DNA of 64,000 nt from Streptomyces sp. NK08204 (GTDB lineage: Bacteria > Actinomycetota > Actinomycetes > Streptomycetales > Streptomycetaceae), in NCBI RefSeq assembly GCF_020400585.1, contig NZ_JAINVF010000005.1, forward strand, positions 1 to 64,000, given 5' to 3'. Made by a program: the position numbers and the translations under genes. The number at the start of each line of letters is the position of its first letter. Position 1 is the stretch's first letter. The notes beneath the pieces were generated by a model that worked only from the letters and a program-made list of their open reading frames with translations, made no database searches and was not told the origin of the DNA. Shown here piece after piece: positions 1-64,000 of the stretch.

Positions 1-2
1 TC

Positions 3-59
3 GACCCGGCGGGCGAGACGGAGCTGGAGAGCGAGCCTGAGCCCGAGCCGGTGAAGTGA
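3..59 (+). CDS. 3' end of an unidentified gene
   Basis: Only the last 18 codons and the TGA stop are inside the window. In the third forward frame the tail reads DPAGETELESEPEPEPVK, an acidic Glu/Pro-rich, probably disordered C-terminus. Other forward frames also stop nearby, but only this one gives a coherent acidic tail directly before a strong terminator. The family cannot be named from this fragment. Confidence 0.55.
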   Translation, partial: DPAGETELESEPEPEPVK

Positions 60-92
60 CACCCCGGTGACATGACCGGCCGCTGAAAAGCC

Positions 93-133
93 CGACGGCG
101 CCCCCTGACCCGCACAGGCAGGGGGCGCCGTCG
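93..133. terminator. Bidirectional intrinsic terminator hairpin
   Basis: A perfect 15-bp stem (93-107 with 119-133) closes an 11-nt loop. It lies between the stop of the forward gene ending at 59 and the stop of the reverse gene ending at 146, so it can serve both. There is no long U tract, which is usual for Streptomyces terminators. Confidence 0.85.
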
Positions 134-145
134 TATCCGCGGTGG

Positions 146-472
146 CTACGCCTCCTTGGGCCCCGCCTGCTGGACGACCTCGAAGGACCACAGAGTCGAG
201 CCGGAGGCCGCGGGCTTCGGGCGCTCCCCGCCCTCTCCGCCTCCCTGGTGCGCCGACTTCATCGGCCCCTCCATCCACGCCTGGAACGACTCCTCGTCAC
301 GCCAGCGCGTGTACACCAGGTACTGGTCGGTGCCCTCGACGGGCCGCAGCAGCTCGAACCATTCGAAGCCGTCGGAGTTCTCCACGGCGTGGGCCCGCGA
401 GGCGAACCGCTTCTCCAGAACCTCCCGCTGCTCGGCGGGAACGGTCAGCACGTTGATCTTCACTACGCTCAT
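146..472 (-). CDS. Antibiotic biosynthesis monooxygenase (ABM) family protein
   Basis: 108 aa, beginning MSVVKINVLTVP. This is a complete single ABM/dimeric alpha-beta barrel domain. It shows the family pattern of an initial strand, a helix with ...EVLEKRFASRAHAVENSDGF, then FEWFELLRP and YLVYTRWRDEESFQAWM. Family members are small soluble quinol or heme-degrading monooxygenases; the W/F-rich strand and the xxTRWRDEESFxAW helix resemble the HmoA/MhuD-like group. The ATG at 472 is preceded by AGGATGG. A longer reverse reading frame through 928 exists but overlaps the next gene and is out of keeping with family length. The substrate is unknown. Confidence 0.85.
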   Translation of the reverse strand: MSVVKINVLTVPAEQREVLEKRFASRAHAVENSDGFEWFELLRPVEGTDQYLVYTRWRDEESFQAWMEGPMKSAHQGGGEGGERPKPAASGSTLWSFEVVQQAGPKEA

Positions 473-503
473 GGACCCATCCTGACCCACACCCCGGCCG
501 TTC

Positions 504-1490
504 TCAGAAGGCGGTCGTGCCGGCGTACACCAAGAGGATGAGTACGAAGCCGCCCCCGGCGAACACGTACGACACCACGGTCGCCTCCTGCCCCAGCAGG
601 ATCGGGCGCCACGCCAGGTACAGCCCGACGACGAACAGGCCACGGACCGTCTGTGCCCAGGCCGACCAGGCCCGTTCCCGGAGGGAGTCCGTGTCGGGGG
701 CCAGGGAGAAGACCGAACCCATGACGACACCGCCGACCACGGCGAGGAGAACGAAGGCGTGCAGCGCCGCCCTTCCCGACTCGTCGTCCGGGAACGCCTT
801 CCACCGGCCGGCGGCAAGGGTCGGCAGGTCCTTGGCCTCGTTGACGTATCCGCCCAGTCCGGGTTCGGACGGGGACCACAGCACCTGGACCCGGGTGCCG
901 TCGCGCGGTTCGTCGTAGGTGTACGCACCCTTCACGAGGAGGTGCCCGGGACCGCCGTCGACCGCCAGCACCAGCCGTGAGGCATAGCCCTGCACCTGGT
1001 CCTCGTCGTCCAGCTCGGCCCGTGTCCGCAGCGGCTTGCCCACCACACGTGCCGTGCTCACCCCGGCGCCCGCGTCCCGCAGCTTCTCGATCCGCCCGTC
1101 GGACGGCATGCTCATCAGGCACGCGAACATGGCCCCGGAGGCGACGGCCACCAGCAGCCAGACGACAGCCGTGCGGCCCTTGACCCACAGCGCGCAGTCG
1201 TCGAAGCCGGGTCTTCGTGCGCCGGTCTTCCCCACGCCGCTCTGCCGCACGCCCTTCTTCAGCGAGACCCCGCCAAGGCCCGGCGGTCCCGCCTCGTCCA
1301 TCAGCCGCAGCGCCCACAGCGCCACCACCCGCGGCGCCGTGGACCCGGCAGCCACGCCACCCCACACCAACGGCCCGTTCCAGGGATGTGACGTGGGCGC
1401 GACCCCCAGCAGCCATGCACACGCGACCGCCCCCGCGCCCCATCCCACCAGCCCGCACATCCGGACCAGCCACACCAGCACGGACGCCAT
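504..1490 (-). CDS. Polytopic membrane protein with DUF3592-like domain
   Basis: 328 aa. The start is the ATG at 1490, preceded by GGAGGGGG at good spacing; the open frame extends further but has no coding character. Hydrophobic segments lie near residues 5-30, 45-65, about 120-140, 235-255, 270-290 and 300-325. An extracytoplasmic-looking stretch sits between the third and fourth: ARVVGKPLRTRAELDDEDQ, then a beta-rich part ending LWSPSEPG. That layout (hydrophobic helix, GxxxxARVV, a strand with YDEPxDGTxVxVLW) is reminiscent of DUF3592. It is divergent from the FG-GAP gene at 1723. Function is unknown. Confidence 0.75.
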   Translation of the reverse strand: MASVLVWLVRMCGLVGWGAGAVACAWLLGVAPTSHPWNGPLVWGGVAAGSTAPRVVALWALRLMDEAGPPGLGGVSLKKGVRQSGVGKTGARRPGFDDCALWVKGRTAVVWLLVAVASGAMFACLMSMPSDGRIEKLRDAGAGVSTARVVGKPLRTRAELDDEDQVQGYASRLVLAVDGGPGHLLVKGAYTYDEPRDGTRVQVLWSPSEPGLGGYVNEAKDLPTLAAGRWKAFPDDESGRAALHAFVLLAVVGGVVMGSVFSLAPDTDSLRERAWSAWAQTVRGLFVVGLYLAWRPILLGQEATVVSYVFAGGGFVLILLVYAGTTAF

Positions 1491-1722
1491 CCGTACCCCC
1501 TCCAGCGAGCGCCCGGTCCCCCGGCGCGGAAAGCCCCCGGCAGTCAGGCACAGCAACCCCTGCCGTGACCGAAAATATCCCCAACCTTCGTGTGTCCCGG
1601 CAGGTCTCCAGATCGCCATCCATCCCGTGAACCACGGAACGACCGGTGGTGAACACGGGCAGAACGCACAACACCGTCTGCGGATGCTCCCCCAGGCATC
1701 CCCCGCATGCCGAGGAGACCGC

Positions 1723-3204
1723 ATGCACACGTATCCCCGACTGGCCCTGGCAACGGCCACGGCAGCCGCCCTGACGGGCGGTCTGCTCACCTTCGCCGCG
1801 TCACCCGCGACCGCCGCCGACTCCGTCAAGGTCGCCAAGGCCGACTTCAACGGCGACGGCATCGGCGACATCGCCACCTCGGCGCCCACCGCCTCCGTCA
1901 ACGGCCACGACAAGGCCGGTCAGGTCGTCGTGGTGTACGGCACCGCCACCGGCGTTTCCTCCGCCAAGCACACCACCATCAGCCAGAACACCACGGGCGT
2001 GCCCGGCGACGCCGAGACGGGCGACATGTTCGGCACCGCGCTGGCGTACGCCGACTTCAACGGCGACGGCTACGACGACCTCGCGGTCGGGACCCTGCAC
2101 GAGAAGGTCGGCACCGACACCAACGGCGGCGACCTCGCCATCCTCCTGGGCTCCAGCAGCGGTCTGACCGGCAAGAGCATCCATGTCACCGACCCGGCCC
2201 CCTCCGCCCACGACTACTGGGGCAAGAACCTGGCCGCGGGCGACTTCGACGGCGACGGCAAGACCGACCTGGTCGTCGGCAGCTCCACCGCCACCCTCTA
2301 CCTCTACAAGGGCGGCTTCACCACCTCCGGCGGCTACGGCAGCCGTACCACCGTCAAGCCGCCCATCCTGTCGGGCACCAACGACTACCCGTACGGTCCG
2401 GTGAACCTGACCGCCGGTGACGTCAACGGCGACGGCCGCACCGACCTCGTCGTCGACGGCTACGAGACCACGACCTCGTACGGCTGGAACACCAACTACT
2501 GGCTGCCCGGCATCGCGAGCGGTCTGAGCGGCTCCTCGGCCAAGGCTCTCAAGCCCGGCATCATCACCGCCATCGGCGACATCAACGGCGACGGCTACGG
2601 CGACATCGTGAGCGGGGCCGGCTGGGACAACACCACCAGCGACGGCACACCCGTCCCGGACTCCGCCAAGGGCGGCAAGGTGAACATCACCTACGGCTCC
2701 GGCTCGGGCCCGGCCGGCACCACCGGCATCACCCAGGACACCGGCAACGTGCCCGGCTCCTCGGAGAAGGGCGACACCTTCGGCTGGGACCTCGACCTCG
2801 GAGACGTCAACGGCGACGGCTACCAGGACCTCGTCGTCAGCACCCCGAAGGAGGACATCGCCGGTGTCCCCGACACCGGCATGGTCACCGTCCTGTACGG
2901 CTCCTCGGCCGGCGTGAACACCACCTCCGGCATGCAGTCCTTCGCCCAGAGCAGCGCGGGCGTCCCGGGCGGCGACGAGAAGAGCGACCTGTTCGGCGCC
3001 GACGTCAAGCTCGACGACGTCACCGGCGACGGCAAGGCCGACCTGGTGGTGGGCTCGTACGAGAACGGCGGCGACGGTGCGCTCACGTACCTGCCGTCCA
3101 ACGGCACGAAGATCACCACGAGCGGCTCCCGCCAGATCGGCGCGTCCACCGTGGGCGTCTCCACGGCCGGCACGCCCCAGTTCGGCGCGCTCTTCGCCGA
3201 CTGA
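1723..3204 (+). CDS. Secreted FG-GAP/integrin-alpha-like repeat protein
   Basis: 493 aa. A Sec signal peptide covers about residues 1-34 (basic MHTYPR, hydrophobic core, ASPATAA cleavage region). Seven FG-GAP blades follow, each with a Ca2+-binding loop of the DxNGDGxxD type: DFNGDGIGD, DFNGDGYDD, DFDGDGKTD, DVNGDGRTD, DINGDGYGD, DVNGDGYQD and DVTGDGKAD. The expected fold is an extracellular seven-bladed beta-propeller that needs calcium. The ATG at 1723 has GAGGAG 9-10 nt upstream; the frame upstream is antisense to the membrane gene and is not used. Two paralogues lie at 37051 and 38586. Ligand and role are unknown. Confidence 0.9.
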   Translation: MHTYPRLALATATAAALTGGLLTFAASPATAADSVKVAKADFNGDGIGDIATSAPTASVNGHDKAGQVVVVYGTATGVSSAKHTTISQNTTGVPGDAETGDMFGTALAYADFNGDGYDDLAVGTLHEKVGTDTNGGDLAILLGSSSGLTGKSIHVTDPAPSAHDYWGKNLAAGDFDGDGKTDLVVGSSTATLYLYKGGFTTSGGYGSRTTVKPPILSGTNDYPYGPVNLTAGDVNGDGRTDLVVDGYETTTSYGWNTNYWLPGIASGLSGSSAKALKPGIITAIGDINGDGYGDIVSGAGWDNTTSDGTPVPDSAKGGKVNITYGSGSGPAGTTGITQDTGNVPGSSEKGDTFGWDLDLGDVNGDGYQDLVVSTPKEDIAGVPDTGMVTVLYGSSAGVNTTSGMQSFAQSSAGVPGGDEKSDLFGADVKLDDVTGDGKADLVVGSYENGGDGALTYLPSNGTKITTSGSRQIGASTVGVSTAGTPQFGALFAD

Positions 3205-3503
3205 GCGGGCGCCGGAGCCGTGTGGCCGTTCAGGTCCGCGCGTCCGGCATCACCGCCACCGGCTCCGAGGCCCGCCGGCACGCCCCTGGACGGCCCGGCG
3301 GGCCTGCCGCACTTCGGGGACGTACCGGGGGGGCCGAGCACCCTTCGGAGCGCTGCCGGGCCGGTGGAACCGTCAGGAACCCCCGGTCCGCCCCCGACCC
3401 TCCCCTGACGGTCCCCTAGGGGATGTCACAGCTCGGCCGCAAAGCCGGGCCTGAACACCCGGGTCCGGCACGTGACGTGACCGGACCAGGTACGTTCGAT
3501 GAC

Positions 3504-4460
3504 GTGGCTGGATTCAGGAACGGACGCGGGGGCCGGGACAACCGCCCTCCGCAGGGACAGCAGGCGCCGCAGGGGTCGTACGGCCGGCCGGGACCGGGGT
3601 CGCACGGACGGCAGCCCAGGGGTCAGCAGCCCGGCGGGCCGTCGTACGGCTACCCGTCGGCGCCGCAGCCGTACCCGCAGCAGCGGCCCGCGTACGGCCC
3701 CGGCGGCCAGTGGCAGCCGCGGCAGGACGACGGACCGGAGTACTTCGGCGACGGCGGCTACGCGGCCCCGGGCCCGGGATACGGCCAGGGCGGCGGCCAC
3801 GACCCGTACGCGGCCGACAATCCGGGCCACACCCAGGCGTTCTCCATCGACGAGGCCGCCGGCTACACCCAGGGCGAGACCTACCAGGCGGGCTCGGCCG
3901 CGCCGTCCGCCCCGCTCGGACCGCGCCTGCACTGGAAGGAGCTGCTGCGGGGCATCGTCTTCAGCCCCGACCAGACGTTCCTGCGGATGCGGGACTACAC
4001 GATGTGGGGCCCGGCCCTCGTCGTCACCTTCCTCTACGGCCTGCTCGCCGTCTTCGGCTTCGACGGTGCCCGCCAGGACGCGATCAACGCCACGCTCTCG
4101 AACGCGGTGCCGATCGTCCTGGTGACGGCGGTGGCCATGGTGATCAGCGCCGTCGTGCTGGGCGCGGTCACCCACACCCTCGCCCGCCAGCTCGGCGGCG
4201 ACGGCGCCTGGCAGCCCACGGTCGGCCTGTCCATGCTGATCATGTCCCTCACGGACGCCCCTCGCCTGGTCTTCGCCCTGTTCTTCGGCGGCGACGCCGG
4301 CTTCGTCCAGCTCCTCGGCTGGGCCACCTGGATCGGCGCGGGCGCCCTGCTGACCCTGATGGTCTCCCGCTCGCACGACCTGCCCTGGCCGAAGGCTCTG
4401 GCGGCGTCGGCGATCCAGCTGATCGCACTGCTGTCGATCGTGAAACTGGGCACGTTCTAG
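3504..4460 (+). CDS. Yip1-family integral membrane protein
   Basis: 318 aa. The first ~150 residues are a Gly/Gln/Pro/Tyr-rich, low-complexity cytoplasmic tail. A Yip1-type domain follows (LLRGIVFSPDQTFLRMRDY, then five hydrophobic helices: ALVVTFLYGLLAVFGF, VPIVLVTAVAMVISAVVLG, LIMSL..., LLGWATWIGAGALLTLMV, ALAASAIQLIALLSIV). I chose the GTG at 3504 because a -10-like TACGTT lies 7 nt upstream, fitting a leaderless mRNA. An in-frame ATG at 3423 would add 27 residues. The function of bacterial Yip1-like proteins is not established. Confidence 0.8.
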   Translation: MAGFRNGRGGRDNRPPQGQQAPQGSYGRPGPGSHGRQPRGQQPGGPSYGYPSAPQPYPQQRPAYGPGGQWQPRQDDGPEYFGDGGYAAPGPGYGQGGGHDPYAADNPGHTQAFSIDEAAGYTQGETYQAGSAAPSAPLGPRLHWKELLRGIVFSPDQTFLRMRDYTMWGPALVVTFLYGLLAVFGFDGARQDAINATLSNAVPIVLVTAVAMVISAVVLGAVTHTLARQLGGDGAWQPTVGLSMLIMSLTDAPRLVFALFFGGDAGFVQLLGWATWIGAGALLTLMVSRSHDLPWPKALAASAIQLIALLSIVKLGTF

Positions 4461-4519
4461 CCGCTCACCGGCGCGTCGAAGCCCGCCGGCCGGCAGACAC
4501 CGGTGGGACACCACTTGAT

Positions 4520-4562
4520 CACTGCGTCCCTGCGTCCCGTCGTCAGCCGGCGGGACGCAGTG
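4520..4562. terminator. Intrinsic terminator after the Yip1 gene
   Basis: A perfect 11-bp inverted repeat (4520-4530 with 4552-4562) with a 21-nt loop starts 60 nt after the Yip1-family stop codon. The next forward gene begins 88 nt further on. Confidence 0.6.
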
Positions 4563-4649
4563 CTTCGCGGAACGGACCGCCGCGCCGGAGGAACGCCCGG
4601 GTGCGACAATGGAGCGAATCGGACACTCGGAGCTTTCAGGGTGCTGGGT

Positions 4650-4967
4650 ATGAAGAAAGCAGCATTGCGGACGGTCAGCCTTGCAGCCGCAGCCTCCTGC
4701 TGCCTGACGCTCGGCGCATGGGGCGCATCAGCGGGTGCCGCAGGTGCCCTGCCACAGAAAGCGCGGGCCGCACCCGCGAGTTCGGTGCTCCAGTGCTACG
4801 CGACGCGCGGCAGCCCGAACGAGATCGTGTGCTACCGGCATTCCTGGAAGGCCGAGTTCCGGCACGGCGAAATGGTGTACGTCCCCATCCTCATCCAGGT
4901 GCCCATGCCTTCAGCCGCCCCGTCCGTGACGGTCGTCGACAGCCTGAACGACATCCGCCCGAGCTAG
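4650..4967 (+). CDS. Small secreted protein, unknown
   Basis: 105 aa. A typical signal peptide starts MKKAALRTVSLAAAASCC and runs to about residue 40 (ARAAPAS). The mature part is about 65 residues, with two cysteines (LQCYATRG and EIVCYRHSW) that could form one disulfide, then a hydrophobic strand region YVPILIQVP. The ATG at 4650 has CAGGGTG upstream; a GTG three codons earlier is an alternative start. No domain was recognised. It stands alone between the Yip1 gene and the convergent phosphoribosyltransferase gene. Confidence 0.65.
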   Translation: MKKAALRTVSLAAAASCCLTLGAWGASAGAAGALPQKARAAPASSVLQCYATRGSPNEIVCYRHSWKAEFRHGEMVYVPILIQVPMPSAAPSVTVVDSLNDIRPS

Positions 4968-4990
4968 CGCATGCCAGGGCCATCAACGGC

Positions 4991-5500
4991 TCAGAGCGCT
5001 TCCTTCGACGGCGTGACCGGCGTGCCGGCCTTACGGCACGGGGGGAGAACGGACCAGGGGAAGTTGATCCAGTCGTCCGTCCGCTTCCACACGTACTCGC
5101 ACTTCACGAGCGAGTGCGACTTCTCGTAGATCACGGCGGAGCGCACCTCGGCGACGGTCTCGAGGCAGAAGTCCCGCACGAGTTTGAGCGTCTTGCCGGT
5201 GTCGGCGACGTCGTCGGTGATCAGCACCTTCTTGTCGGAGAAGTCGATCACGTTCGGAACGGGCGCGAGCATGACCGGCATCTCGAGCGTCGTCCCGACG
5301 CCGGTGTAGAACTCCACGTTCACGAGGTGGATGTTCTTGCAGTCGAGGGCGTAGGCGAGCCCGCCGGCCACGAACACACCGCCGCGGGCGATGCTCAGCA
5401 CGACGTCGGGCTCGTACCCGTCGTCGGCGATAGTCTGCGCCAGCTCCCGGACGGCGGTCCCGAACCGCTCGTAGGTCAGATTCTCCCGCGCGTCGCTCAT
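4991..5500 (-). CDS. Purine phosphoribosyltransferase-type protein
   Basis: 169 aa, type I PRTase fold. The PRPP-binding motif is clear: VLITDDVADTGKTLKL, with two adjacent acids (D-D) and the TGKT phosphate loop. Upstream lies VVLSIARGGVFVAGGLAYAL, the pyrophosphate-binding loop region. The family (Gpt/Hpt-like) transfers ribose-5-phosphate from PRPP to a purine base in the cytoplasm; which base is used cannot be told here. It starts 13 nt after the dcd stop with AGGTG before the ATG, so the two form a nucleotide-metabolism operon, dcd first. Confidence 0.88.
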   Translation of the reverse strand: MSDARENLTYERFGTAVRELAQTIADDGYEPDVVLSIARGGVFVAGGLAYALDCKNIHLVNVEFYTGVGTTLEMPVMLAPVPNVIDFSDKKVLITDDVADTGKTLKLVRDFCLETVAEVRSAVIYEKSHSLVKCEYVWKRTDDWINFPWSVLPPCRKAGTPVTPSKEAL

Positions 5501-5513
5501 GTCACCTGCGTCC

Positions 5514-6089
5514 TCACACCTGGGTCCGGTGGAAGTTCAGGAAGGACCGCGAGGCGGTCGGCCCGCGCTGCCCCTGGTACCGGGAGCCGTAGCGCTCACT
5601 GCCGTACGGGTGCTCCGCGGGCGAGCTGAGCCGGAACATGCACAGCTGCCCGATCTTCATCCCGGGCCAGAGCTTGATGGGCAGGGTGGCGAGGTTCGAC
5701 AGCTCCAGGGTGACATGGCCACTGAACCCCGGGTCGATGAACCCGGCGGTGGAGTGCGTGACCAGCCCGAGCCGCCCGAGCGAACTCTTGCCCTCCAGCC
5801 GGGAGGCAAGATCGTCCGGCAGCGTGATGACCTCGTACGTCGAAGCGAGCACGAACTCCCCGGGGTGCAGGATGAACGGCTCGTCCCCCTCGGGCTCGAC
5901 CAACCGCGTCAGATCGGCCTGCTCGACGGAGGGGTCGATGTGCGGGTACCGGTGGTTCTCGAACACCCGGAAATAGCGGTCCAGCCGCACGTCGACACTC
6001 GACGGCTGCACCATGGAATCGTCAAAGGGATCGATCCGTACCCGTCCGGCGTCGATCTCGGCCCGGATGTCCTTGTCTGAGAGAAGCAC
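5514..6089 (-). CDS. dcd: dCTP deaminase (possibly bifunctional DCD-DUT)
   Basis: 191 aa, the usual length for actinobacterial Dcd. It deaminates dCTP to dUTP on the route to dTMP. Visible motifs are [12 protein letters not shown] at the N-terminus, [11 protein letters not shown]-type [20 protein letters not shown] (nucleotide/phosphate binding) and [18 protein letters not shown], holding the catalytic Glu, plus a C-terminal [12 protein letters not shown] lid. From memory the sequence closely matches the mycobacterial enzyme, which also hydrolyses dUTP; bifunctionality here is inferred. The GTG at 6089 is the only start that gives the family N-terminus; the open frame continues upstream without sense. 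Confidence 0.95.
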
Positions 6090-6180
6090 GCCCCGAGGAT
6101 ACGCAAGGCGCGCGCAGCCGTGACAATCGTGACGACTCCGCGCGCCTGTGTTACCGCCCGCGCTCCCGCTTCCCGCCCGG

Positions 6181-6339
6181 CTAGTGCTTCTCCAGCGCGA
6201 CCGGCACCGCACTGCGGAGCCGGGCACACCGAGGACACCGCACGAGCCGGCCGGGGCCGAGCCGCTCGGCCTTCTGCATCGGGAACGAAGCGGTACTGAA
6301 CACGTGCCCATCGGCACAACGGACGACGGTGCGCTCCAT
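6181..6339 (-). CDS. Small zinc-ribbon protein
   Basis: 52 aa with [17 protein letters not shown] near the start and [16 protein letters not shown] towards the end. The C-x-x-H and C-x-x-C pairs suggest one zinc-ribbon site. I chose the ATG at 6339, with AGGAC 5 nt upstream; a TTG at 6363 would add eight residues (MGKGLQDL) but lacks a ribosome-binding site. It is read away from the tRNA gene and towards nothing obvious. The role is unknown; small Zn-ribbon proteins of this kind often bind nucleic acid or protein partners. Confidence 0.65.
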
Positions 6340-6618
6340 CAAGTCCTGAAGTCCCTTCCCCAAGAGCCGCGCCGGGCTACTGCTCGCCTGGCGCCAAACG
6401 GCACATTACGGGATCAAAGAGACGACTCTCCAGGCGGCGCTCCGACCCCGCCGGGCCCTCTTCCGCACCCCACCGTACGCCCCAACTCCCGCCCCCCGCA
6501 GCCGGATCCCACCCCTGAAACGCGATCAGACCCCAGGGTCCAGGCACCGGGGGTCTGTGATGATGTACAGTGAGCAGCGTTCCGGACTTCGACCCACGGG
6601 GCCGACAGCCCGAACTAC

Positions 6619-6692
6619 GCGGGTGTAGTTTAATGGTAGAACATCAGCTTCCCAAGCTGAGAGCGCGAGTTCGATTCTCGTCACCCGCTCCA
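6619..6692 (+). tRNA. tRNA-Gly (anticodon CCC)
   Basis: A full cloverleaf with the CCA encoded. The acceptor stem GCGGGTG (6619-6625) pairs with CACCCGC (6682-6688). The D-arm carries GTTTAATGGTAGAAC, the anticodon loop is TTCCCAA giving anticodon CCC, and the T-loop is TTCGATT. The discriminator base is T (U) at 6689, followed by CCA. The segment from the anticodon stem to the variable region (6646-6668) recurs at 13372-13394 with one mismatch, so this gene was probably the integration target of a mobile element. Confidence 0.97.
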
Positions 6693-6697
6693 TAATG

Positions 6698-6724
6698 AAA
6701 CCCCAGGTCGGCGGCCTGGGGTTT
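6698..6724 (+). terminator. Terminator of tRNA-Gly
   Basis: A 10-bp perfect stem (6698-6707 with 6715-6724) around a 7-nt loop sits 5 nt after the tRNA CCA. It has A-rich and T-rich outer pairs and is followed by GTTTAT, so it looks like a classic rho-independent terminator. Confidence 0.9.
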
Positions 6725-6893
6725 GTTTATGCCCCAGTCCGACAAGGCCAGGCATCACCGCCCCAGCCAACAACCCCAGGTCACGACCGCGGGTTGTTTG
6801 CCGTCCAGACCGGCAGGTGGCGCGCGCCTCGGACCACATCCGCACCATGACGCTGCGCTGTTGCGGCCGGCACCCATGGATCCCGAGCGCCGA

Positions 6894-7358
6894 CTACCTG
6901 GCGCCGCCGACCACGGTAGCCGCCAGGTCTTCGCGGGTCGCACGCCATGACCTTGCGGCGCGCAGCCCCAGGAAGAGCAACAGTCCGAACGGTGACAGCA
7001 AGATCGTGAGAACCAGCAGCGGCCCCATCAGCAGGGCGGACATCCTCAGCCGCCTGGCCTCCCGGTACATCCATTGGCCGATCAGCAGATCCCAGGCGAT
7101 GACCTGTGACCAGATGGCCCCCGCGCCGTCCGCGAGGGCCGTCAGATCGCGGAATGTGCCCAGATCCGGGCTGCGGACCGCGGCCCAGAGCTCGGGGAAC
7201 ACCGGGACCGCCAGTGCGAGATAGACCAGCAGCACGGGCACCACGGTCCACGGTGACCCGGCGATGCGGGCGGTCGGCCCCCACCCGGGCGCGAAGATCA
7301 TGAGCAGCCATACGGGTGCGGCGAGCCAGAAGGAGAACTCGAAGAGGAATCCGGTCAT
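6894..7358 (-). CDS. ABA4-like (DUF4281) membrane protein
   Basis: 154 aa beginning MTGFLFEFSFWLAAPVWLLM. Four hydrophobic segments lie at about residues 4-22, 38-58, 85-100 and 110-132. The pattern FWLAAPVWLLMIFAPGW with a later DLLIGQWMYREARR matches ABA4-like proteins: plant ABA4 is needed for neoxanthin formation, and bacterial members have unknown roles. Its ATG overlaps the stop codon of the upstream membrane gene (ATGA), so it is translationally coupled to it. The pair reads away from the MerR regulator at 8493. Confidence 0.75.
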   Translation of the reverse strand: MTGFLFEFSFWLAAPVWLLMIFAPGWGPTARIAGSPWTVVPVLLVYLALAVPVFPELWAAVRSPDLGTFRDLTALADGAGAIWSQVIAWDLLIGQWMYREARRLRMSALLMGPLLVLTILLSPFGLLLFLGLRAARSWRATREDLAATVVGGAR

Positions 7359-8371
7359 GGCACGAGTTCCTTGGGAGTGGGGGCGCCGTCCGAGCCATTT
7401 GCCCTGACCGGCGAGGGAGTCGGAGCCCTCAGGGATGCGTAGGTCCCGAGAGCGCCGGCCGACAGGATCAGTGCGGCCACCCTCAACGTGGCGCCATCCG
7501 GGTGGATCAGTGGCTGACCCCGCAACGCCTGCCAGAGAACCAGCGCGAAGGTGGCGGCATACGTTCCCGAGGCGAGCAGCACCAGGCGCAGCCGTATCCG
7601 GTCGTCGGCAAGTCGAGTGAAGCGTGGCGCGAGGGCGGTCAGCACCGTGACCAGCAGCGGCAGGAGCTGCAGCGCATGCATGCCGACGAAGTGCGGGATC
7701 CGTAGATCGCCTCCCGTCGTCGACCAGCCGGTCAGCGGCATCGACGGACCGCCGTCCGGCACGCCCACGCTGTGCGCGCCGACCACCTTTGAGACGCCGC
7801 GCCTCTGTCCCGGCGCGGGTCGGCTCATCAGGAAGCCGACACCGGCCCCTGCCAGCGCCAGGATGATGCCGGAGCGCATCGCCCAGGCGGATGCGCGGTC
7901 GGCGATTCGGGCGCGGAGCAGCAGCACGGCGATGGCGAGTGTGCCGAGCCAGAGGATGGCGACTGTCACGCCCATCGCGTTGAACAGCGCCTCGTCGAAG
8001 GGTGTTTCGTGGTTGAAGTGGCTGCGTTTCCCGCGCACCACCTGCCCGGTGATGATCACCATCTCGATGAGGCTCGCCAGCGCGACGACCGTCCCCGCCC
8101 ACCAGCCCACGCGTCGTCCGCTGGGCAGAAGCGACAGCATCCAGGCCAGGGAGAGGCAGTACGCCACGAACGAGACCGAGAACTTGAACGGCTTGAACCA
8201 GATCGGCGCACCCACCAGGACACGGTCGTCCATGGCGAGTCCCACCGCGGATATGACCGCCATCAGCGCCATCGCTGCCGCGAACAGCACCAGCGGCCGA
8301 TGCCATGACCGCCACGGCGCCGACGGCGACCACAACGGCGCAGGCCGGGAAGGTGGACGTGAAAAAGACAT
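7355..8371 (-). CDS. Polytopic membrane protein, first gene of a MerR-linked operon
   Basis: 338 aa with about eight hydrophobic helices, including VLFAAAMALMAVISAVGLA, FVAYCLSLAWMLSLLP, TVVALASLIEMVIITGQVV, ILWLGTLAIAVLLL, SGIILALAGAGVGFLM and MHALQLLPLLVTVLTAL. Conserved-looking loops are DDRVLVGAPIWFKPFKFSVSF and GDLRIPHFVGMHALQL, the latter with two histidines near a membrane face. The ATG at 8371 has GGGGG upstream. It runs divergently from the merR gene, across an AT-rich palindromic operator. I do not recognise a characterised family; the histidines could bind heme or metal, but that is a guess. Confidence 0.75.
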   Translation of the reverse strand: MSFSRPPSRPAPLWSPSAPWRSWHRPLVLFAAAMALMAVISAVGLAMDDRVLVGAPIWFKPFKFSVSFVAYCLSLAWMLSLLPSGRRVGWWAGTVVALASLIEMVIITGQVVRGKRSHFNHETPFDEALFNAMGVTVAILWLGTLAIAVLLLRARIADRASAWAMRSGIILALAGAGVGFLMSRPAPGQRRGVSKVVGAHSVGVPDGGPSMPLTGWSTTGGDLRIPHFVGMHALQLLPLLVTVLTALAPRFTRLADDRIRLRLVLLASGTYAATFALVLWQALRGQPLIHPDGATLRVAALILSAGALGTYASLRAPTPSPVRANGSDGAPTPKELVP

Positions 8372-8386
8372 GACTACCCCCTAAGT

Positions 8387-8425
8387 GGATAGCGGCACTA
8401 TCCGCTATCCGATAGCCCAACTATC
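8387..8425. promoter_or_regulatory. Palindromic operator between MerR gene and membrane operon
   Basis: GGATAGCGG (8387-8395) and CCGCTATCC (8402-8410) form a perfect 9-bp inverted repeat with a 6-nt spacer. It is immediately followed by GATAG-N5-CTATC (8411-8425). The half-site TATC/GATA recurs four times in a strikingly AT-rich patch for this genome. Its position between the divergent genes makes it the likely binding site of the MerR protein encoded at 8493. Confidence 0.7.
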
Positions 8426-8492
8426 TATGATGGGGGCCGGGTCGGCAAGGGCCGGCCCGGCCTCAGGGCGAAGGTCGAGGAGTGAACCGGCT

Positions 8493-9146
8493 GTGCGCAT
8501 TGGCGAGTTGAGCCGCAAGACCGGGGTGCCGGTGCCGACGATCAAGTACTACGTCCGTGAGGGCCTGCTGCCTCCGGGCGAGCTGACCAGCCCGAACCAG
8601 GCGACCTACAGCGAGGCGCATGAGCGTCGGCTGCAGCTGATTCGAGCCCTGCTGGAGGTCGGCGGCATGAAGGTGGCCGAAATCGCGGACGTACTGGCGG
8701 CCCTCGACGACCCGGAGCGCCCTCTGCACAAAGTGCTCGGCGCTGCCGCGGACCGCCTCGGCAGCGGGGACATCGAGCACGACGACGCCGAGTCGGCGGC
8801 CGCACGGGCCGTCGTCGCCGACCTCATCTCCCGGCGCGGCTGGCGCACGCACGAGTCGAACCCCGCCGCCACCGACCTGGCCAAGGTCCTCGCCGCCCTG
8901 GAGCGGTTGGGCCACGGGGCCTTTGTCGAAGTGCTCGACGACTACGCCGACGCAGCCGAGCAGGTCGCCCGCGCCGACCTCCGTTACGTGGGCCAACGGG
9001 TGGCGGTCGAGGACATGGTGGAGGCCGTGGTGGTCGGGACCGTACTGGGCGAGGCGATGTTCAGCGCGCTGCGGAGGCTGGCCCATGTGAACGCCTCGGC
9101 CGAGCTGTACGGCACGGAGGTGCCGCAGGAGCAGAAGCCGAGCTGA
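8493..9146 (+). CDS. MerR-family transcriptional regulator
   Basis: 217 aa. The N-terminal winged HTH is typical: VRIGELSRKTGVPVPTIKYY, then REGLLPPGELTSPNQATYSE, with the dimerisation helix following at about residues 70-110. The C-terminal ~110 residues are helical, with no cysteine cluster of the metal-sensing members, so the ligand is probably organic or unknown. The GTG at 8493 has GAGGAG about 10 nt upstream. Family members bind long palindromic spacers and twist DNA to activate transcription; a matching inverted repeat lies at 8387-8425. The likely target is the divergent membrane operon at 6894-8371 plus its own gene. Confidence 0.88.
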   Translation: MRIGELSRKTGVPVPTIKYYVREGLLPPGELTSPNQATYSEAHERRLQLIRALLEVGGMKVAEIADVLAALDDPERPLHKVLGAAADRLGSGDIEHDDAESAAARAVVADLISRRGWRTHESNPAATDLAKVLAALERLGHGAFVEVLDDYADAAEQVARADLRYVGQRVAVEDMVEAVVVGTVLGEAMFSALRRLAHVNASAELYGTEVPQEQKPS

Positions 9147-9429
9147 GCCGACCGAAGCTGAGCGCGAAGCGGGCTTTCTCCAAGCTCTGTGCCCGTGCGA
9201 AGGTGCTCCGGACCGGATGTCCGACCGAGCAGCTCAATACCGTGCCCGTCAGAGCGGGCACTTTGCCCACCGGCCTGCTCGCCCAGCAGTGCACCGCGGA
9301 CAGCGATGTCTCCCCAGCAGGCCGAAGGCACCGAGGCGAACCATGAGCTGCGGCGGGCGTCGTGCCGGAACCTGCGTGGGCGCTCGCGAACAGGCGGCAC
9401 CTTCTGTATGGGACGCGGTACCCGCAACT

Positions 9430-10344
9430 TCAGCGGGACAACCAGGTCAGCACCGCTGTCATCAGGTACACGACGACCGCCGCAAGCCAGACCATCAGGC
9501 GCGTCGGCCCCGAAGACCTGACCGACGCCGACGCCCACTGCTCTCCCTCCCGCGACAGCAGCGCATCCGCGAACGCCTGCGCGGTCTGGGGTCGTTCGTC
9601 AGGTTCGACGGACAGCGCAGCGCGAAGCAGTGCTTCGATGCCGTCCGGAACCCCCAGCTCCCTGGGAAGGGACGGCAACGACGTCGTCGACGCCTGCTGC
9701 GTCACCAGGACTGTGCGACCGCCCGACCCGAACGGCTTGCGTCCGGTCAACAACTCGAACGCGACGACACCGAGGGCGTACACATCGGCTCGACCGTCGA
9801 ACCCGCCCGTCTGGAAGACCTGTTCGGGCGCCATGTACGCGGGAGTGCCGGTGGTGACTGTCAGCCCCGACGCGTCGGCCAGTTGCTTCGCGCTGCCGAG
9901 GTCCGCGACAAGTACGGCGGCAGGCGTGCGGTCGGCGTCGAGCAAGAGGTTCGACGGCTTGATGTCGCGGTGGATGACGCCCGCGTCATGGAGCACCTGA
10001 ACTGCGTACCCAGCCTCGGCCGCGAGCCGGAGCGCCTCCGCGGGCCGGCAGTGCCCTGTCTTCTCGGCCAGCGTGCCGCCTCGGACGTAGTCCATGACGA
10101 AGTACGGCCGGTCGTCCTGGACGCCGACGTCGTGCACGCGCACGACACGTGGGCTGGAGATCCTGCGGAGCAGCCTCGCCTCCGCCAGGAAGCGCTGTCG
10201 TACATCGGCGTTCGACGCCCAGTTGTCGGCCAGCACCTTGACCGCGACATCGGTGTCAAGCTCGGGGTCGTATGCCTTCCAGACGGTGGCGAACGAACCG
10301 GCTCCCAGCCTGTCCTCGAGGAGATAACGACCTAGCTTCTGCAT
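9430..10344 (-). CDS. Serine/threonine protein kinase with C-terminal membrane anchor
   Basis: 304 aa. The Hanks-type kinase domain covers about residues 1-262: Gly loop GAGSFATVW, ATP lysine K36 (VAVKVLAD), catalytic loop HRDIKPSN with D127, metal-binding motif DLG (148-150) in place of DFG, and MAPEQ. A single hydrophobic helix at about 283-302 ends the protein, so there is no extracellular sensor domain, unlike PASTA or PknH kinases. It is divergent from an ECF sigma gene 108 bp away, which suggests that sigma factor, or the two exported proteins behind it, as partners. The ATG at 10344 has only a weak ribosome-binding site. Confidence 0.88.
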   Translation of the reverse strand: MQKLGRYLLEDRLGAGSFATVWKAYDPELDTDVAVKVLADNWASNADVRQRFLAEARLLRRISSPRVVRVHDVGVQDDRPYFVMDYVRGGTLAEKTGHCRPAEALRLAAEAGYAVQVLHDAGVIHRDIKPSNLLLDADRTPAAVLVADLGSAKQLADASGLTVTTGTPAYMAPEQVFQTGGFDGRADVYALGVVAFELLTGRKPFGSGGRTVLVTQQASTTSLPSLPRELGVPDGIEALLRAALSVEPDERPQTAQAFADALLSREGEQWASASVRSSGPTRLMVWLAAVVVYLMTAVLTWLSR

Positions 10345-10452
10345 GTGGCAACATTTTTCCCGGGGCGATGTGACGGATGTGGCTGGCTGTAGTCGGGAAC
10401 TTCCGTGCGACCCAGTGGGGTCCAGGTCGGACGATAGCGGGGGGACAGCAGG

Positions 10453-10998
10453 GTGCTCGAGGAGGACGAGCTGACGCACCTCGTGGCGTCTGCCCAGGCA
10501 GGTGACCGGGCGTCCCTGGACCGCCTCCTCGTCAGGCTTCGGCCCACCGTGATGCGCCGCTGCTCCCGGTTCCTTCCGCACCACGCCGACGCCGAAGAGG
10601 CCGCGCAGGACGCCCTGTTGTCCATCAGCACACATCTGCACGAGTACACCGGGCGAGGCTCGTTCCTCGGCTGGGTGACAGTGATCGCCTCGAACGCCGC
10701 CAGGTCCACGTATCGCTCGATGCGCCGACGCGCGGAGGACAGTCATGCCATCGTTCCCGACGGTGTCGATCCACGGACGACGAGCGTCATCGCGGGGACC
10801 CGCCTGGACCTGATGGAGTCGCTGGCCGCACTGGAGGAGCGGCACCCGGCTCTGGTGGAGTCCTTCGTGCTCCGCGATCTCGGAGACCTGACCTATCTTC
10901 AGGTCGCCGAGATCACCGACGCTCCTTTGGGCACGGTCAAGGACCGCATCCATCAGGCCCGTCGCTTCATGCGGGACCGTCTCGGCGGTGGCCTCTGA
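10453..10998 (+). CDS. ECF-type RNA polymerase sigma factor
   Basis: 181 aa. Region 2 (about residues 25-95) contains HADAEEAAQDALLSISTHLH and GSFLGWVTVIASNAAR. Region 4 (about 130-178) contains FVLRDLGDLTYLQVAEI with TDAPLGTVKDRIHQAR as the recognition HTH. No SnoaL-like or other C-terminal extension is present. The GTG start is preceded by GGGGGACAGCAGG. No anti-sigma factor with a zinc motif lies alongside; instead the 3' neighbour overlaps by 11 nt and encodes an exported anchored protein, and a Ser/Thr kinase is divergent. That arrangement recalls ECF groups thought to be controlled by Ser/Thr kinases; the link here is inferred. Confidence 0.88.
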   Translation: MLEEDELTHLVASAQAGDRASLDRLLVRLRPTVMRRCSRFLPHHADAEEAAQDALLSISTHLHEYTGRGSFLGWVTVIASNAARSTYRSMRRRAEDSHAIVPDGVDPRTTSVIAGTRLDLMESLAALEERHPALVESFVLRDLGDLTYLQVAEITDAPLGTVKDRIHQARRFMRDRLGGGL

Positions 10999-11806
10999 GA
11001 CGCCCCGGCTTCCCGCTCTCACCTGGCATCAGCTCGACCGCGGGCCGGGAGGTGCTGCCGTGCGTCCTCGGACGATCGTCGTCATCCTGACGGTAGCCAT
11101 CGGACTCGGCCTGTTGACCGGCCGGTTCGTCCTGCCCGCGCCCTCTGCTCCGGCCACCCCGACGGTGACGCCAGGCGCTGCGGCGTCCTCGCCAGGCAAC
11201 GGCTCTCCGACGCCGAGGCCCGCGAGTGGGCCCATGACGAACCGGCACTTGTTGACAGCGGCCGACTTCAGGAAGGTTGGTCTCTCCAAGCGCATCTACG
11301 TGCGGGATCGCGTCGGAGACGGCAACTACGCCAACGCGACCTGCGCCGGCGAGAAGACCCTCGGCGAGACGCTGGGATCGTACGGCGCGCACTTCCGCGG
11401 GTTGGTGACGAGCAAGGACACAGGCCACGGCGACCCTACCGAGGCGACGAACATCGACGATCAGGTCGCTCGCGAAGTCGCCGACGACGCCGGAAGCCGC
11501 GCACTGGCTCAGAACTACGCGGAACGCCTGCTGTTGGAGGAAGTGCCGTGCCAGAGCGAGCCCGCCACCCACTGGATCTACGGGCCGACGCACACGATTG
11601 TCGTCGCTGCGGACATCACCGCGAGTTGGATGGGTGTTTACGGCGGCGACCTGAACACCACAGGGACCGCGCCACGAGACAAGGAGCCGTGTGGCGGCGT
11701 CGCCATACTCCGCAACGGCTCGCACTACGGGGTCCTGGAGATTGATGCCTGCCTGGACACGGCTGCGACGACGCGGGTCGTCCGTGCGGCCGTGACGCGG
11801 CTCTGA
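10988..11806 (+). CDS. Membrane-anchored extracytoplasmic protein, PknH-C-like
   Basis: 272 aa. One hydrophobic helix lies at about residues 27-48 (TIVVILTVAIGLGLLTGRFV), then a Pro/Ser/Thr-rich linker of ~40 residues, then a ~190-residue outside domain with four cysteines (ATCAGEK, VPCQSEP, EPCGGV, DACLDT). The ending HWIYGPTHTIVVAAD ... GVAILRNGSHYGVLEI is shared with the next gene product. The architecture (TM, linker, domain with paired cysteines) resembles the extracellular domain of PknH-type kinases, but this is resemblance only. The GTG overlaps the sigma gene by 11 nt, indicating coupling. It may act as sensor or modulator of the kinase/sigma pair. Confidence 0.7.
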   Translation: MASETPRLPALTWHQLDRGPGGAAVRPRTIVVILTVAIGLGLLTGRFVLPAPSAPATPTVTPGAAASSPGNGSPTPRPASGPMTNRHLLTAADFRKVGLSKRIYVRDRVGDGNYANATCAGEKTLGETLGSYGAHFRGLVTSKDTGHGDPTEATNIDDQVAREVADDAGSRALAQNYAERLLLEEVPCQSEPATHWIYGPTHTIVVAADITASWMGVYGGDLNTTGTAPRDKEPCGGVAILRNGSHYGVLEIDACLDTAATTRVVRAAVTRL

Positions 11807-11830
11807 GACCACCCCGCCCCACCAGTGGAC

Positions 11831-11844
11831 GTGACACAGGTCAC
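11831..11844. promoter_or_regulatory. Crp-like palindromic site
   Basis: GTGACACAGGTCAC is a 5-bp perfect inverted repeat with a 4-nt centre. It fits the pattern GTG-N6-G-N-CAC that I recall for Streptomyces Crp. It lies 98 nt before the start of the exported protein gene at 11942. Binding is not shown. Confidence 0.35.
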
Positions 11845-11941
11845 ACCGATCCGGTAGATCGCTATCCAACATCTCCCGTACCTCCGGCATCTCCCAGATG
11901 TACGACGACGCCAACCGCGTCGCGACCAGACAGGAGATGAG

Positions 11942-12637
11942 ATGTTCGACAACCAGGCAGCCCGCAGGAAGTTCGCGCGTCGCGGTCGCACCGCAGGAAC
12001 AGCCGCCTCCGTCGGTGCCGCCCTGATAGCGGTCGGCATCGGCGCGCTTCCCGCCGCCGGCGCGGACATGAGTTCTGCGAGCCGGCAGGCGACCGCCCCT
12101 GCCGCCGCTCCTGCCCTACCCGGTCTCGGCTCCGCCGGCCTGATGCAGAGTGACGACTTCTTCCAGCAGGGCCTGGCCCCGGTCCGCGCGACGGTGGGCC
12201 TGACCGGGAAGCAAGCTCTCTCGGCATGCTCCGGGGAGCAGACGATGCGAGAACTGACCAAGGGGAAGGCTGCCGCCTATGCCGACGTGACCTGGACCTT
12301 CGACACCAAAGGCACCTCGCTGACCGAATCCGTCGCGGACGGTACCACCGACACATCGGCGGCCTCGTACGAGAAGCAGCTCGACAAACTGGTGCGCGGC
12401 TGCCAGGACGAGCCGCGGGGTCACTGGTACTACGGCAAGGGGCACACGATCACCGTCAAGGCCGGCGAGGGACGTTGGTACCCGGCCTTCAGCGGCGACG
12501 GCAAGGTTGCCGGCGGCGTCGCGGTGATCCGCAGCGGCCACAGGTTCGGCATCGTCGAACTCACCGGTCAGCCCAGCGACGACCCCGGCTACATGAAGGG
12601 CATCACCGCCGGTGCCGTCAACCGGCTGGCCGACTGA
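11942..12637 (+). CDS. Secreted protein, paralogue of the preceding gene product
   Basis: 231 aa. The N-terminus has RRKFARRGRTAG followed by a hydrophobic stretch, TAASVGAALIAVGIGAL, ending PAAGAD, which reads as a signal peptide. The mature domain carries two cysteines (LSACSGEQT and VRGCQDEP). Its ending, HWYYGKGHTITVKAGEG then GGVAVIRSGHRFGIVELTG, aligns clearly with the end of the 10988 product. It lacks the TM-plus-linker arrangement of that paralogue and two of its cysteines. The ATG has AGGAGATGAG just upstream. The paralogous pair behind an ECF sigma gene suggests a shared extracellular signal-binding role; function is otherwise unknown. Confidence 0.72.
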   Translation: MFDNQAARRKFARRGRTAGTAASVGAALIAVGIGALPAAGADMSSASRQATAPAAAPALPGLGSAGLMQSDDFFQQGLAPVRATVGLTGKQALSACSGEQTMRELTKGKAAAYADVTWTFDTKGTSLTESVADGTTDTSAASYEKQLDKLVRGCQDEPRGHWYYGKGHTITVKAGEGRWYPAFSGDGKVAGGVAVIRSGHRFGIVELTGQPSDDPGYMKGITAGAVNRLAD

Positions 12638-12753
12638 TCTGGTCCGGGCGGTTCCGGGAGCTGTTCGCGTGGGTGCTGCCCCCGTCCTGGGACCGTCCGG
12701 GTCGGCTGATGAACGTCTGGTCGGGGTTCAGAACCGGTGACGTCGGACGGCGG

Positions 12754-12830
12754 TCACGGGCCGCCGAAGCCGTGTGCCGAGAGGTCGAGCCAGTTGCCTT
12801 CCGGGTCGGGTCCATGGCCCGGTCGCTACT
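12754..12830 (-). pseudogene. Remnant of a VOC/glyoxalase-family gene (3' end)
   Basis: Reading in reverse gives [21 protein letters not shown] and then a stop. The [10 protein letters not shown] ending is typical of VOC-family (glyoxalase/bleomycin-resistance) proteins. An in-frame TAG lies only about five codons upstream, so just the last ~20 codons survive. It is a degraded fragment inside a decayed stretch. Confidence 0.55.
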
Positions 12831-12867
12831 CGGCGAAGGGGCGGTCGGAAGCATTCAGCCGGTTTCG

Positions 12868-13045
12868 GAATGCCGACGGCACCCAACGCGGACAGCACCG
12901 CAGCGCCGGAGCCGTCGACCTCGTGATGGCCGCCACGGCTGAGCTGCAGGGACTGACCCTCCTGCACCGCGACCGGGACTTCGAGTGCATCGCCGCCGTC
13001 ACCGGCCAGGCGCTCCAGTGGTACGGCCCCGAAACCGGCAACTGA
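12868..13045 (+). pseudogene. Remnant of a VapC-type PIN-domain toxin gene (3' end)
   Basis: The frame ends [20 protein letters not shown] then [20 protein letters not shown], the characteristic C-terminal half of VapC ribonucleases. It has the acidic D of AVDL and the later D-x-D-F. Nothing in the preceding sequence resembles the PIN N-terminus, no ribosome-binding site and start is evident, and no VapB antitoxin is present. It is read as a toxin gene fragment. Confidence 0.6.
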
Positions 13046-13371
13046 ACCAAGGGCAAGCGTCGGCCGGTCCGGGGAAAGCCACGACCGCCGGCCTTGCAGT
13101 GCCGAACGGGCTTTGCTCAAGCTCAGTGCACGCGCCAAACGTTCCCCGAGCAGACAACCACGGTCAACAGCAGCGATCCGACCCGCACGACCACCCGGGC
13201 AAAAGCCATCTGCGCACGTCAGAGCCGTATGGCCTGCCCAAGCGCCGTCGCTTCAGGCCGCGAAGCCATGACGGGGAACCGCGGGGAACAGCGGTCACTC
13301 ACCCAGCACGTCCACCTGTCATGACGCCGCTCCGCAGCAGGTCAGCAAGCCTGTCGAGCCCGTAGGGCCCA
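13046..13371. other. Non-coding stretch before the att-like repeat
   Basis: About 330 bp with no convincing gene on either strand. Frames here have no domain character. It contains a ~34-nt segment (13103-13136) that resembles 9163-9197 at roughly four positions in five. Confidence 0.5.
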
Positions 13372-13394
13372 AGCTTCCCCAGCTGAGAGCGCGA
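13372..13394. repeat. att-like direct repeat of tRNA-Gly
   Basis: A 23-nt segment equals tRNA-Gly positions 6646-6668 at 22 of 23 bases and is in the same orientation. The single change is A to C in the anticodon loop region. The acceptor and T arms do not follow, so this is not a functional tRNA. Its position 6.7 kb downstream of the tRNA gene fits the distal att site, or what is left of it, of an element that integrated into the tRNA. Confidence 0.65.
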
Positions 13395-13418
13395 CCGGCC
13401 CGGAGGTAGGTGGGCGTT

Positions 13419-14762
13419 TCACCTCGGCATTTCCGGTCCGGGCCATACGGCGGAGGCGTCGTCGCGGGTCGGGTCGGGCAGCCGGACCGGGCGTACGGGG
13501 ACGGTGCGGGTGCTTCCTTCCGTCACCGCCGTCCAGGGGGCGGGACGCCCCGAGTAGCACAGGGCGGTCAGGACGAAGACGCCGTCGGCGTAGACCTCGA
13601 CGTACTCGCCGATGGTGAGGATGCGCAGGGCAGCCGCGGGCTCGGGCAGAACGGTCTCGCCCAGTGGCGCGCCGGCGGATCCGGTGATCCGGAGGTTCTT
13701 GCCGTCGCAGCCGACCGCCAGGGCCGGACCGTCGTCGCCGGTGCGCAGGGTGATCTCCACGGGCCCGGAGACATCGACATCACCGACCGCGTGCAGCGTC
13801 GGCTCCCTCGTCTCCTCCAGCAGCCAGGCGTCCAGACCGGGCCACCATTCCAGGCGGGGCAGCGAACCTTCCCTTATCGCAAGGGACTTGGGCTGGGCCA
13901 GCATGCCCCGGCACCGGTCGCCCGAGTCCGTCAGGTCCACCTGACGAGGCGTGGTGTGCAGGACGACGCGGGAGCCGTCGGGAGCGGCGATGACGCGCGG
14001 GGCGTACGAGCCGGTCGGGCCCAGCGGACCACGCCGGGTCCACGGCCCCCTCAGCCTCGGCGCCGTCCACGCCTCGAAACCGCGCGTCGCGCCGATCGAA
14101 CCGATCAGCAACCAGCTTCCGTCGTCGAGGCGTTCCAGGACCGGGCACTCCAACTCGTCCACGTCGCCCGGCGAGATGAGCGGCGGGTGGACCGTCCAGT
14201 GCTCCAGATCGTCCGAGGTCGCCCACGCCACACAGCCGCTGACCTCCACGGGCAGGGAGGCGTCGGCCGCACACACGACCATGACCCAGCCGTCCGACTC
14301 GTCGTCGCGTACGACGAACGGGTCGCGCCAGCCCATGCGTTCGCCGGTGCGGTACCAGCGGGCGTCCGCCTCGACGACGGGGCCGCTGCCGTGGCGGCGC
14401 CAGCCGGTGCCGTCGGTGCGGTCGGAGTACGCCAGCCCTATCGACTGCAACGGCCAGCCGCCCGCCGTCAGTCCGCTCACACCCGTGTAGAACATCGCCA
14501 TTCCGTCGCCGTACGGGACGGGGTGCATGGTCCACACCGCTTGCTGGTCGAAACGGCCGGGCAGGCCGTTGCCGAAGGCGGTGCCCTCGGGCCGCCAGGC
14601 GACCAGGTCGGTGGAGGTGGCCCTGCCGTACGAGGTCTCCATCCTCAGGTGGTCGAACTCGCTCGTCCACGGGCCCTGCAGGTGCAGCACCGCGTAGGTG
14701 CCGTCGCCGTCGCGGAGCAGGGCGAAGTCGTTCACGCACAGGCCGGGCGGGGCGTATCGCAT
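13419..14762 (-). CDS. Glycoside hydrolase family 32-like beta-fructosidase
   Basis: 447 aa. A five-bladed propeller covers about residues 1-300 and a beta-sandwich ending follows. GH32 landmarks are CVNDFALL (nucleophile Asp in the N-D motif), GWRDPFV (R-D-P) and DELECPVL (E-C-P, acid/base Glu). The N-terminal motif differs from the usual NDPNG, so substrate specificity is uncertain. There is no signal peptide, so it probably hydrolyses sucrose or short fructans after import. I chose the ATG at 14762, with ACAGGAA 8 nt upstream; an ATG at 14798 falls inside an operator-like sequence. It is divergent from a LacI regulator and a sugar ABC importer. Confidence 0.82.
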   Translation of the reverse strand: MRYAPPGLCVNDFALLRDGDGTYAVLHLQGPWTSEFDHLRMETSYGRATSTDLVAWRPEGTAFGNGLPGRFDQQAVWTMHPVPYGDGMAMFYTGVSGLTAGGWPLQSIGLAYSDRTDGTGWRRHGSGPVVEADARWYRTGERMGWRDPFVVRDDESDGWVMVVCAADASLPVEVSGCVAWATSDDLEHWTVHPPLISPGDVDELECPVLERLDDGSWLLIGSIGATRGFEAWTAPRLRGPWTRRGPLGPTGSYAPRVIAAPDGSRVVLHTTPRQVDLTDSGDRCRGMLAQPKSLAIREGSLPRLEWWPGLDAWLLEETREPTLHAVGDVDVSGPVEITLRTGDDGPALAVGCDGKNLRITGSAGAPLGETVLPEPAAALRILTIGEYVEVYADGVFVLTALCYSGRPAPWTAVTEGSTRTVPVRPVRLPDPTRDDASAVWPGPEMPR

Positions 14763-14854
14763 GCACAGTTCCTGTCGGCTCACAGCGCTCAAACGCATGC
14801 GCTGACCAATGACCTCGAAGGTCTCACTTGAGAATCGGCCCCAGTAAAACTGAA

Positions 14855-14868
14855 CGCAAACGCTTGCG
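14855..14868. promoter_or_regulatory. LacI-family operator
   Basis: CGCAAACGCTTGCG is a near-perfect 14-bp palindrome with the central CG typical of LacI/GalR operators. It lies midway between the divergent GH32 and lacI genes. A second, weaker copy containing TCAAACGCATGCGC lies at about 14789-14802, close to the GH32 start. It is the probable target of the regulator at 14943. Confidence 0.75.
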
Positions 14869-14942
14869 CAACAGCGAGGTCCGGCTTACGGTCACGTCAC
14901 CGCCAGGTCACACCGATGTGAAACAGACGGGAGAAATGCGCT

Positions 14943-15962
14943 GTGACGGTCAGCATCACCGATGTCGCCCACGCCGCTGGAGTCTCGGCGTCCACCGTGT
15001 CCCGCGCCCTGCGCGGCCAGCCGGGTGTCTCCGACGAGGTGCGCGCGCACATCACGGCCGTCGCCGCACAGCTCGGCTATACGGCGTCCCGTTCGGCGTC
15101 CAGCCTGGCCAGCGGGCGCACCTTCACCATCGGGGTCGTGGTGCCGTACGTGGGCCGCTGGTTCTTCGGCACCGTGCTGGACGCGGCCGAGCACGTGTTC
15201 AGCGCCGCCGGGTACGACGTCCTGCTGTACAACCTGGGTTCGCCGGAGTCACGCAAGCGTTTCTTCACCAAGATGCCGGTCCGCAAGCGGGTGGACGCGG
15301 TGCTGTCGCTGCTCATCCCCGACGAGGAGGAGTCGGCGGCGCTGCGTTCGCTCGGAGTGCCGCTGGCCAGCACGGTCGGCGGCGCCCGCCCCGGCTTCAC
15401 CGTCGTCGGCATCGACGACCACGCCGGTGCGGAGAGCGCCGTACGGCATCTGGTGAACCTCGGCCACCGCCGGATCGGCATGATCAGCGGGTCGAGCGGG
15501 CCGCAGCACTGGACCACGCCCGTCGCGCGTCGCCAGGCGTACCTGGACGTACTGGCCGACGCCGGAATCGCACACGACCCCGCCCTGGAGGCGGACGGCG
15601 ACTACACCATCGAGGGCGGCGAGCGGGCCATGACCGAGCTGCTGGCCGCCTCCCGGCCACCGACCGCCGTGTTCGCGCAGTCCGACGAGATGGCGATGGG
15701 CGCGTTGCGCGCGCTCAGGAGGCATCGGCTCCGGGTGCCGGACGACGTGTCCGTGGTCGGCTTCGACGACCACGAGCTGTCCGACGTGCTCGGGCTGACC
15801 ACCGTCGCCCAGCCGGTGGCCGGCCAGGGCGCCGAGGCCGCCCGGCTGCTGCTGCACCAGCTCGACGGGCCGGACGCGGACCGGCCCGGGCATGTGCAGA
15901 TGCCCATCCGTCTCGTCCTGCGCGAGACCACCGCACCGCCGCGCCCGCGCGGCCCCCAGTAG
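14943..15962 (+). CDS. LacI-family transcriptional regulator
   Basis: 339 aa. The N-terminal HTH is VSITDVAHAAGVSASTVSRAL with the hinge helix SRSASSLASGRT. The periplasmic-binding-protein-like sugar domain spans about residues 60-330, with FTIGVVVPYVGRWFFG, the FAQSDEMAMGALRAL segment and VSVVGFDDHELSDVLGLTTV. The GTG at 14943 has GGGAG at correct distance. Members usually repress until a sugar or sugar phosphate binds. The gene precedes the importer genes and faces the GH32 gene, so it very likely controls both through the palindrome at 14855-14868. Confidence 0.92.
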   Translation: MTVSITDVAHAAGVSASTVSRALRGQPGVSDEVRAHITAVAAQLGYTASRSASSLASGRTFTIGVVVPYVGRWFFGTVLDAAEHVFSAAGYDVLLYNLGSPESRKRFFTKMPVRKRVDAVLSLLIPDEEESAALRSLGVPLASTVGGARPGFTVVGIDDHAGAESAVRHLVNLGHRRIGMISGSSGPQHWTTPVARRQAYLDVLADAGIAHDPALEADGDYTIEGGERAMTELLAASRPPTAVFAQSDEMAMGALRALRRHRLRVPDDVSVVGFDDHELSDVLGLTTVAQPVAGQGAEAARLLLHQLDGPDADRPGHVQMPIRLVLRETTAPPRPRGPQ

Positions 15963-16056
15963 CTCCTCTACGGCCGTCAGGCCGCCAGACCCCGCTCCCC
16001 CACGCCGGAAAGCACCGGCGCACCTCGACCCCCTCGCACCGCACGGAGGCACCACC

Positions 16057-17400
16057 ATGAGCTCGACCAGCAGAAGGTACTCCCGTACAGCCTGTACGGG
16101 ACTGGCCCTCGCCCTGCCCCTCGCGGCCCTGTCCGCGTGCGGTGGAGGCAGCAGCGGCGACACGTCCGCCTCGGCCGGCAGCGGCAAGGGCACCATCAGC
16201 GTCTGGGCCCACCAGGGCCAGACGAGCGAGGACACCGCCCTGCAGAACGCGGTGAAGTCCTTCAACTCCTCACAGAGCAAGATCAAGGTCGAGCTGAAGC
16301 TGATCCCCGGCAACGACTACACCAAGACCATCACCGCCACCGACGCCTCCAAGCTGCCGGACGTGATGGAGTTCGACGGCCCGACCATGGCGAACTTCGT
16401 CTACAACAAGAAGCTCGCGCCGATCGACTCGTACGTCTCCGCGAAGACGATGTCCAACGCCACCGCCGCGAGCAAGGCACAGGGCGAGATCGGCGGCAAG
16501 CACTACGGCCTGGGAATGTACGACTCGGGCCTGGGCGTCTACGGCAACAAGAAGCTGCTGGACGCGGCCGGGGTGAAGTACCCGACGAGCCTGTCCGCCA
16601 ACTGGACGGCCGCCGAGTTCACGGCCGCACTCAAGGCGCTCAAGGCCAAGGACTCCGACGGCAAGACCCTCGACCTCCAGGAGAGCGGCGGCTTCGCCAA
16701 CGAGTGGGGTACGTACGGCTTCGCGCCGATCGTCTGGTCGGCGGGCGGCTCGCTGCTGAAGAACGGCAAGGCGGAGGGCGCGCTGGACACACCTTCCGTG
16801 GTGTCGGCGATGAAGACCTTCCAGTCGTGGAAGACGTACGTCGACCCCAACACCGACGGCAACGCCTTCGCCAAGGGCCGGGTCGCGCTGAGCTGGGTCG
16901 GCCACTGGATGTACCCCGCCTACAGCAAGGCCCTCGGCAGCGACCTCGTCGTCCTGCCGCTGCCCGACTTCGGCAACGGCCCCAAGACGGGTCAGGGTTC
17001 CTGGGCCTGGGGCATCGGCGCCGACTCCAAGAACGGCAAGGCCGCCGGCACCTTCCTCGACTACCTCCTCAACGACACAAACGTCACCGCGATGACGACG
17101 GCGAACGGCGCCCCGCCCGCGACGAAGACCGCGCTCGCCAAGAGTGCGCTGTACAAGCAGGGCGGCCCGCTCCAGCGCTACGCCGACCAGCTCGCCAAGC
17201 CCTGCGGCGACAGCGACATCACCAAGTCCTGTGTCGCAGTGACCCGCCCGGTCACCGCCGGATACCCCACGGTCACCGCCAAGTTCAGCGACGCCCTCAA
17301 CTCCGTCTACGGCGGCGCCGATCCGAAGAGCGCCCTGGAGAAGGCCGCCCGCGCCATCGACCAGGACTTCTCCGACAACGACGGCTACAAGATCCAGTAA
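16057..17400 (+). CDS. Sugar ABC transporter substrate-binding lipoprotein
   Basis: 447 aa. The signal peptide ends in the lipobox LSAC-GGG, so the mature protein is a lipoprotein on the outer face of the membrane. The body is a family-1 extracellular solute-binding protein: GTISVWAHQGQTSED, VKSFNSSQSKIKVELKL, LPDVMEFDGPTMANFVY, VALSWVGHWMYPAYSKAL and GSWAWGIG. CGGAGG precedes the ATG at 16057. It is the first importer gene after lacI and is followed by two permeases. A fructoside or sucrose substrate is suggested by the GH32 neighbour. Confidence 0.9.
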   Translation: MSSTSRRYSRTACTGLALALPLAALSACGGGSSGDTSASAGSGKGTISVWAHQGQTSEDTALQNAVKSFNSSQSKIKVELKLIPGNDYTKTITATDASKLPDVMEFDGPTMANFVYNKKLAPIDSYVSAKTMSNATAASKAQGEIGGKHYGLGMYDSGLGVYGNKKLLDAAGVKYPTSLSANWTAAEFTAALKALKAKDSDGKTLDLQESGGFANEWGTYGFAPIVWSAGGSLLKNGKAEGALDTPSVVSAMKTFQSWKTYVDPNTDGNAFAKGRVALSWVGHWMYPAYSKALGSDLVVLPLPDFGNGPKTGQGSWAWGIGADSKNGKAAGTFLDYLLNDTNVTAMTTANGAPPATKTALAKSALYKQGGPLQRYADQLAKPCGDSDITKSCVAVTRPVTAGYPTVTAKFSDALNSVYGGADPKSALEKAARAIDQDFSDNDGYKIQ

Positions 17401-17492
17401 TCCAGCAGGACGCTTCGGCGGGGGCGGACGTGCGTACGCGGCTCAGGACGCGTACGACGGCACGCCCGCCCCGGCCGGGAACAGGACCCCCC

Positions 17493-18485
17493 GTGAAGAC
17501 CGTGGAACCCGCGCACGCAGCGCCGTCCGGCAGCGAAGCAGGCCCGCCCGTGACCTCCGTGAAGCCGACGCCTGCCAGGCCGCCCAGGAACCGCGACTGG
17601 CTGCACGGACTGCTCATGTCCACACCCGCCGTCGCCGGCCTCGTCGCCTTCGTCGGCATCCCGTTCGGCTACGCCGTCGTCCTCTCCTTCTACAACGTGC
17701 GCCTGGGATCCCCGCTCGCGCCCAGATTCTTCGGCCTGGAACAGTACCGAAGACTGTTCACCGACCCGGACCTCTCCGGCCCGTTCCTGCGGGCCCTGCT
17801 CAACAACCTGACCTTCGCCGTGGTTGTCGTACCGCTCCAGACGGGCCTGGCACTGGCCCTCGCGATCCTCCTCAACCGCAAGCTCAAGGGGATCGGCCTG
17901 TTCCGGTCCCTCTTCTTCATGCCGGTCGTCTTCCCCATGACCCTGGTCGCCGTGATCTGGCGGCTCATCCTCGCCCGCAGCGACCAGGGACTGCTCAACT
18001 CCGCACTGCACACGGTGAGTTTCGGCCACTGGGGCGCCTTCGACTGGCTCGGTGACGCCGCAACGGCGATGGCCTCGGTCATCGTGCTGTCCGTCTGGCA
18101 GGGCGTCGGCTTCCAGATGGTGATCCTGCTGGCCGGCCTCCAGCAGATCCCCGGCGAGCTCTACGAGGCCGCCGAACTCGACCGCGCCACACCCTGGCAG
18201 CAGTTCCGGCACGTCACCCTGCCCGGCATCCGCGGCACACTCGTCTTCGTCGCCATGCTGACCTCGGTGCTGTCCTTCCGGGTCTTCGACCAGGTCTACG
18301 TCCTCGTCCACGGCGGTGGTCTCGACGAGGACGCCACCCGCACGGTCATGTACCAGGCCGTCACCACCGCCTTCGACCAGAACAACATCGGTCAGGCGTC
18401 CGCGATCACCGTCGTCTTCTTCCTGATCGTCGTCGTCCTGACCCTCATCCAGCGCCGCGTCGTCCGGCCCGACAACGAGGACTGA
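17493..18485 (+). CDS. Sugar ABC transporter permease (MalF type)
   Basis: 330 aa. A ~50-residue basic/proline-rich tail is followed by six membrane helices. The ATPase-coupling EAA loop is YEAAELDRATPWQQFRHVTLP. The GTG at 17493 follows AGGACC; a GTG at 17550 is an alternative that would remove 19 residues. It is the inner-membrane partner of the permease at 18494. No ATPase gene is nearby; in Streptomyces such CUT1 importers generally share the MsiK ATPase encoded elsewhere (known for the family, inferred here). Confidence 0.9.
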   Translation: MKTVEPAHAAPSGSEAGPPVTSVKPTPARPPRNRDWLHGLLMSTPAVAGLVAFVGIPFGYAVVLSFYNVRLGSPLAPRFFGLEQYRRLFTDPDLSGPFLRALLNNLTFAVVVVPLQTGLALALAILLNRKLKGIGLFRSLFFMPVVFPMTLVAVIWRLILARSDQGLLNSALHTVSFGHWGAFDWLGDAATAMASVIVLSVWQGVGFQMVILLAGLQQIPGELYEAAELDRATPWQQFRHVTLPGIRGTLVFVAMLTSVLSFRVFDQVYVLVHGGGLDEDATRTVMYQAVTTAFDQNNIGQASAITVVFFLIVVVLTLIQRRVVRPDNED

Positions 18486-18493
18486 CACCAGCC

Positions 18494-19336
18494 ATGGCCA
18501 CGACCCGCGGACCTCTGCGCCGCTTCACCGACTACGCCGTCCTCAGCGTCCTGGCGTTCATCTTCGTACTCCCCGTGCTGTACCTGCTCCTGGGCAGCCT
18601 CAAGCCGTCCGACGAAGTGCTGAACGGCCTGGCCGGCTTCCTCCCCACTCACCTGTCCTTCGACAACTACGCGCACGTCCTCGACGCCCTCGACTCCGAC
18701 AGCACCGGTCACTTCTGGCGCTTCATGGGCATCTCGCTGCTCGTCGCGTTCGTGGTCGTGACCGGCGGTCTGTTCGTCAACTCGATGGCCGCGTACGGCA
18801 TGTCACGGCTGAAGTGGCGGGGCAGGGAAGCGGTGTTCACCCTGGTCCTGCTGCTGATGCTGGTGCCGTTCGAGTCGGTGGCGGTGCCGCTCTTCTACAT
18901 GTTCAACGACCAGCGCAACACGATCTTCATCCAGGCGATCCCGTTCATCGCCAACGCCTTCTCCATCTACCAGTTCCACACGTTCTTCCGCTCGATCCCG
19001 CCGAGCATCGAGGAGGCGGCCCGGCTGGACGGCGCGGGCCCCTGGCGCACCTTCTTCGCGATCATCGTGCCGATGTCGAAGCCCGCGTTCGCCTCGGTCG
19101 CGATCCTCACCTTCCTCACCCAGTGGGGCTCGTTCCTCTGGCCGGTCCTCATGGTCTCCGACCCCTCCGTCCGCCCCCTCCCTCTGGAGATGAGCGTCTT
19201 CCAGGGCCAACAGCCCCCCGACTGGGGCCAGATCCTCGCCTTCGGCGTCCTCCTGGTCCTCCCCGTCCTGATCGTCTTCGCCTTCTTCCAGCGCTGGTTC
19301 GTGCAGGGAGTCGCCAGCTCGGCCGTCAAGGGGTGA
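18494..19336 (+). CDS. Sugar ABC transporter permease (MalG type)
   Basis: 280 aa with six membrane helices, from VLSVLAFIFVLPVLYLLLG to the final LVLPVLIVFAFFQRWF. The EAA loop is IEEAARLDGAGPWRTFFAII, followed by PMSKPAFA. It starts 8 nt after the first permease stop, completing the importer operon (regulator, binding protein, two permeases). The C-terminal FVQGVASSAVKG is typical for this family. Confidence 0.92.
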   Translation: MATTRGPLRRFTDYAVLSVLAFIFVLPVLYLLLGSLKPSDEVLNGLAGFLPTHLSFDNYAHVLDALDSDSTGHFWRFMGISLLVAFVVVTGGLFVNSMAAYGMSRLKWRGREAVFTLVLLLMLVPFESVAVPLFYMFNDQRNTIFIQAIPFIANAFSIYQFHTFFRSIPPSIEEAARLDGAGPWRTFFAIIVPMSKPAFASVAILTFLTQWGSFLWPVLMVSDPSVRPLPLEMSVFQGQQPPDWGQILAFGVLLVLPVLIVFAFFQRWFVQGVASSAVKG

Positions 19337-19369
19337 GCCCGCGCTGCCCTGCGGTCCGGACCCAGGACG

Positions 19370-19570
19370 GTCAGGACAGGCGGAGCAGCGCAGCCACACG
19401 TAGGCCAGTGAGATCGTGACGGCCGCGGCCGTCACGATCAGCCCGTACCTGGTGAACCGCCAGGAGGAGACGGGCTGCCGGTTGCGTTCGGCGATGCCGA
19501 GGACGACGACGTCGGCGGAGGCGCCGGTCGCGGTCACTTTGCCGCCGAGGTCGGCGCCGAGTGCGAGCGC
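19370..19570 (-). pseudogene. C-terminal remnant of an ArsB/SLC13-like transporter gene
   Basis: Reading in reverse after two tandem stops (19571-19576) gives ALALGADLGGKVTATGASAD, VVVLGIAERN, then SSWRFTRYGLIVTAAAVTIS. This is the conserved last segment of ArsB/CitM-type ion transporters, where GADLGGN-x-T-x-x-GASA is the usual signature. The frame then runs on without its natural stop, and the first ~350 codons are absent. It is a clear gene fragment between the ABC operon and the APC permease. Confidence 0.65.
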
Positions 19571-19776
19571 TCATCACAGGACGTGGTCACTCGCAGGCCC
19601 GGGGCACCGGTCGACCGCGCAGTCTTCACGGCCTCCGAGGGCCCTGCCGGAGCAACCTCACCATGGCACGCCTCCGCGGCGCCCGGAAGCCGGACATCCC
19701 GCCCGGTCCGGCCGCGGCGACGACGACAGCAAGGGCCTGGAACACGGCCCCCCGGACGCAGGCACTCGGCGCGACT

Positions 19777-19898
19777 TTGACGCGTCCTTGACGGGCTGCT
19801 GATGGTCCGGTTGCAGGTCCTTGACGTATCTTTGTCGTCGGTGTGCCGGGAAGCCTGGTCGGCGAAGTCCCTTCCCCTTTCCCACGAGAGGTCTTCGC
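19777..19898 (+). promoter_or_regulatory. Leader of the APC permease gene, possible riboswitch
   Basis: Three TTGACG hexamers (19777, 19788, 19821) precede the gene. The RNA would contain CCGGG-AAG-CCUGG (19846-19858), a small hairpin with a 3-nt loop, flanked by GUCGGUGU and UCGGCG that could pair further. The string GTGCCGGGAAGCCTGGTCGG resembles, from memory, leaders upstream of actinobacterial Na+/H+ antiporters. The identity of any ligand is unproven. Confidence 0.35.
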
Positions 19899-21296
19899 GT
19901 GCCTGCCACCAGCCGGACCACCGTCACTCCGGCAGCTGCTGCCGATCCGCGCGGACGCACACCGCGCCGTTCTGTCCTCTTCTTCGCGTTCGCTTTCGCG
20001 GTGATCGCCGACCCGGTGTCCTCCGTGGCGTACGCGATCGAGGCGGCGCTGCGCGCTCTGCACGGAGACCTGGCACTGCTGCTTCCCACGATGATCCTGG
20101 TGATCGGGCTGGTCGCCGTGGTCACCGCCAACTACTGGCAGCTTGTGCGCCGCTTCCCCAAGGGGGGCGGTGCGGCTGCGGCGGCGGCGCGGGCGTTCGG
20201 GCCGCGGTGGACGTTCCTGCCCATCGGTGCGCTGGTGGTCGACTTCGTCCTCACGATCGGCATTTCGATCGCGGCAGCGTCGAGCGCGATGATCGCCCTC
20301 TTCCCGGGCCTGGCGGCCTTCCGTATCCCGCTGGCCCTGGTACTGCTGCTCGTGGTGGCCGGGGTGACCTGGTTCGGGCACGGCGGACGGCTGCTGTTCG
20401 CCGTCATGACCGTGGCGTTCGTGGCGGTTTCCGTGGTGGTCCTGGTGCTCGGCTTCGCCGCACCGCACGCCACGGGCCACGCGGCGGCCCCGCACGACCC
20501 CGGACACCCGGCGATACTCGCCGTGGTGCTGGCCTTCCCGGTCGCCATGGCGCTGGCCACCGGGGTGGAGGCGCCGTCGACCGCGATCGCCCAGCTCGGC
20601 CAGCTCGACGACACCCACCGCCGCCGCTTCGGCCGCGGCACCCTGGCCCTGCTGGTGGTGATCGTCGGCGGCCTCACGCTCGCGCTGACCGCACTCGCCG
20701 TCCGGCTGCACATCGGCATCCCGGGTGCCGACTCCACCCAGATCGCCGACATCGCCCACGCCGCCGCAGGACCGGGCTGGCTGTACGGCGCCTTCCAGCT
20801 GACCAGCTCGCTGCTGCTGCTCGCCGCCGCCAGCTCCTCCTTCCAGGCCGGACCCGGACTGCTGAAGGCCCTGTCCGGCACACCCGAGCGGCCGGGCGTG
20901 CTGCCGCCGGTGCTCGGCCGGACCAACCACCACCACACCCCGTACTGGTCCGTGGTGGTCTACCTGGCAGCAGCCGCCCTGATCATCGTCGCGGCGGCCG
21001 GCCAGGAGCAGGAACTCGTCCTCTTCTACGCCGTCGCCGTCTTCGTCAGCTTCCTGGTGGGCCTGCTCGCCATGACCCGCTTCGCACGCACCGAACGCAA
21101 GCCCGCACTGGCCTGGATCAACGCGATCGCCGCGGCCGCGGTGGCGTTCACCCTCGCGGTGAACCTGTTGCGCGGCTGGCCGGTGCTGTCGATGGTGGCC
21201 ACGCTCCTCATCGCCGGCGGTCTGTACGTCCGCTGGAACCGGGCCGGACGCCCCAGCGGCATCGAGGACGTCGAGGCGCAGGCCGAGGCGGACTGA
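19899..21296 (+). CDS. APC-superfamily amino acid/cation permease
   Basis: 465 aa, about 12 membrane helices. The first helix is VLFFAFAFAVIADPVSSVAYAIE, with a broken centre (ADPVSSV) typical of APC transporters where substrate and ion bind. Further landmarks are the ANYWQLVRRFPKGGG loop, VVLAFPVAMALATGVEAPSTA and YWSVVVYLAAAALI. The GTG at 19899 has AGAGG 8 nt upstream. The substrate is unknown: amino acids, or K+ as in KUP-like relatives. The long leader suggests control at the RNA level. Confidence 0.82.
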   Translation: MPATSRTTVTPAAAADPRGRTPRRSVLFFAFAFAVIADPVSSVAYAIEAALRALHGDLALLLPTMILVIGLVAVVTANYWQLVRRFPKGGGAAAAAARAFGPRWTFLPIGALVVDFVLTIGISIAAASSAMIALFPGLAAFRIPLALVLLLVVAGVTWFGHGGRLLFAVMTVAFVAVSVVVLVLGFAAPHATGHAAAPHDPGHPAILAVVLAFPVAMALATGVEAPSTAIAQLGQLDDTHRRRFGRGTLALLVVIVGGLTLALTALAVRLHIGIPGADSTQIADIAHAAAGPGWLYGAFQLTSSLLLLAAASSSFQAGPGLLKALSGTPERPGVLPPVLGRTNHHHTPYWSVVVYLAAAALIIVAAAGQEQELVLFYAVAVFVSFLVGLLAMTRFARTERKPALAWINAIAAAAVAFTLAVNLLRGWPVLSMVATLLIAGGLYVRWNRAGRPSGIEDVEAQAEAD

Positions 21297-21327
21297 GCCG
21301 GGGGCCGCGCTCGGCAGGGGTGGCGGA

Positions 21328-21921
21328 TCAAGCCGTCGCGCCACCGCGCCGGGTGTCGGCGTGCTCCCACTCCAGCGCCCACTGCCTCATCCGACGCCGG
21401 TCCAGCAGGGCGCGTGCGGCTCGTGCGGAGCCCCAGACGGCGCATCCCGCGGCCGTGGCCGCAGCCGTGCCCGCGAGGGAGGACCTCAGTGTCGCGTCGG
21501 ACCGGTCCGAAGGCGGGGTGACCAGGTCGCCTCCGGAACTGGTCCAGACGGGCACGCGGGTCCCCGCACGGCTGTGCGCAGGCACCGCGACCCGCCCCGT
21601 GCGCATCCGGCCGTCGGCCGTCGTCCACCGGACCGTCGCGCCGGCGTGGTTGCCCACGTCCGCGTGCGTGGGCGCCGTGTCCTCGGCGCGCTCCAGGAGG
21701 ACCGCCACGACCTGGTGGCGGCCGGAGCGGTCCTCTTCGAAGCCCCGTTCGGCGACCACCGCGGCCATGACGCCCGCGGTCGCGCCACCGAGCACGCCCA
21801 CGATCCACGCGACCAGCAGCAGCCACGCCTCGATGAGATCACTGGCCCGCCGCAGCGGACTGCGCCGCCACCGCCACAGCCTCGCGCGGAACCCGCCGCA
21901 CCGTCCCGACGCCATCGCCAT
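21328..21921 (-). CDS. Rv1733c-family membrane protein
   Basis: 197 aa. The N-terminal region is basic and Trp/Arg-rich (FRARLWRWRRSPLRRASD), with helices at about 30-55 (LIEAWLLLVAWIVGVLGG) and 150-170. Between them is a ~90-residue outside domain with VLLERAED, VRWTTADGRMRTGRVAVPA, AGTRVPVWTSSGGDLV. This order is the Rv1733c-like family signature found in mycobacteria and many Streptomyces. AAGGGGG stands at proper distance before the ATG-GCG-ATG start at 21921. Function unknown; the M. tuberculosis relative belongs to a dormancy regulon. Confidence 0.82.
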   Translation of the reverse strand: MAMASGRCGGFRARLWRWRRSPLRRASDLIEAWLLLVAWIVGVLGGATAGVMAAVVAERGFEEDRSGRHQVVAVLLERAEDTAPTHADVGNHAGATVRWTTADGRMRTGRVAVPAHSRAGTRVPVWTSSGGDLVTPPSDRSDATLRSSLAGTAAATAAGCAVWGSARAARALLDRRRMRQWALEWEHADTRRGGATA

Positions 21922-22014
21922 GGGCCGACACCCCCTTACGAGCACCAGCGCCTTTCCGTGGTGTTGTCCGGACGGTAAGGAAAGCCTCCGCCGATCGGAA
22001 GAGTCGCGGAGCGG

Positions 22015-22545
22015 TCAAGGCTGCGGGTTGCCCATCTCCGCGGTGAAGAGCACTGGGTCACTGTCGAAGCCCCGGATCATCTCGTGCATCTCCCAGCTTC
22101 CCGCGGAGTCTCTGGTGAACTCGACCACCGTCGCGGCCGTGGCATCGGCGACCCTGGAGAAGTCGTGCGCGAGCAGCTGCTGGTACCCGTGGACGACGAC
22201 CACCCCGCCGTTGGAGATGTCTCCGAACGTCCGTGGCCCACCGTCCTGGTGGATGGCCACCCCGACCACGACCCGCCCGAAGGCGGACGACAGCCGCTCG
22301 AACTCCAGCACCATCACCTCGACGAACCCGAAGCCCATACCGGTCTCGCTGTGCCGGCTCATGTTGATGGTGCCGTCCGGCGACCGGCTGTCGTAGTGAA
22401 CGACATACGCCGGCCGCCCATGGGGATCGTCCGCCGGGTACGTCGCCGCGATGATGTCGAGGTGCCGAGGCGGCTCCCCGTACGGGCTCGGATCCCACCG
22501 GAGCCGCACCTCGACCTTGCCCAGCCCCTGGCCCCCACCGCTCAC
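22015..22545 (-). CDS. TerD-family protein
   Basis: 176 aa. The start VSGGGQGLGKVEVRLRWDPS and later DIIAATYP, VVHYDSRSPDGTI, LEFERLSSAFGRVVVGVAIHQD and TFGDI fit the beta-sandwich TerD/CABP fold. Canonical TerD calcium sites are of the D-x-x-x-D-D kind; only part of that is visible. The GTG at 22545 is preceded by GGGGGGAG, which decides it over longer frames. Streptomyces carry many such proteins, linked to tellurite resistance, stress and morphology in known cases. It stands alone, followed by ~235 bp without a gene. Confidence 0.78.
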   Translation of the reverse strand: MSGGGQGLGKVEVRLRWDPSPYGEPPRHLDIIAATYPADDPHGRPAYVVHYDSRSPDGTINMSRHSETGMGFGFVEVMVLEFERLSSAFGRVVVGVAIHQDGGPRTFGDISNGGVVVVHGYQQLLAHDFSRVADATAATVVEFTRDSAGSWEMHEMIRGFDSDPVLFTAEMGNPQP

Positions 22546-22781
22546 CTTGCCGCTCCCCCCTAGGACCGCCACGCGACTTTCCTCATGGTGAAGTATGCGC
22601 GCCCACCAGGGGATTGACGCCTCTGCGGTGCTCCTCTTCGGCGGTCCTCTTCGGGGCCCCACGCCATGCTGTCCGGCCGCGGGACGGCGGCAGCCGGCAC
22701 CCTGCCGAGCCGGAGACCGGCCACCTCATCCCCGTACTTCGCCGCACCCTCGACGACGGCTTCTCGCGTCGCCCGGCTCGC

Positions 22782-23648
22782 TCAGGGACTGCCGTGGTCG
22801 CGGGCGTAGGCGGCCAGGACCTGCTGCCGCGTGCCTCCGGTATGCAGGAAGCGCTGGTCGAGCACGACGGCAAGGTCGTCGAGGGCGGTGGTGAGCACGG
22901 CCGCGGCGTTCCGGGCGTCCGGGCGCTTCCTTCGCCCTGTTCGCTCGGCGAGGTCGGCGGCGTAGGCGAGCGTGAAGGCCAGCGAGATGTCGCCGGGGCC
23001 GTCGTGGAAGTAGTAGGACTCGGGGTATTGGAGGAAGTCCACGCAGGTACGTGCGATGTCGGCAGCGAGCTGAGCGAGGACGGCGGCACCCGCGTCGGAG
23101 TCCGGTTGCCCAGCCGCCGGTTCGGCACGGCGCAGCTGGGAGATCCGCAGGGCAAGCGCCCGTCGCCGGGCCAGGGCTGGATAGATGCCGAGGATCCAGG
23201 AGACGGTGGCGGTCAACAACGCGAAGCCGACCAGCGCCTCCAGCGGTGCGACGATGCGCACCCAGTCGGCGGAGGGCGCGATGTCGCCGAGGCCGAGCGT
23301 GGCGACGGTCACCAGGGAGAGGTACAGGGCGTCCACCGGCCCCGAGTGCTCGGACGGCACCAGCGTGCCGGAGAAGGAGAACGCTTCCGGCATGTGCGGC
23401 CAGTACACCAGGGCCCAGCCCACGGCGACGGCGCAGGCCCACGTGGCCACCACCGTCACCATGCCGACAGGCCCGGCCAGCCCGGCGGTCCTGCTGCTCT
23501 TGCGGCCCCGGGTGGACAGCCGCCACAACAGCGACATGACGACCCTGCTCAGGCCCCCGTGCCGGGTGGGGTGCCACAGGGTGTGGAAGACATCCCGCAG
23601 GATGATCAGTACCACCGCCGCGCCGATCAGCGTGACCAACCAGTCCAT
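22782..23648 (-). CDS. Two-helix potassium channel-like protein
   Basis: 288 aa. Hydrophobic helices lie at about 2-20, 60-82, 122-140 and 147-165. The pore region reads SLVTVATLGLGDIAPSADWV, which matches the K+ selectivity filter position but with TLGLGD instead of TVGYGD. A ~120-residue soluble C-terminal helix-rich domain follows. The ATG at 23648 has GGGAGG before it. The altered filter (no Tyr) may change ion selectivity. It is probably a voltage-independent channel of the Ion_trans_2 type; the exact ion is unknown. Confidence 0.78.
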   Translation of the reverse strand: MDWLVTLIGAAVVLIILRDVFHTLWHPTRHGGLSRVVMSLLWRLSTRGRKSSRTAGLAGPVGMVTVVATWACAVAVGWALVYWPHMPEAFSFSGTLVPSEHSGPVDALYLSLVTVATLGLGDIAPSADWVRIVAPLEALVGFALLTATVSWILGIYPALARRRALALRISQLRRAEPAAGQPDSDAGAAVLAQLAADIARTCVDFLQYPESYYFHDGPGDISLAFTLAYAADLAERTGRRKRPDARNAAAVLTTALDDLAVVLDQRFLHTGGTRQQVLAAYARDHGSP

Positions 23649-23836
23649 GGAACCTCCCGGGCTCACCCGCTCCGGGTACAGCATGCGGCGATCCCCACCC
23701 GGAGACGATCAACCGCCACGCCCGTCCGCCGCGCCCCAGTCGATCGGGCCAGAGTCCGGTCGACCGCGCCGGCGGCCGGCCGGCACACGGCCGCACCGGC
23801 GCCCCTTCGGTGAGATGACGGCGGCCCTGGCAGTCC

Positions 23837-25120
23837 TCAGTTCGTGAAGAACTTCTTGTCGAGCGCGATGCTCAGCAGCTGGGCCATGCTCAGTGCCGGC
23901 CGGGGGCGCGTCACTGGGCCGCTCTCGGCATACGAGTTGACCTCCCGGGCCGCCACCCGGCGGCCGTCCGGATACAGGACGTCGACCAGCCACACCTGAG
24001 CCGCACCGCCCTTCTCCGAAGGGCCCTGGACCTTCTTGACCTGCGTGCCGTCGGCCAGTGTCGTGGCCTCGCAGTGACCGGAGACACCGGCGCAGCCCAT
24101 GTGCTCGGCCAGGAAGGCTGTCATGTCGTACTGCGCGTCGGCCTCGACCATGTTCTTCCCGTGGCCGTCGTCGTAGACCAGCTGGACCATCCCGTCACCG
24201 GCGTTCAGGTCGGAGACGGTGCCGGTCCGGGGCAGGTGTGAGGTCAGCACCCGGTTCATACGTGCGCCGGGTACGTGCTTGCTGGTGGTGGACGGGGCCG
24301 TGGACGGGGCTCCCTCCTGGGCCGGCAACGCGGTGATCGCCTTGTTCCACGCCGGGCTGCGCACGATCGAGGTCAACTGGGCGATGGACAGCAGCGGATC
24401 GGTTCCGCTGGACGATCCCTTCTCGTCGCCACCGCCGAACTCCTCAACCGTCAGCTGAACCCGGTCAGCGGTGGTGAGCACCACGTACCAGCGCTTCTGC
24501 CCGGTATCGCTGCTGGGGTAGGTGAAGGACCTGGTGGTGTTGAGCACCGCGCCCCCGGGGAGCTTCCCGGTGGTGCACGTGTCGTAGGGGCGTACCTCCA
24601 CCGGCAGGCAGCCGCCCTCGCCTTGCTGGTCCGCGGGGATGCCGGAATCCAGCCGTGAGAGGGTGATGTCGATGCTGGAGGATCCCTTCGCGGTGGAGTA
24701 GGTGAGTTTGGCCGACGGCCACACGACGGGAGGGCCGGCCTGGGACGCCCTGCCCGAGGCCGCGGAGACGGTGCCGCCGGCCGGCAGCAGGCTCTTGAGC
24801 GTGCTGACCATCTCCTCACCGCTGACCGAGGAGGACGGCCGGGCAGGCTGCTGCTCGGTGGAACGTGCCGGGGCGCCGACCCGCAACTGCTGCTGGGCAT
24901 CGGCACCGTGGCTGCCGAAGGCGCCCGTGGCCATCAGAGTGCCGCCCGCGGTGACCACCGCGACGGCCATGACGACGGTGCGGGTGGCGGCGAACAGCCG
25001 CATCCGGCGGCCCCGGGCCACGGACCGCTGCACCAGGTCGGCCGCGTGCGGCGGGAACTCACTGGTGGCACGGCTCATGGCGCGAGCCACCCGGGTTTCG
25101 AAGTCCTTGTCGAGGGACAT
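23837..25120 (-). CDS. Membrane-anchored extracytoplasmic protein next to a SigE-type sigma gene
   Basis: 427 aa. A cytoplasmic ~45-residue start (DKDFETRVARAMSRATSEFP) precedes one hydrophobic helix at about 49-70 (TRTVVMAVAVVTAGGTLMAT). A long Ser/Thr-rich outside part follows, with four cysteines (GGCLPVEV, YDTCTTGK, MGCAGVSGHCEAT). This shape and position immediately after an ECF sigma gene (78 nt) resemble the partner proteins of actinobacterial SigE-family sigma factors, which can restrain the sigma factor; no ZAS zinc motif is seen. The internal region is repeated in style (LLSIAQLTSIVRSPAW and ALSMAQLLSIALDKKF), hinting at two related domains. Confidence 0.72.
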   Translation of the reverse strand: MSLDKDFETRVARAMSRATSEFPPHAADLVQRSVARGRRMRLFAATRTVVMAVAVVTAGGTLMATGAFGSHGADAQQQLRVGAPARSTEQQPARPSSSVSGEEMVSTLKSLLPAGGTVSAASGRASQAGPPVVWPSAKLTYSTAKGSSSIDITLSRLDSGIPADQQGEGGCLPVEVRPYDTCTTGKLPGGAVLNTTRSFTYPSSDTGQKRWYVVLTTADRVQLTVEEFGGGDEKGSSSGTDPLLSIAQLTSIVRSPAWNKAITALPAQEGAPSTAPSTTSKHVPGARMNRVLTSHLPRTGTVSDLNAGDGMVQLVYDDGHGKNMVEADAQYDMTAFLAEHMGCAGVSGHCEATTLADGTQVKKVQGPSEKGGAAQVWLVDVLYPDGRRVAAREVNSYAESGPVTRPRPALSMAQLLSIALDKKFFTN

Positions 25121-25198
25121 GGTGGGTTTTCCGTTCTTCTGGGTTCCGGGACGTACTGGGACGTCGACGCGGCACCGCGCGTCGTCGGCTCGTGCGCG

Positions 25199-25696
25199 TC
25201 AGGCGGTCAGGTCGGCCAGCTCGGCGCCGAGCTGGGCGCGCAGCCGTTGCAGAGCGCGCATGCTCCGGGCTCGGACGGCTCCCGGCGACAGCTTGAGGAC
25301 CTGAGAGGTCTCCTCCACCGAGCGGTCCTCCCAGTAGCGGAGCACCAGCACCGCACGGTCCTTGGCCGTCAGCTGGGCCAGCCCGTCGAGCAAGGCCATC
25401 CGTAGCTCCGCGTCCGGGGCCGGCCCTGCCGCGTCGGGCAGCCGGTCGCTGGGGCGCTCGGTGGAACTGCGGCGCCTGCGCTGGGAGATGTAGGTGCGCA
25501 CCAGCACCGTGTCGGCATAGGCCACCGGGGAGCCCGCACGGCTGATCCGCCGCCAGGAGCGGTACATCTTGGCGAGAGTTTCCTGGACCAGGTCCTCGGC
25601 GAGGTGCCAGTCGCCGGTGAGCAGGCAGGCCGTCCGGAACAGCGGCCCGCTGCGGGCGACTGCGAACTCCAGGTAGTCCGCGGGAGCTTCCCTCAC
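25199..25696 (-). CDS. SigE-family ECF sigma factor
   Basis: 165 aa. Region 2 holds LFRTACLLTGDWHLAEDLVQ, ETLAKMYRSWRRI and ADTVLVRTYISQRRRR. Region 4 has LPLxx-type QLTAKDRAVLVLRYWEDRSV and the HTH ETSQVLKLSPGAVRARSMRAL. The TGDWHLAEDLVQETL wording is the hallmark of the Streptomyces SigE-like ECF group. The GTG at 25696 follows AAGGA at 8 nt; the frame upstream is open but non-coding in character. It leads the operon with the membrane protein at 23837. Confidence 0.9.
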   Translation of the reverse strand: MREAPADYLEFAVARSGPLFRTACLLTGDWHLAEDLVQETLAKMYRSWRRISRAGSPVAYADTVLVRTYISQRRRRSSTERPSDRLPDAAGPAPDAELRMALLDGLAQLTAKDRAVLVLRYWEDRSVEETSQVLKLSPGAVRARSMRALQRLRAQLGAELADLTA

Positions 25697-25899
25697 CGTG
25701 TTGTCCTTTCGGGGTCGAACGTCATCTCTTACACGCGTTGAGGGTGCTTCCGCGTTACGCCCCGACGGCACGTGAGCCCAAGTGATGGGGACGGACCAGG
25801 CAGCGGGCGGGTGGTCGCCGACACGGAACGTCTCCCGGTCCGCGTCGTTGTGCCAGAGCCGAGCGGTTTTCCCAGCAGCCGTACACGGAGGGCCGCCGC

Positions 25900-27240
25900 A
25901 TGACCGCAGACCCAGCAGCCGCAGCCGCCCGCCGGGCGCGGGCGGCGGTGACGGCGGTCTTCTTCGTCCACGGCGCGGTTTTCGCCTCCTGGGCCTCCAG
26001 GGTTCCCGCCGTGCAGGCCGAGCTCCGGCTGTCCGACGGGCTTCTGGGCCTGGTACTGGCCGGTCCGGGAATCGGCGCGCTGGTCGGCAGCCAGGCGGGC
26101 GGGCTGCTGGTGCGGCGGCTCGGCAGCCGTGCAGTGAGCGCGATGGCGCCTGTGGCTCTGAGCGTGCCGCTGGGCCTCATCCCCGCGGCACGCTCGGCGT
26201 GGATCCTGATGGGCCTGCTGGTGTTTCTCGGAGCGGCCGACGGGTGCACGTCGGTGGCCATGAACGCTTCGGCGGTCGTCGTGCAGCGGCGGTACGGACG
26301 GGCGGTGCTCAACTCGATGCACGCCGTCCGCAGCATCGGTGCCGTCGTCGGCGGGCTGGCAGGAGTGGCTGCGGCGGCCCTCGGTCTGGCGCTGACGACC
26401 CAGTTCGTGCTCATGGCCACCGTCCTCGCCGTCGTGTCGGCGGCAGCGGCCTACGGGCTCGGGTCGCAGCGGCAGCCCGCGCAGCATGTGCAGCATGTGC
26501 AGCATGTGCAGCGGACCGACCGCACTGGGCAGGCAGAACGGACCAGGACGACGGGGGCGGGAGCCGGGGCGGGAACCGGGACGGGAGCCGGGGTGCAGCC
26601 CGCGGACGGGCGCTCCTGCGCCATGGGCGGAGGAGGGGCGGCCGGGCGGGGAGCGGACCGGCGGGTGATCGTTCTGCTGCTCACGCTGATGACCTTCCTC
26701 GCCGCATGGGTGGAGGACGCCCCGGCCTCCTGGAGCGGCGTGTATCTGCGGCACGTGGGCGCGGACGCCGCTACCGCCGCGGCCGGATACGCGGCCTTCT
26801 CGGCCGGGTCGGTCCTCGCCCGGCTGTTCAACGACTGGATGGTCGACCGCATCGGCTGGGCCCGCCTCATCCGGGTAGGCGCTCTGTGCTGCTCCGCCGC
26901 GCTGGCCGGGGCACTGCTGCTGGGGCAGCCCGGCGTCACGCTGGCGGCGCTCGTGGTCGCCGGTGCGGGAATCAGCGCGGTGTTTCCCGGCGCGTTCACG
27001 GTCGCAGCCGGGCTCCCCCACGCGGCTCAGGCCATGGGACATGTCGGCTTCGCCGGGAATCTCGGCTGGCTGCTCGTCTCCCCCGTCATCGGCGGCCTGG
27101 CCACGCTCGTCGGTCTGCCCACTGCCCTCGGCCTTCTGGTTGTCGCGGCAGCGACCATCGCCGGCCTGGCCCCGATCACCCGCTCGGCCACACCGGCGCG
27201 CTCGGCTGCGCGGCAGACCGCCCACGAGGTGAACAGCTGA
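25900..27240 (+). CDS. MFS transporter with repeat-rich central loop
   Basis: 446 aa, two six-helix halves. The first half has FFVHGAVFASWASRVPAVQ and GLLGLVLAGPGIGALVGSQ. The second begins VIVLLLTLMTFLAAWVEDAP and contains GSVLARLFNDWMVDRIGWARL. This wording is like the sugar/drug MFS members related to YbjJ-type permeases. The loop joining the halves (about residues 195-255) is low in complexity: three exact copies of a 9-nt unit at 26481-26507 encode HVQHVQHVQ, followed by Gly/Ala/Thr-rich sequence. ACGGAGGG precedes the ATG. Substrate unknown. Confidence 0.85.
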   Translation: MTADPAAAAARRARAAVTAVFFVHGAVFASWASRVPAVQAELRLSDGLLGLVLAGPGIGALVGSQAGGLLVRRLGSRAVSAMAPVALSVPLGLIPAARSAWILMGLLVFLGAADGCTSVAMNASAVVVQRRYGRAVLNSMHAVRSIGAVVGGLAGVAAAALGLALTTQFVLMATVLAVVSAAAAYGLGSQRQPAQHVQHVQHVQRTDRTGQAERTRTTGAGAGAGTGTGAGVQPADGRSCAMGGGGAAGRGADRRVIVLLLTLMTFLAAWVEDAPASWSGVYLRHVGADAATAAAGYAAFSAGSVLARLFNDWMVDRIGWARLIRVGALCCSAALAGALLLGQPGVTLAALVVAGAGISAVFPGAFTVAAGLPHAAQAMGHVGFAGNLGWLLVSPVIGGLATLVGLPTALGLLVVAAATIAGLAPITRSATPARSAARQTAHEVNS

Positions 27241-27504
27241 GGGGAGTGCGTCACGCAGGTGCCCGGCAGTACCGGCCCGACTCCGACGCTGTCATGGCAC
27301 GGCACCCGGTACGCCCTTCCCCTGCTTCGCACCGGCTCCGCGGACCGGCCGGCGCCGGCTGCGGCGTTCGCCGTACGGGCCGGGGCCGCCGTGCACGGGG
27401 GAGCGCATCCGGCGGGCCCGCGCAGAGGCAGGCGCAGGGCACGGACGGCGCATTTCGGAAGTGCGGGGATGCACCGAACGGCGGGCGCGGTAAGGATGGC
27501 TGGC

Positions 27505-28170
27505 ATGACGTGCATGGCCATCGTCGGTGCCGGGCCGGGGCTCGGTGCCGCCGTCGCTCGTCGGTTCGGGCGGGAGGGGTTCGCCGTGGCCCTGGTCGCC
27601 CGGGACGAGGAGCGGCTCGCGGCGCTGGTCGGGGACCTCGCCGCCGAGGGCGTGACCGCGCGGGGCTTTGCCGCCGATGTGCGCAAGCCGGAGGACCTGG
27701 TCAGGGCGCTGGCGGCGGCGGGTGAGGAGCTGGGCACCATCGAGGTGCTCCAGTACAGCCCCGTGCCGCACCGGGACTTCATGCGGCCGGTGCTGGAGAC
27801 CCGGTACCGGGACCTGCTCGGGCCGATCGAGTTCTCGGTGTACGGGCCGGTCGCCGCCGTACAGCAGGTACTGCCCGGCATGCGGGCGCTCGGGCGCGGG
27901 ACCATCCTGTTCGTCAACGGCGGGAGCGCCGCCGTACCGCATCCGGAGCGGGCGGGGACGTCGATCGCGTTCGCCGCGGAGACCGCGTACGGGCACCTGC
28001 TGCACGACCGGCTGGCCGGCGAGGGCATCCACGTGGCCCAGCTGGTGATTCCGGGGGTCATCACGGCCGGGCACGTCCGCAAGGATCCGGCCGTGCTCGC
28101 GGAGCTGCTGTGGGGCATGCACCGGGACCGGCACGGGTTCCGGCACTACGCCGACGACCTGGACAGCTGA
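27505..28170 (+). CDS. SDR-fold protein lacking the usual catalytic pair
   Basis: 221 aa. The Rossmann dinucleotide loop VGAGPGLGAAVARRF is good, followed by VALVARDEERLAAL and FAADVRKPEDLV. Where the short-chain dehydrogenase YxxxK is expected, aligned by the following GEGIHVAQLVIPGV, the sequence is FAAET, so neither Tyr nor Lys is present. It may therefore be a binding or regulatory protein rather than a dehydrogenase. The start ATG at 27505 has TAAGGATGG upstream; an ATG nine nt earlier is less well placed. No operon partner. Confidence 0.78.
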   Translation: MTCMAIVGAGPGLGAAVARRFGREGFAVALVARDEERLAALVGDLAAEGVTARGFAADVRKPEDLVRALAAAGEELGTIEVLQYSPVPHRDFMRPVLETRYRDLLGPIEFSVYGPVAAVQQVLPGMRALGRGTILFVNGGSAAVPHPERAGTSIAFAAETAYGHLLHDRLAGEGIHVAQLVIPGVITAGHVRKDPAVLAELLWGMHRDRHGFRHYADDLDS

Positions 28171-28221
28171 CCCGCGCGGTCGGGTCCGGCCCCAGTCCGA
28201 TCAGGCTGCCGTCCACCCGAG

Positions 28222-28250
28222 TTGTCCTGCATGGAGTGATTTCGTAGGTC
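28222..28250 (+). promoter_or_regulatory. Candidate promoter of the glpF-like gene
   Basis: TTGTCC (28222-28227), a 17-nt spacer and TAGGTC (28245-28250) match the vegetative -35/-10 pattern 45 nt before the GTG start. No operator was recognised. Confidence 0.35.
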
Positions 28251-28294
28251 AATATGGTGATGTTGGCCGTATTGCTCTCTTCAAGGGGGCCTCC

Positions 28295-29242
28295 GTGGCT
28301 GTCGAAATCCCCCCGCTGATCAGGCCCTCACGACTGCGGGCCAGAGGCGGCCTGCTGGGCGAGTGCATGGCGGAGTTCCTCGGGACGTTCGTCCTCATCT
28401 CCTTCGGCTGCGGCGTGGTCGCGATGGCGGTCACCGCGCTGCCCGGCTCGGGTCGTGCCGCCACCCCCACGACGATCTTCCTCGCGGCGGGTGACTGGCT
28501 GCTGATCACCTGGGGCTGGGCCATGGCCGTCGTCTTCGGCGTGTACGTCGCCGGCGGCGTCAGCGGCGCCCACATCAACCCGGCGGTGACGGTCGCGATG
28601 GCGGTGCGCCGCGGGTTCTCCTGGGCGAGGGTGCTGCCGTACATCTTCTCGCAGGTGCTGGGCGCGTTCGCGGGCGCGGCGCTGGTCTACCTGGTCTACC
28701 GCGACGCGATCAACGCCTACGACGGTGCCGTTCCGGGGCCGAAGGTGAACGGACACACCAACGCCACCTTCTCCGTCTTCGCGACGTTCCCGGCGGCCTA
28801 CTTCCACGGCGGCGTCTGGGGGCCGCTGATCGACCAGATCGTCGGTACGGCCTTCCTGGTGATGTTCGTCGTCGCCATCGTGGACCTGCGCAACCAGGCC
28901 GTGAAGGCGAACCTCGGACCGCTGCTGGTGGGCTTCGCAGTCGCCGCGATCGGCATGTCGTACGGCGCCAACGCGGGCTACGCCATCAACCCGGCCCGTG
29001 ACTTCGGACCGCGGCTGTTCACGTGGCTGGCCGGCTGGAAGAGCCTGGCGTTCCCGGGGAGCCTGTCGGGGGTGTACAGCGGCTACTGGTGGATCCCGAT
29101 CGTCGGGCCGATCACCGGCGGGGTCATCGGGGTTCTGGTGTACGACCTGTTCATCGGGGACGTCCTGTTCGTGCGCGGTCGGCTGGGCGAGCTGCCGGAG
29201 CCGGGGCTGACGCGTCCGGTGCGGACCACGGACGAGGAGTAG
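28295..29242 (+). CDS. Aquaporin-family glycerol facilitator
   Basis: 315 aa, six membrane helices. Both MIP half-helix motifs are present: GAHINPAVTVA (first) and YAINPARDFGPRL (second). The Asp after NPAR marks the glycerol-conducting GlpF group rather than water-only channels. An insert with NGHTNATFSVFATFPAAYFHGG precedes the second half. The GTG at 28295 follows AAGGGGG. Usually glpF is followed by glpK; here no kinase gene follows, so the channel may serve small neutral solutes more generally. Confidence 0.92.
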   Translation: MAVEIPPLIRPSRLRARGGLLGECMAEFLGTFVLISFGCGVVAMAVTALPGSGRAATPTTIFLAAGDWLLITWGWAMAVVFGVYVAGGVSGAHINPAVTVAMAVRRGFSWARVLPYIFSQVLGAFAGAALVYLVYRDAINAYDGAVPGPKVNGHTNATFSVFATFPAAYFHGGVWGPLIDQIVGTAFLVMFVVAIVDLRNQAVKANLGPLLVGFAVAAIGMSYGANAGYAINPARDFGPRLFTWLAGWKSLAFPGSLSGVYSGYWWIPIVGPITGGVIGVLVYDLFIGDVLFVRGRLGELPEPGLTRPVRTTDEE

Positions 29243-29784
29243 CGGAGGTCTGCGGATCCGGTGCGGGCCCTGCCGCCGGGGGGATCGGACGGACTGGCGT
29301 CCGGGGCGTTCGCTGCGGGGTGTGATCCGGGAGCGGGGGCGCCGCCGATGGCGGTACAGACCCGACGGCCACCCGGCCGTCGCGCCCGCGTGCGGGGCGG
29401 GGCCGGGCGTGCCTGGCGTCCACCCCCGGCGACCCTCCCCCGTCCGTGAGCCTCGCCGCGCCCGGCCGTCGGCCGGGCAGCCCGATCCCCGGCGCCGCCC
29501 GCCGGGCACTGTCGCACCCGGGTGTGGGCGACGACGCGTGGCCACCGTCCGCGCCCGGGGCGCTGTGGCCCCGCCGGACACCGTGCCCGCCGCGCCCTAC
29601 GACCTGCGGCACCGGCCCGGACGCCCCCAGGCGCGTGCGGCCCCGAACCACCTGGCAGCGACATCGCAGCAGGCGTCCGCGTCCGCCCGCACCGCGCCTT
29701 CGTCCCGCCACCCCGCACGAAGATCCCCGTCCCCGCACCCAGGTCGAGCCCGGTGCCGAGCTGGAGACCCGGGACCGCCCGCGT
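29243..29784. other. Intergenic region without recognised genes
   Basis: About 540 bp of very high GC between convergent genes. Open frames exist on both strands but are Arg/Pro-rich shadows with no domain or start signal. I see no RNA gene, insertion sequence or clear gene fragment here. Confidence 0.6.
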
Positions 29785-29801
29785 GTCCACAGGCTGTGGA
29801 C
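29785..29801. repeat. Short palindrome resembling paired DnaA boxes or a terminator
   Basis: GTCCACAG-G-CTGTGGAC is a perfect 8-bp inverted repeat just past the stop of the reverse gene ending at 29810. It embeds GTGTCCACA and, on the other strand, TCGTCCACA, each one base from the DnaA box TTGTCCACA. A small terminator-like hairpin is the simpler reading. Confidence 0.35.
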
Positions 29802-29809
29802 GACGCCGG

Positions 29810-31246
29810 TCACCAGCCCGTCAGCAGCAGGTGGTTGAGGAGGAGCGCGAGCACCGCCTGGGCGGTCAGCCAGGGGCGTGGGCGGGGGAGGAAGGCGCAG
29901 GCGGCGAGGAGCCATACCGCGAACGGGAGCCAGATGCGTTCCGTCTCGGCCTTGCTCATGCCGGACAGGTCGGCGACGAGGAGGGCGAGGAAGACGGCGG
30001 CGAGAAGCAGGGCCAGGCGCGTGGGGGCCGGGCGGGCGGAGACCAGGCGCGTGGAAGTCGGGCGCGTGGAAGTCGGGCGCGTGGAGGTCGGGCGCGTGGA
30101 GGTCGAGGTGGTGCGGTGGGTGAGGGCTGTGGCGGTGCGGCGCAGGCCCGCCGCCGTCGCCGGGCCGGTGATCAGCACCGTGCAGGCGAGGTTGGCCCAT
30201 ACCCAGTAGCCGTAGGGGCGGGTGCCGCCGACGCCCTGGTAGTAGCGGGTGATCAGCAGCCGGTACGCCGTCCACCAGTCGAAGCCGGCGAGCGTGAAGG
30301 CCAGCGGGACGACGGCGGAGCCCGCCAGGAGGGCCGGGAGGAGGGCGGGGCGGGCGAGCACCGTGGGCCCGGCGAGGAGCAGCACCGCCGCGCAGGGCAG
30401 GGCGATGAGCGTGAGGCCGTAGGAGAGGTAGCAGCTCAGGCCCAGAAGGAGGCCCGAGGCTGCCGCCAGGGCGGGGGAACGGCCGGTCACCGCCAGGGCC
30501 AGCAGGGCCACCGACCAGGCCGCCACCGCCGCGAAGTACGCGTCCGCGGACGCGCCCAGCCACACCGCCGCCGGTGCCAGGACCAGGAAGGGGGCCGCAC
30601 GGCGGGCCAGGGATTCGTCGGCCAGGGCGCGCACGGTGACCAGGACCGCCACCGACGCCGTCGCGCCGGCCAGCACGCACCACAGCCCCGCCCAGCCGCC
30701 GCCGCGCAGCCCGGTCCGGTCGAGGAGGACGAAGGTCAGGGTGGCCGCCGGCGGGTGTCCGGCGACGTGGGCGGGCCACGGGTCCGGGGTGCCGGCGACG
30801 ATGTGATGGGTGAAGTCGCGCAGGGTGCCGGGGATGTCGTGGAAGCGGTCGATGACTCTGAGGTACTCGTTGTGGCCGGTGAGGCGGGATGCGATGCCCC
30901 GGTGCCAGCCGTCCACCAGGGCCAGGGAGAGGATCCAGGCCGTGGTCGCCGCCCAGGCCGTCGCCAGCAGGGGGCGCCAGGAGAGGCGGGCGGCCAGCGT
31001 GGGGCCGTAGGCGACGGTGGCGGCGGCCAGGAGTACGGCCCCGGGGGTGCCCGGACCCGCATGGGGGTCCCAGTCGGCCAGCAGGGGCGGCCAGCGTACG
31101 AAGAGGGTGCCGTAGGTGAACTGGATGTGCCGTCCGACCAGCACGGCGGCCGTCACCAGCAGGGCGGCGGCCCCGGCGGCGTACAGGTCACGGCGCAGGC
31201 AACGGGGGTCGGAACGGCGCTCGGACCGGGTGCGGGAGAGGGTCAC
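29810..31246 (-). CDS. Polytopic GT-C-like membrane protein (possible mannosyltransferase)
   Basis: 478 aa, about 11 to 13 membrane helices. An early extracytoplasmic loop contains TYGTLFVRWPPLLADWDPHA and later SRLTGHNEYLRVIDRFHDIP, TPDPWPAHVAGHPPAATL. Acidic and His residues in loops of this kind are the mark of GT-C polyprenyl-sugar-dependent transferases, though no full motif is certain. The C-terminal half has a tandem S-T-R-P-T repeat. The GTG at 31246 has TACGTT 9 nt upstream and no ribosome-binding site, which suggests a leaderless mRNA; a GTG at 31285 is possible. It is divergent from the Moco enzyme gene at 31359. Confidence 0.7.
   Translation of the reverse strand: MTLSRTRSERRSDPRCLRRDLYAAGAAALLVTAAVLVGRHIQFTYGTLFVRWPPLLADWDPHAGPGTPGAVLLAAATVAYGPTLAARLSWRPLLATAWAATTAWILSLALVDGWHRGIASRLTGHNEYLRVIDRFHDIPGTLRDFTHHIVAGTPDPWPAHVAGHPPAATLTFVLLDRTGLRGGGWAGLWCVLAGATASVAVLVTVRALADESLARRAAPFLVLAPAAVWLGASADAYFAAVAAWSVALLALAVTGRSPALAAASGLLLGLSCYLSYGLTLIALPCAAVLLLAGPTVLARPALLPALLAGSAVVPLAFTLAGFDWWTAYRLLITRYYQGVGGTRPYGYWVWANLACTVLITGPATAAGLRRTATALTHRTTSTSTRPTSTRPTSTRPTSTRLVSARPAPTRLALLLAAVFLALLVADLSGMSKAETERIWLPFAVWLLAACAFLPRPRPWLTAQAVLALLLNHLLLTGW
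30016..30105. repeat. 15-bp tandem repeat inside the GT-C-like gene
   Basis: Four clean copies of a 15-bp unit starting GCGCGTGGAAGTCGG cover 30046-30105, preceded by two degenerate copies (30016-30045). In the reverse gene they encode repeated STRPT pentapeptides in a loop between helices. The unit length keeps the frame. Confidence 0.85.
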
Positions 31247-31358
31247 AGCCGCAACGTAGGGGGCCGGGCGTGCGGAGGCCGCCACCAGCGGGTGTACGTC
31301 AGCGTTTCGTCATCACTTCCGCACCTTTTCATGGGGATTCGCGGCCTACGGTCGGGGC

Positions 31359-32600
31359 ATGCGAGACGATCCCCGGCTGCCCACCTCCCCCGGCTTCTGG
31401 CGCAGCCCGCTGCGCGGCCCCTGGCTCACCTCGGTGCTCGGTCTCGTCCTGCTCACCGGCATCACCGCGCTGTTCGTGACGGGCCTGGTGTCGTACGCCG
31501 CCTACAACCCGGGGCTCTCCCCGGTGAACGACACGACGCCGGACAAGGGTGTCCTCGGCTTCTACCTCTTTTCCTGGCCGACGGACCCGGTGTGGCTGTA
31601 CCGCTTCACGCAGGGCCTGCACGTCACCCTCGGCGTCACCCTGGTCCCCGTGCTGCTGGCCAAGCTGTGGTCGGTGGTGCCGAAGCTGTTCGAGCTGCCG
31701 CCCGCCCGCTCCCTCGCGCACGCGCTGGAACGGCTCTCGCTGCTGCTCCTCGTCGGCGGCGGGCTGTTCGAGTTCACCACCGGGGTGCTCAACGTCCAGC
31801 TGGACTACGTGTTCCCCGGCTCCTTCTACCCCCTGCACTTCTACGGGGCGTGGGTGTTCTTCGCCGCGTTCGTGGCGCATGCGGTGTTGAAGGTCCCGGT
31901 GGCGCTGCGCGCCCTTCGCCGGCGGCTGGGGCCGCAGGAGGCGACAGGCCTCGTCCCCGCGCGCCCCGACCCGCCCACCGTGTCCCGCCGGGGCGCCCTG
32001 TGGCTCGTCGGCGGCGGCTCGCTGCTGCTGTTCGTGACGACCGTCGGGCAGAGCCTGGGCGGCCCCTTCCGCCGCACGGCCCTGCTCGCACCGCACGGCG
32101 GCCCGGATCCGGGCGGCGGCCCGAACGGCTTCCAGATCAACAAGACGGCCGCCTACGCCGGGGTCACCACCGCCGACACCCATGAGGACGCCTGGCGGCT
32201 CGTCGTCACCGGACGGGCCGGAAGGACCGTCCGCCTCAGCCGCGCCCAGCTGCTGCGGCTACCGCTGCACAGCTCGTCGTTGCCGATCGCCTGCGTGGAG
32301 GGCTGGTCGACCGCCGACCAGTGGTGGCGCGGGGTACGGCTGCGCGACCTCGCGGTGCTCGCCGGGTACGACGGCGACCCGCCGGACGTGCTCGTGGAGT
32401 CCCTGCAACGCCACGGCGCCTTCCGCCGCGCGGCGCTGCGCGCCAACCAGGTCGCCGACCCGCGCTCGCTGCTCGCCCTGTACGTCAACGGCGAGGAACT
32501 GAGCCCCGACCACGGCTACCCGGCGCGCGTCATCGTCCCCGCCGCGCCCGGGGTGCTCAACACCAAGTGGGTGACCCGGCTGACCTTCGGAGACCTGTGA
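31359..32600 (+). CDS. Cytochrome b561-like / molybdopterin oxidoreductase fusion protein
   Basis: 413 aa. Residues about 1-200 are a membrane module with helices LTSVLGLVLLTGITALFVTG, a long periplasmic loop, FTQGLHVTLGVTLVPVLLAK, LLLLVGGGLFEFTTGVL and YPLHFYGAWVFFAAFVAHAV; the histidines could bind heme. A fifth helix (ALWLVGGGSLLLFVTTVG) leads to a C-terminal sulfite-oxidase-type Moco domain with the cysteine ligand in LPIACVEGWSTADQWWRG and a final VTRLTFGDL. The predicted role is an extracytoplasmic reductase or oxidase fed from the quinone pool. A leaderless start fits (TACGGT 6 nt before the ATG). It overlaps the next gene by 1 nt. Confidence 0.85.
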   Translation: MRDDPRLPTSPGFWRSPLRGPWLTSVLGLVLLTGITALFVTGLVSYAAYNPGLSPVNDTTPDKGVLGFYLFSWPTDPVWLYRFTQGLHVTLGVTLVPVLLAKLWSVVPKLFELPPARSLAHALERLSLLLLVGGGLFEFTTGVLNVQLDYVFPGSFYPLHFYGAWVFFAAFVAHAVLKVPVALRALRRRLGPQEATGLVPARPDPPTVSRRGALWLVGGGSLLLFVTTVGQSLGGPFRRTALLAPHGGPDPGGGPNGFQINKTAAYAGVTTADTHEDAWRLVVTGRAGRTVRLSRAQLLRLPLHSSSLPIACVEGWSTADQWWRGVRLRDLAVLAGYDGDPPDVLVESLQRHGAFRRAALRANQVADPRSLLALYVNGEELSPDHGYPARVIVPAAPGVLNTKWVTRLTFGDL

Positions 32601-33091
32601 TGCGACGACCTGGGCTGCGACGGCCCGTGCTGCGACGCCGGCTGCCTCCCGTCGGCAGGCCGCTGCACCTTCTGCTGCTCGCCTGTTCGTTCGCGCTCGC
32701 CGGTTATGCGGGGGTGCGGCTGCTGGCCGGTGACTGGTTCGCGGTGGCGGTGTGGTTCGTGGGAGCCGCGCTGCTGCACGATCTGGTGCTGGTGCCGCTG
32801 TACGGGACGGCGGACCGGGCGGTGGCGCGGGGGCTCCGGGCGGCCGGGCGGCGGGCCTGGACGCCGTACGTGCGGGTCCCCGCCGTACTGTCGGGGCTGT
32901 TGCTGCTGGTCTGGTTCCCGCTGATCCTCGACCTGGTGGACCGGCGTTACCGTTCGGCCACCGGTGTCTCCGCCGACGTCTTCCTCGGCCGCTGGCTGCT
33001 GATCACCGCCGTGCTGTTCGGCGGCTCGGCCCTGCTGCTCGTGCTGCGGGGGCGCAGGGCGACGAAACGGCGGTCGCCGGCCGCCCACTGA
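32600..33091 (+). CDS. Small integral membrane protein coupled to the Moco enzyme gene
   Basis: 163 aa with four hydrophobic helices (HLLLLACSFALAGYAGVRLL, FAVAVWFVGAALLHDLVLVP, VPAVLSGLLLLVWFPLIL, WLLITAVLFGGSALLLVL) and basic tails. Its ATG overlaps the Moco gene stop (TGATG) with GGAG 8 nt upstream, so the two are translationally coupled. It may be an accessory membrane subunit. Its last 145 bp overlap the convergent methyltransferase gene. Confidence 0.8.
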   Translation: MRRPGLRRPVLRRRLPPVGRPLHLLLLACSFALAGYAGVRLLAGDWFAVAVWFVGAALLHDLVLVPLYGTADRAVARGLRAAGRRAWTPYVRVPAVLSGLLLLVWFPLILDLVDRRYRSATGVSADVFLGRWLLITAVLFGGSALLLVLRGRRATKRRSPAAH

Positions 33092-33705
33092 GCGGCGGTC
33101 CGCCAGCCGGCGCCCCGGGCCAGCCGCAGCAGGGCCGGGGTGCCGGTCCGCGCCCACGCAAACGGGGCACCGACGGCTTCCCGGCCCGGGGTGACGACCT
33201 GGACGCGTATGCGTTCGTCGACGTCCGCCTGTGCCGTCTCCGCGATCAGCAGGCCGCCGGGGCGCAGAAGCTGACCCATCCGGTGCAGCAGTGCCGCCGG
33301 GTCGCCGCCGATGCCGATGTTGCCGTCCATGAGCAGGACCGTGCCCCAACGGCCCTCGCCGGGCAGCGGTTCGAAGACCGAGCGGCGCAGCGCCTGACCG
33401 CCGCTGCCGATGGTGCGGGACACGGCGGCCTCGCTGACGTCGACACCGAGGACGGTACGGCCCCGGGCGGCGAGTTCCGCCACCAGGCGGCCCGGTCCGC
33501 AGCCGACGTCGAGCACGGCACCCTCGCACCGGTCCAGCACCGCCCGGTCGGCCTTGTCCGCCCCCGCACACCACCGCTCCACCTCCAGCGGCAGCAGCCG
33601 GCCGTCGTCGCGGCGCAGGAACAGCGGGCCCCGGCCGGTGCGCAGGGCGGCGGAGTAGGGGTCGGCGGCGGCCCAGGGCGCGGTGTCGGCGGGAGCCGTG
33701 GTCAC
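32947..33705 (-). CDS. SAM-dependent methyltransferase (class I)
   Basis: 252 aa. The SAM-binding motif I is AVLDVGCGPGRLVAELAARG, followed by VLGVDVSEAAV and later LLRPGGLLIAETA. The start VTTAPADTAPWAAADPYSAAL is the GTG at 33705, overlapping the stop of the DUF2064 gene (GTGA). The last ~35 residues (after FVALRPR) are Ser/Pro-rich and lie antisense to the coding end of the 32600 gene; homologues would be expected to end near FVALRPR, so the extension may be recent. It is the third gene of a coupled operon with GT2 and DUF2064 genes; the acceptor is unknown. Confidence 0.85.
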   Translation of the reverse strand: MTTAPADTAPWAAADPYSAALRTGRGPLFLRRDDGRLLPLEVERWCAGADKADRAVLDRCEGAVLDVGCGPGRLVAELAARGRTVLGVDVSEAAVSRTIGSGGQALRRSVFEPLPGEGRWGTVLLMDGNIGIGGDPAALLHRMGQLLRPGGLLIAETAQADVDERIRVQVVTPGREAVGAPFAWARTGTPALLRLARGAGWRTAAQWAAGDRRFVALRPRSTSSRAEPPNSTAVISSQRPRKTSAETPVAER

Positions 33706-34325
33706 GGGGTCTCCGGCAGTGCCGCGCGGCAGTCCGCGAGCCGGGCGGCGAAGGTGCCGTGCGGGGCGAGGGCGGCCACCGCTCGGGCGTCCGCCGCGGT
33801 GTCGACGTCCCGCAGGCGGGGCAGGTCGCGCACCCGGAGCCCCGCGGCGCTCAGTCGCGCCCGCTGGACCGCACCGGTCCGCGGCGTCGACATCGGCACG
33901 CCCCGCAGCAGCGCGGGCTCGGGCCGGGCCAGGCCCAGCGCCCAGAAACCGCCGTCCTCGGCGGGGCCGAAGTACGCGTCGCAGCCGGTGAAGTCCACGT
34001 CCAGCAGCTCCGGGGTGACCTGCGGGGTGTCCATGCCGATGAGCAGCGCCGGGCCGGTGCAGTGGGCGAAGGCGTCGGCGAGGCGGGCGTCCAGGGCGCC
34101 GGTGCACTGCGCCACGACGTCGAAGCCGGGTGGCAGCCAGGGACCGGGGGTGCCGTCGAGGACGAGGACCCGGCGGTCGGCGGGGGTGGCGGCCACCGTG
34201 CGCAGGGTGTCGGTGAGCGCGGCTTCGGCCAGTGCGGCGGCCTGGGCAGGGGAGAAGGGCGGGCAGAGCCGGGTCTTGACCCGGCCGGGGCGGGGTTCCT
34301 TGGCGATGACGAGCAGGGTGGTCAA
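33702..34325 (-). CDS. DUF2064 / TIGR04282-type glycosyl- or nucleotidyltransferase
   Basis: 207 aa. The sequence MTTLLVIAKEPRPGRVKTRL, with PPFSPAQAAALAEAALTDTL next, is the typical beginning of DUF2064 (GT-A-like fold). Later ALLIGMDTPQVTPELL and YFGPAEDGGFWALGL are the family's central motifs. The start is TTG, overlapping the GT2 stop (TTGA). Relatives are found beside GT2 and methyltransferase genes in many bacteria, some near radical-SAM genes; the product is unknown. Confidence 0.87.
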   Translation of the reverse strand: MTTLLVIAKEPRPGRVKTRLCPPFSPAQAAALAEAALTDTLRTVAATPADRRVLVLDGTPGPWLPPGFDVVAQCTGALDARLADAFAHCTGPALLIGMDTPQVTPELLDVDFTGCDAYFGPAEDGGFWALGLARPEPALLRGVPMSTPRTGAVQRARLSAAGLRVRDLPRLRDVDTAADARAVAALAPHGTFAARLADCRAALPETP

Positions 34326-35071
34326 CGAATCTCCGGGGGTGGGGTGGGGCCGCCGGCGGCCAGGGAGCTGTCACGACCGCCCGCGGCCGGGGAAGAGGGT
34401 GCCTCGTTCAGGACCCGGCTCATGTCCCGGACCGCCTGCCAGGTGCCGCGCCAGGTGCCCGTGACCTTCGAGGTGCCCGTGCGGGGGCGGTAGGGCACCT
34501 CGTGTTCGGTGATGCGCCAGCCCGCGTCGGACGCGCGGACCACCATCTGCAGGGGGTAGCCGCTGCGCCGGTCGGTGAGGCCGAGCGCGAGCAGGGGTTC
34601 GCGGCGGGCGGCACGCAGGGGGCCGAGGTCGTGCAGGCGCAGCCCGGTGCGGCGGCGCAGCAGCAGGGCGAGGGCGAGGTTGCCGGCGCGGGCGTGTGCG
34701 GGCCAGGCGCCCCGGCCCTGCGGGCGGCGCCGGCCGAGCACCAGGTCGGCCGTGCCGGAGCGGATCTCCTCGACGAACGGGAGCAGCCGGCCGGGGTCGA
34801 GGGAGGCGTCGCAGTCGCAGAAGCACACCACGTCGGCGGTGGCCGCCGTCAGCCCGGCGTGGCACGCGGCGCCGAAGCCGCGCCGCTCCTCGCGGACGAC
34901 GGTGGCGCCGAGCGCGCGGGCGATGTCCGCGGAGCCGTCGGTGGAGCCGTTGTCCACCACGAGGGCACGCCAGCCCGCCGGGATGCGCGCCAGCACCCAC
35001 GGCAGGGCCGCGGCCTCGTCGAGGCAGGGCAGGACGACGTCCACGTCGGGGTGCGCGGGGGAGGTGGTCAC
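34322..35071 (-). CDS. Family 2 glycosyltransferase
   Basis: 249 aa. GT-A motifs are VDVVLPCLDEAAALPWVLAR, ALVVDNGSTDGSADIARALG, VREERRGFGAACHAG and VCFCDCDASLDPG, the metal-binding acidic region (D-C-D). No membrane helices, so it works at the inner face of the membrane. Relatives transfer sugars to polyprenyl phosphate. A GTG start at 35071 with TAGGGT 7 nt upstream suggests a leaderless message. It heads the three-gene operon GT2, DUF2064, methyltransferase, each overlapping the next by 4 nt. Confidence 0.88.
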   Translation of the reverse strand: MTTSPAHPDVDVVLPCLDEAAALPWVLARIPAGWRALVVDNGSTDGSADIARALGATVVREERRGFGAACHAGLTAATADVVCFCDCDASLDPGRLLPFVEEIRSGTADLVLGRRRPQGRGAWPAHARAGNLALALLLRRRTGLRLHDLGPLRAARREPLLALGLTDRRSGYPLQMVVRASDAGWRITEHEVPYRPRTGTSKVTGTWRGTWQAVRDMSRVLNEAPSSPAAGGRDSSLAAGGPTPPPEIR

Positions 35072-35184
35072 GGCTTCACCCTACGGATACGAACCATGAC
35101 AAAGCGGACTTCGGTTCCTTACGAAACGCGGACGTCGAAGCCGTCACCGGGCCCCGGCGACGGCGCGGTGACAGGGTGGAGGAC

Positions 35185-35928
35185 ATGCAGCAGCCGTACG
35201 CATCACCGGACGCCGGGCCGCCTCCCCCGGGCCGGATCCTCGTCGTGGACGACGACCCGACCGTGGCCGAGGTCGTCGCCGGCTACCTGGACCGTGCCGG
35301 ATACGCCGTCACCCGTGCCGCCGACGGTCCCGAGGCCCTCGCGCGGGCCGCCGCGCACCGGCCGGACCTGGTGGTGCTGGATCTGATGCTGCCCGGCATG
35401 GACGGCCTGGAGGTGTGCCGGCGGTTGCGGGACGGCGGGCCGGTGCCGGTCATCATGCTCACCGCGCGCGGCGACGAGGACGACCGCATCCTCGGCCTGG
35501 AGGTCGGTGCCGACGACTACGTCACCAAGCCGTTCAGCCCGCGGGAGCTGGTGCTGCGCGTGGAGTCGGTGCTGCGCCGCACCCGGCCCGCCCTCCCGCG
35601 CGGCCCGCTCGGCGCGGCCGGTCTGACCGTCGACCCGGCCGCCCGCCGCGCCACCAAGAACGGCGCCGGCCTTGCCCTGACGATCCGTGAGTTCGACCTG
35701 CTCGCCTTCTTCCTGCGGCACCCGGGGCGGGCGTTCGGGCGGGAGGAACTGATGCGGAAGGTGTGGGGCTGGGACTTCGGTGATCTGTCGACCGTCACCG
35801 TCCATGTCCGCCGCCTGCGCGGCAAGGTCGAGGACGACCCCGCCCGGCCCCGCCTCATCCAGACGGTGTGGGGCGTCGGCTACCGCTTCGATCCCGCCGG
35901 CGAGGAAGGACGGGACGGCCGTGCGTGA
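35185..35928 (+). CDS. OmpR-family response regulator
   Basis: 247 aa. The receiver covers about residues 17-130: acidic pocket VVDDDPTV, phosphorylated Asp D66 in LVVLDLMLPGMDG, the Thr of MLTARG and the Lys of DDYVTKPFSPREL. The winged-helix domain spans about 150-240 (LTIREFDLLAFFLRHPGRAF and TVTVHVRRLRGKVEDDPARP, LIQTVWGVGYRF). GTGGAGG precedes the ATG. The kinase gene overlaps its end by 8 nt. Divergent from the GT2 operon, which is a likely target. Confidence 0.93.
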   Translation: MQQPYASPDAGPPPPGRILVVDDDPTVAEVVAGYLDRAGYAVTRAADGPEALARAAAHRPDLVVLDLMLPGMDGLEVCRRLRDGGPVPVIMLTARGDEDDRILGLEVGADDYVTKPFSPRELVLRVESVLRRTRPALPRGPLGAAGLTVDPAARRATKNGAGLALTIREFDLLAFFLRHPGRAFGREELMRKVWGWDFGDLSTVTVHVRRLRGKVEDDPARPRLIQTVWGVGYRFDPAGEEGRDGRA

Positions 35929-37033
35929 CACGCTGCTCATCGCCCTGTACGCCTTCCTCGGTGCCGCCGCCACGGGACTGGTCGGCGCGGGCGTGCTGCG
36001 GTTGATCCGCCGCCGTTCGCTCACCGTCTCGCTCGCCGTGGTGGCCGCCGTCACGGTGGTCGCGATGCTCGCCGGGACCATGGCCGTGGCGCAGGCGATG
36101 TTCCTCTCCTCGCACGACCTCCGTGTCGTCACGACCGTCGTCGCCATGGCGGCCGTCGTCTCGCTGGTCACCGCGCTGCTGCTGGGCCGCTGGGTCGTCG
36201 CCCGCAGCCGCGAACTCACCGATGCCGCCCGGCACTTCGGTGACGGAGGTGCCTTCGCCGCGCCCGCCGCCCCGGGCACCGCGGAACTGGACGCGCTCAG
36301 CAGGGAGTTGGCGGCGACCAGTGCCCGGCTCGCCGCGTCCCGCGAGCGGGAGCGGGCGCTGGAGACCTCACGGCGGGAGCTGGTCGCGTGGATCTCGCAC
36401 GACCTGCGCACCCCGCTCGCCGGGCTGCGCGCCATGTCGGAGGCGCTGGAGGACGGCGTGGCCACCGACCCGGACCGCTACTTCAAGCAGATCCGCACCG
36501 AGGTGGAACGCCTCGACGGCATGGTCGGGGACCTCTTCGAACTCTCCCGCATCCACGCCGGCACCCTGCCCCTGAGCCCGGCCCGGATCTCCGTGTACGA
36601 CCTGGTCGGCGACGCCCTCGCCGGGGTCGGACCGCTCGCCCGCGAGCACGGCGTACGACTGGTCGGCGACCGGGTGGAGCCGGTGCCGGTCGAGGTCGAC
36701 GGCAAGGAGATGAGCCGGGTCCTGGCCAATCTGCTGGTCAACGCCATCCGCCGGACCCCTGCGGACGGCACGGTCGCCGTCGCCGCCGAGCGCGCGCCCG
36801 AGGGGGTCGTGCTCTCCGTCAGCGACGGCTGCGGCGGCATCCCCGAGGCGGACCTGCCCCGCGTCTTCGACACCGGCTGGCGCGGCACGGACGCGCGGAC
36901 GCCGCCGGCGGGGGCGGGCCTGGGCCTCGCGATCGTCCGGGGGATCGTGGAGGCGCACCACGGCCGGGCGAGCGTGCGCAACGTCCCCGGCGGCTGCCGC
37001 TTCGAGGTGACCCTGCCGACGGCCGAGGCGTAG
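35921..37033 (+). CDS. Sensor histidine kinase
   Basis: 370 aa. Helices lie at about residues 3-26, 36-60 and 70-92 with almost no outside loop, so sensing is probably within the membrane. A HAMP-like segment follows (ARSRELTDAARHFGDGG). The dimerisation domain has LVAWISHDLRTPLAGLRAMS with His160. The ATPase domain has NLLVNAIRRTP, SVSDGCGGIPEADLPRVFD and GAGLGLAIVRGIVEAHHGRA. The GTG at 35921 overlaps the regulator gene. Convergent with the FG-GAP gene ending 17 bp away. Confidence 0.92.
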   Translation: MRDTLLIALYAFLGAAATGLVGAGVLRLIRRRSLTVSLAVVAAVTVVAMLAGTMAVAQAMFLSSHDLRVVTTVVAMAAVVSLVTALLLGRWVVARSRELTDAARHFGDGGAFAAPAAPGTAELDALSRELAATSARLAASRERERALETSRRELVAWISHDLRTPLAGLRAMSEALEDGVATDPDRYFKQIRTEVERLDGMVGDLFELSRIHAGTLPLSPARISVYDLVGDALAGVGPLAREHGVRLVGDRVEPVPVEVDGKEMSRVLANLLVNAIRRTPADGTVAVAAERAPEGVVLSVSDGCGGIPEADLPRVFDTGWRGTDARTPPAGAGLGLAIVRGIVEAHHGRASVRNVPGGCRFEVTLPTAEA

Positions 37034-37050
37034 GCGCGAGGCCCCAGCCC

Positions 37051-38514
37051 CTAGCCCGCCAGGTCGGCTCCGAACTCGGTGTACTTGCCGGCGGGCAGAC
37101 CCAGCTTCGTCGGGCCGAAGCTCGTCGACGCCGTCGTGGAGTAGAGCGTGGACGAGGCGCCGGGCAGGAACCAGGCCGCGCCCTCGGGGTCGTTCTCCTG
37201 GGAGGCGACGGCCGTGAGGTCGGCGTGGCCGTCGTGGTTCACGTCGGAGGCGAGCAGGGCGTCACCGAAACCGTCGCCCGCCTCCTGGGTGCCGGGCACG
37301 CCGGGGCTGTCCTGGGTGAGGAACACCGGGCCGGTCGTGGTGAGGCCGGAGGCCGAGCCACGGAGCAGGGTGATCGCCCCGGCGGAGGCGCGGTAGTCGG
37401 AGTCGTCGCCGAAGCTCTCGCCCGGCGCGCCGACCGCGAGGTCGCGGTAGCCGTCCTTGTCGAAGTCCCCGATCGCCAGCGCCGCGCCGAAATCGTCGCC
37501 GTACTCGGAGGAGTCCGGGACGCCCGCGCTGCTCTGGCTGAGCGATACCCGGCGGGTGGTGCTCGGGCCGGACGAGGTGCCGTAGATGATGTGGATCTTG
37601 CCGCCGGTGGAGGCGGAGGGCTCGTTGTCCGGTTCCTCGGGGTTGCCGAGGACGATGTCGCCGTAGCCGTCCTTGTTCAGGTCGCCGATCGCGGCCGTCT
37701 CGGCGGTGCGCAGGGTCGCCGCCTTGCTGATGCCGTCGGAGGTGCCCTTGTAGTAGACGGCTGTGGCGAGGTGGTCGCCGCCCGGCTGCAGGCCGGTGAC
37801 GACCAGGTCGGCCTTGGTGTCGCCGCTGACCCGGCCGGCGGTGAGGACCGGCTTGTCCAGGCCCGGGGAGTACGAGGAGACGGGGCCCGTCGAGCCCGAC
37901 TTGGAGAACGGGCCCCGGATCAGCCGGACCCGCCACGCGGACGGGTTCTCGGTGTCGCTCTGCCCGGAGATCGCCAGGTCGGGCTTCCCGTCGCCGGTGA
38001 AGTCCGCCGCCGCGATGCTCAGGCCGAAGTAACTGCCGTACAGGGGCTGCGGGTTCTTCACGGTCGTACCGCCGGACAGGCCGCTGCCCGAACCCCACAG
38101 GATGACGACCATACCGGCGTCGTCGGCGCTGCCCACCTTCTCGTGCGGGGTACCGACGACGAGGTCGCTGTAGCCGTCGCGGTTGAGGTCGGCGGCGGCG
38201 AGGGGGGCGCCGAACCGGTCGTACGCCTCCGCGTCGCCGGGGACACCGGCGGTGTCCTGGCTGATCAACTGGTGCCTGGCCGGGTCCGGTCCGTTCGCGG
38301 TGCCGTAGACGACGGCCACCTGTCCGGCCCACGACCTGCCGTTCACCGTGGCGGCGGGGGCGGCGACCGCCACGTCCCGGTAGCCGTCACCGTTGAAGTC
38401 GCCCTGGAGCCCGGAAGGGGCGGCCGAGGCGGGGGTGGGGGACAGGACCACCGGGGTCAGGCTCGCGACGAGCAGGGCGGCGAGCGCGGTGCTGCCGCGC
38501 AGGGGGTGCTTCAC
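37051..38514 (-). CDS. Secreted FG-GAP repeat protein (copy 2)
   Basis: 487 aa. The signal peptide (VKHPLRGSTALAALLVASLT, cleavage near ASA-AP) is followed directly by blades with calcium loops DFNGDGYRD, DLNRDGYSD, DFTGDGKPD, DLNKDGYGD, DFDKDGYRD and DVNHDGHAD. The order and spacing match the 1723 and 38586 products, so all three are predicted seven-bladed propellers. The GTG at 38514 has GGAGAC 8 nt upstream. It lies tail to tail with the histidine kinase and just downstream of its paralogue; function unknown, extracellular. Confidence 0.9.
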   Translation of the reverse strand: MKHPLRGSTALAALLVASLTPVVLSPTPASAAPSGLQGDFNGDGYRDVAVAAPAATVNGRSWAGQVAVVYGTANGPDPARHQLISQDTAGVPGDAEAYDRFGAPLAAADLNRDGYSDLVVGTPHEKVGSADDAGMVVILWGSGSGLSGGTTVKNPQPLYGSYFGLSIAAADFTGDGKPDLAISGQSDTENPSAWRVRLIRGPFSKSGSTGPVSSYSPGLDKPVLTAGRVSGDTKADLVVTGLQPGGDHLATAVYYKGTSDGISKAATLRTAETAAIGDLNKDGYGDIVLGNPEEPDNEPSASTGGKIHIIYGTSSGPSTTRRVSLSQSSAGVPDSSEYGDDFGAALAIGDFDKDGYRDLAVGAPGESFGDDSDYRASAGAITLLRGSASGLTTTGPVFLTQDSPGVPGTQEAGDGFGDALLASDVNHDGHADLTAVASQENDPEGAAWFLPGASSTLYSTTASTSFGPTKLGLPAGKYTEFGADLAG

Positions 38515-38585
38515 GTGCGTGTCTCCAGTCGACGTTCTGGGAGGGAGGCCGGGGAGGGGTGAGGGAGGGGCGGCGGCGCAGGGGG

Positions 38586-39992
38586 TCAGTCCGGCAGTGC
38601 CGCACCGAAGTACGAGCGATCGCCCAGGCCCAGGGACTGCGTGGTGAGCAGGCTGGATCCGGTGCCGGTGGGGCCCGACGACGTGCCCGGCAGGATGTGG
38701 AGGCGGCCGGCCTCGGTGGCGGCGGCGACCAGTTCGGCCCGGCCGTCGCGGTTGAAGTCACGCAGCAGGACGGAGGCGCCGAACCAGGCGTCGTCCTCCT
38801 CGGCCGGGTCGCCCTCGACGCCCGGCGTGCCCACGTCGTACAGGCGGGAGCCGCGGCCGGTGAGGCCGCCGGTGCCGCCGCGCAGGACGGTGACCGCGCC
38901 GGCACGGAAGAGGCTGTCGCCGATCATCTCGCAGGGGATGCCCACCGCGAGGTCGGGGTAGCCGTCGCCGTTGGTGTCGGCGGCCGACAGGTCGTTCCCG
39001 AAGCGGTCGCCGGACTCGGGCGCGCCGGGGACGTCCGTGGTGGCCTGCGTGAACGTGGTGCCGGTGGTGCTGGGACCCTGGGCGGTGCCCTTGAAGACAC
39101 GGACGGCACCGCCCTTGCCCGCGGCGCCCATGCCGACGGCGAGGTCGCCGTAGCCGTCCTTGTCGAAGTCAGCGACCGTGGCGCTCGCGTTCATCAGGCC
39201 GGAGTTGCCGAGCAGACCGATCTTCCGCGGCGGCAGGGCGGGGCCGCCCGCGGCGCCGCGGTAGAACCAGGCGCGGTTGGTGGAGGTGTTGGAGTCGTAG
39301 CCGAGCACGGCGAAGTCGGCGGTGCCGTCCTTGGTGACCTTGCCGGAGACCACGAGGTCCGGCTTGATGTCCTCGCCGTCGATGGGGTCGAGGTTGGTGG
39401 CGGTGCCGTGCGAGCCGGACTTGGTGAACGGTCCGCGTACGAGGTAGACGTAGTCGCCCGTGATCGCGACGACGTCCTGCTTGCCGTCCGCCGTGAAGTC
39501 GCCCACCGCGACGTCCTGGGCGAAGCCGCAGTCCTTGCAGCCCGGGCTTCCGAAGGCGGTCCCGCTGGTCAGGCCGGAACTGGAGCCCCACAGGACGGTG
39601 AAGGTGCCGCGGTAGGCGCCGGCGTCCTCGCCGGGGGCGGTGACGACGAGGTCGCCGTAGCCGTCGTTGTTCATGTCCGCCGCGGTGACCTTCGTGCCGA
39701 AGAAGTCGTTCGTCTCCGCGGCGCCCGCGATGTACGGGGTGTTCTGCGTGATCAGCGAGCGCTTGGCGGGATCGGGGCCGTGGGCCGTGCCCCAGACGAC
39801 CACGACGGCACCGGCCTGCTTCTGACCGGCCACGGTGGCGGTGCGGTCGCCGAGGGCGAGGTCTCGGTAGCCGTCGCCGTTGAAGTCGTCCGCGTACTTC
39901 GCGGTGGCCGCGGTCGCCGGCGCGGCCACCGCCAGCGGCGTCAGGCCGGAGGCGAGCAGCACGGCGGTCAGCAGGCTGGTGCGCTTGCGCAA
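38586..39992 (-). CDS. Secreted FG-GAP repeat protein (copy 3)
   Basis: 468 aa with signal peptide LRKRTSLLTAVLLASGLTPL and cleavage near ATA-AT. Calcium loops are DFNGDGYRD, DMNNDGYGD, DFTADGKQD, DFDKDGYGD, DTNGDGYPD and DFNRDGRAE. I chose the TTG at 39992 because GGGAG sits 5 nt upstream and the neighbour paralogue shows the same leader wording; a GTG at 40004 has no ribosome-binding site. It forms a tandem pair with the gene at 37051, 71 bp apart. The extra cysteines PGCKDCGF in one blade are unusual in this group. Confidence 0.88.
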   Translation of the reverse strand: MRKRTSLLTAVLLASGLTPLAVAAPATAATAKYADDFNGDGYRDLALGDRTATVAGQKQAGAVVVVWGTAHGPDPAKRSLITQNTPYIAGAAETNDFFGTKVTAADMNNDGYGDLVVTAPGEDAGAYRGTFTVLWGSSSGLTSGTAFGSPGCKDCGFAQDVAVGDFTADGKQDVVAITGDYVYLVRGPFTKSGSHGTATNLDPIDGEDIKPDLVVSGKVTKDGTADFAVLGYDSNTSTNRAWFYRGAAGGPALPPRKIGLLGNSGLMNASATVADFDKDGYGDLAVGMGAAGKGGAVRVFKGTAQGPSTTGTTFTQATTDVPGAPESGDRFGNDLSAADTNGDGYPDLAVGIPCEMIGDSLFRAGAVTVLRGGTGGLTGRGSRLYDVGTPGVEGDPAEEDDAWFGASVLLRDFNRDGRAELVAAATEAGRLHILPGTSSGPTGTGSSLLTTQSLGLGDRSYFGAALPD

Positions 39993-40082
39993 GGTGTCTC
40001 CCACGGTCGGGGCGGATCCCGGGCGCCAGGTGGCGCTATCAGGAGACCTGCGGCAACAGGTAAACGTTGTACGTGAGTTCGG

Positions 40083-41315
40083 TCAGCCCTCGGGGTTTTC
40101 GGGCCGGCCCCGGCCCTGCGGTTCACACCCGCGCGCGACCGGGCGGCGGCACGCCGCGACCACCGCCCCCACGCCGACGACCACCCCGAGCGCCCCGAAG
40201 CCGTAGTCGAGCGTGGCGGCGGAGGCCACCGTGGCCACCAGCAACGGGCCGCCCGCGTCGCCGACTTCGCGGCCGAGTTCGGCGGCGCCCATGGTCTGGC
40301 CGAGGCGTTCGGCGGGGGTGACGGCGGCCAGGGCGGCGAAGCCGAGCGGGGTGATCAGGCCCGCGCCCGTGCCGGTCAGGGTGGCGCAGGCGAGGATGCC
40401 GGTCAGGCCCGGCAGCGTGGCGCAGGCGAGGCCGGCGGCGGTGAGCGCCAGCCCGGCGGCCAGGCCGGTACGGGCGGTCAGGCGCCTCTCGTCGAGCGCG
40501 CGCCCGGCCCGCGGCTGGACGACGGCGGCGCAGGCGGCGAGCACGGACACCGCGGCGCCGGTGGTCACCGTGCCGAGCCCGGCCGCCCGGCCGGAGACGG
40601 GCAGGAAGCCCACGCCGACCGACAGGGCGGCGGTCGCCGCGGCCAGCGCGGCGGTCGGGGTGAGGAAGGCCGGGTCGGCCAGGCGCCGGGCGAGGTCGAG
40701 GACCGTCTGCCGTTCCTTGGGCAGCGGCGGTACGACGGGCACGGACAGCGCCGCCCACCCGGCGACCGCCGCGCCGAGCACCGCCGCCACCGCGAACAGC
40801 AGCCGCAGTCCCCCGGCCCACACCAGGACCCCGCCGAGCAGGGGGCCGAGGGTGTAGCCGAGGGACTTGCAGAAACCGTAGCCGCCGAACGCCCTGCCGT
40901 GTTTCGCGGCCGGATTGAGCCGGGCCACCAGCGCGGACGCGGACGGGGAGAACGCGGAGGCCGCCGCGCCCTGGCCGAGCCGGGCGGCCCACAGCCAGCC
41001 GGGGCTGCCGGCGACGGCGTACACCGCGGACGCGGCGGCGAAGGCGAGCAGGCCGCCGAGCAGCACGGGCCGGGCGCCGACCCTGTCGGCGAGGGTGCCG
41101 AACACCGGCTTGAGCAGCACCTCGGCGCCGTCGTACAGGGCGAGCAGGCCGCCCAGCACCAGCACCGAGGTGACGGCGCCCGCGGAGTGGGCGCCGAGGT
41201 TCGCGGCGATGCTGTGCGCGCCGAAGGCCGTGGTGAACCCGGCCGCGTACAGCGGCCACATCCGCCGCTCCGGCGCCGCGGGTGCCGCCGGCGCCGCGGG
41301 TGCCCGGTTCGTCAT
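40083..41315 (-). CDS. MFS transporter (drug-efflux type)
   Basis: 410 aa, about 12 helices. The A-like motif FGTLADRVGARPVLLGG lies between helices 2 and 3, and GYGFCKSLGYTLGPLLGGVL in helix 5 recalls motif C of antiporters. The second half repeats the pattern weakly (GRALDERRLTARTGLAAG). The ATG at 41315 has AGGAGGAG, the strongest ribosome-binding site in this area, which fixes it against the longer frame. Substrate unknown. Its 5' flank is made of short tandem repeats. Confidence 0.87.
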   Translation of the reverse strand: MTNRAPAAPAAPAAPERRMWPLYAAGFTTAFGAHSIAANLGAHSAGAVTSVLVLGGLLALYDGAEVLLKPVFGTLADRVGARPVLLGGLLAFAAASAVYAVAGSPGWLWAARLGQGAAASAFSPSASALVARLNPAAKHGRAFGGYGFCKSLGYTLGPLLGGVLVWAGGLRLLFAVAAVLGAAVAGWAALSVPVVPPLPKERQTVLDLARRLADPAFLTPTAALAAATAALSVGVGFLPVSGRAAGLGTVTTGAAVSVLAACAAVVQPRAGRALDERRLTARTGLAAGLALTAAGLACATLPGLTGILACATLTGTGAGLITPLGFAALAAVTPAERLGQTMGAAELGREVGDAGGPLLVATVASAATLDYGFGALGVVVGVGAVVAACRRPVARGCEPQGRGRPENPEG

Positions 41316-41330
41316 CGCCGCTCCTCCTGA

Positions 41331-41465
41331 TGCGGATCCCGCTCTGCGCATGCCCGCACGCGAATCCCGGCCAGAGGATCCCGGCACGCGGTACCGGCAC
41401 GCGGATCCCGGCCTGCGGATCCCGGCACGCGAAGGGAATCCCGCCATGCGAAATCCTGGCACACC
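41331..41465. repeat. Degenerate 14-bp tandem repeat array
   Basis: About nine imperfect copies of a unit close to CACGCGGATCCCGG fill the space between the MFS start and the uppP stop. The best copies are 41357-41370, 41371-41384, 41398-41411 and 41412-41425. It could be promoter-proximal regulatory DNA or slippage-prone filler. Confidence 0.7.
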
Positions 41466-41481
41466 GGCGCTCACCGCCGGC

Positions 41482-42318
41482 TCAGGCGTTGAGCACCCCC
41501 GTCGCCAGCAGGCCGAGCAGTCCCGCCCCGATGACGATGCGGTAGATCACGAAGGCGTTGAAGGAGTGCCGGGCGACGAACTTCAGCAGCCAGGCGATGG
41601 AGGCGTATGCGACGACGAAGGAGACCGCCGTGCCGACGGCGAGCGGCGCCGCGCCGACCCCGGCGCCCACGGCGTCCTTCAGCTCGTAGATGCCGGCGCC
41701 GGTCAGGGCCGGGATGCCGAGGAAGAAGGACAGGCGGGTGGCGGCGACCCGGTCGAGGTCGAGGACGAGCGCGGTCGACATGGTCGCGCCGGAGCGGGAG
41801 AAGCCGGGGAAGAGCAGTGCGAGGATCTGCGAGCAGCCGACCAGCATCGCGTCCTTGAAGGTCGTGTCGTCCTCGCCGCGCTTGTGCCGGCCCATCTGGT
41901 CGGCGCACCACATCACGGCCGAGCCGACGATCAGCGAGGCGGCGACCACCCACAAGGAGGCGAGCGGACCCTCGATCAGCGGCTTGGCGGCCAGCCCCAC
42001 GGCGACGATCGGGAGGGTGGCCCAGATGACCCACCAGGCGAACTTGTAGTCGTGGTGGTAGCGCTCCTCGCGGTCGGTCAGGCCGCGGAACCAGGCGGAG
42101 ACGATCCGCTTGATGTCCTTGAAGAAGTAGACCAGCACGGCGGCGATCGCACCGACCTGGATGACGGCGGTGAACCCGACGACGGACTCGTCGTCGACCG
42201 GAATGTCCATGAGCCCTTCGGCGATCTTGAGGTGGCCGGTGGAGGACACGGGGAGGAACTCGGTCACCCCCTCGACGACTCCTAGGACGACGGCCTGGCC
42301 GATGCTGATAGCGCTCAT
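41482..42318 (-). CDS. uppP: Undecaprenyl-diphosphatase UppP (BacA)
   Basis: 278 aa. It removes a phosphate from undecaprenyl diphosphate at the membrane, so the carrier lipid can be reused for wall polymers; it also gives bacitracin resistance. Family signatures are GVVEGVTEFLPVSSTGHLKI near the N-terminus and LFPGFSRSGATMSTAL in the centre, with about eight helices. Length is standard. It is divergent from blaI with two perfect palindromes between the two genes, suggesting repression by the BlaI-like protein, an unusual connection. Confidence 0.96.
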   Translation of the reverse strand: MSAISIGQAVVLGVVEGVTEFLPVSSTGHLKIAEGLMDIPVDDESVVGFTAVIQVGAIAAVLVYFFKDIKRIVSAWFRGLTDREERYHHDYKFAWWVIWATLPIVAVGLAAKPLIEGPLASLWVVAASLIVGSAVMWCADQMGRHKRGEDDTTFKDAMLVGCSQILALLFPGFSRSGATMSTALVLDLDRVAATRLSFFLGIPALTGAGIYELKDAVGAGVGAAPLAVGTAVSFVVAYASIAWLLKFVARHSFNAFVIYRIVIGAGLLGLLATGVLNA

Positions 42319-42350
42319 GGGCGTTCCAATGGCTACACTCGGGAGGAGAG

Positions 42351-42388
42351 CTTTTACACGGGCGTAAAAGTTCTACACGACTGTAGAA
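42351..42388. promoter_or_regulatory. Twin BlaI-type operators
   Basis: CTTTTAC-N6-GTAAAAG (42351-42370) and TTCTACA-N4-TGTAGAA (42371-42388) are two perfect 7-bp inverted repeats placed back to back. Both contain TAC...GTA, as in BlaI/MecI operators. They lie between the divergent uppP and blaI starts and are AT-rich against the background. Confidence 0.8.
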
Positions 42389-42414
42389 GACAGAGCGGGA
42401 GTACGACAAACGCC

Positions 42415-42804
42415 ATGGGAGCCGGCACACAAGGGCAGGCCTCGAAGCGGCCGAACGGCGCCCGCGAGACCGAGATCCTCGGCCTGCTGCAACAGGCCGA
42501 GGACGCGCTGACCCCGGGCGAGGTGGCCGAACGCCTCGGCGGCGAGCTGACGTACAGCAGCGTGGTCACGATCCTGACCCGCATGCACACCAAGGGCCTG
42601 CTCGACCGCGCCCCTCGCGGCCGGGCGTACGCCTACACGCCCGTCACCGACGACGCCGGCTTCGCCGCCCGCCGCATGCGCACCGTCCTGGACGAACGCC
42701 CCGACCGCGAGGCCGTACTGGCCCGCTTCGCCGACACCCTGTCCGACGCCGACGCCGACGTGCTGCGCCAGCTGCTCGGCCCCGAACCCGGCACCGGCCG
42801 GTAG
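42415..42804 (+). CDS. BlaI/MecI-family repressor
   Basis: 129 aa. The winged helix spans about residues 15-90: ETEILGLLQQAEDALTPGEV, AERLGGELTYSSVVTILTRM and KGLLDRAPRGRAYAYTPV. The C-terminal dimerisation helices follow (VLARFADTLSDADADVLRQL). In characterised systems a membrane M56 protease triggers loss of repression; the next gene encodes such a protease. The start ATG lies after the twin operators, so it probably represses itself and uppP. No beta-lactamase gene is nearby. Confidence 0.92.
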   Translation: MGAGTQGQASKRPNGARETEILGLLQQAEDALTPGEVAERLGGELTYSSVVTILTRMHTKGLLDRAPRGRAYAYTPVTDDAGFAARRMRTVLDERPDREAVLARFADTLSDADADVLRQLLGPEPGTGR

Positions 42805-42817
42805 CGGGGGCCGCGCG

Positions 42818-43798
42818 ATGCGCATCGCCGTCTACGTGCCGCTGCTGCTCTCGCTCCTCGCCCCGTTCGGCGCCCGCCCGCTCTCCGAGCGCTGCGACCC
42901 GCGCCTGGCGACCTGGCTGCTCACCGCCTCGTCCCTGGTGCTGGGCACCGCGAGCACGATCTCCCTCGGCCTGCTGGCCGTCACCGGTCTGATCCGCATC
43001 CCCCAACTCGCCGCCCTCGGGCAGTGGTCGGCCACTTCCGCGCAGCGGGACGCCCCCGCCCAGCTCTCCGTGTCCGTGCTTGCCGGGCTGCTGCTCGGCG
43101 GCGCCGTCGTCACCGCCGCCCGGCTGCTGTGGCGTCGCGCCCGCACACTGGCCACCGCCGCGCTGGACGCCGCCTGCATGCCCGCCCGCGACGGCCTGGT
43201 CGTCATCGAGGACGACGCCCCCGACGCCTACGCGCTGCCCGGTCTACCCGGCCGGGTCGTCGTCTCCACCGGCATGCTGCACACGCTGGACGAGAGCGAG
43301 CACGACATCCTGCTCGCCCACGAGCGCGCCCATCTGACAGCCCACCACTACGCGTTCGTCGCGCTCGCCCAGCTCGGCGCCGCCGCCAACCCGCTGCTGC
43401 GCCCGCTCGCCACCGCCGTGACCTACACGATCGAGCGCTGGGCCGACGAGCGGGCCGCCACCGCCACCGGCGACCGCGCCCGGGTCGCCCGCACGGTCGG
43501 CAAGGCCGCGCTCGCCGCGCACCGCACGCCCGCCCTCGCCCGCGCCGCCGCCGCGCTCGGCATCCGGGGCGGCGGCCCCCGCAGCCGGGGCCTGCTCACC
43601 AGGCCGGGCCGACGCAACGCCCTCGCCACCGCCGGGCCGGTCCCGCGCCGGGTCGCGGCCCTGCTCGCCCCGCCGCTCGGCCGGCGCCCCGCGCTGACGG
43701 CCGTGACCGTGGCGATCTGCGCGGTGGCGACCGTGGCCACGGCGGAAGCCGCGCACGACCTCCATGAGCTGCTGCTGAACGTCGGCGCCTGGAAGTGA
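42818..43798 (+). CDS. BlaR1/M56-family membrane metalloprotease
   Basis: 326 aa. Helices lie at about 3-20, 33-56, 85-100 and 280-305. The zinc motif is HERAH (residues 168-172), with ILLAHERAHLTAHHYAFVAL, and a later Glu in IERWADERAA. Only the protease module is present; there is no C-terminal penicillin-binding sensor as in BlaR1, so the signal is not a beta-lactam bound by that domain. It starts 13 nt after blaI and forms an operon with it. Confidence 0.9.
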   Translation: MRIAVYVPLLLSLLAPFGARPLSERCDPRLATWLLTASSLVLGTASTISLGLLAVTGLIRIPQLAALGQWSATSAQRDAPAQLSVSVLAGLLLGGAVVTAARLLWRRARTLATAALDAACMPARDGLVVIEDDAPDAYALPGLPGRVVVSTGMLHTLDESEHDILLAHERAHLTAHHYAFVALAQLGAAANPLLRPLATAVTYTIERWADERAATATGDRARVARTVGKAALAAHRTPALARAAAALGIRGGGPRSRGLLTRPGRRNALATAGPVPRRVAALLAPPLGRRPALTAVTVAICAVATVATAEAAHDLHELLLNVGAWK

Positions 43799-43820
43799 GC
43801 GCGGCCCCGGTCCGGCGCCG

Positions 43821-44597
43821 TCAGCCCTGGCGCGGGTTGGGCTTCAGCACGGCGAACACGGCCTGTGCCGGGTCGGCCAGCCAGGCGATGCGCCCGACGT
43901 CGGGCACGTCCGCGGCCGGAATGACCACCGATCCGCCGTGGTCCCGTGCCGCCGCGACGACGGTGTCCACGTCGGCCACCGCGAAGTACGGCACCCAGCG
44001 CGCCTCCTCCTCCTGCCCTTCCCGGAGCGGGGCCACGCCACCGAAGGAACCCTTCTGCTGGTCGCCTTCCCCGATGCTGAGCACCTGGTACGTCATGCCG
44101 GGCGTCGACATCTGCGCGGAGCGCCAGCCGAACAGCCCGGCGTAGAAGCGGATCGCCGCCTCCGGGTCGGCGGTGTGCAGCTCCACCCACACCAGCGCGT
44201 CGTCCTCGGAGGCCTTCTCCAGACCCGTCAGGGACTGCGACACCGCGAACCGGGCGCCCTGCGGGTCGGTGAACTGGGCCAGCTTGCCCTCGCCCATGCT
44301 CATCGGCTCGACGCGCACCGTGCCACCGCCCGCGACCACGTCCCGCGCGGTGGCGTCGGCGTCGTCACTGCGGAAGTACGTCATCCAGGCCGGACGCGCC
44401 CCCCGCTCGGTCAGCCGGCCGAGGGCGGCGACGGTCTTCCCGTCCTTCTGGAAGAACCCGTAACCGCCCGCCTCGGGACCGGCGGAGACGAACCGCCACC
44501 CGAAGACGGCGCCGTAGAAGGCGGCGGCCTCCTCCGGGTCCGGGCTGCCCAGGTCGATCCAGACGGGCGAACCGGGACGGAATTCGGTGCCGAGCAT
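43821..44597 (-). CDS. VOC-family protein with two glyoxalase-like domains
   Basis: 258 aa. Two similar halves are visible: SPVWIDLGSPDPEEAAAFYG with AVFGW, and ALVWVELHTADPEAAIRFYA with GLFGW. Each half ends in a DPxGA/DPAQA pattern (TDPQGARFAV, ADPAQAVFAV). This duplicated arrangement is common in actinobacterial VOC proteins whose substrates are not known. The ATG at 44597 has AGGAGG upstream. Convergent with the M56 gene. Confidence 0.88.
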   Translation of the reverse strand: MLGTEFRPGSPVWIDLGSPDPEEAAAFYGAVFGWRFVSAGPEAGGYGFFQKDGKTVAALGRLTERGARPAWMTYFRSDDADATARDVVAGGGTVRVEPMSMGEGKLAQFTDPQGARFAVSQSLTGLEKASEDDALVWVELHTADPEAAIRFYAGLFGWRSAQMSTPGMTYQVLSIGEGDQQKGSFGGVAPLREGQEEEARWVPYFAVADVDTVVAAARDHGGSVVIPAADVPDVGRIAWLADPAQAVFAVLKPNPRQG

Positions 44598-44879
44598 GCG
44601 TTTCCTCCTGCTGATCGGACTGGGTCTCCGGCTGATCCGGGTGATCTCCGGCTGATCCGGTGGACTCTGGGCGACCCGATGCCACGTCGCCCGCCACTAT
44701 GCCGCCCGCCGGTCCCGGAATCCGGTACCCCGCCCGGCCGCCCAAGGCGTTTCACCCGGGTCGGCGGACGAAGTGAACGCACACGTGAACGCGCACGTGG
44801 ACCCCACGGTCCTTACGGAGCCGTGACGCACCGCCCGTCGCACCCCCGCCCCGGCCCGCTCCCGGCCTAGCGTGGCCCC

Positions 44880-45887
44880 ATGCGAGTGCTGGTCACCGGC
44901 GGTGCCGGGTTCATCGGGTCCCATGTCGTCGACGCGCTGCGCGCCCGCGGGCACGAACCGGTGGTCTACGACGTCCGGGACGATCCCGCCTCCGACGTGC
45001 GCGACCCGGCGGCCGTGGCCCGCGCGCTGGACGGCGTCGACGCGGTCTGCCACCAGGCGGCCATGGTGGGCCTCGGCGACGGCGTCGCCGACGCGCCCGA
45101 GTACGTCTCCCGCAATGACCTGGGCACCGCCGTCCTGCTCGCCGCGATGGCCCGGGCGGACGTACCGCGGCTCGTGCTGGCCGGGTCGATGGTGGTGTAT
45201 GGGGAGGGGCGGTACGAGTGCCCCGCGCACGGTGTCGTACGGCCCGGCCCGCGCGCCGCGGCCGACCTGGCGGCGGGCCGGTTCGAGCCGGGCTGCCCGC
45301 TGTGCGGGGCCGAGTTGGCGCCCGGCCTGGTCGGCGAGGACGCCCCGCCCGACCCGCGCAACGTGTACGCCGCCACCAAGCTCGCCCAGGAGCACCTGGC
45401 CGCCGCCTGGGCCCGGTCGACGGCCGGTACGGCGGTCTCCCTGCGCTACCACAACGTGTACGGCCCCCGGATGCCCCGCGACACCCCCTACGCCGGAGTC
45501 GCCTCCTTGTTCCGCTCGGCCCTCGAACACGGCACGCCGCCGCGCGTGTTCGAGGACGGCCGTCAGCGCCGCGATTTCGTGCACGTACGGGACGTGGCCG
45601 TGGCGAACGTACGAGCCCTGGAGGCCGGGCCGCGCCCGGGCACGCTCACGGCGTACAACACCGGCAGCGGACAGCCGCACACGGTCGGCGACCTGGCCCG
45701 CGCCCTGTCCGCCGCCCACGGCGGCCCCGACCCGGTCGTCACCGGCGAGTACCGGCTGGGCGACGTGCGGCACGTGACCGCCGACTCCGCCCGGCTGCGG
45801 GCGGAGCTGGGCTGGCGGCCGGAGGTGACCTTCGAGGAGGGGATGCGGGAGTTCGCCGTTCTCGGCACTGCCGTGCCGAAGCGGTAG
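44880..45887 (+). CDS. NAD-dependent sugar-nucleotide epimerase/dehydratase with Cys insert
   Basis: 335 aa, extended SDR. The nucleotide loop is VTGGAGFIGSHVVDAL, the active site is the Y-x-x-x-K of NVYAATKLAQEHLA, and LRYHNVYGPRM is the usual following strand. Between the catalytic Ser region (AGSMVVYGEG) and YxxxK lies an insert of ~60 residues with YECPAHG and PGCPLCGAEL, three cysteines and one histidine that could bind zinc. The message looks leaderless (TAGCGT 6 nt before the ATG). The product is probably a hexose or heptose nucleotide for envelope glycans. Ends 1 bp from the PAP2 stop. Confidence 0.88.
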   Translation: MRVLVTGGAGFIGSHVVDALRARGHEPVVYDVRDDPASDVRDPAAVARALDGVDAVCHQAAMVGLGDGVADAPEYVSRNDLGTAVLLAAMARADVPRLVLAGSMVVYGEGRYECPAHGVVRPGPRAAADLAAGRFEPGCPLCGAELAPGLVGEDAPPDPRNVYAATKLAQEHLAAAWARSTAGTAVSLRYHNVYGPRMPRDTPYAGVASLFRSALEHGTPPRVFEDGRQRRDFVHVRDVAVANVRALEAGPRPGTLTAYNTGSGQPHTVGDLARALSAAHGGPDPVVTGEYRLGDVRHVTADSARLRAELGWRPEVTFEEGMREFAVLGTAVPKR

Positions 45888-45888
45888 C

Positions 45889-46761
45889 TCAGTGCGCCCG
45901 GCTGTGGCCGTTCACCGCGAGTTCGTAGTCGCCGATCAGGTAGCCGAGGAGGCTGCCGGAGGTGAGGTCGGAGGTGACGTGCCCGGCCATGTAGAGGCGC
46001 GAGTAGAGGATCTCGTCCTGCATCCGTGTGTACTCGGCGGTCCGCTCCGGGGCGAGCGCGCTGAGGAAGGTGACGGCCGCGGCGGCGCGGGCGGCGTGCC
46101 GGGAGGGGTAGGAGTACGGGCCCTTGGCACCGGGCTTGATGTGCTTCTCGGGGCGCAGGCCCGGGTCGAGCACGAAGGGCGCGGGCTGCTTGTCCTTGGC
46201 GGCCAGCTGGTCGCTGATCGTCTTGGCCAGCTTCAGGGCCGACTTCAGCTGGGCCTTCTCGGCCGCGCCCTGCTGGGCGGGGACCAGTTCGCGCTGGTCG
46301 TGGAGGTACAGCTTCCAGATGTCCTTCTTCCCGTACAGCTCCAGCCAGGTGGCGGCCTTCTTCCCCGCGGCGGTACGGGACTTGGCCAGCTGCTGGACCT
46401 GGTGGAGTTCGGCGGCGCGCTCCTTCGCCGTGGGCGGCGCGGGGAGCCGCCGGGCGGCCCAGGCGGCGAACGCCTTGTCGTCGCGGGCGGTGCCGTGCAC
46501 GGACGTCCACCGGGCGAAGAGGGCGTCGGCCTTCTTGCGCTGAGCGGCGGCCTGTCGGCCGATCGGCGCGATCTCGGCGTCGGTGAACAGCCCCGGCGGC
46601 GGGTTCTGCTGGATCCGCTCCGTCGCCCCGGGCTTCTTCTTCGCCGCGCTCGCGACGGCGGCCGGTTCCGTCTGCGGTCGCAGCAGACCGAAGGCGGCGG
46701 CCGTGACGGCGAGCACCGCGATCACGGCGTACGGCCATCTGACGGTGCGCAGGGCGTTCAT
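45889..46761 (-). CDS. PAP2-family phosphatase, exported
   Basis: 290 aa. An N-terminal hydrophobic helix (WPYAVIAVLAVTAAAFGLL) acts as signal or anchor; the rest is outside. The phosphatase motifs are KGPYSYPSRHAARAAAAVTF (motif with P-S-R-H) and SRLYMAGHVTSDLTSGSLLG (S-R-x-Y, H-x-x-x-D). It resembles vanadium haloperoxidase-type PAP2 proteins. It follows the VTC gene by 46 nt and forms the last gene of an operon with it. A phosphate-ester or polyphosphate substrate is plausible from that context. Confidence 0.87.
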   Translation of the reverse strand: MNALRTVRWPYAVIAVLAVTAAAFGLLRPQTEPAAVASAAKKKPGATERIQQNPPPGLFTDAEIAPIGRQAAAQRKKADALFARWTSVHGTARDDKAFAAWAARRLPAPPTAKERAAELHQVQQLAKSRTAAGKKAATWLELYGKKDIWKLYLHDQRELVPAQQGAAEKAQLKSALKLAKTISDQLAAKDKQPAPFVLDPGLRPEKHIKPGAKGPYSYPSRHAARAAAAVTFLSALAPERTAEYTRMQDEILYSRLYMAGHVTSDLTSGSLLGYLIGDYELAVNGHSRAH

Positions 46762-46807
46762 GCGGCGGGAGTCCTTTCGGGATGCGGGACGTCGAGGTGC
46801 GGTACGG

Positions 46808-47671
46808 CTACGCCTCGGCGGTGAAGTGCCTGCGGGCCAGGCGGCGTACGTCGTTGTCGGGCAGGCCGGGGGTGAGCAGCGACTGGCCGAGGATGTACTT
46901 GCTCAGGGAGACGGGCCGGCCGCCCAGGCCCAGCAGCAGCCGGTCGGCGGGGGCGGGGCGGGCGCCGCCCTTGGTCTCCACGAGGACGTGACCGGGGTCG
47001 AGGGCGGCGGTGCGGCCGGCCCGGTGGCAGGTGAGGTGGCCGTCGAGGGTGACGCGGGTGCCGTGGTCGAGGTCGGCGAGGGCCACGCGGACGTAGCGGA
47101 TCTCGGCGGCGGCGGTCAGGGCGGCGGCGGTGACCGGGACGCCGCAGGCGCGCAGGACGCCGTCGACGAACTCGCCCGCCCGGTCGTCGAGCCGGCCGTA
47201 TGTGTGAGCGGGGGCCTTGAGGGCGTGTTTGACGGTGGCGCCGCGGCCGTCCTTCGTCTTCACCTCCACCCGGCACAGCCCGTCCTCCGCGTACAGGCGG
47301 GTGCGGACCTTCCAGCGGCGGCGCCGCCCCTGGACGTGGGCGCGCCAAGCCGCCAGCTCCGGGGTGTCGAAGTACGTGCTGAGGTAGCTCGTCGTACGGC
47401 GTCCCACCAGGTCGAGGACCCGGTGGCTGTCGGCGAGAGCGGCCACGAAGGCGCGGGCACGGTCGAGGGGCAGCAGGTACTTGCGGTCGGTGCGGTGCTG
47501 GAGGGCGGCGGCGTCGTCGACCTCGGCGAGCGTGGCGCCGCGCAGCGCGGACAGGCCGAGCGAGGTGGCGAGGCCGGACGCGGAGGAGGTCGCTCCGTCC
47601 GGGGCGGGCGTCGCGACGGTGGCCCCGGGGCGGGTCGCCGGGACCGCCGGGAGGGACGGCACCGGCGTCAT
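46808..47671 (-). CDS. VTC-domain (polyphosphate polymerase-like) protein
   Basis: 287 aa. The tunnel-fold motifs of the yeast Vtc4 catalytic domain are seen: HRTDRKYLLPLDRA, YLSTYFDTPELAAW, RRRWKVRTRLY, CRVEVKTKDGRGATVKH, the LDGHLTCHRAG segment and HVLVETKGG, then SLSKYILG. Basic residues and the E-x-K pairs bind phosphate and metal in that family. Cytoplasmic, no helices. Its ATG overlaps the DUF4956 stop (ATGA). Bacterial VTC-DUF4956 pairs are common, but their product is not firmly known; polyphosphate synthesis is inferred. Confidence 0.88.
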   Translation of the reverse strand: MTPVPSLPAVPATRPGATVATPAPDGATSSASGLATSLGLSALRGATLAEVDDAAALQHRTDRKYLLPLDRARAFVAALADSHRVLDLVGRRTTSYLSTYFDTPELAAWRAHVQGRRRRWKVRTRLYAEDGLCRVEVKTKDGRGATVKHALKAPAHTYGRLDDRAGEFVDGVLRACGVPVTAAALTAAAEIRYVRVALADLDHGTRVTLDGHLTCHRAGRTAALDPGHVLVETKGGARPAPADRLLLGLGGRPVSLSKYILGQSLLTPGLPDNDVRRLARRHFTAEA

Positions 47672-48345
47672 GACACGGTCACCTGCTCGCGGGTCTCCGG
47701 GTCCGCCGGCCCCGGTTCCGCGGTGGTCATCGGCTCGGCGGAGGCGCCGGCCGGGTAGCGGGCGGAGACCTTGGTGGTCTCGCGGACGTAGTCGACCTCT
47801 TCCACCGCGACCGAGAGCGGGGCCTGGCCGAAGCGCAGGGCCACGTCCTGGGCGATCACCGAGGGGTCCGGGTAGACCCGGTCCAGGGTGAGCTTCACGG
47901 TCCGGGTCGGCGGCGGGTACGAGCGGGGGTCGTCCACCAGCAGCACCGCCACCAGCACGACGAGGTCCAGGGCGATGACGAGCCAGCTGTCGCGCTGCGG
48001 CAGCCCGTTGCACAGGGCGACGACCAGCGCGACGAAGGCGTAGGCGACGTCGCGCAGCGTGAAAGCGGCACTGCGCAGCCGGACCAGCGAAAGGATGCCG
48101 AACAGGCCGAAGCCGACGCCGGCCGGGAACTTGCCCGCACTGATCGTGCTCATGGCGGCGAACAGTCCGATGTTCAGTGCGGTCAGCACCAGCGGCATCG
48201 CCGGGGCGCTGGGACGGCGCCGGTGGAGCCCGCCGACCAGGACGAGCAGGGCGACGACATCGAGGGCGCCGCGCGTGGTGAGGTCCGTGGGGCCGATGTG
48301 GGCGGTGATGCCCTTGACGGCGAGCACCGATACCGCTGTGTGCAT
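47668..48345 (-). CDS. DUF4956 membrane protein
   Basis: 225 aa. Four hydrophobic helices occur at about residues 25-40, 50-70, 95-115 and 122-135, then a cytoplasmic ~85-residue domain. The segment FPAGVGFGLFGILSLVRLRS with the basic turn is the DUF4956 core. GAAGGGAC precedes the ATG at 48345. It leads the operon and is the probable membrane partner of the VTC protein, maybe exporting its polymer. Divergent from the two-component genes at 48498. Confidence 0.87.
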   Translation of the reverse strand: MHTAVSVLAVKGITAHIGPTDLTTRGALDVVALLVLVGGLHRRRPSAPAMPLVLTALNIGLFAAMSTISAGKFPAGVGFGLFGILSLVRLRSAAFTLRDVAYAFVALVVALCNGLPQRDSWLVIALDLVVLVAVLLVDDPRSYPPPTRTVKLTLDRVYPDPSVIAQDVALRFGQAPLSVAVEEVDYVRETTKVSARYPAGASAEPMTTAEPGPADPETREQVTVS

Positions 48346-48497
48346 GGCTGTCCCTTCCGTCACGGCATCTCGACGGCGGACCGGTCGCGGTCCGCGGAGC
48401 ACCGCGACACCAAGGAAGGTAGGGATGTCACATGAACAGACCATGAAGCCTTTCGGGCGACCGGGGATGTGCACGGCCCCGCATTAACCTCTCCGGT

Positions 48498-49169
48498 ATG
48501 CACTGCCTGGTCGTCGACGACGAGACCCGCCTGACCGATCTGGTGGTCCGCTACCTCACCGAGTCCGGTCACACCGCCGAGGGCCGCTACGACGGGCCCT
48601 CCGGGCTCGCCGCCGCCCGTGACCCGCGCCTGGACGCCGTACTCCTGGACGTGATGCTGCCGGGCCTGGACGGGGTCGAGGTGTGCCGGACGCTGCGCGG
48701 TGAGGGCATCGACGTGCCCGTGATCCTGCTGACCGCCCGTGGTGCGATCAGCGAACGTGTCGCCGGGCTGGACGCCGGGGCCGACGACTACGTCGTGAAG
48801 CCGTTCGCCATGGAGGAGCTGCTGGCCCGGCTGCGGGCGATCTCCCGGCGCCGCCCCGACCCCGCCGGCCGGCTGCGGGTCGGCGATCTGGTCCTGGACC
48901 CCGAGCAGCAGCGCGCCTGGCGGGCGGGCACGGAACTGGAGCTGTCGCGACGCGAGTTCGCCGTACTGCGCGTGCTGATGGAGAACGCGGGCCGTGTGGT
49001 GTCCCGGCTCCAGTTGCTGGACGAGGTGTGGGACGGCGAGGCCGACCTGCGCAGCAACGCCATCGACGTGCACGTGTCCAAGGTGCGCGCCAAAGCGGAC
49101 CGGGCGTTCGGCCGTACGACGATCACGACCCTGCGGGGCCGCGGCTACCGCCTGGAGACGACCCCGTGA
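48498..49169 (+). CDS. OmpR-family response regulator
   Basis: 223 aa. Receiver: LVVDDETRLTDLVVRYL, phosphorylated D51 in VLLDVMLPGLDGVEV, LLTARGA and DDYVVKPFAMEELLARL. DNA-binding winged helix: LELSRREFAVLRVLMENAGR, LLDEVWDG, and NAIDVHVSKVRAK. It begins 152 bp from the divergent DUF4956 gene and overlaps the kinase gene by 4 nt. It probably controls the DUF4956-VTC-PAP2 operon. Confidence 0.93.
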   Translation: MHCLVVDDETRLTDLVVRYLTESGHTAEGRYDGPSGLAAARDPRLDAVLLDVMLPGLDGVEVCRTLRGEGIDVPVILLTARGAISERVAGLDAGADDYVVKPFAMEELLARLRAISRRRPDPAGRLRVGDLVLDPEQQRAWRAGTELELSRREFAVLRVLMENAGRVVSRLQLLDEVWDGEADLRSNAIDVHVSKVRAKADRAFGRTTITTLRGRGYRLETTP

Positions 49170-50566
49170 TCCTGCCCCGCCGGGTGCCCGCCTGGTTCGG
49201 GCGGCTGCCCGTGGTGACCCGGCTGGTGCTGGCCGTCGCCGTGACGATGTCGCTGGTGCTGGCGGGTGCGGCGGGGCTGGTGTACTGGCGGGTGCAGGCC
49301 GCGCTGGACGGGCAGCTCGACGGTGACCTGGCGACGTACCAGCGCAGTCTCGACCATGCCGTCCGCGCGGGCACCGCGCTGCCGCCCGGCCCCGACGGCA
49401 GTCTCCACCAGGTGCTCGACACGCGGGGCCGGATGCTGACGTCCAGTGCGGCCGTCGGCCACGAGGCGCTGCTCGCCCCGGCGGAGATCGCCGCCGTCGC
49501 CGACGGCGCGACCGTACGGCGGGACATAGGCGCCCTGCTGCCCATCACCCCGGACACCCTGCGGCTGCAGGCCGAGCGGGTCACCACCGCCGGGCAGCCG
49601 CGCGTCGTCGTCGTGGCCGTACGACGCGGTCATCGTGACGAGGCACTGCGCGAACTCCTCGCCCAGCTGGCCCTCGCCTCGGGCCTGACCCTGGTCGCCG
49701 CCTCCTACGTCGGCTACCGCACCGCCCGCGCGGCCCTGCGCCCGGTCGAGCGGTACCGAGTCGGGGCGGCCACGCTGGCCGACGGCGCCCAGAAGCTGCG
49801 GCTGGACGTGCCCGCCGACCGCGACGACGAGATCACCCGCCTCGGGCACACCCTGAACCGCATGCTCGGCAGGCTGGAGGCCGCCGCCGCCCGCGAGCGC
49901 CGGTTCATCGCGGACGCCAGCCACGAGCTGCGCACCCCGCTGTCCCTCCTGCGCGCCGAACTCGACGTCGCCCTGCACCGTCCGCGCGGCGCCGAGGAAC
50001 TGACCGAGACCCTGCGCTCGGTGGACGCCGAGGTGCAGCGCCTGATCGACCTCTCCGACGCGCTGCTGGATCTGGAGGAACTCGGCGGCACCGGCCACGT
50101 GACCCGGGCGCCCGTGCCGCTCGCCGATCTGGTCGCCGACGCCGTGGCCCCGCGGCTGCGCACCGCCGAGCAGGCCGGACGCACGCTGAGCGTGGACGCG
50201 GCCCGCACGACCGTGGACGTCGACGCCCGGTGGCTGCGGCCCGCCATCGGCAACCTTGTGGACAACGCCCTGCGCCATGGCAGGGGAGCGGTCCGCCTCA
50301 CCGCCGTCGTCCGGGAGGGACGCCTGACGCTGTCGGTCACGGACGAGGGCCCGGGCTTCCCGCCGGACTTCCTGCCCCGCGCCTTCGACCGCTTCGCCCG
50401 CGCCGAGACCAGCCGCACCGGCGAGGGCTCCGGGCTCGGCCTCGCCTTCGTGCACGCGGTGGCCACGGCCCACGACGGCACGGCGCACGCCACGAACACC
50501 CCGCACGGGGCGACCGTCACCCTCGACCTGCCCTGCCAGGGGCCGGCAACGACCGTCTCCCTCTGA
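49166..50566 (+). CDS. Sensor histidine kinase
   Basis: 466 aa. Helix 1 at about 18-40, an outside sensor of ~125 residues (LDGQLDGDLATYQRSLDHAV...), helix 2 at about 165-185, then a HAMP region (RTARAALRPVERYRVGAATL). The phosphorylated histidine is H253 in FIADASHELRTPLSLLRAE. The ATPase domain shows NLVDNALRHG, VTDEGPGFPPDFLPRAFDRF and GSGLGLAFVHAVATAHDG. The GTG at 49166 overlaps the regulator stop (GTGA). Confidence 0.92.
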   Translation: MILPRRVPAWFGRLPVVTRLVLAVAVTMSLVLAGAAGLVYWRVQAALDGQLDGDLATYQRSLDHAVRAGTALPPGPDGSLHQVLDTRGRMLTSSAAVGHEALLAPAEIAAVADGATVRRDIGALLPITPDTLRLQAERVTTAGQPRVVVVAVRRGHRDEALRELLAQLALASGLTLVAASYVGYRTARAALRPVERYRVGAATLADGAQKLRLDVPADRDDEITRLGHTLNRMLGRLEAAAARERRFIADASHELRTPLSLLRAELDVALHRPRGAEELTETLRSVDAEVQRLIDLSDALLDLEELGGTGHVTRAPVPLADLVADAVAPRLRTAEQAGRTLSVDAARTTVDVDARWLRPAIGNLVDNALRHGRGAVRLTAVVREGRLTLSVTDEGPGFPPDFLPRAFDRFARAETSRTGEGSGLGLAFVHAVATAHDGTAHATNTPHGATVTLDLPCQGPATTVSL

Positions 50567-50669
50567 ACAGGGCCAGGTCGGGGCACGGCCGACTCGCGGG
50601 TGCACACGAGAGGAAGCAGGCCGTGCTGTCGGACGGTTGGCAGGCCCCCCGGCGGAGCAGCGTACGGGG

Positions 50670-51122
50670 ATGGAATGGATCAGTCTCGCAAGTACGGCGC
50701 TGGGCGCGCTGGTCGGCCTGGGAGCGACGTTCGTGCTGGACCAGGCGCGGTGGCGGCGGGAGAGCGAGCAGCGCAGGAGGGACGACCGAAGAGCGGTGTA
50801 CACGTCCTTTCTGGCCGCCACCGCGGAGGCGAGCGAGATACTTTTCAACATCGCCCACGGTCACGACACCGACGCGTCGGCGACGAGCCGCGCGCAGACC
50901 GTCATCCGTGACAGCGCGGTGCTGTCACGGCGCCTGGAACTCTCCCTCGTCGCGGCACCGGCCGTCATGAGGGAGGCGAACCGTCTCGTGGACCGCCTGC
51001 GGGACTACCGCCGTGCCGTCGGCCAGGGCCCGGCCGAGGACACGCAAGCGGTGGATCAGGCACGCGTCGCGTACAACGAGCAGCGGGACCGGCTCGTCGA
51101 GGTGATGCGCGGGACGCTGTGA
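50670..51122 (+). CDS. Small single-helix membrane protein, unknown
   Basis: 150 aa. It begins MEWISLASTALGALVGLGAT, one membrane helix (about 3-22), then a basic turn (DQARWRRESEQRRRDDRRAV) and a long helical cytoplasmic domain, probably coiled coil, to the end. The start ATG at 50670 has a GGGG just before it. Proteins with this layout are frequent in Streptomyces without known function. Followed by a terminator. Confidence 0.7.
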   Translation: MEWISLASTALGALVGLGATFVLDQARWRRESEQRRRDDRRAVYTSFLAATAEASEILFNIAHGHDTDASATSRAQTVIRDSAVLSRRLELSLVAAPAVMREANRLVDRLRDYRRAVGQGPAEDTQAVDQARVAYNEQRDRLVEVMRGTL

Positions 51123-51164
51123 CCGCTCCTGCGTCGAGCGCGTCGAGCCGGACCTCGCCGCGAG

Positions 51165-51195
51165 AGGGCCCGGGTTCTACGGCCCCGGCCCTTTT
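51165..51195. terminator. Bidirectional terminator
   Basis: AGGGCC (51165-51170) pairs with GGCCCT (51187-51192), with further pairing of the inner GG/CC, and is followed by TTT. It stands between convergent genes ending at 51122 and 51204. Confidence 0.55.
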
Positions 51196-51203
51196 CCCGT
51201 CGG

Positions 51204-52052
51204 CTACCTGTGTCTCCCGCTGCCCTGACCGCCGCTCGCCTGGCCGCTCCCGCCCGCGTCGGCAGTGGCGCCGGGGGTGCCGGCGGGCGTGCCGTTGGCG
51301 GCGCCGTCGCCTGCGTTCCCCGCCGTGCTGCCCGCGGCGCCGGTGCCGGCCGGCGTGACGTCGACCGGGGGCGTGGCACCGTCCGAGGGTCTGCCCGTAC
51401 CGGACTCCGGCCTGCCCGGTGTGGCCGTCGCCCGGGTCAGCTGCTCGGAGCAGTACGCGGCGACCTTGGCCCTGCCGCCGGCGGCGGCGACGAGCTGCTG
51501 CCACACCGCCGCGTCGAGCGCCCTGCCACGGCCCTCGACCTGTTCGTAGGCGCGGCAGTGCGCCTCGGTGTCCTGGGCGGGCGCCGGGCCGTCCGTCGGC
51601 CGGGGACCGCCGGAGGTCGCCGGGGAGGCCACACCGCCCGGCCGGTCCGGAGCGAGTGCCGACGGATGCCCGGTGGCCCGGCCGGCGTCGCCACCGTCCG
51701 CGGAGGAACCGGCGGAACCGATGGCCGCGACCGCGACACCGCCCAGGGTGAGGGTGGCGAACACCACCCCGAACGTGGTCCGCACCGTGTGCCGGGCACG
51801 CCGCTGTGCCGGTGGCCGCCAGTCGTCCCGGCGCCGGGTCCTGGCCCGGTGCGGACCCGCGGCCCGGGCGGCCCGGAAGGCGGCCACGGCCCGCTGCTCG
51901 GCCTGGGGGTCGAGATCGCCGACACGTATGGCGGCGGCCAGCACCGTTTCCAGTGCGGCGGCGTCCGCCACATCCGCGGGGCCGGACACGGCGCCGCCGG
52001 GGTGCACACGCCGACGGCCCGGAAATCCGTCGCCGCTCAGCCGTTCACCCAT
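51204..52052 (-). CDS. Membrane-anchored partner protein of the ECF sigma factor
   Basis: 282 aa. A cytoplasmic part of ~85 residues (ALETVLAAAIRVGDLDPQAE, QRAVAAFRAARAA) precedes one helix (about 95-115, TTFGVVFATLTLGGVAVAAI). A Pro/Ser/Gly-rich outside part follows, with a short helical unit containing two cysteines (EAHCRAYEQ, AAYCSEQL). The start ATG at 52052 has GGAAGCGG; a GTG at 52124 is possible but unneeded. It follows the sigma gene at 52140 and may act as an anti-sigma-like protein, though no ZAS motif is present. The tail is low in complexity. Confidence 0.7.
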   Translation of the reverse strand: MGERLSGDGFPGRRRVHPGGAVSGPADVADAAALETVLAAAIRVGDLDPQAEQRAVAAFRAARAAGPHRARTRRRDDWRPPAQRRARHTVRTTFGVVFATLTLGGVAVAAIGSAGSSADGGDAGRATGHPSALAPDRPGGVASPATSGGPRPTDGPAPAQDTEAHCRAYEQVEGRGRALDAAVWQQLVAAAGGRAKVAAYCSEQLTRATATPGRPESGTGRPSDGATPPVDVTPAGTGAAGSTAGNAGDGAANGTPAGTPGATADAGGSGQASGGQGSGRHR

Positions 52053-52139
52053 GTCCGCTTCCGTTCCTGTTCCGACTGCTTCGATTCGCTCGGTGCACCG
52101 TCCCGGTGCCTGTTCGTCGGCCACTGCCGCCGTCGTCGT

Positions 52140-52772
52140 TCATGTCGACTCCCCCAGCGTGCGGGAAGTCCCATCCGTCACACCCTCCCCCGCCCCGGCG
52201 CCGAGGCCGAGCTGCCTCGCGAGGCGTTTCAGACCCCGGTGCGCGGCGGTGCGCACCGCTCCCGGGCGCTTGCCGAGGACGCGTGCGGCGGCGGGACCAT
52301 CCAGGCCGACGACCACCCGCAGGAGCACCGCCTCGGCCTGGTCCCGCGGCAGCCCCTGCACCAGTTCCAGGGCCCGCTCGGTGGAGAGTGACTCCATGGC
52401 CTGGTCATAGGTGCTGTGCGGGGCGGGCAGGTCCAGCACGTCCTGCTCGGTCCCCGCCGCCCGGGGCCGTACGCGCTGGCGGCGCAGGTGGTCCAGCGCC
52501 CGGTGCCGGGCGATGGTCGCGGTCCAGCCGCGGAAGCCGGCCCCGTCGCCCTTGAAGCGTCCGAGGTCGCGGGCTATCTCCAGCCAGGCGTCGGACGCCA
52601 CGTCCTCCGCGTCGTCACCGACGAGGCCGTGCAGATAGCCGAGCAGGCCCGGCTGCACGATCCGGTAGGCGACCGCGAAGGCGGTCTCGTCACCGTCCTG
52701 GGCCCGCGCGACCGCCGCGCCCAGTTCCCCGTCGTACGCATGTACGCGCCGGGGTTGCCGTACCTGGCCCAA
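52140..52772 (-). CDS. ECF-type sigma factor
   Basis: 210 aa. Region 2: ETAFAVAYRIVQPGLLGYLH, DDAEDVASDAWLEIARDLGR and FRGWTATIARHRALDHLRR. Region 4: LVQGLPRDQAEAVLLRVVVG and ARVLGKRPGAVRTAAHRGLK. The TTG at 52772 is preceded by GAGGAC at 7 nt, with no ATG or GTG alternative near the family start. It forms an operon with the membrane protein at 51204. Confidence 0.87.
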   Translation of the reverse strand: MGQVRQPRRVHAYDGELGAAVARAQDGDETAFAVAYRIVQPGLLGYLHGLVGDDAEDVASDAWLEIARDLGRFKGDGAGFRGWTATIARHRALDHLRRQRVRPRAAGTEQDVLDLPAPHSTYDQAMESLSTERALELVQGLPRDQAEAVLLRVVVGLDGPAAARVLGKRPGAVRTAAHRGLKRLARQLGLGAGAGEGVTDGTSRTLGEST

Positions 52773-53139
52773 GATTGTCCTCGTTCACACCGGTTCACAG
52801 TGAGTGCGTGCCGTCCCCCGCGCTCCAGTCGCGTCGACGGCCCATGGAGACCAGCGTCTGACGCCACTGAAGTGTCACAACGCACCGGCCGTCCTTCACC
52901 CGGGTGACGTTTCGCCCGAGCCGTGCGCTGGAGGAATGACCTCTCTTCGTGCCGTTCGTGTCTCCCCCCGTGAGCGGCACGCAGAGGGACGGGGCGGCCG
53001 GATCCCCGACCACTGCACGGGGCTCCGGCCGCCTACGCATGCCCGCACTCATGCGGCCGGGAGCTGTAACACTTTCGGCCCGTTGCGCTCTTTCCATTCG
53101 GACGACCATGTCGGTCGGCCGGGACAGGGGGCACGACTC
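52773..53139. promoter_or_regulatory. Divergent promoter region before the mat-like operon
   Basis: 367 bp between the sigma gene and the exopolysaccharide operon. No gene was found. The relatively AT-rich segment about 53062-53100 (CTGTAACACTTTCGG and TTTCCATTCGG) is the likely promoter of the forward operon. I saw no clear operator. Confidence 0.4.
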
Positions 53140-53868
53140 GTGCAATGGACGGACGGGAACGGCACGCCGTACGGCGAGGATCCGTACGGCGGCTACGGGT
53201 ACGCGTATGCCTACGGCCACCAGGGCGACACCGCCGTCACCGACACGGCCACGCTGTCCTGGGACCCGGCGCAGCTCGAGCAGTGGACCTACCCGGTGGC
53301 CGAGCCGGACCACCTCACCGCGACGGCGTGGGACGCCCCCCACGGTGACGTCCTCACCGCGCCGCCGCCGGAGCCGGACACAGCCCCTCGTCCCGTACCG
53401 GAACCGGACCTGCCGGAGAAGGAGCCGGTACGGCCGGTCTTCGTGGACTCCTCAGGGCGACGCCAGCGCCGTGTGCTGCGCGCCGCCCGGCTGCTGGTGA
53501 TCCCCGCCGGCGGTTACGTCGCCCTGCTGATCAGCACCCTGCTGGGCGGCCCCAGCGTCAGTTCCCCGTTCGTCCCGCAGCCGGACAGCGCCCACCGGGC
53601 CACGCCCCGCGTGTCCGCCCCCGACTCGCCCTCCCGCACCGGCCACCACTCCGCCGAGGGCGCGGGTTCGGCGACGCACGAGAGCTCCCTTCCCACGGCA
53701 CAGAACACCTCCGGCCCGACCGGCGGCCCGGGAGCCTCGTCCGCCCCCGCGGCCGCCTCCGGAACGACCACGACGGCCACCAGGACCACGTCCCCGGCCC
53801 CCGCCTCCACCTATGACCCCACGCTCAAGGGGCGCGCCGTCGGCTCGTCCCACAAGCCCGTGAAGTGA
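53140..53868 (+). CDS. Membrane protein upstream of the MatB-like synthase (MatA-like)
   Basis: 242 aa. The first ~105 residues are acidic and Pro/Tyr-rich (YGEDPYGGYGYAYAYGHQGD). A basic patch SGRRQRRVLRAARL leads into one helix (LLVIPAGGYVALLISTLLGG, about 120-140), and then an outside Ser/Thr/Pro-rich tail. ACAGGGGG precedes the GTG at 53140. It is 15 nt upstream of the NodB-GT2 gene, the same order as matA-matB in S. coelicolor/lividans as I recall, where both are needed for pellet-forming poly-GlcNAc-like polymer. Identity with MatA is inferred from position and layout. Confidence 0.7.
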   Translation: MQWTDGNGTPYGEDPYGGYGYAYAYGHQGDTAVTDTATLSWDPAQLEQWTYPVAEPDHLTATAWDAPHGDVLTAPPPEPDTAPRPVPEPDLPEKEPVRPVFVDSSGRRQRRVLRAARLLVIPAGGYVALLISTLLGGPSVSSPFVPQPDSAHRATPRVSAPDSPSRTGHHSAEGAGSATHESSLPTAQNTSGPTGGPGASSAPAAASGTTTTATRTTSPAPASTYDPTLKGRAVGSSHKPVK

Positions 53869-53883
53869 TCGCAAGGCCCTGAC

Positions 53884-56343
53884 GTGTCCGACCGCCGCCG
53901 CCGCAACGCCCCCTCCCGCCACAACGCCCCTTCCCGCCGCCGCGGCCGTACCGGCCAGGTCACACCCCGCACCCACTGGCTGCTGCTGAGCGTGTTCGTG
54001 GTGACCCTGTCGACGGCCCTGCTGCTGCAGGGGTACACCCACCACATGTTCGGGGTCACGTCGGACGACGTGGCCGGTGCCCGTGGCCGCAGCGGGGCGG
54101 TGCCCGCACAGGTGACCCACGGCGGCCCCGTGATCGCGAACGCCGCCGGCTCCGCGCACACCGCCCGGGTGAAGGCCCGCACCGTCGCGCTCACTTTCGA
54201 CGACGGCCCCGACCCCCGCTGGACGCCCCGCGTCCTCGACGTGCTGCGCCGCAACCATGTGCACGCGACCTTCTTCGTCGTCGGAACCGAGGTCGTGGCC
54301 CACCCGGAACTGGTCCGCCGGATCGTCGCGGACGGCCACCAGATCGGCATCCACACCTTCACCCACCCCGACCTGTCCCGCCTCGCCCCGTGGCAGCGCT
54401 CCCTGGAGCTGCGCGAGACGCAGCTGGCGGTGGCCGGCGCGGCCGGGGTCACCACCGCACTGCTGAGGCCGCCGTTCACCGTCAGGAACGACATGCTGGA
54501 CGACGCCGACTGGGCCGTCCTGAAGCAGGCCGGCACCGCGGGCTATGTCACGGTGCTCGCCACCCGGGACGCCGAGGACTGGCGGCGTCCCGGCACGGAC
54601 CGCATCCTCGCCCGTGCGACACCGCACGGCAGCGCCGGGCAGATCGTGGTGATGCACGACGGCGGCGGTGACCGGTCCCAGACCGTCGCCGCGCTCAGCG
54701 CCCTGATCCCCCGCCTCAAGGCGCAGGGCTTCCGGTTCGCGACGGTCGGCGACGCGGTCGGCATGGCCGCGCCCGTCCGGCACGCCGGGTTCGGCGACCA
54801 CCTCCAGGGACTGGCCCTGATCAAGGTGTTGCAGGCCGGCGACTGGACCGTGTGGCTGCTGGGCGTGCTGATGTACGCGGCCGGAGCGGTCAGTGTGCTG
54901 CGCGCGGTGGTCGTGCTGGTCGCGGCCCGCCGGCACCGGCGGCTGCGGAAGGGTCGCCGGGGCAGGCGCTGGGGGGCCGCGGTGACCGAACCGGTCAGCG
55001 TCATCGTCCCCGCGTACAACGAGAGCGCCGGGATCGAGGCGGCCGTGCGCTCCCTGCTCGCCTCGGACCACCCGGTGGAGATCATCGTGGTGGACGACGG
55101 TTCCACCGACGGCACCGCCGACCTGGTCGAAGCGCTCCGGCTGCCGGGGGTGCGGGTGATCCGGCAGGAGAACGCGGGCAAGCCCGCCGCGCTCAACACC
55201 GGGCTCACCGCCGCCACGTGCGACCTGGTGGTCATGGTCGACGGCGACACGGTCTTCGAACCCGAGACCGTCCGCACGATCGTGCAGCCCTTCGCCGACC
55301 CCCGCGTGGGTGCCGTCTCGGGCAACGCAAAGGTCGTCAACCGCGGTGGGCTGCTGGGCCGCTGGCAGCACATCGAGTACGTGGTCGGCTTCAACCTCGA
55401 CCGCCGTCTGTTCGACCTCGCCGAGTGCATGCCGACCGTGCCCGGAGCGGTCGGCGCCTTCCGCCGTCAGGCGCTGCTCGACCTCGGCGGCGTCAACGAC
55501 GCCACCCTCGCCGAGGACACCGACCTCACCATGGCGCTGTGCCGCGACGGCTGGCGGGTGGTGTACGAGGAGGGCGCGGTGGCCTGGACCGAGGCGCCCG
55601 CGTCCCTGAACGCCCTGTGGCGGCAGCGGTACCGCTGGTGCTACGGCACGCTGCAGGCGATGTGGAAGCACCGCGGCGCGCTGGTGCAGCGCGGTGCGGC
55701 CGGAAAACTCGGCCGCCGGGGCCTGGTCTACCTGCTCCTCTTCCAGGTACTGCTGCCCCTGCTCGCCCCCGTCGTGGACGTCTTCGCCCTGTACGGCCTG
55801 GTCTTCCTCGACCCGCTCCGGATCATCGGCCTGTGGTTCGCCTTCCTGCTGGTGCAGCTGCTGATGGGCCTGTACGCCTTCCGCCTGGACGGGGAGAGTC
55901 CGGGCCCGCTGTGGAGCCTGCCGCTGCAGCAGTTCGTCTACCGCCAGCTGATGTACCTGGTGGTGATCCAGTCCGTCTTCACGGCGGTCTCGGGCTCACG
56001 GCTGCGCTGGCAGCGCATGGAGCGGTACGGCAGCCTGCGGGCGCCGACGGACGCCGGGACCGGCCGGCAGGCCCCGCCCGACGCCGTTGCGGAGCCGGCA
56101 CCGTACGACGCCTTCCAGCAGCCGGGGACGTACGACGCCCTCCAGCAGCCGGGGACCTACGACGCCCTCCAGCAGCCGGGGACGTACGGCACACTCCAGC
56201 AGCCGGCACCGTACGGCACACTCCAGCAACCGGGGACCTACGACGCCCTCCAGCAGCCGGGGACGTACGACGGTCGTCCACCGGTCGCTCCCCACCCCGG
56301 TCACCGGCAGCCCGGACCGTACGAGACACCGCAGTCGTACTGA
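53884..56343 (+). CDS. matB: Bifunctional polysaccharide deacetylase / GT2 synthase (MatB-like)
   Basis: 819 aa. Helix at about 32-50, then an outside NodB deacetylase (about 95-290): TFDDGPDPRWTPRVLDVL with D106/D107, HTFTHPDL and LLRPPFT. A second helix (about 320-345) leads to a cytoplasmic family 2 synthase: SVIVPAYNESAGIEAAVRSL, VDDGSTDG (D404/D405), MVDGDTVFE, VGAFRRQAL, AEDTDLTM and the QRYRWCYG product motif. Three or four further helices end the synthase. The tail has seven 9-residue repeats. The predicted product is a partly deacetylated beta-1,6-GlcNAc-like polymer, as for MatB. Confidence 0.87.
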   Translation: MSDRRRRNAPSRHNAPSRRRGRTGQVTPRTHWLLLSVFVVTLSTALLLQGYTHHMFGVTSDDVAGARGRSGAVPAQVTHGGPVIANAAGSAHTARVKARTVALTFDDGPDPRWTPRVLDVLRRNHVHATFFVVGTEVVAHPELVRRIVADGHQIGIHTFTHPDLSRLAPWQRSLELRETQLAVAGAAGVTTALLRPPFTVRNDMLDDADWAVLKQAGTAGYVTVLATRDAEDWRRPGTDRILARATPHGSAGQIVVMHDGGGDRSQTVAALSALIPRLKAQGFRFATVGDAVGMAAPVRHAGFGDHLQGLALIKVLQAGDWTVWLLGVLMYAAGAVSVLRAVVVLVAARRHRRLRKGRRGRRWGAAVTEPVSVIVPAYNESAGIEAAVRSLLASDHPVEIIVVDDGSTDGTADLVEALRLPGVRVIRQENAGKPAALNTGLTAATCDLVVMVDGDTVFEPETVRTIVQPFADPRVGAVSGNAKVVNRGGLLGRWQHIEYVVGFNLDRRLFDLAECMPTVPGAVGAFRRQALLDLGGVNDATLAEDTDLTMALCRDGWRVVYEEGAVAWTEAPASLNALWRQRYRWCYGTLQAMWKHRGALVQRGAAGKLGRRGLVYLLLFQVLLPLLAPVVDVFALYGLVFLDPLRIIGLWFAFLLVQLLMGLYAFRLDGESPGPLWSLPLQQFVYRQLMYLVVIQSVFTAVSGSRLRWQRMERYGSLRAPTDAGTGRQAPPDAVAEPAPYDAFQQPGTYDALQQPGTYDALQQPGTYGTLQQPAPYGTLQQPGTYDALQQPGTYDGRPPVAPHPGHRQPGPYETPQSY
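56092..56280 (+). repeat. 27-bp tandem repeat at the end of the MatB-like gene
   Basis: Seven units of 27 bp encode variants of QPGTYDALQ (others EPAPYDAFQ, QPGTYGTLQ, QPAPYGTLQ). The last unit is incomplete in sequence agreement. The array is in frame and probably forms a flexible cytoplasmic tail whose copy number may vary between strains. Confidence 0.9.
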
Positions 56344-56363
56344 GAGGACAGTGAGCAGCACCC

Positions 56364-58673
56364 ATGAGCGGACACCGGCGCCGACCGCCACAGCGCTCCA
56401 CGGGCGGCACGCATGCCGGACGCGACCGCGCGGCAGCCGGCCACCGGACGGAACGGCGTGACCGGACGCCCCGGCAGGACATGCCGCACCGCGGCCGCAG
56501 GAGGGCGCCGCAGCGGCGGCGCTGGATCGACTACCCACGACGGGGCAGGACGGGCCCGCGCCGCTGGCTGCCGTCGGTGCGCCAGCTGCTGGGGCTCTTC
56601 CTGTTCTTCCTCGGCGGCACGGCGGCGGCCGTCGGCTATGCGTACGCCACGGTCACCATCCCCGACCCCAACCCCACGACACTGCTGCAGAACAACGTCT
56701 ACTACTGGTCCGACGGCACGGTGCTGGCGACCGACGGCAGCGTCAACCGCCAGAACGTCACCCTCTCGCAGGTGCCGGCGGACGTGCAGTGGGACTTCAT
56801 CGCCGCGGAGAACGCCTCCTTCTACACCGACCCCGGCATCGACCCGAAGGGCATCCTCCGCGCTGTCGTCCACATGGCCGAGGGCGGCTCCGTGCAGTCC
56901 GGATCGACGATCACCCAGCAGTTCGTGAAGAACACCTACCTGGACCAGTCGCAGACGCTCTCCCGCAAGTTCAAGGAACTGCTGATCTCGTCGAAGATCG
57001 GTGCGAGCATGACCAAGCAGCAGATCCTCCAGGGCTATCTGAACACCTGCTTCTTCGGACGCCAGGCCAACGGGATCCAGGCCGCCGCCCGTGCGTACTA
57101 CAACCTCCCCGTGGAGAAGCTCGACGCGAGCCAGGGAGCGTTCCTCGCCGCGGCGGTCAACGAGCCGAGCCTCTTCCAGCGCGCGGACTCCGACCCCGCG
57201 GCCCGCAAGCAGGCTCAGGCACGCTGGTCCTGGGTGCTCGACCGGATGGTCAGCACCGGCCGACTGACGCCGCAGCAGCGGGCGCGGTACGCCGCCGTCG
57301 GATTCCCGGCACCCAGGAAGTGGACGCCCGGCGCCGGGCTCACCGGCCAGACCGGCTACCTCGTCCAGCTCGCCCGGTCGTACGCCGAGGCCCACGACCG
57401 GACCATCACGGACCGCAGCCTGAGCCGGGGCGGCTACCAGATCCACACCACCTTCGACCGGAAGAAGACGGCGGACCTGGCCAGAGCGGTCGCCGAGGTG
57501 CGCACGGAACGCCTCGACCCCGGGCACCGGCCGGTCGACCGGGACGTCCAGGTGGGAGCCGCCTCGGTGGACCCCGCGACCGGCAGGATCCTCGCCGTCT
57601 ACGGCGGCGCCGGATTCGACCACGGCCACTACTCCGACAACGCCGACACCTCCGGCGTCCCGATGGGCTCCACCTTCAAGCCCGTCGTCCTCGCCGCCGC
57701 GCTCCGGCACGGTGCCGTACTGCGACCCGGCCGGCCCCCCGAGCCGATCACCCCGGCCAGCAAGTTCGACGGCGACGACGGCATCAGGATCAAGGACCAG
57801 CAGGGCCACTACGTCACGGACGACAAGGACCCCACCGGCCTCCTCCACCAGCACAACGACACCCCCGACCACTGGGGGTACATCACGCTGCGCAAGGCGA
57901 TGGAGATGTCGGTCAACACGCCGTACGTCCAACTGGGCGAGGACGTCGGCTACGGCGACGTGGCGAGCACGGCAGGCGCCCTCGGCCTGCGCCCGGCCAG
58001 CCTCGCCGCCCCCAGCGCCGGGTTCTACATCGGCACCTCGACACCGAGCGCCGTACGGATGGCGGGCGCGTACGCGACCCTCGCCGCCTCCGGCATGCGC
58101 GCCACCCCGTACTCGGTGACCAAGGTGACGCACAACGGCTCCGCGCTGCCCGGCTTCACCGCCCCCGCCCCGGTACGGGCCCTGCCGGCGGCCGTCGCCG
58201 ACAACGTGACCGACGTTCTGCGGGGCGTCATCGCCCGGGGCACCGGTACCAAGGCCCGGGCTCTCGGCCGGCCCGCGGCGGGCAAGACCGGCACCACCGA
58301 CGACTACCGGTCGGCCTGGTTCATCGGCTACACCCCCCAGCTCGCCACCTCCGTCGTGCTCTTCCGGGAGGACCCGAACCATCCGGAGCTGCAGTCCCTG
58401 GTGGGCGTGGGCGGCCTGCAGAAGGTGTTCGGCGGTGACATCCCCACCGAGATCTGGACGCGGTACATGAGCGACGCCCTCGCCGGCCTCCCCGCCGCCT
58501 CCTTCCCCGTCCCCGCCCCCCTTCGCCACGGCACCGACGAGCCCGGCGCTCCCGCACCCTCCGCGTCCGCCGGCAAGCCGGGCGGCCACAGCCACAAGGG
58601 GACGACCCCCACCGCCCCCGGGCCGGGCACGCCGACCACCCGCCCCAAGTGCCACGGCCACAGGTGCCGCTGA
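56364..58673 (+). CDS. Class A penicillin-binding protein (transglycosylase/transpeptidase)
   Basis: 769 aa. A basic ~75-residue tail and one helix (LLGLFLFFLGGTAAAVGYAY) anchor it. The GT51 transglycosylase domain has FIAAENASFYTDPGID (E149 catalytic), GGSVQSGSTITQQFVKNTYL and QGYLNTCFFGRQANGIQAAA. The transpeptidase has S436-T-F-K (PMGSTFKPVV), the S-V-N of MEMSVNTPYV and KTGTTDDYRSAWFIG. The C-terminus is Pro/Thr/Ser-rich. It polymerises and crosslinks peptidoglycan outside the membrane. It lies 20 nt after the MatB-like gene, apparently in the same operon, which ties the exopolysaccharide and wall synthesis together. Confidence 0.92.
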   Translation: MSGHRRRPPQRSTGGTHAGRDRAAAGHRTERRDRTPRQDMPHRGRRRAPQRRRWIDYPRRGRTGPRRWLPSVRQLLGLFLFFLGGTAAAVGYAYATVTIPDPNPTTLLQNNVYYWSDGTVLATDGSVNRQNVTLSQVPADVQWDFIAAENASFYTDPGIDPKGILRAVVHMAEGGSVQSGSTITQQFVKNTYLDQSQTLSRKFKELLISSKIGASMTKQQILQGYLNTCFFGRQANGIQAAARAYYNLPVEKLDASQGAFLAAAVNEPSLFQRADSDPAARKQAQARWSWVLDRMVSTGRLTPQQRARYAAVGFPAPRKWTPGAGLTGQTGYLVQLARSYAEAHDRTITDRSLSRGGYQIHTTFDRKKTADLARAVAEVRTERLDPGHRPVDRDVQVGAASVDPATGRILAVYGGAGFDHGHYSDNADTSGVPMGSTFKPVVLAAALRHGAVLRPGRPPEPITPASKFDGDDGIRIKDQQGHYVTDDKDPTGLLHQHNDTPDHWGYITLRKAMEMSVNTPYVQLGEDVGYGDVASTAGALGLRPASLAAPSAGFYIGTSTPSAVRMAGAYATLAASGMRATPYSVTKVTHNGSALPGFTAPAPVRALPAAVADNVTDVLRGVIARGTGTKARALGRPAAGKTGTTDDYRSAWFIGYTPQLATSVVLFREDPNHPELQSLVGVGGLQKVFGGDIPTEIWTRYMSDALAGLPAASFPVPAPLRHGTDEPGAPAPSASAGKPGGHSHKGTTPTAPGPGTPTTRPKCHGHRCR

Positions 58674-58681
58674 CCGGAGCG

Positions 58682-58707
58682 GTCCCCGGCCGACGGTGGC
58701 CGGGGAC
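58682..58707 (+). terminator. Terminator after the PBP gene
   Basis: A perfect 10-bp stem (58682-58691 with 58698-58707) and a 6-nt loop, beginning 8 nt after the PBP stop codon. It ends the mat-like/PBP operon. Confidence 0.85.
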
Positions 58708-58934
58708 ACCAGGGTGATCCCGCGACAGCCGGGCGCTCCCGTCGTGGTGCCGTGACGGCTCCGACGCGTTCCGGCGGGCCCGGGCGGCGGCCGGTCCCCC
58801 GAGGGCGCTTGCGCCGGTGACCACGCGCCTGTCACTCGAACGGCGCAGTCTGCCTGGTCCTCAGGCGGCGCACGGCCGACCGTTCGAAGTGACGGATCAG
58901 CGGCCGCAAGGCCAGGCAGACAAGGGAGCAGCCC

Positions 58935-59375
58935 ATGACCGCTCAACCCCGTCCGTCCCACTCGGACGCACCGTCCGCCGGCTACGGCGACACCAGCCCC
59001 TGGGCCACCGGCGGAGCGACCTTCGCCGGGGTCCTGATGCTCGTCAACGGCATCCTGGCCGTCCTGCAGGGCATCGCGGCGATATCCAAGGACGACGTCT
59101 ACGCCCGCATCGGCGACTACGTCTACAAGATCAATCTGACCGGCTGGGGCTGGATCCTGCTGGTGCTCGGGGTCATCGCCGCCGCCGTGGGCTGGGGCAT
59201 CCTCTCCGGCGCCGCATGGGCCCGTGCGGTCGGCATCGCGCTGGCCTCCCTGAGCCTGGTGGTCCAGTTCCTGTTCCTGCCGTACGCACCCCTGTGGTCC
59301 CTGATCAGAATGGCCATCGACGTGTTCGTCATCTGGGCGCTGGCCTCGTACAGGCCGGCCAGGGCGCACACGTGA
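58935..59375 (+). CDS. DUF7144-type small membrane protein
   Basis: 146 aa with four helices: TFAGVLMLVNGILAVLQGIA, WGWILLVLGVIAAAVGWGIL, AVGIALASLSLVVQFLFLP and a last one, MAIDVFVIWALASY. The phrase GVLMLVNGILAVLQGIAAI and GWGWILLVLGVI is shared by a family of Streptomyces stress-linked membrane proteins (DUF7144 as I recall). AGGGAGCAG precedes the ATG at 58935. Function unknown. Confidence 0.82.
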   Translation: MTAQPRPSHSDAPSAGYGDTSPWATGGATFAGVLMLVNGILAVLQGIAAISKDDVYARIGDYVYKINLTGWGWILLVLGVIAAAVGWGILSGAAWARAVGIALASLSLVVQFLFLPYAPLWSLIRMAIDVFVIWALASYRPARAHT

Positions 59376-59565
59376 CACGCTGACGACCGGCCGGTGACGA
59401 ACCGCGCGTCGCGGACTCGGCGGGCGGCCGGCTGCCGGGCCCGCTGGACGCGTGACGGCGCGTCCGTTCGGGCGCGTCGTGATGGCGCCTGCCGCAGCCG
59501 GGCCGCACGCTGAACAGGGACGCGCCGCCGCACACCATGCGGCGGCCAGGCTCTGGGAGGACCGT

Positions 59566-60303
59566 GTGACCGCTTCGTCACCCGCCACCGACGCACCACC
59601 GGCCCGCTACGACGACCTGCGCGCGCTGGTGATCAACTGCACCCTCAAGCGCTCGCCGGAGACGAGCAACACCCAGGGACTGATCGACCGCAGCACGGCC
59701 ATCATGAACGCACAGGGCGTACGGGTGGACGTCGTACGGGCGGTGGACCACGACATCGCCACCGGGGTGTGGCCCGACATGACGGAGCACGGCTGGGAGT
59801 CGGACGCCTGGCCGGACCTGTACCGGCAGGTGATGGCGGCCGACATCCTCGTCCTGGCCGGCCCCATCTGGCTGGGCGACAACAGCTCCGTGACGAAGCA
59901 GGTGATCGAACGCCTCTACGCCTGCTCCAGCCTCCTCAACGACGCCGGGCAGTACGCCTATTACGGCCGCGTCGGCGGCTGCCTGATCACCGGCAACGAG
60001 GACGGCGTCAAGCACTGCGCCATGAACGTCCTCTACAGCCTCCAGCACCTGGGGTACACCATCCCCCCGCAGGCGGACGCCGGATGGATCGGCGAGGCGG
60101 GCCCCGGCCCCTCGTACCTCGATCCCGGCTCGGGCGGCCCGGAGAACGACTTCACCAACCGCAACACCACCTTCATGACCTGGAACCTGCTGCACCTGGC
60201 CCGGGCGCTGAAGGACCTCGGCGGCATCCCGGCCTACGGCAACCAGCGCACCGCGTGGGACGCCGGCTGCCGCCGCGACTACGAGAACCCCGAGCACCGG
60301 TAG
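59566..60303 (+). CDS. Flavodoxin-like NAD(P)H-dependent oxidoreductase
   Basis: 245 aa. The flavodoxin fold starts LRALVINCTLKRSPETSNTQ (phosphate-binding loop for FMN), then ADILVLAGPIWLGDNSSVTK (flavin-ring loop) and GGCLITGNEDGVKHCAMNV. Family members reduce quinones, azo dyes or FMN in the cytoplasm. The GTG at 59566 follows GGGAGGACC; a longer frame from 59452 lacks signal or family support. It ends 21 nt before the photolyase gene, so both are probably co-transcribed; a reductant role for flavin is possible but not shown. Confidence 0.85.
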   Translation: MTASSPATDAPPARYDDLRALVINCTLKRSPETSNTQGLIDRSTAIMNAQGVRVDVVRAVDHDIATGVWPDMTEHGWESDAWPDLYRQVMAADILVLAGPIWLGDNSSVTKQVIERLYACSSLLNDAGQYAYYGRVGGCLITGNEDGVKHCAMNVLYSLQHLGYTIPPQADAGWIGEAGPGPSYLDPGSGGPENDFTNRNTTFMTWNLLHLARALKDLGGIPAYGNQRTAWDAGCRRDYENPEHR

Positions 60304-60324
60304 GGACAGGAGGTTCCAGGAACC

Positions 60325-61698
60325 GTGCGCGTCTCGGTCGCCCTGTTCACCGCGGACCTTCGGGTGCACGACAACCCGGCCCTCCAGGCCGCCCTGAAGG
60401 AAGCGGAACACGTGGTGCCGCTCTTCGTCGTCGACACGGGCATCCGCCGCGCGGGCTTCGTCGCACCCAACCGCGCGGCGTTCCTCGCCGACAGCCTGGC
60501 CGACCTCGACGCGGCCCTGCGCGCCCGGGGCGGACGACTGGTGGTCCGCGTCGGTGACGTGGTCGAGGAGACCTGCCGGGTGGCGGCGGAGACCGGTGCC
60601 GCGACGGTGCACATCGCCGGCGGGGTGAGCCGTTACGCGGCACGGCGCGAGGACCGGCTGCGCGCGGAACTGGCCGGTGACCGGCGCGACCTGCACCTCC
60701 ACGACGCCTCACTGACCGCGGTGCCGCCGGGGGCGCTGACGCCCGCGGGCCGGGGCAGTGACCACTTCGCGGTCTTCACACCGTACTTCCGCCAGTGGGA
60801 GCGGTACCCGGTACGCGCCGTCCTGCCGGCTCCCCGGACGGTGCCGGTGCCGGACGTACCCTCGGCCCGCCTGCCGGCTGCGCGAGCCCTCGCACCGGGC
60901 CCGGCCTCGCCGGCCCTGCCCGCCGGCGGGGAATCCGAAGCCCGCCGCAGACTGCGGTCATGGCTGTCCGGCCCGCTGGCCGCGTACGAGGACCTGCACG
61001 ACGACCTGGCCGCCGACGCGACGTCCCGGCTCTCCCCCTACCTGCACTTCGGCTGCCTCTCCCCGGCCGAACTGCTGCACAGGGCCCGCGCACAGGACAG
61101 CACCGGGGCGCATGCGTTCGTCCGCCAGCTCGCCTGGCGGGACTTCCACCACCAGGTGCTGGCGGCCCGCCCCGACGCGGCCGACCACGACTACCGCCCC
61201 CGCCACGACCGCTGGCGCCGCCCCGCGAAAGAGATCGACGCGTGGAAGGAGGGCCGCACGGGCTACCCCGTCGTCGACGCGGCCCTGCGGCAGCTGCGCC
61301 ACGAGGGCTGGATGCCGGGCCGGGCACGGCTGCTGGCGGCGAGCTTCCTCGTCAAGACCCTGTACGTGGACTGGCGGGTGGGCGCCCGCCACTTCCTGGA
61401 CCTCCTCGTCGACGGCGACATCGCGAACAACCAGCTCAACTGGCAGTGGGTCGCCGGTACCGGCACGGACACCCGCCCGAACCGGATCCTCAACCCCTGC
61501 GTCCAGGCACGCCGTTTCGACCCCCACGGCGACTACGTACGCCGCTGGGTCCCCGAACTGCGCGCACTCGACGCCCGGACGATCCACGCCGTCCCGCACC
61601 TCGACGACGCCACCCGGGCCGGCCTGGACTATCCCGCCCCGATCGTGGACCTGGCGGCGGGTGCCACCCGTTTCAAGAAGGCCCGGCAGGCCGGCTGA
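60325..61698 (+). CDS. phr: Deoxyribodipyrimidine photolyase
   Basis: 457 aa, standard length. N-terminal alpha/beta domain (VSVALFTADLRVHDNPALQA), with antenna binding. The C-terminal FAD domain shows TSRLSPYLHFGCLSPAEL, FVRQLAWRDFHHQVLAA, TGYPVVDAALRQLRHEGWMP, the Trp-rich WQWVAGTGTDTRPN and NPCVQARRFDPHGDYVRRWV. It splits cyclobutane pyrimidine dimers with blue light. AGGAGG stands 15 nt before the GTG at 60325. Co-transcribed with the flavin protein before it. Confidence 0.94.
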   Translation: MRVSVALFTADLRVHDNPALQAALKEAEHVVPLFVVDTGIRRAGFVAPNRAAFLADSLADLDAALRARGGRLVVRVGDVVEETCRVAAETGAATVHIAGGVSRYAARREDRLRAELAGDRRDLHLHDASLTAVPPGALTPAGRGSDHFAVFTPYFRQWERYPVRAVLPAPRTVPVPDVPSARLPAARALAPGPASPALPAGGESEARRRLRSWLSGPLAAYEDLHDDLAADATSRLSPYLHFGCLSPAELLHRARAQDSTGAHAFVRQLAWRDFHHQVLAARPDAADHDYRPRHDRWRRPAKEIDAWKEGRTGYPVVDAALRQLRHEGWMPGRARLLAASFLVKTLYVDWRVGARHFLDLLVDGDIANNQLNWQWVAGTGTDTRPNRILNPCVQARRFDPHGDYVRRWVPELRALDARTIHAVPHLDDATRAGLDYPAPIVDLAAGATRFKKARQAG

Positions 61699-61755
61699 GC
61701 GTCGAGGGCTCTTTAAGATCTCAGGTGTCGGGGCACTGCTGGCGGGGGAGGTCTG

Positions 61756-63927
61756 GTGTCCGGTGCGGCGCGCGGTGTCACGGGAGTGGTCCTGGCAGCC
61801 TTCGCGACCGTGTATCTCGTCGGCGGATCCGTACTCGCGCCGGTCGTGTTCGCCCTCCAACTGTGCTACGTCCTGCCTGCCTTCCGTCGCCGGACGAGCG
61901 GCCGGCTGTGGCTGCTCGCCGCCCAGGCAGCCGTCTGCTGCTCGGCGGTGTACATCACCGGCGCGTCCGTCGGCATCCTGGGGTTTCTCGGCGGTTCGCT
62001 GCTGCTGACCCCGGCGTGGCCGCTGGCCGTACCGGTCGCGGTGGGTGCGGCACTGACCGGACCGGTGGACTCGGTCATCAGCATGGTGCTGATGAGCCTG
62101 GTGATCTACGGCCTCACCCGGCTCACCGAACGGGCCGGCGAACTCGACGCCGCCAGGCTGGGCCTGACCGCGGCCGCCGTCGCCGAGGAGCGGCTGCGGA
62201 TCGCCGGTGAGCTGAACGACGGCCTCGGGCGCGGGCTCGCCGAGATCACCACCGGCGTCCGGGCCGCCCTGGCAGAGCCGGAACGCGCTGAGGGGCTGCT
62301 CGCCGAGGTCACCCGCGCGGCCCGCGCCTGCCTGGCCGACGCCCGGGGTGCCGCCGCGTCGTACCGCGCCATGTCGCTGGCACCCGAGGTGACCACGGCA
62401 CGGGCGCTGCTGACCGCCGCCGGGGTGCCCGTCGAGGTGCGGATCGGGCACACCGAACCACTGGGTGCCGCGGGCGCGCTGCTCGCGGACGTGCTGCGCG
62501 AAGCCGTGACCGACGTCGTCCGGCGGTCCACGGCCACCAGCGCCCTGATCGAGACGGGCGCCGAGCGGGGACGCGTACGGCTGCGCGTCGTCAGCGACGG
62601 TGCGCGGACGGCGGACGACGAGAGCCTCGGTGACCTGCCCGGCCGGATCGCCGAGGCGGGCGGCACCCTGACGACGGGACTGACTCCCGAAGGGCGTCAT
62701 GTCACGGAGGCGGTGCTCCCCGGTCTGGGCCGGCCCGGGGAACCGGCCGGCGACCGGCATTCCCACCTGCTCGCCGTCGTACTGCTCGTCACCGTGCTGG
62801 CCGGCTTCTCGCTCAAGACGCTGCTGCTCGTCCCCGCAGGCGGCGTCCTGCCGGCCGCCGCCTGCCTCGCATCGGTGGTGGTGCTGCAGGTCCGCTCGGT
62901 ACGCGGGCGGCACATGGTGGCGCTGGCGATGATGGCGCTGCTCACCTATCTGCCGCTGCTCGTGTTCGGACGCGCCTGGCTGGGGGTCGCCGGCTTCCTC
63001 GCGGGACCGTTGCTGCTCGCGTTCCGTCGCGGCGTGGCCTGGCCGCTGGTGGGCTGTGTCACCGCGAGCGTCGCCCTGACCGGGACACGGCTGCGGCTGC
63101 CGCTCGCGATGACGGTCAACTACACCGTCAGCACCGTGGTCACCGGGCTCGTCGTGTACGGACTGCTGCGGCTCGCCCAGATCGTGGACGAACTACAGGA
63201 GGCACAGCGGCGGCTGGCCCGTTCGGCGGTCGTCGAGGAACGTCTGCGCGCGGCCCGCGACCTGCACGACCTGCTCGGGCACAGCCTGGCCGGCATGCTG
63301 CTCACCTGCGAGCTGGCACGCAGGCTGCCGGCCGAGCGGGTGCCTGCGGAGCTGGAGAACGTACTGACCATGGCCGAACGCGGCGAGGCCGACCTGCGGG
63401 CCGCCGTCGGCGGCGTGGGCCGGATGTCGCTGACCGCCGAGGCCGCGTCCGTACAGGCGGTGCTGGCCGCCACGGGCATCGATGCCCGGGTGTCGCTCGC
63501 CCACGACCAAGCACCGGCCGGAGCGGAGACCACGCTGAGCGCGGTCCTGCGGGAGGCGGTCACCAACGTGCTGCGGCACAGCGACGCACGGTCCTGCGCG
63601 ATATCGACGGTGGCGGAGGACGGCGGGACGCGGCTGCGGGTGCGCAACGACGGGGCACGCGGCCTGCGCGGACGGCGGGGATCGTCGGGCATGGGCAACC
63701 TGACGGCCCGGCTCGCGGCCGTGGACGGGCACCTGGCGGTGGAGGCGAGCGGCGACGGCTGGTTCGAGCTGACCGCGTGGGTCCCGCACCAGCGGTGCGA
63801 ACCCCGCGGGACCCGCCGGGCCGCGCGGCGGTCCGGTGCGCCGGGACCGGATCAGCCCGTCAGATCCACCCCGCCTCCGTCGCAATGCGGACGGCGTCCG
63901 TGCGATTGCGGGCGTTCAGCTTCGTGA
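61756..63927 (+). CDS. Fused double sensor histidine kinase (DesK/NarX type)
   Basis: 723 aa made of two similar modules in tandem, each with membrane helices, a HisKA_3-like dimerisation segment and an ATPase domain. Module 1 (1-330) has VAEERLRIAGELNDGLGRGL, with Asn154 where the phosphorylated His should be, and VLREAVTDVVRRS where Asn of the N-box is Asp. Module 2 (335-690) has VEERLRAARDLHDLLGHSLA with His504, VLREAVTNVLRHS and SGMGNLTARLAA, so it looks active. Module 1 is probably a pseudokinase. The GTG at 61756 follows GGGGGAGG. Its end overlaps the convergent response regulator gene by 68 bp. Confidence 0.87.
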   Translation: MSGAARGVTGVVLAAFATVYLVGGSVLAPVVFALQLCYVLPAFRRRTSGRLWLLAAQAAVCCSAVYITGASVGILGFLGGSLLLTPAWPLAVPVAVGAALTGPVDSVISMVLMSLVIYGLTRLTERAGELDAARLGLTAAAVAEERLRIAGELNDGLGRGLAEITTGVRAALAEPERAEGLLAEVTRAARACLADARGAAASYRAMSLAPEVTTARALLTAAGVPVEVRIGHTEPLGAAGALLADVLREAVTDVVRRSTATSALIETGAERGRVRLRVVSDGARTADDESLGDLPGRIAEAGGTLTTGLTPEGRHVTEAVLPGLGRPGEPAGDRHSHLLAVVLLVTVLAGFSLKTLLLVPAGGVLPAAACLASVVVLQVRSVRGRHMVALAMMALLTYLPLLVFGRAWLGVAGFLAGPLLLAFRRGVAWPLVGCVTASVALTGTRLRLPLAMTVNYTVSTVVTGLVVYGLLRLAQIVDELQEAQRRLARSAVVEERLRAARDLHDLLGHSLAGMLLTCELARRLPAERVPAELENVLTMAERGEADLRAAVGGVGRMSLTAEAASVQAVLAATGIDARVSLAHDQAPAGAETTLSAVLREAVTNVLRHSDARSCAISTVAEDGGTRLRVRNDGARGLRGRRGSSGMGNLTARLAAVDGHLAVEASGDGWFELTAWVPHQRCEPRGTRRAARRSGAPGPDQPVRSTPPPSQCGRRPCDCGRSAS

Positions 63928-64000
63928 CGACGGCCGTCAGATAGTTGCGGACCGTCCCGGCCGTGAGGTGGACCTGCTGCGCGATCTCGGCGGCGTCCGC
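63860..64000 (-). CDS. LuxR/NarL-family response regulator, C-terminal part
   Basis: Partial: the last 46 codons, running off the window. The reverse frame reads ADAAEIAQQVHLTAGTVRNY, LTAVVTKLNARNRTDAVRIA, TEAGWI, which is the GerE/LuxR helix-turn-helix and the standard end of DesR/NarL regulators. The convergent arrangement next to the double kinase (61756) suggests they are partners. The receiver domain lies outside the window. Confidence 0.9.
   Translation of the reverse strand, partial: ADAAEIAQQVHLTAGTVRNYLTAVVTKLNARNRTDAVRIATEAGWI

Follow-up and report, generated by a model that had tools for sequence, protein, structure and literature searches.

The window analysed here is a 64-kb stretch (72% GC) of the genome of Streptomyces sp. 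NK08204, which comprises 7.65 Mb in 112 contigs. It harbours a divergent arrangement of uppP, on the minus strand, and a blaI-M56 gene pair, on the plus strand, with an intergenic gap of 96 bp. The features of the locus are:

41482..42318, minus strand: uppP, encoding a bacA-type undecaprenyl-diphosphate phosphatase (PF02673, 280.9 bits; NCBIfam equivalog NF001392, 385.8 bits), one of two genomic copies
42331..42342, plus strand: block TGGC-AnACTcgg, putative extended -10 of blaI (91% mean majority identity over 31 loci)
42352..42369, no strand: putative operator A, TTTTACACGGGCGTAAAA, an inverted repeat with arms 90% conserved over 31 loci
42371..42388, no strand: putative operator B, TTCTACACGACTGTAGAA, an inverted repeat with arms 89% conserved over 31 loci
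42415..42804, plus strand: blaI, encoding a BlaI/MecI-type repressor of 129 aa (PF03965, 71.2 bits; PDB profile matches)
42724..42729, plus strand: codons R104-F105 of blaI, in the register of the S. aureus BlaI Asn101-Phe102 bond according to the alignment via 1sd4
42818..43798, plus strand: gene of a sensor-less M56/M48-type membrane zinc protease of 326 aa (HERAH 168-172, E206; assigned by Pfam, alignment and model)

The product of uppP matches the BacA profile and carries the EGVTEFLP and PGFSRSG motifs, which we take to be the catalytic motifs of UppP. BlaI clearly exceeds the cut-off of the Penicillinase_R profile (22.6 bits), and its profile matches include the M. tuberculosis protein 2g9w (presumably Rv1846c; best PDB match, E 1.3e-16), MecI (1okr) and the penicillinase repressor 1sd4, which is presumably the S. 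aureus BlaI protein.

A preliminary description of this DNA had reported two adjacent perfect palindromes between uppP and blaI-M56. They are indeed present, palindrome A (CTTTTAC-N6-GTAAAAG, 42351-42370) and palindrome B (TTCTACA-N4-TGTAGAA, 42371-42388) having perfect 7-bp arms each; because their centres are unlike, they are better called perfect but interrupted. Both share the form TTyTACA-N4-yGTArAA, nearly abut and have centres 19 bp apart. The putative blaI promoter region carries two conserved TACA-N4-(T/C)GTA dyads as candidate BlaI sites. They are the sole inverted repeats in the window with 7-bp arms, a spacer of 0-8 and at least five A/T per arm. If the A/T condition is dropped the window has 106 such repeats and four close pairs, therefore it is the A/T content which sets A and B apart. 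With the consensus TTNTACANNNNTGTANAA and up to three mismatches, three matches were found in the window vs 0.49 expected, a number reached by none of 100 shuffles, and two such sites occurred in none of 20,000 random 130-bp segments of the window (segments starting at the locus were skipped). In the whole genome the motif matches only A and B at 0-1 mismatch; two mismatches add four further places, which is not above the reversed-pattern control (12 forward hits vs 6).

Within the genus the exact motif is present in 50 of 150 genomes and the reversed control in two. Many of these other sites belong to paralogous BlaI-M56 loci with TerB or Spo0M genes in the vicinity. As the 18-bp motif appears to serve these paralogous modules too, its presence alone does not mean lipid-carrier control, and we rejected the view that it stands for such control everywhere. 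A tandem-site pattern matched in just four of 295 genomes of the genus; being too strict, it was not used to estimate prevalence.

The operator region was aligned over 31 loci including the window; left out were L095-L101 and L037-L045 (BlaI below 60% identity), the latter because several of them have operators of another type. Conservation in orthologous loci, which the preliminary description had proposed as a check, is evident: both sites (up to three mismatches) are found in 28 of the 31 loci, with a spacing of 19 bp in 26 and of 25 bp in two, and a clear second site is missing from L029, L090 and L093. Majority identity amounts to 89-90% in the operator arms, 61% upstream, 71% from the -10-like block to A and 77% from B to blaI. 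Directly upstream of operator A, the block TGGC-AnACTcgg has several invariant columns and resembles an extended -10 element of a blaI promoter; the T at 42334 inside this block is an extra base of the window, its column being empty in the other 30 loci. In the intergenic region of the window no convincing uppP promoter overlapping the operators was recognised by eye. That A and B repress uppP is therefore predicted from geometry, operator A lying 33 bp from the uppP start codon.

To see which genes face blaI, we compared 32 loci that had been collected solely for their similar BlaI, without regard to uppP. They come from Streptomyces, Planotetraspora, Actinacidiphila, Actinomadura and Embleya. 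In 26 of them uppP faces blaI. The six others have a DedA remnant (L016), a GT4 glycosyltransferase (L025, L027), PAP2 (L039, L041) or nothing recognised (L043) in its place, so that uppP, DedA or PAP2 occurs in 28 of the 32 loci including the two with PAP2 only, and in 29 if the DedA remnant is counted. DedA directly faces blaI in L015 (with a broken frame), L018, L031, L034 and L035, and PAP2 does so in L037, L039, L041, L044 and L045. The gene ends overlap between DedA and uppP in L034 and L035 and between PAP2 and uppP in L037, L044 and L045, which makes these arrangements operon-like. The M56 gene follows blaI in the same direction in 31 of the 32 loci, L042 being the exception.

The DedA proteins were examined for the residues named for YghB, Glu39/Asp51 and Arg130/Arg136 (PMC10127716, available part). 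Both spacings are found in eight of eleven DedA stretches (L018, L031, L034, L035, L044, L088, L101, L106); the misses are L015 (a 62-aa piece of the broken frame, with LRGDS for LPGDS), L093 (a piece with the basic motif only) and L033 (neither motif). VTT_dom scored over its cut-off in all three DedA proteins scanned (L034, L044, L106). Genes beside blaI in the relatives thus encode DedA proteins of the COG0586 type, with a VTT/DedA domain and equivalents of the acidic and basic motifs. Such proteins are described as putative UndP flippases, while UppP (BacA) and possibly PAP2 make UndP (PMC10127716, available part), and therefore the common theme of the facing genes is lipid-carrier recycling. 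A GT4 glycosyltransferase is found in the facing operon of 12 of the 32 loci; it has no explained part in this theme.

A BlaI protein search in 150 genomes of the genus, with up to 28 candidates scored per genome, gave among the matches listed eight BlaI proteins of at least 73% identity (the window's own included), seven of 54-63% and many of at most 52%. For the first group, among the matches listed, uppP lies beside the module in six of seven assessable loci, L092 having been dropped from the count as its contig holds 225 bp upstream. It faces blaI in the window, L088, L091, L093 and L094, and in L090 a gene for a distant UppP follows M56 downstream, separated from it by a PAP2 gene; L089 has GT4 only. 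In the 54-63% group, again among the matches listed, uppP faces blaI in three of seven loci (L099, L100, L101), L095 has PAP2, and in L096-L098 both uppP and M56 are missing from the neighbourhood. In total uppP is thus beside the module in nine of 14 assessable loci (eight facing, one downstream) among the matches listed, vs none of 26 loci of paralogous BlaI of at most 52% identity, likewise among the matches listed. This corresponds to a Fisher p of 7e-6 with kinship ignored and with controls that are not a random draw, as they were taken from high-scoring rows with some passed over. TerB or Spo0M genes are found in 17 of the 26 paralogue loci, and DedA or PAP2 in three (L106, L116, L119).

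The 54-63% relatives partly have another operator made of longer palindromes, for example TTCTATTCGCGAATAGAA inside a 38-bp perfect dyad in L099. The 18-bp pattern TTCTANNCGCGNNTAGAA is found in five of 150 genomes, once each in G147, G038 and G028, which are the genomes of the three uppP-carrying loci at 54-63%; the two others, G019 and G034, have sites that fit the first motif equally well. This distribution together with the L099 dyad suggests that operators of at least two types are in use for the same target.

In a quick midpoint-rooted tree of 67 M56 proteins the module falls into a clade of 41 rows (SH-aLRT 97). An UndP gene lies beside 37 of the 40 assessable members, L016 being counted as an UndP locus on its DedA remnant, GT4 alone beside three, and one member is not assessable; the M56 proteins of L044, L045 and L099 are identical and so not independent. 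UndP genes appear at two further places of the tree, one with L106 and one module of L101, the other with L116 and L119.

The second uppP of the host genome (G000:C69:204060-204833) is 93% identical to the first and sits downstream of two genes which we take to be crcB-like. All nine genomes whose BlaI/M56 locus carries uppP have two or three uppP genes. In 18 genomes whose listed BlaI matches all stay below 54% identity, the number of uppP genes is one in 13 and two in five (a third match in G118 is a fragment under the cut-off). G080, with the GT4-only locus, has one; G009, with the PAP2 locus, has two; G014, whose locus is cut by the contig end, has five matches of which two are possibly pieces. 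Since each of the nine uppP-locus genomes has a further uppP elsewhere, the BlaI-linked copy looks like an inducible extra.

Taken together, the comparison strongly supports that this BlaI/M56 module is wired to lipid-carrier recycling, because the tandem operators are conserved, uppP adjacency recurs and DedA or PAP2 are swapped or added in the same position. We consider it probable, judging from the sequences, that the locus is an autoregulated divergon in which an inducible accessory lipid-carrier-recycling operon is under BlaI/M56 control.

One competing reading is that the palindromes control blaI-M56 only, by autoregulation, and that uppP and its alternates are cassette neighbours with a promoter of their own. 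The -10-like block reads toward blaI and has the operators just downstream, a place suited for blocking blaI alone, and the failure to recognise a uppP promoter in the gap fits as well. So does the paralogue L107, which has a motif-like site upstream of blaI and none of the searched genes opposite, and in Planotetraspora (L018, L019) BlaI is 76-78% identical to that of the window, which suggests transfer as a block. However, UndP-type genes (uppP, DedA, PAP2) are kept or swapped in a single divergent position across the operators from blaI; tandem boxes between blaI and a DedA-PAP2 operon recur in L106, whose M56 belongs to a distant branch; and operator A is very close to the uppP start codon. 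We therefore regard control of blaI alone as unlikely.

In the divergon reading, BlaI dimers on the tandem operators A and B would keep both blaI-M56 and, on the divergent side, the accessory uppP repressed. An envelope signal would activate the membrane protease M56, which in turn would cut BlaI in its C-terminal half, probably near R104-F105. Repression would then be lifted and the cell would gain capacity for converting UndPP to UndP; in relatives, derepression may in addition allow UndP to be flipped back through DedA. As a signal, depletion or blockage of the carrier, e.g. by bacitracin or UndP-binding lipopeptides, seems most economical.

This reading is weakest with regard to the signal. 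The preliminary description had noted that the protease lacks a beta-lactam sensor domain and had concluded that cell-wall stress or bacitracin, rather than beta-lactams, would be sensed. Its observation is correct: an extracellular penicillin-binding sensor domain is absent from the window protease, which ends at 326 aa, and 26 M56 relatives end at 310-344 aa and likewise have none, whereas S. aureus BlaR1 extends to residue 585 (PMC9834060, available part). The missing domain argues against direct sensing of beta-lactams, but it does not point to bacitracin, which is one candidate. In S. coelicolor the bacA homologue SCO7047 showed no significant response to bacitracin, vancomycin or moenomycin, according to the available part of PMC3123327; this may speak against the bacitracin idea, or it may concern a copy not linked to BlaI.

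Alternatively, the module could be a beta-lactam or general peptidoglycan-stress switch in which M56 senses through a partner protein and the extra UppP is one output among others. The M56 partner of M. tuberculosis BlaI is not known to carry a sensor domain either. In mycobacteria, BlaI has been linked with blaC and with genes of cell division (PMC12565901, available part). Against such a broader switch, the motif scan of the window's own genome finds no second target at 0-1 mismatch, and it seems to us improbable.

The preliminary description had further proposed a protease-released repressor which adjusts carrier recycling. Its recycling half is strongly supported by the operators, the uppP adjacency and the DedA/PAP2 exchange, whereas for the release step it is individual parts which suggest that M56 cleaves BlaI: an intact zinc site, a BlaR1-like model and a Phe in the cleavage register. 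The zinc site residues H168, E169, H172 and E206 (HExxH...E) are invariant in 31 of 31 rows. The predicted model is helical (pLDDT 85.6) and forms a multi-helix membrane scaffold. Foldseek returned no match at E < 0.001 for it; in a second look its best structural match was S. aureus BlaR1 residues 3-303 (207 residues, rmsd 4.7), with a Z of 10.2, in the range (under about 13) for which the tool cautions that helical proteins may share just a common arrangement, followed by the M48 enzymes BepA (Z 8.6) and ZMPSTE24 (Z 8.4). On the repressor side, F105 is invariant in 22 of 22 aligned BlaI rows and aligns via 1sd4 to Phe102, the P1' residue of S. aureus BlaI, while P1 in the window is Arg (R104). 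The scissile bond of S. aureus BlaI is Asn101-Phe102 (PMC9834060, available part). No M56 gene was recognised beside the uppP-facing blaI of L042 and L100, therefore M56 is not indispensable everywhere.

That the protease is instead an M48-type quality-control enzyme and BlaI responds to something else can draw on these two loci and on Pfam, where the window protease scores over the cut-off for Peptidase_M48 (46.2 bits vs 20.3) and below it for Peptidase_M56 (18.1 bits vs 31), with M48 matching 31 and M56 28 of 31 members at E 0.01, but the co-directional blaI-M56 pair in 31 of 32 loci, BlaR1 as best second-look match and the invariant Phe make this very unlikely.

Within the divergon reading, M56 might itself be the receptor for the polyprenyl carrier: it would bind UndPP or UndP within the membrane, and trapping or depletion of the carrier would make it cleave BlaI. 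This is a highly speculative extension by analogy: Ste24/ZMPSTE24, a relative of M56, acts on prenylated substrates inside a membrane cavity. If it applied, the feedback loop on carrier recycling would be closed without a dedicated sensor domain.

The module resembles the staphylococcal BlaI/BlaR1 and MecI/MecR1 systems in combining a repressor with a membrane gluzincin protease, in a Phe aligned to the cleavage register and possibly in the fold predicted for the protease part, and like staphylococcal bla and mec it has divergent genes with palindromic, here putative, operators. Unlike BlaR1 and MecR1 the protease has no penicillin-binding sensor domain, and the putative target is a lipid-carrier phosphatase, not a beta-lactamase or PBP2a. 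The TACA/TGTA half-sites are 4 bp apart here but 2 bp in staphylococcal operators. Inducible UndPP phosphatases as a resistance output, as proposed here, are known from the BcrR/BcrABD (Enterococcus) and BceRS-type bacitracin modules, which employ membrane one-component or two-component sensors and are not known to use BlaI or M56. Similarly, bcrC of Bacillus subtilis is a regulated accessory UndPP phosphatase in envelope stress; it is controlled by ECF sigma factors, whereas a repressor and a protease would act here. M. tuberculosis BlaI (Rv1846c), presumably the protein of the best PDB profile match 2g9w, is an actinobacterial BlaI as well; its reported targets include blaC and the ATP-synthase-linked Rv1303, with no uppP among those named in the available part of PMC12565901.

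A report on BlaI/M56 control of uppP was not found by title or abstract start in the open-licence PMC papers searched. Relative to the known BlaI/M56 switches, the lack of a sensor domain, the target and the wider operator spacing appear to be new. The conserved double site between a sensor-less repressor-protease pair and recycling genes suggests an undescribed cell-wall-stress switch.

The means by which bacteria monitor and regulate their small pool of undecaprenyl phosphate are poorly understood, and DedA flippases have been assigned only recently. If our reading is true, a repressor-protease switch on phosphatase and flippase genes of antibiotic producers would provide a direct handle on carrier sensing and a candidate route to self-protection against bacitracin or lipopeptides. 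BlaI/M56 modules would then be general envelope-stress switches, and their role in the response to beta-lactams would be one specialisation.

Two tandem BlaI-M56 modules are found in L101 (1628-6228), one opposite DedA and the next opposite uppP. In L106 (4990-7000) DedA and PAP2 genes lie opposite a distant BlaI paralogue and the layout of two tandem boxes is repeated. In L090 (4450-8100) no uppP diverges from the module; instead, a PAP2 gene and one for a distant UppP follow downstream of M56. Operator A is retained there and operator B is degenerate, the latter being likewise weak, with three mismatches, in L016, which carries a DedA remnant. In L042 and L100 no M56 gene was recognised nearby, though a BlaI relative faces uppP.

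In L099 a perfect 38-bp palindrome (4729-4766, CCACAGTAACTTCTATTCGCGAATAGAAGTTACTGTGG) separates a PAP2-uppP-DedA operon from a BlaI relative of the 54-63% identity group, and represents a putative operator of a different type with the same target. An additional operator-like site in L022 (5455-5472, TTCTACACCCGTATAGAA) is located 3' of M56 and precedes HicB-like and DUF4097 genes.

Elsewhere in the window, a VTC-domain and DUF4956 gene pair adjoins a PAP2-superfamily protein (45889-48474), followed from 48498 by a two-component-like pair. The motif scan of the window found no TTyTACA-type site at the PAP2/VTC/DUF4956 region. Two adjacent proteins (37051-40004) contain repeated DxNxDGxxD-like motifs, which we take to be FG-GAP-like.

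TerB or Spo0M genes lie near a paralogous BlaI-M56 clade in 17 of the 26 control loci (same genus, BlaI identity of at most 52%, among the matches listed), including:

L103, L104, L107, L108, L114, L117, L120 and others: TerB/Spo0M-type BlaI-M56 loci, same genus

Often a site of the TTCTACA-N4-TGTAGAA type is found immediately upstream of TerB or Spo0M in these paralogous loci. These genes are a putative second target class for sensor-less BlaI-M56 modules.
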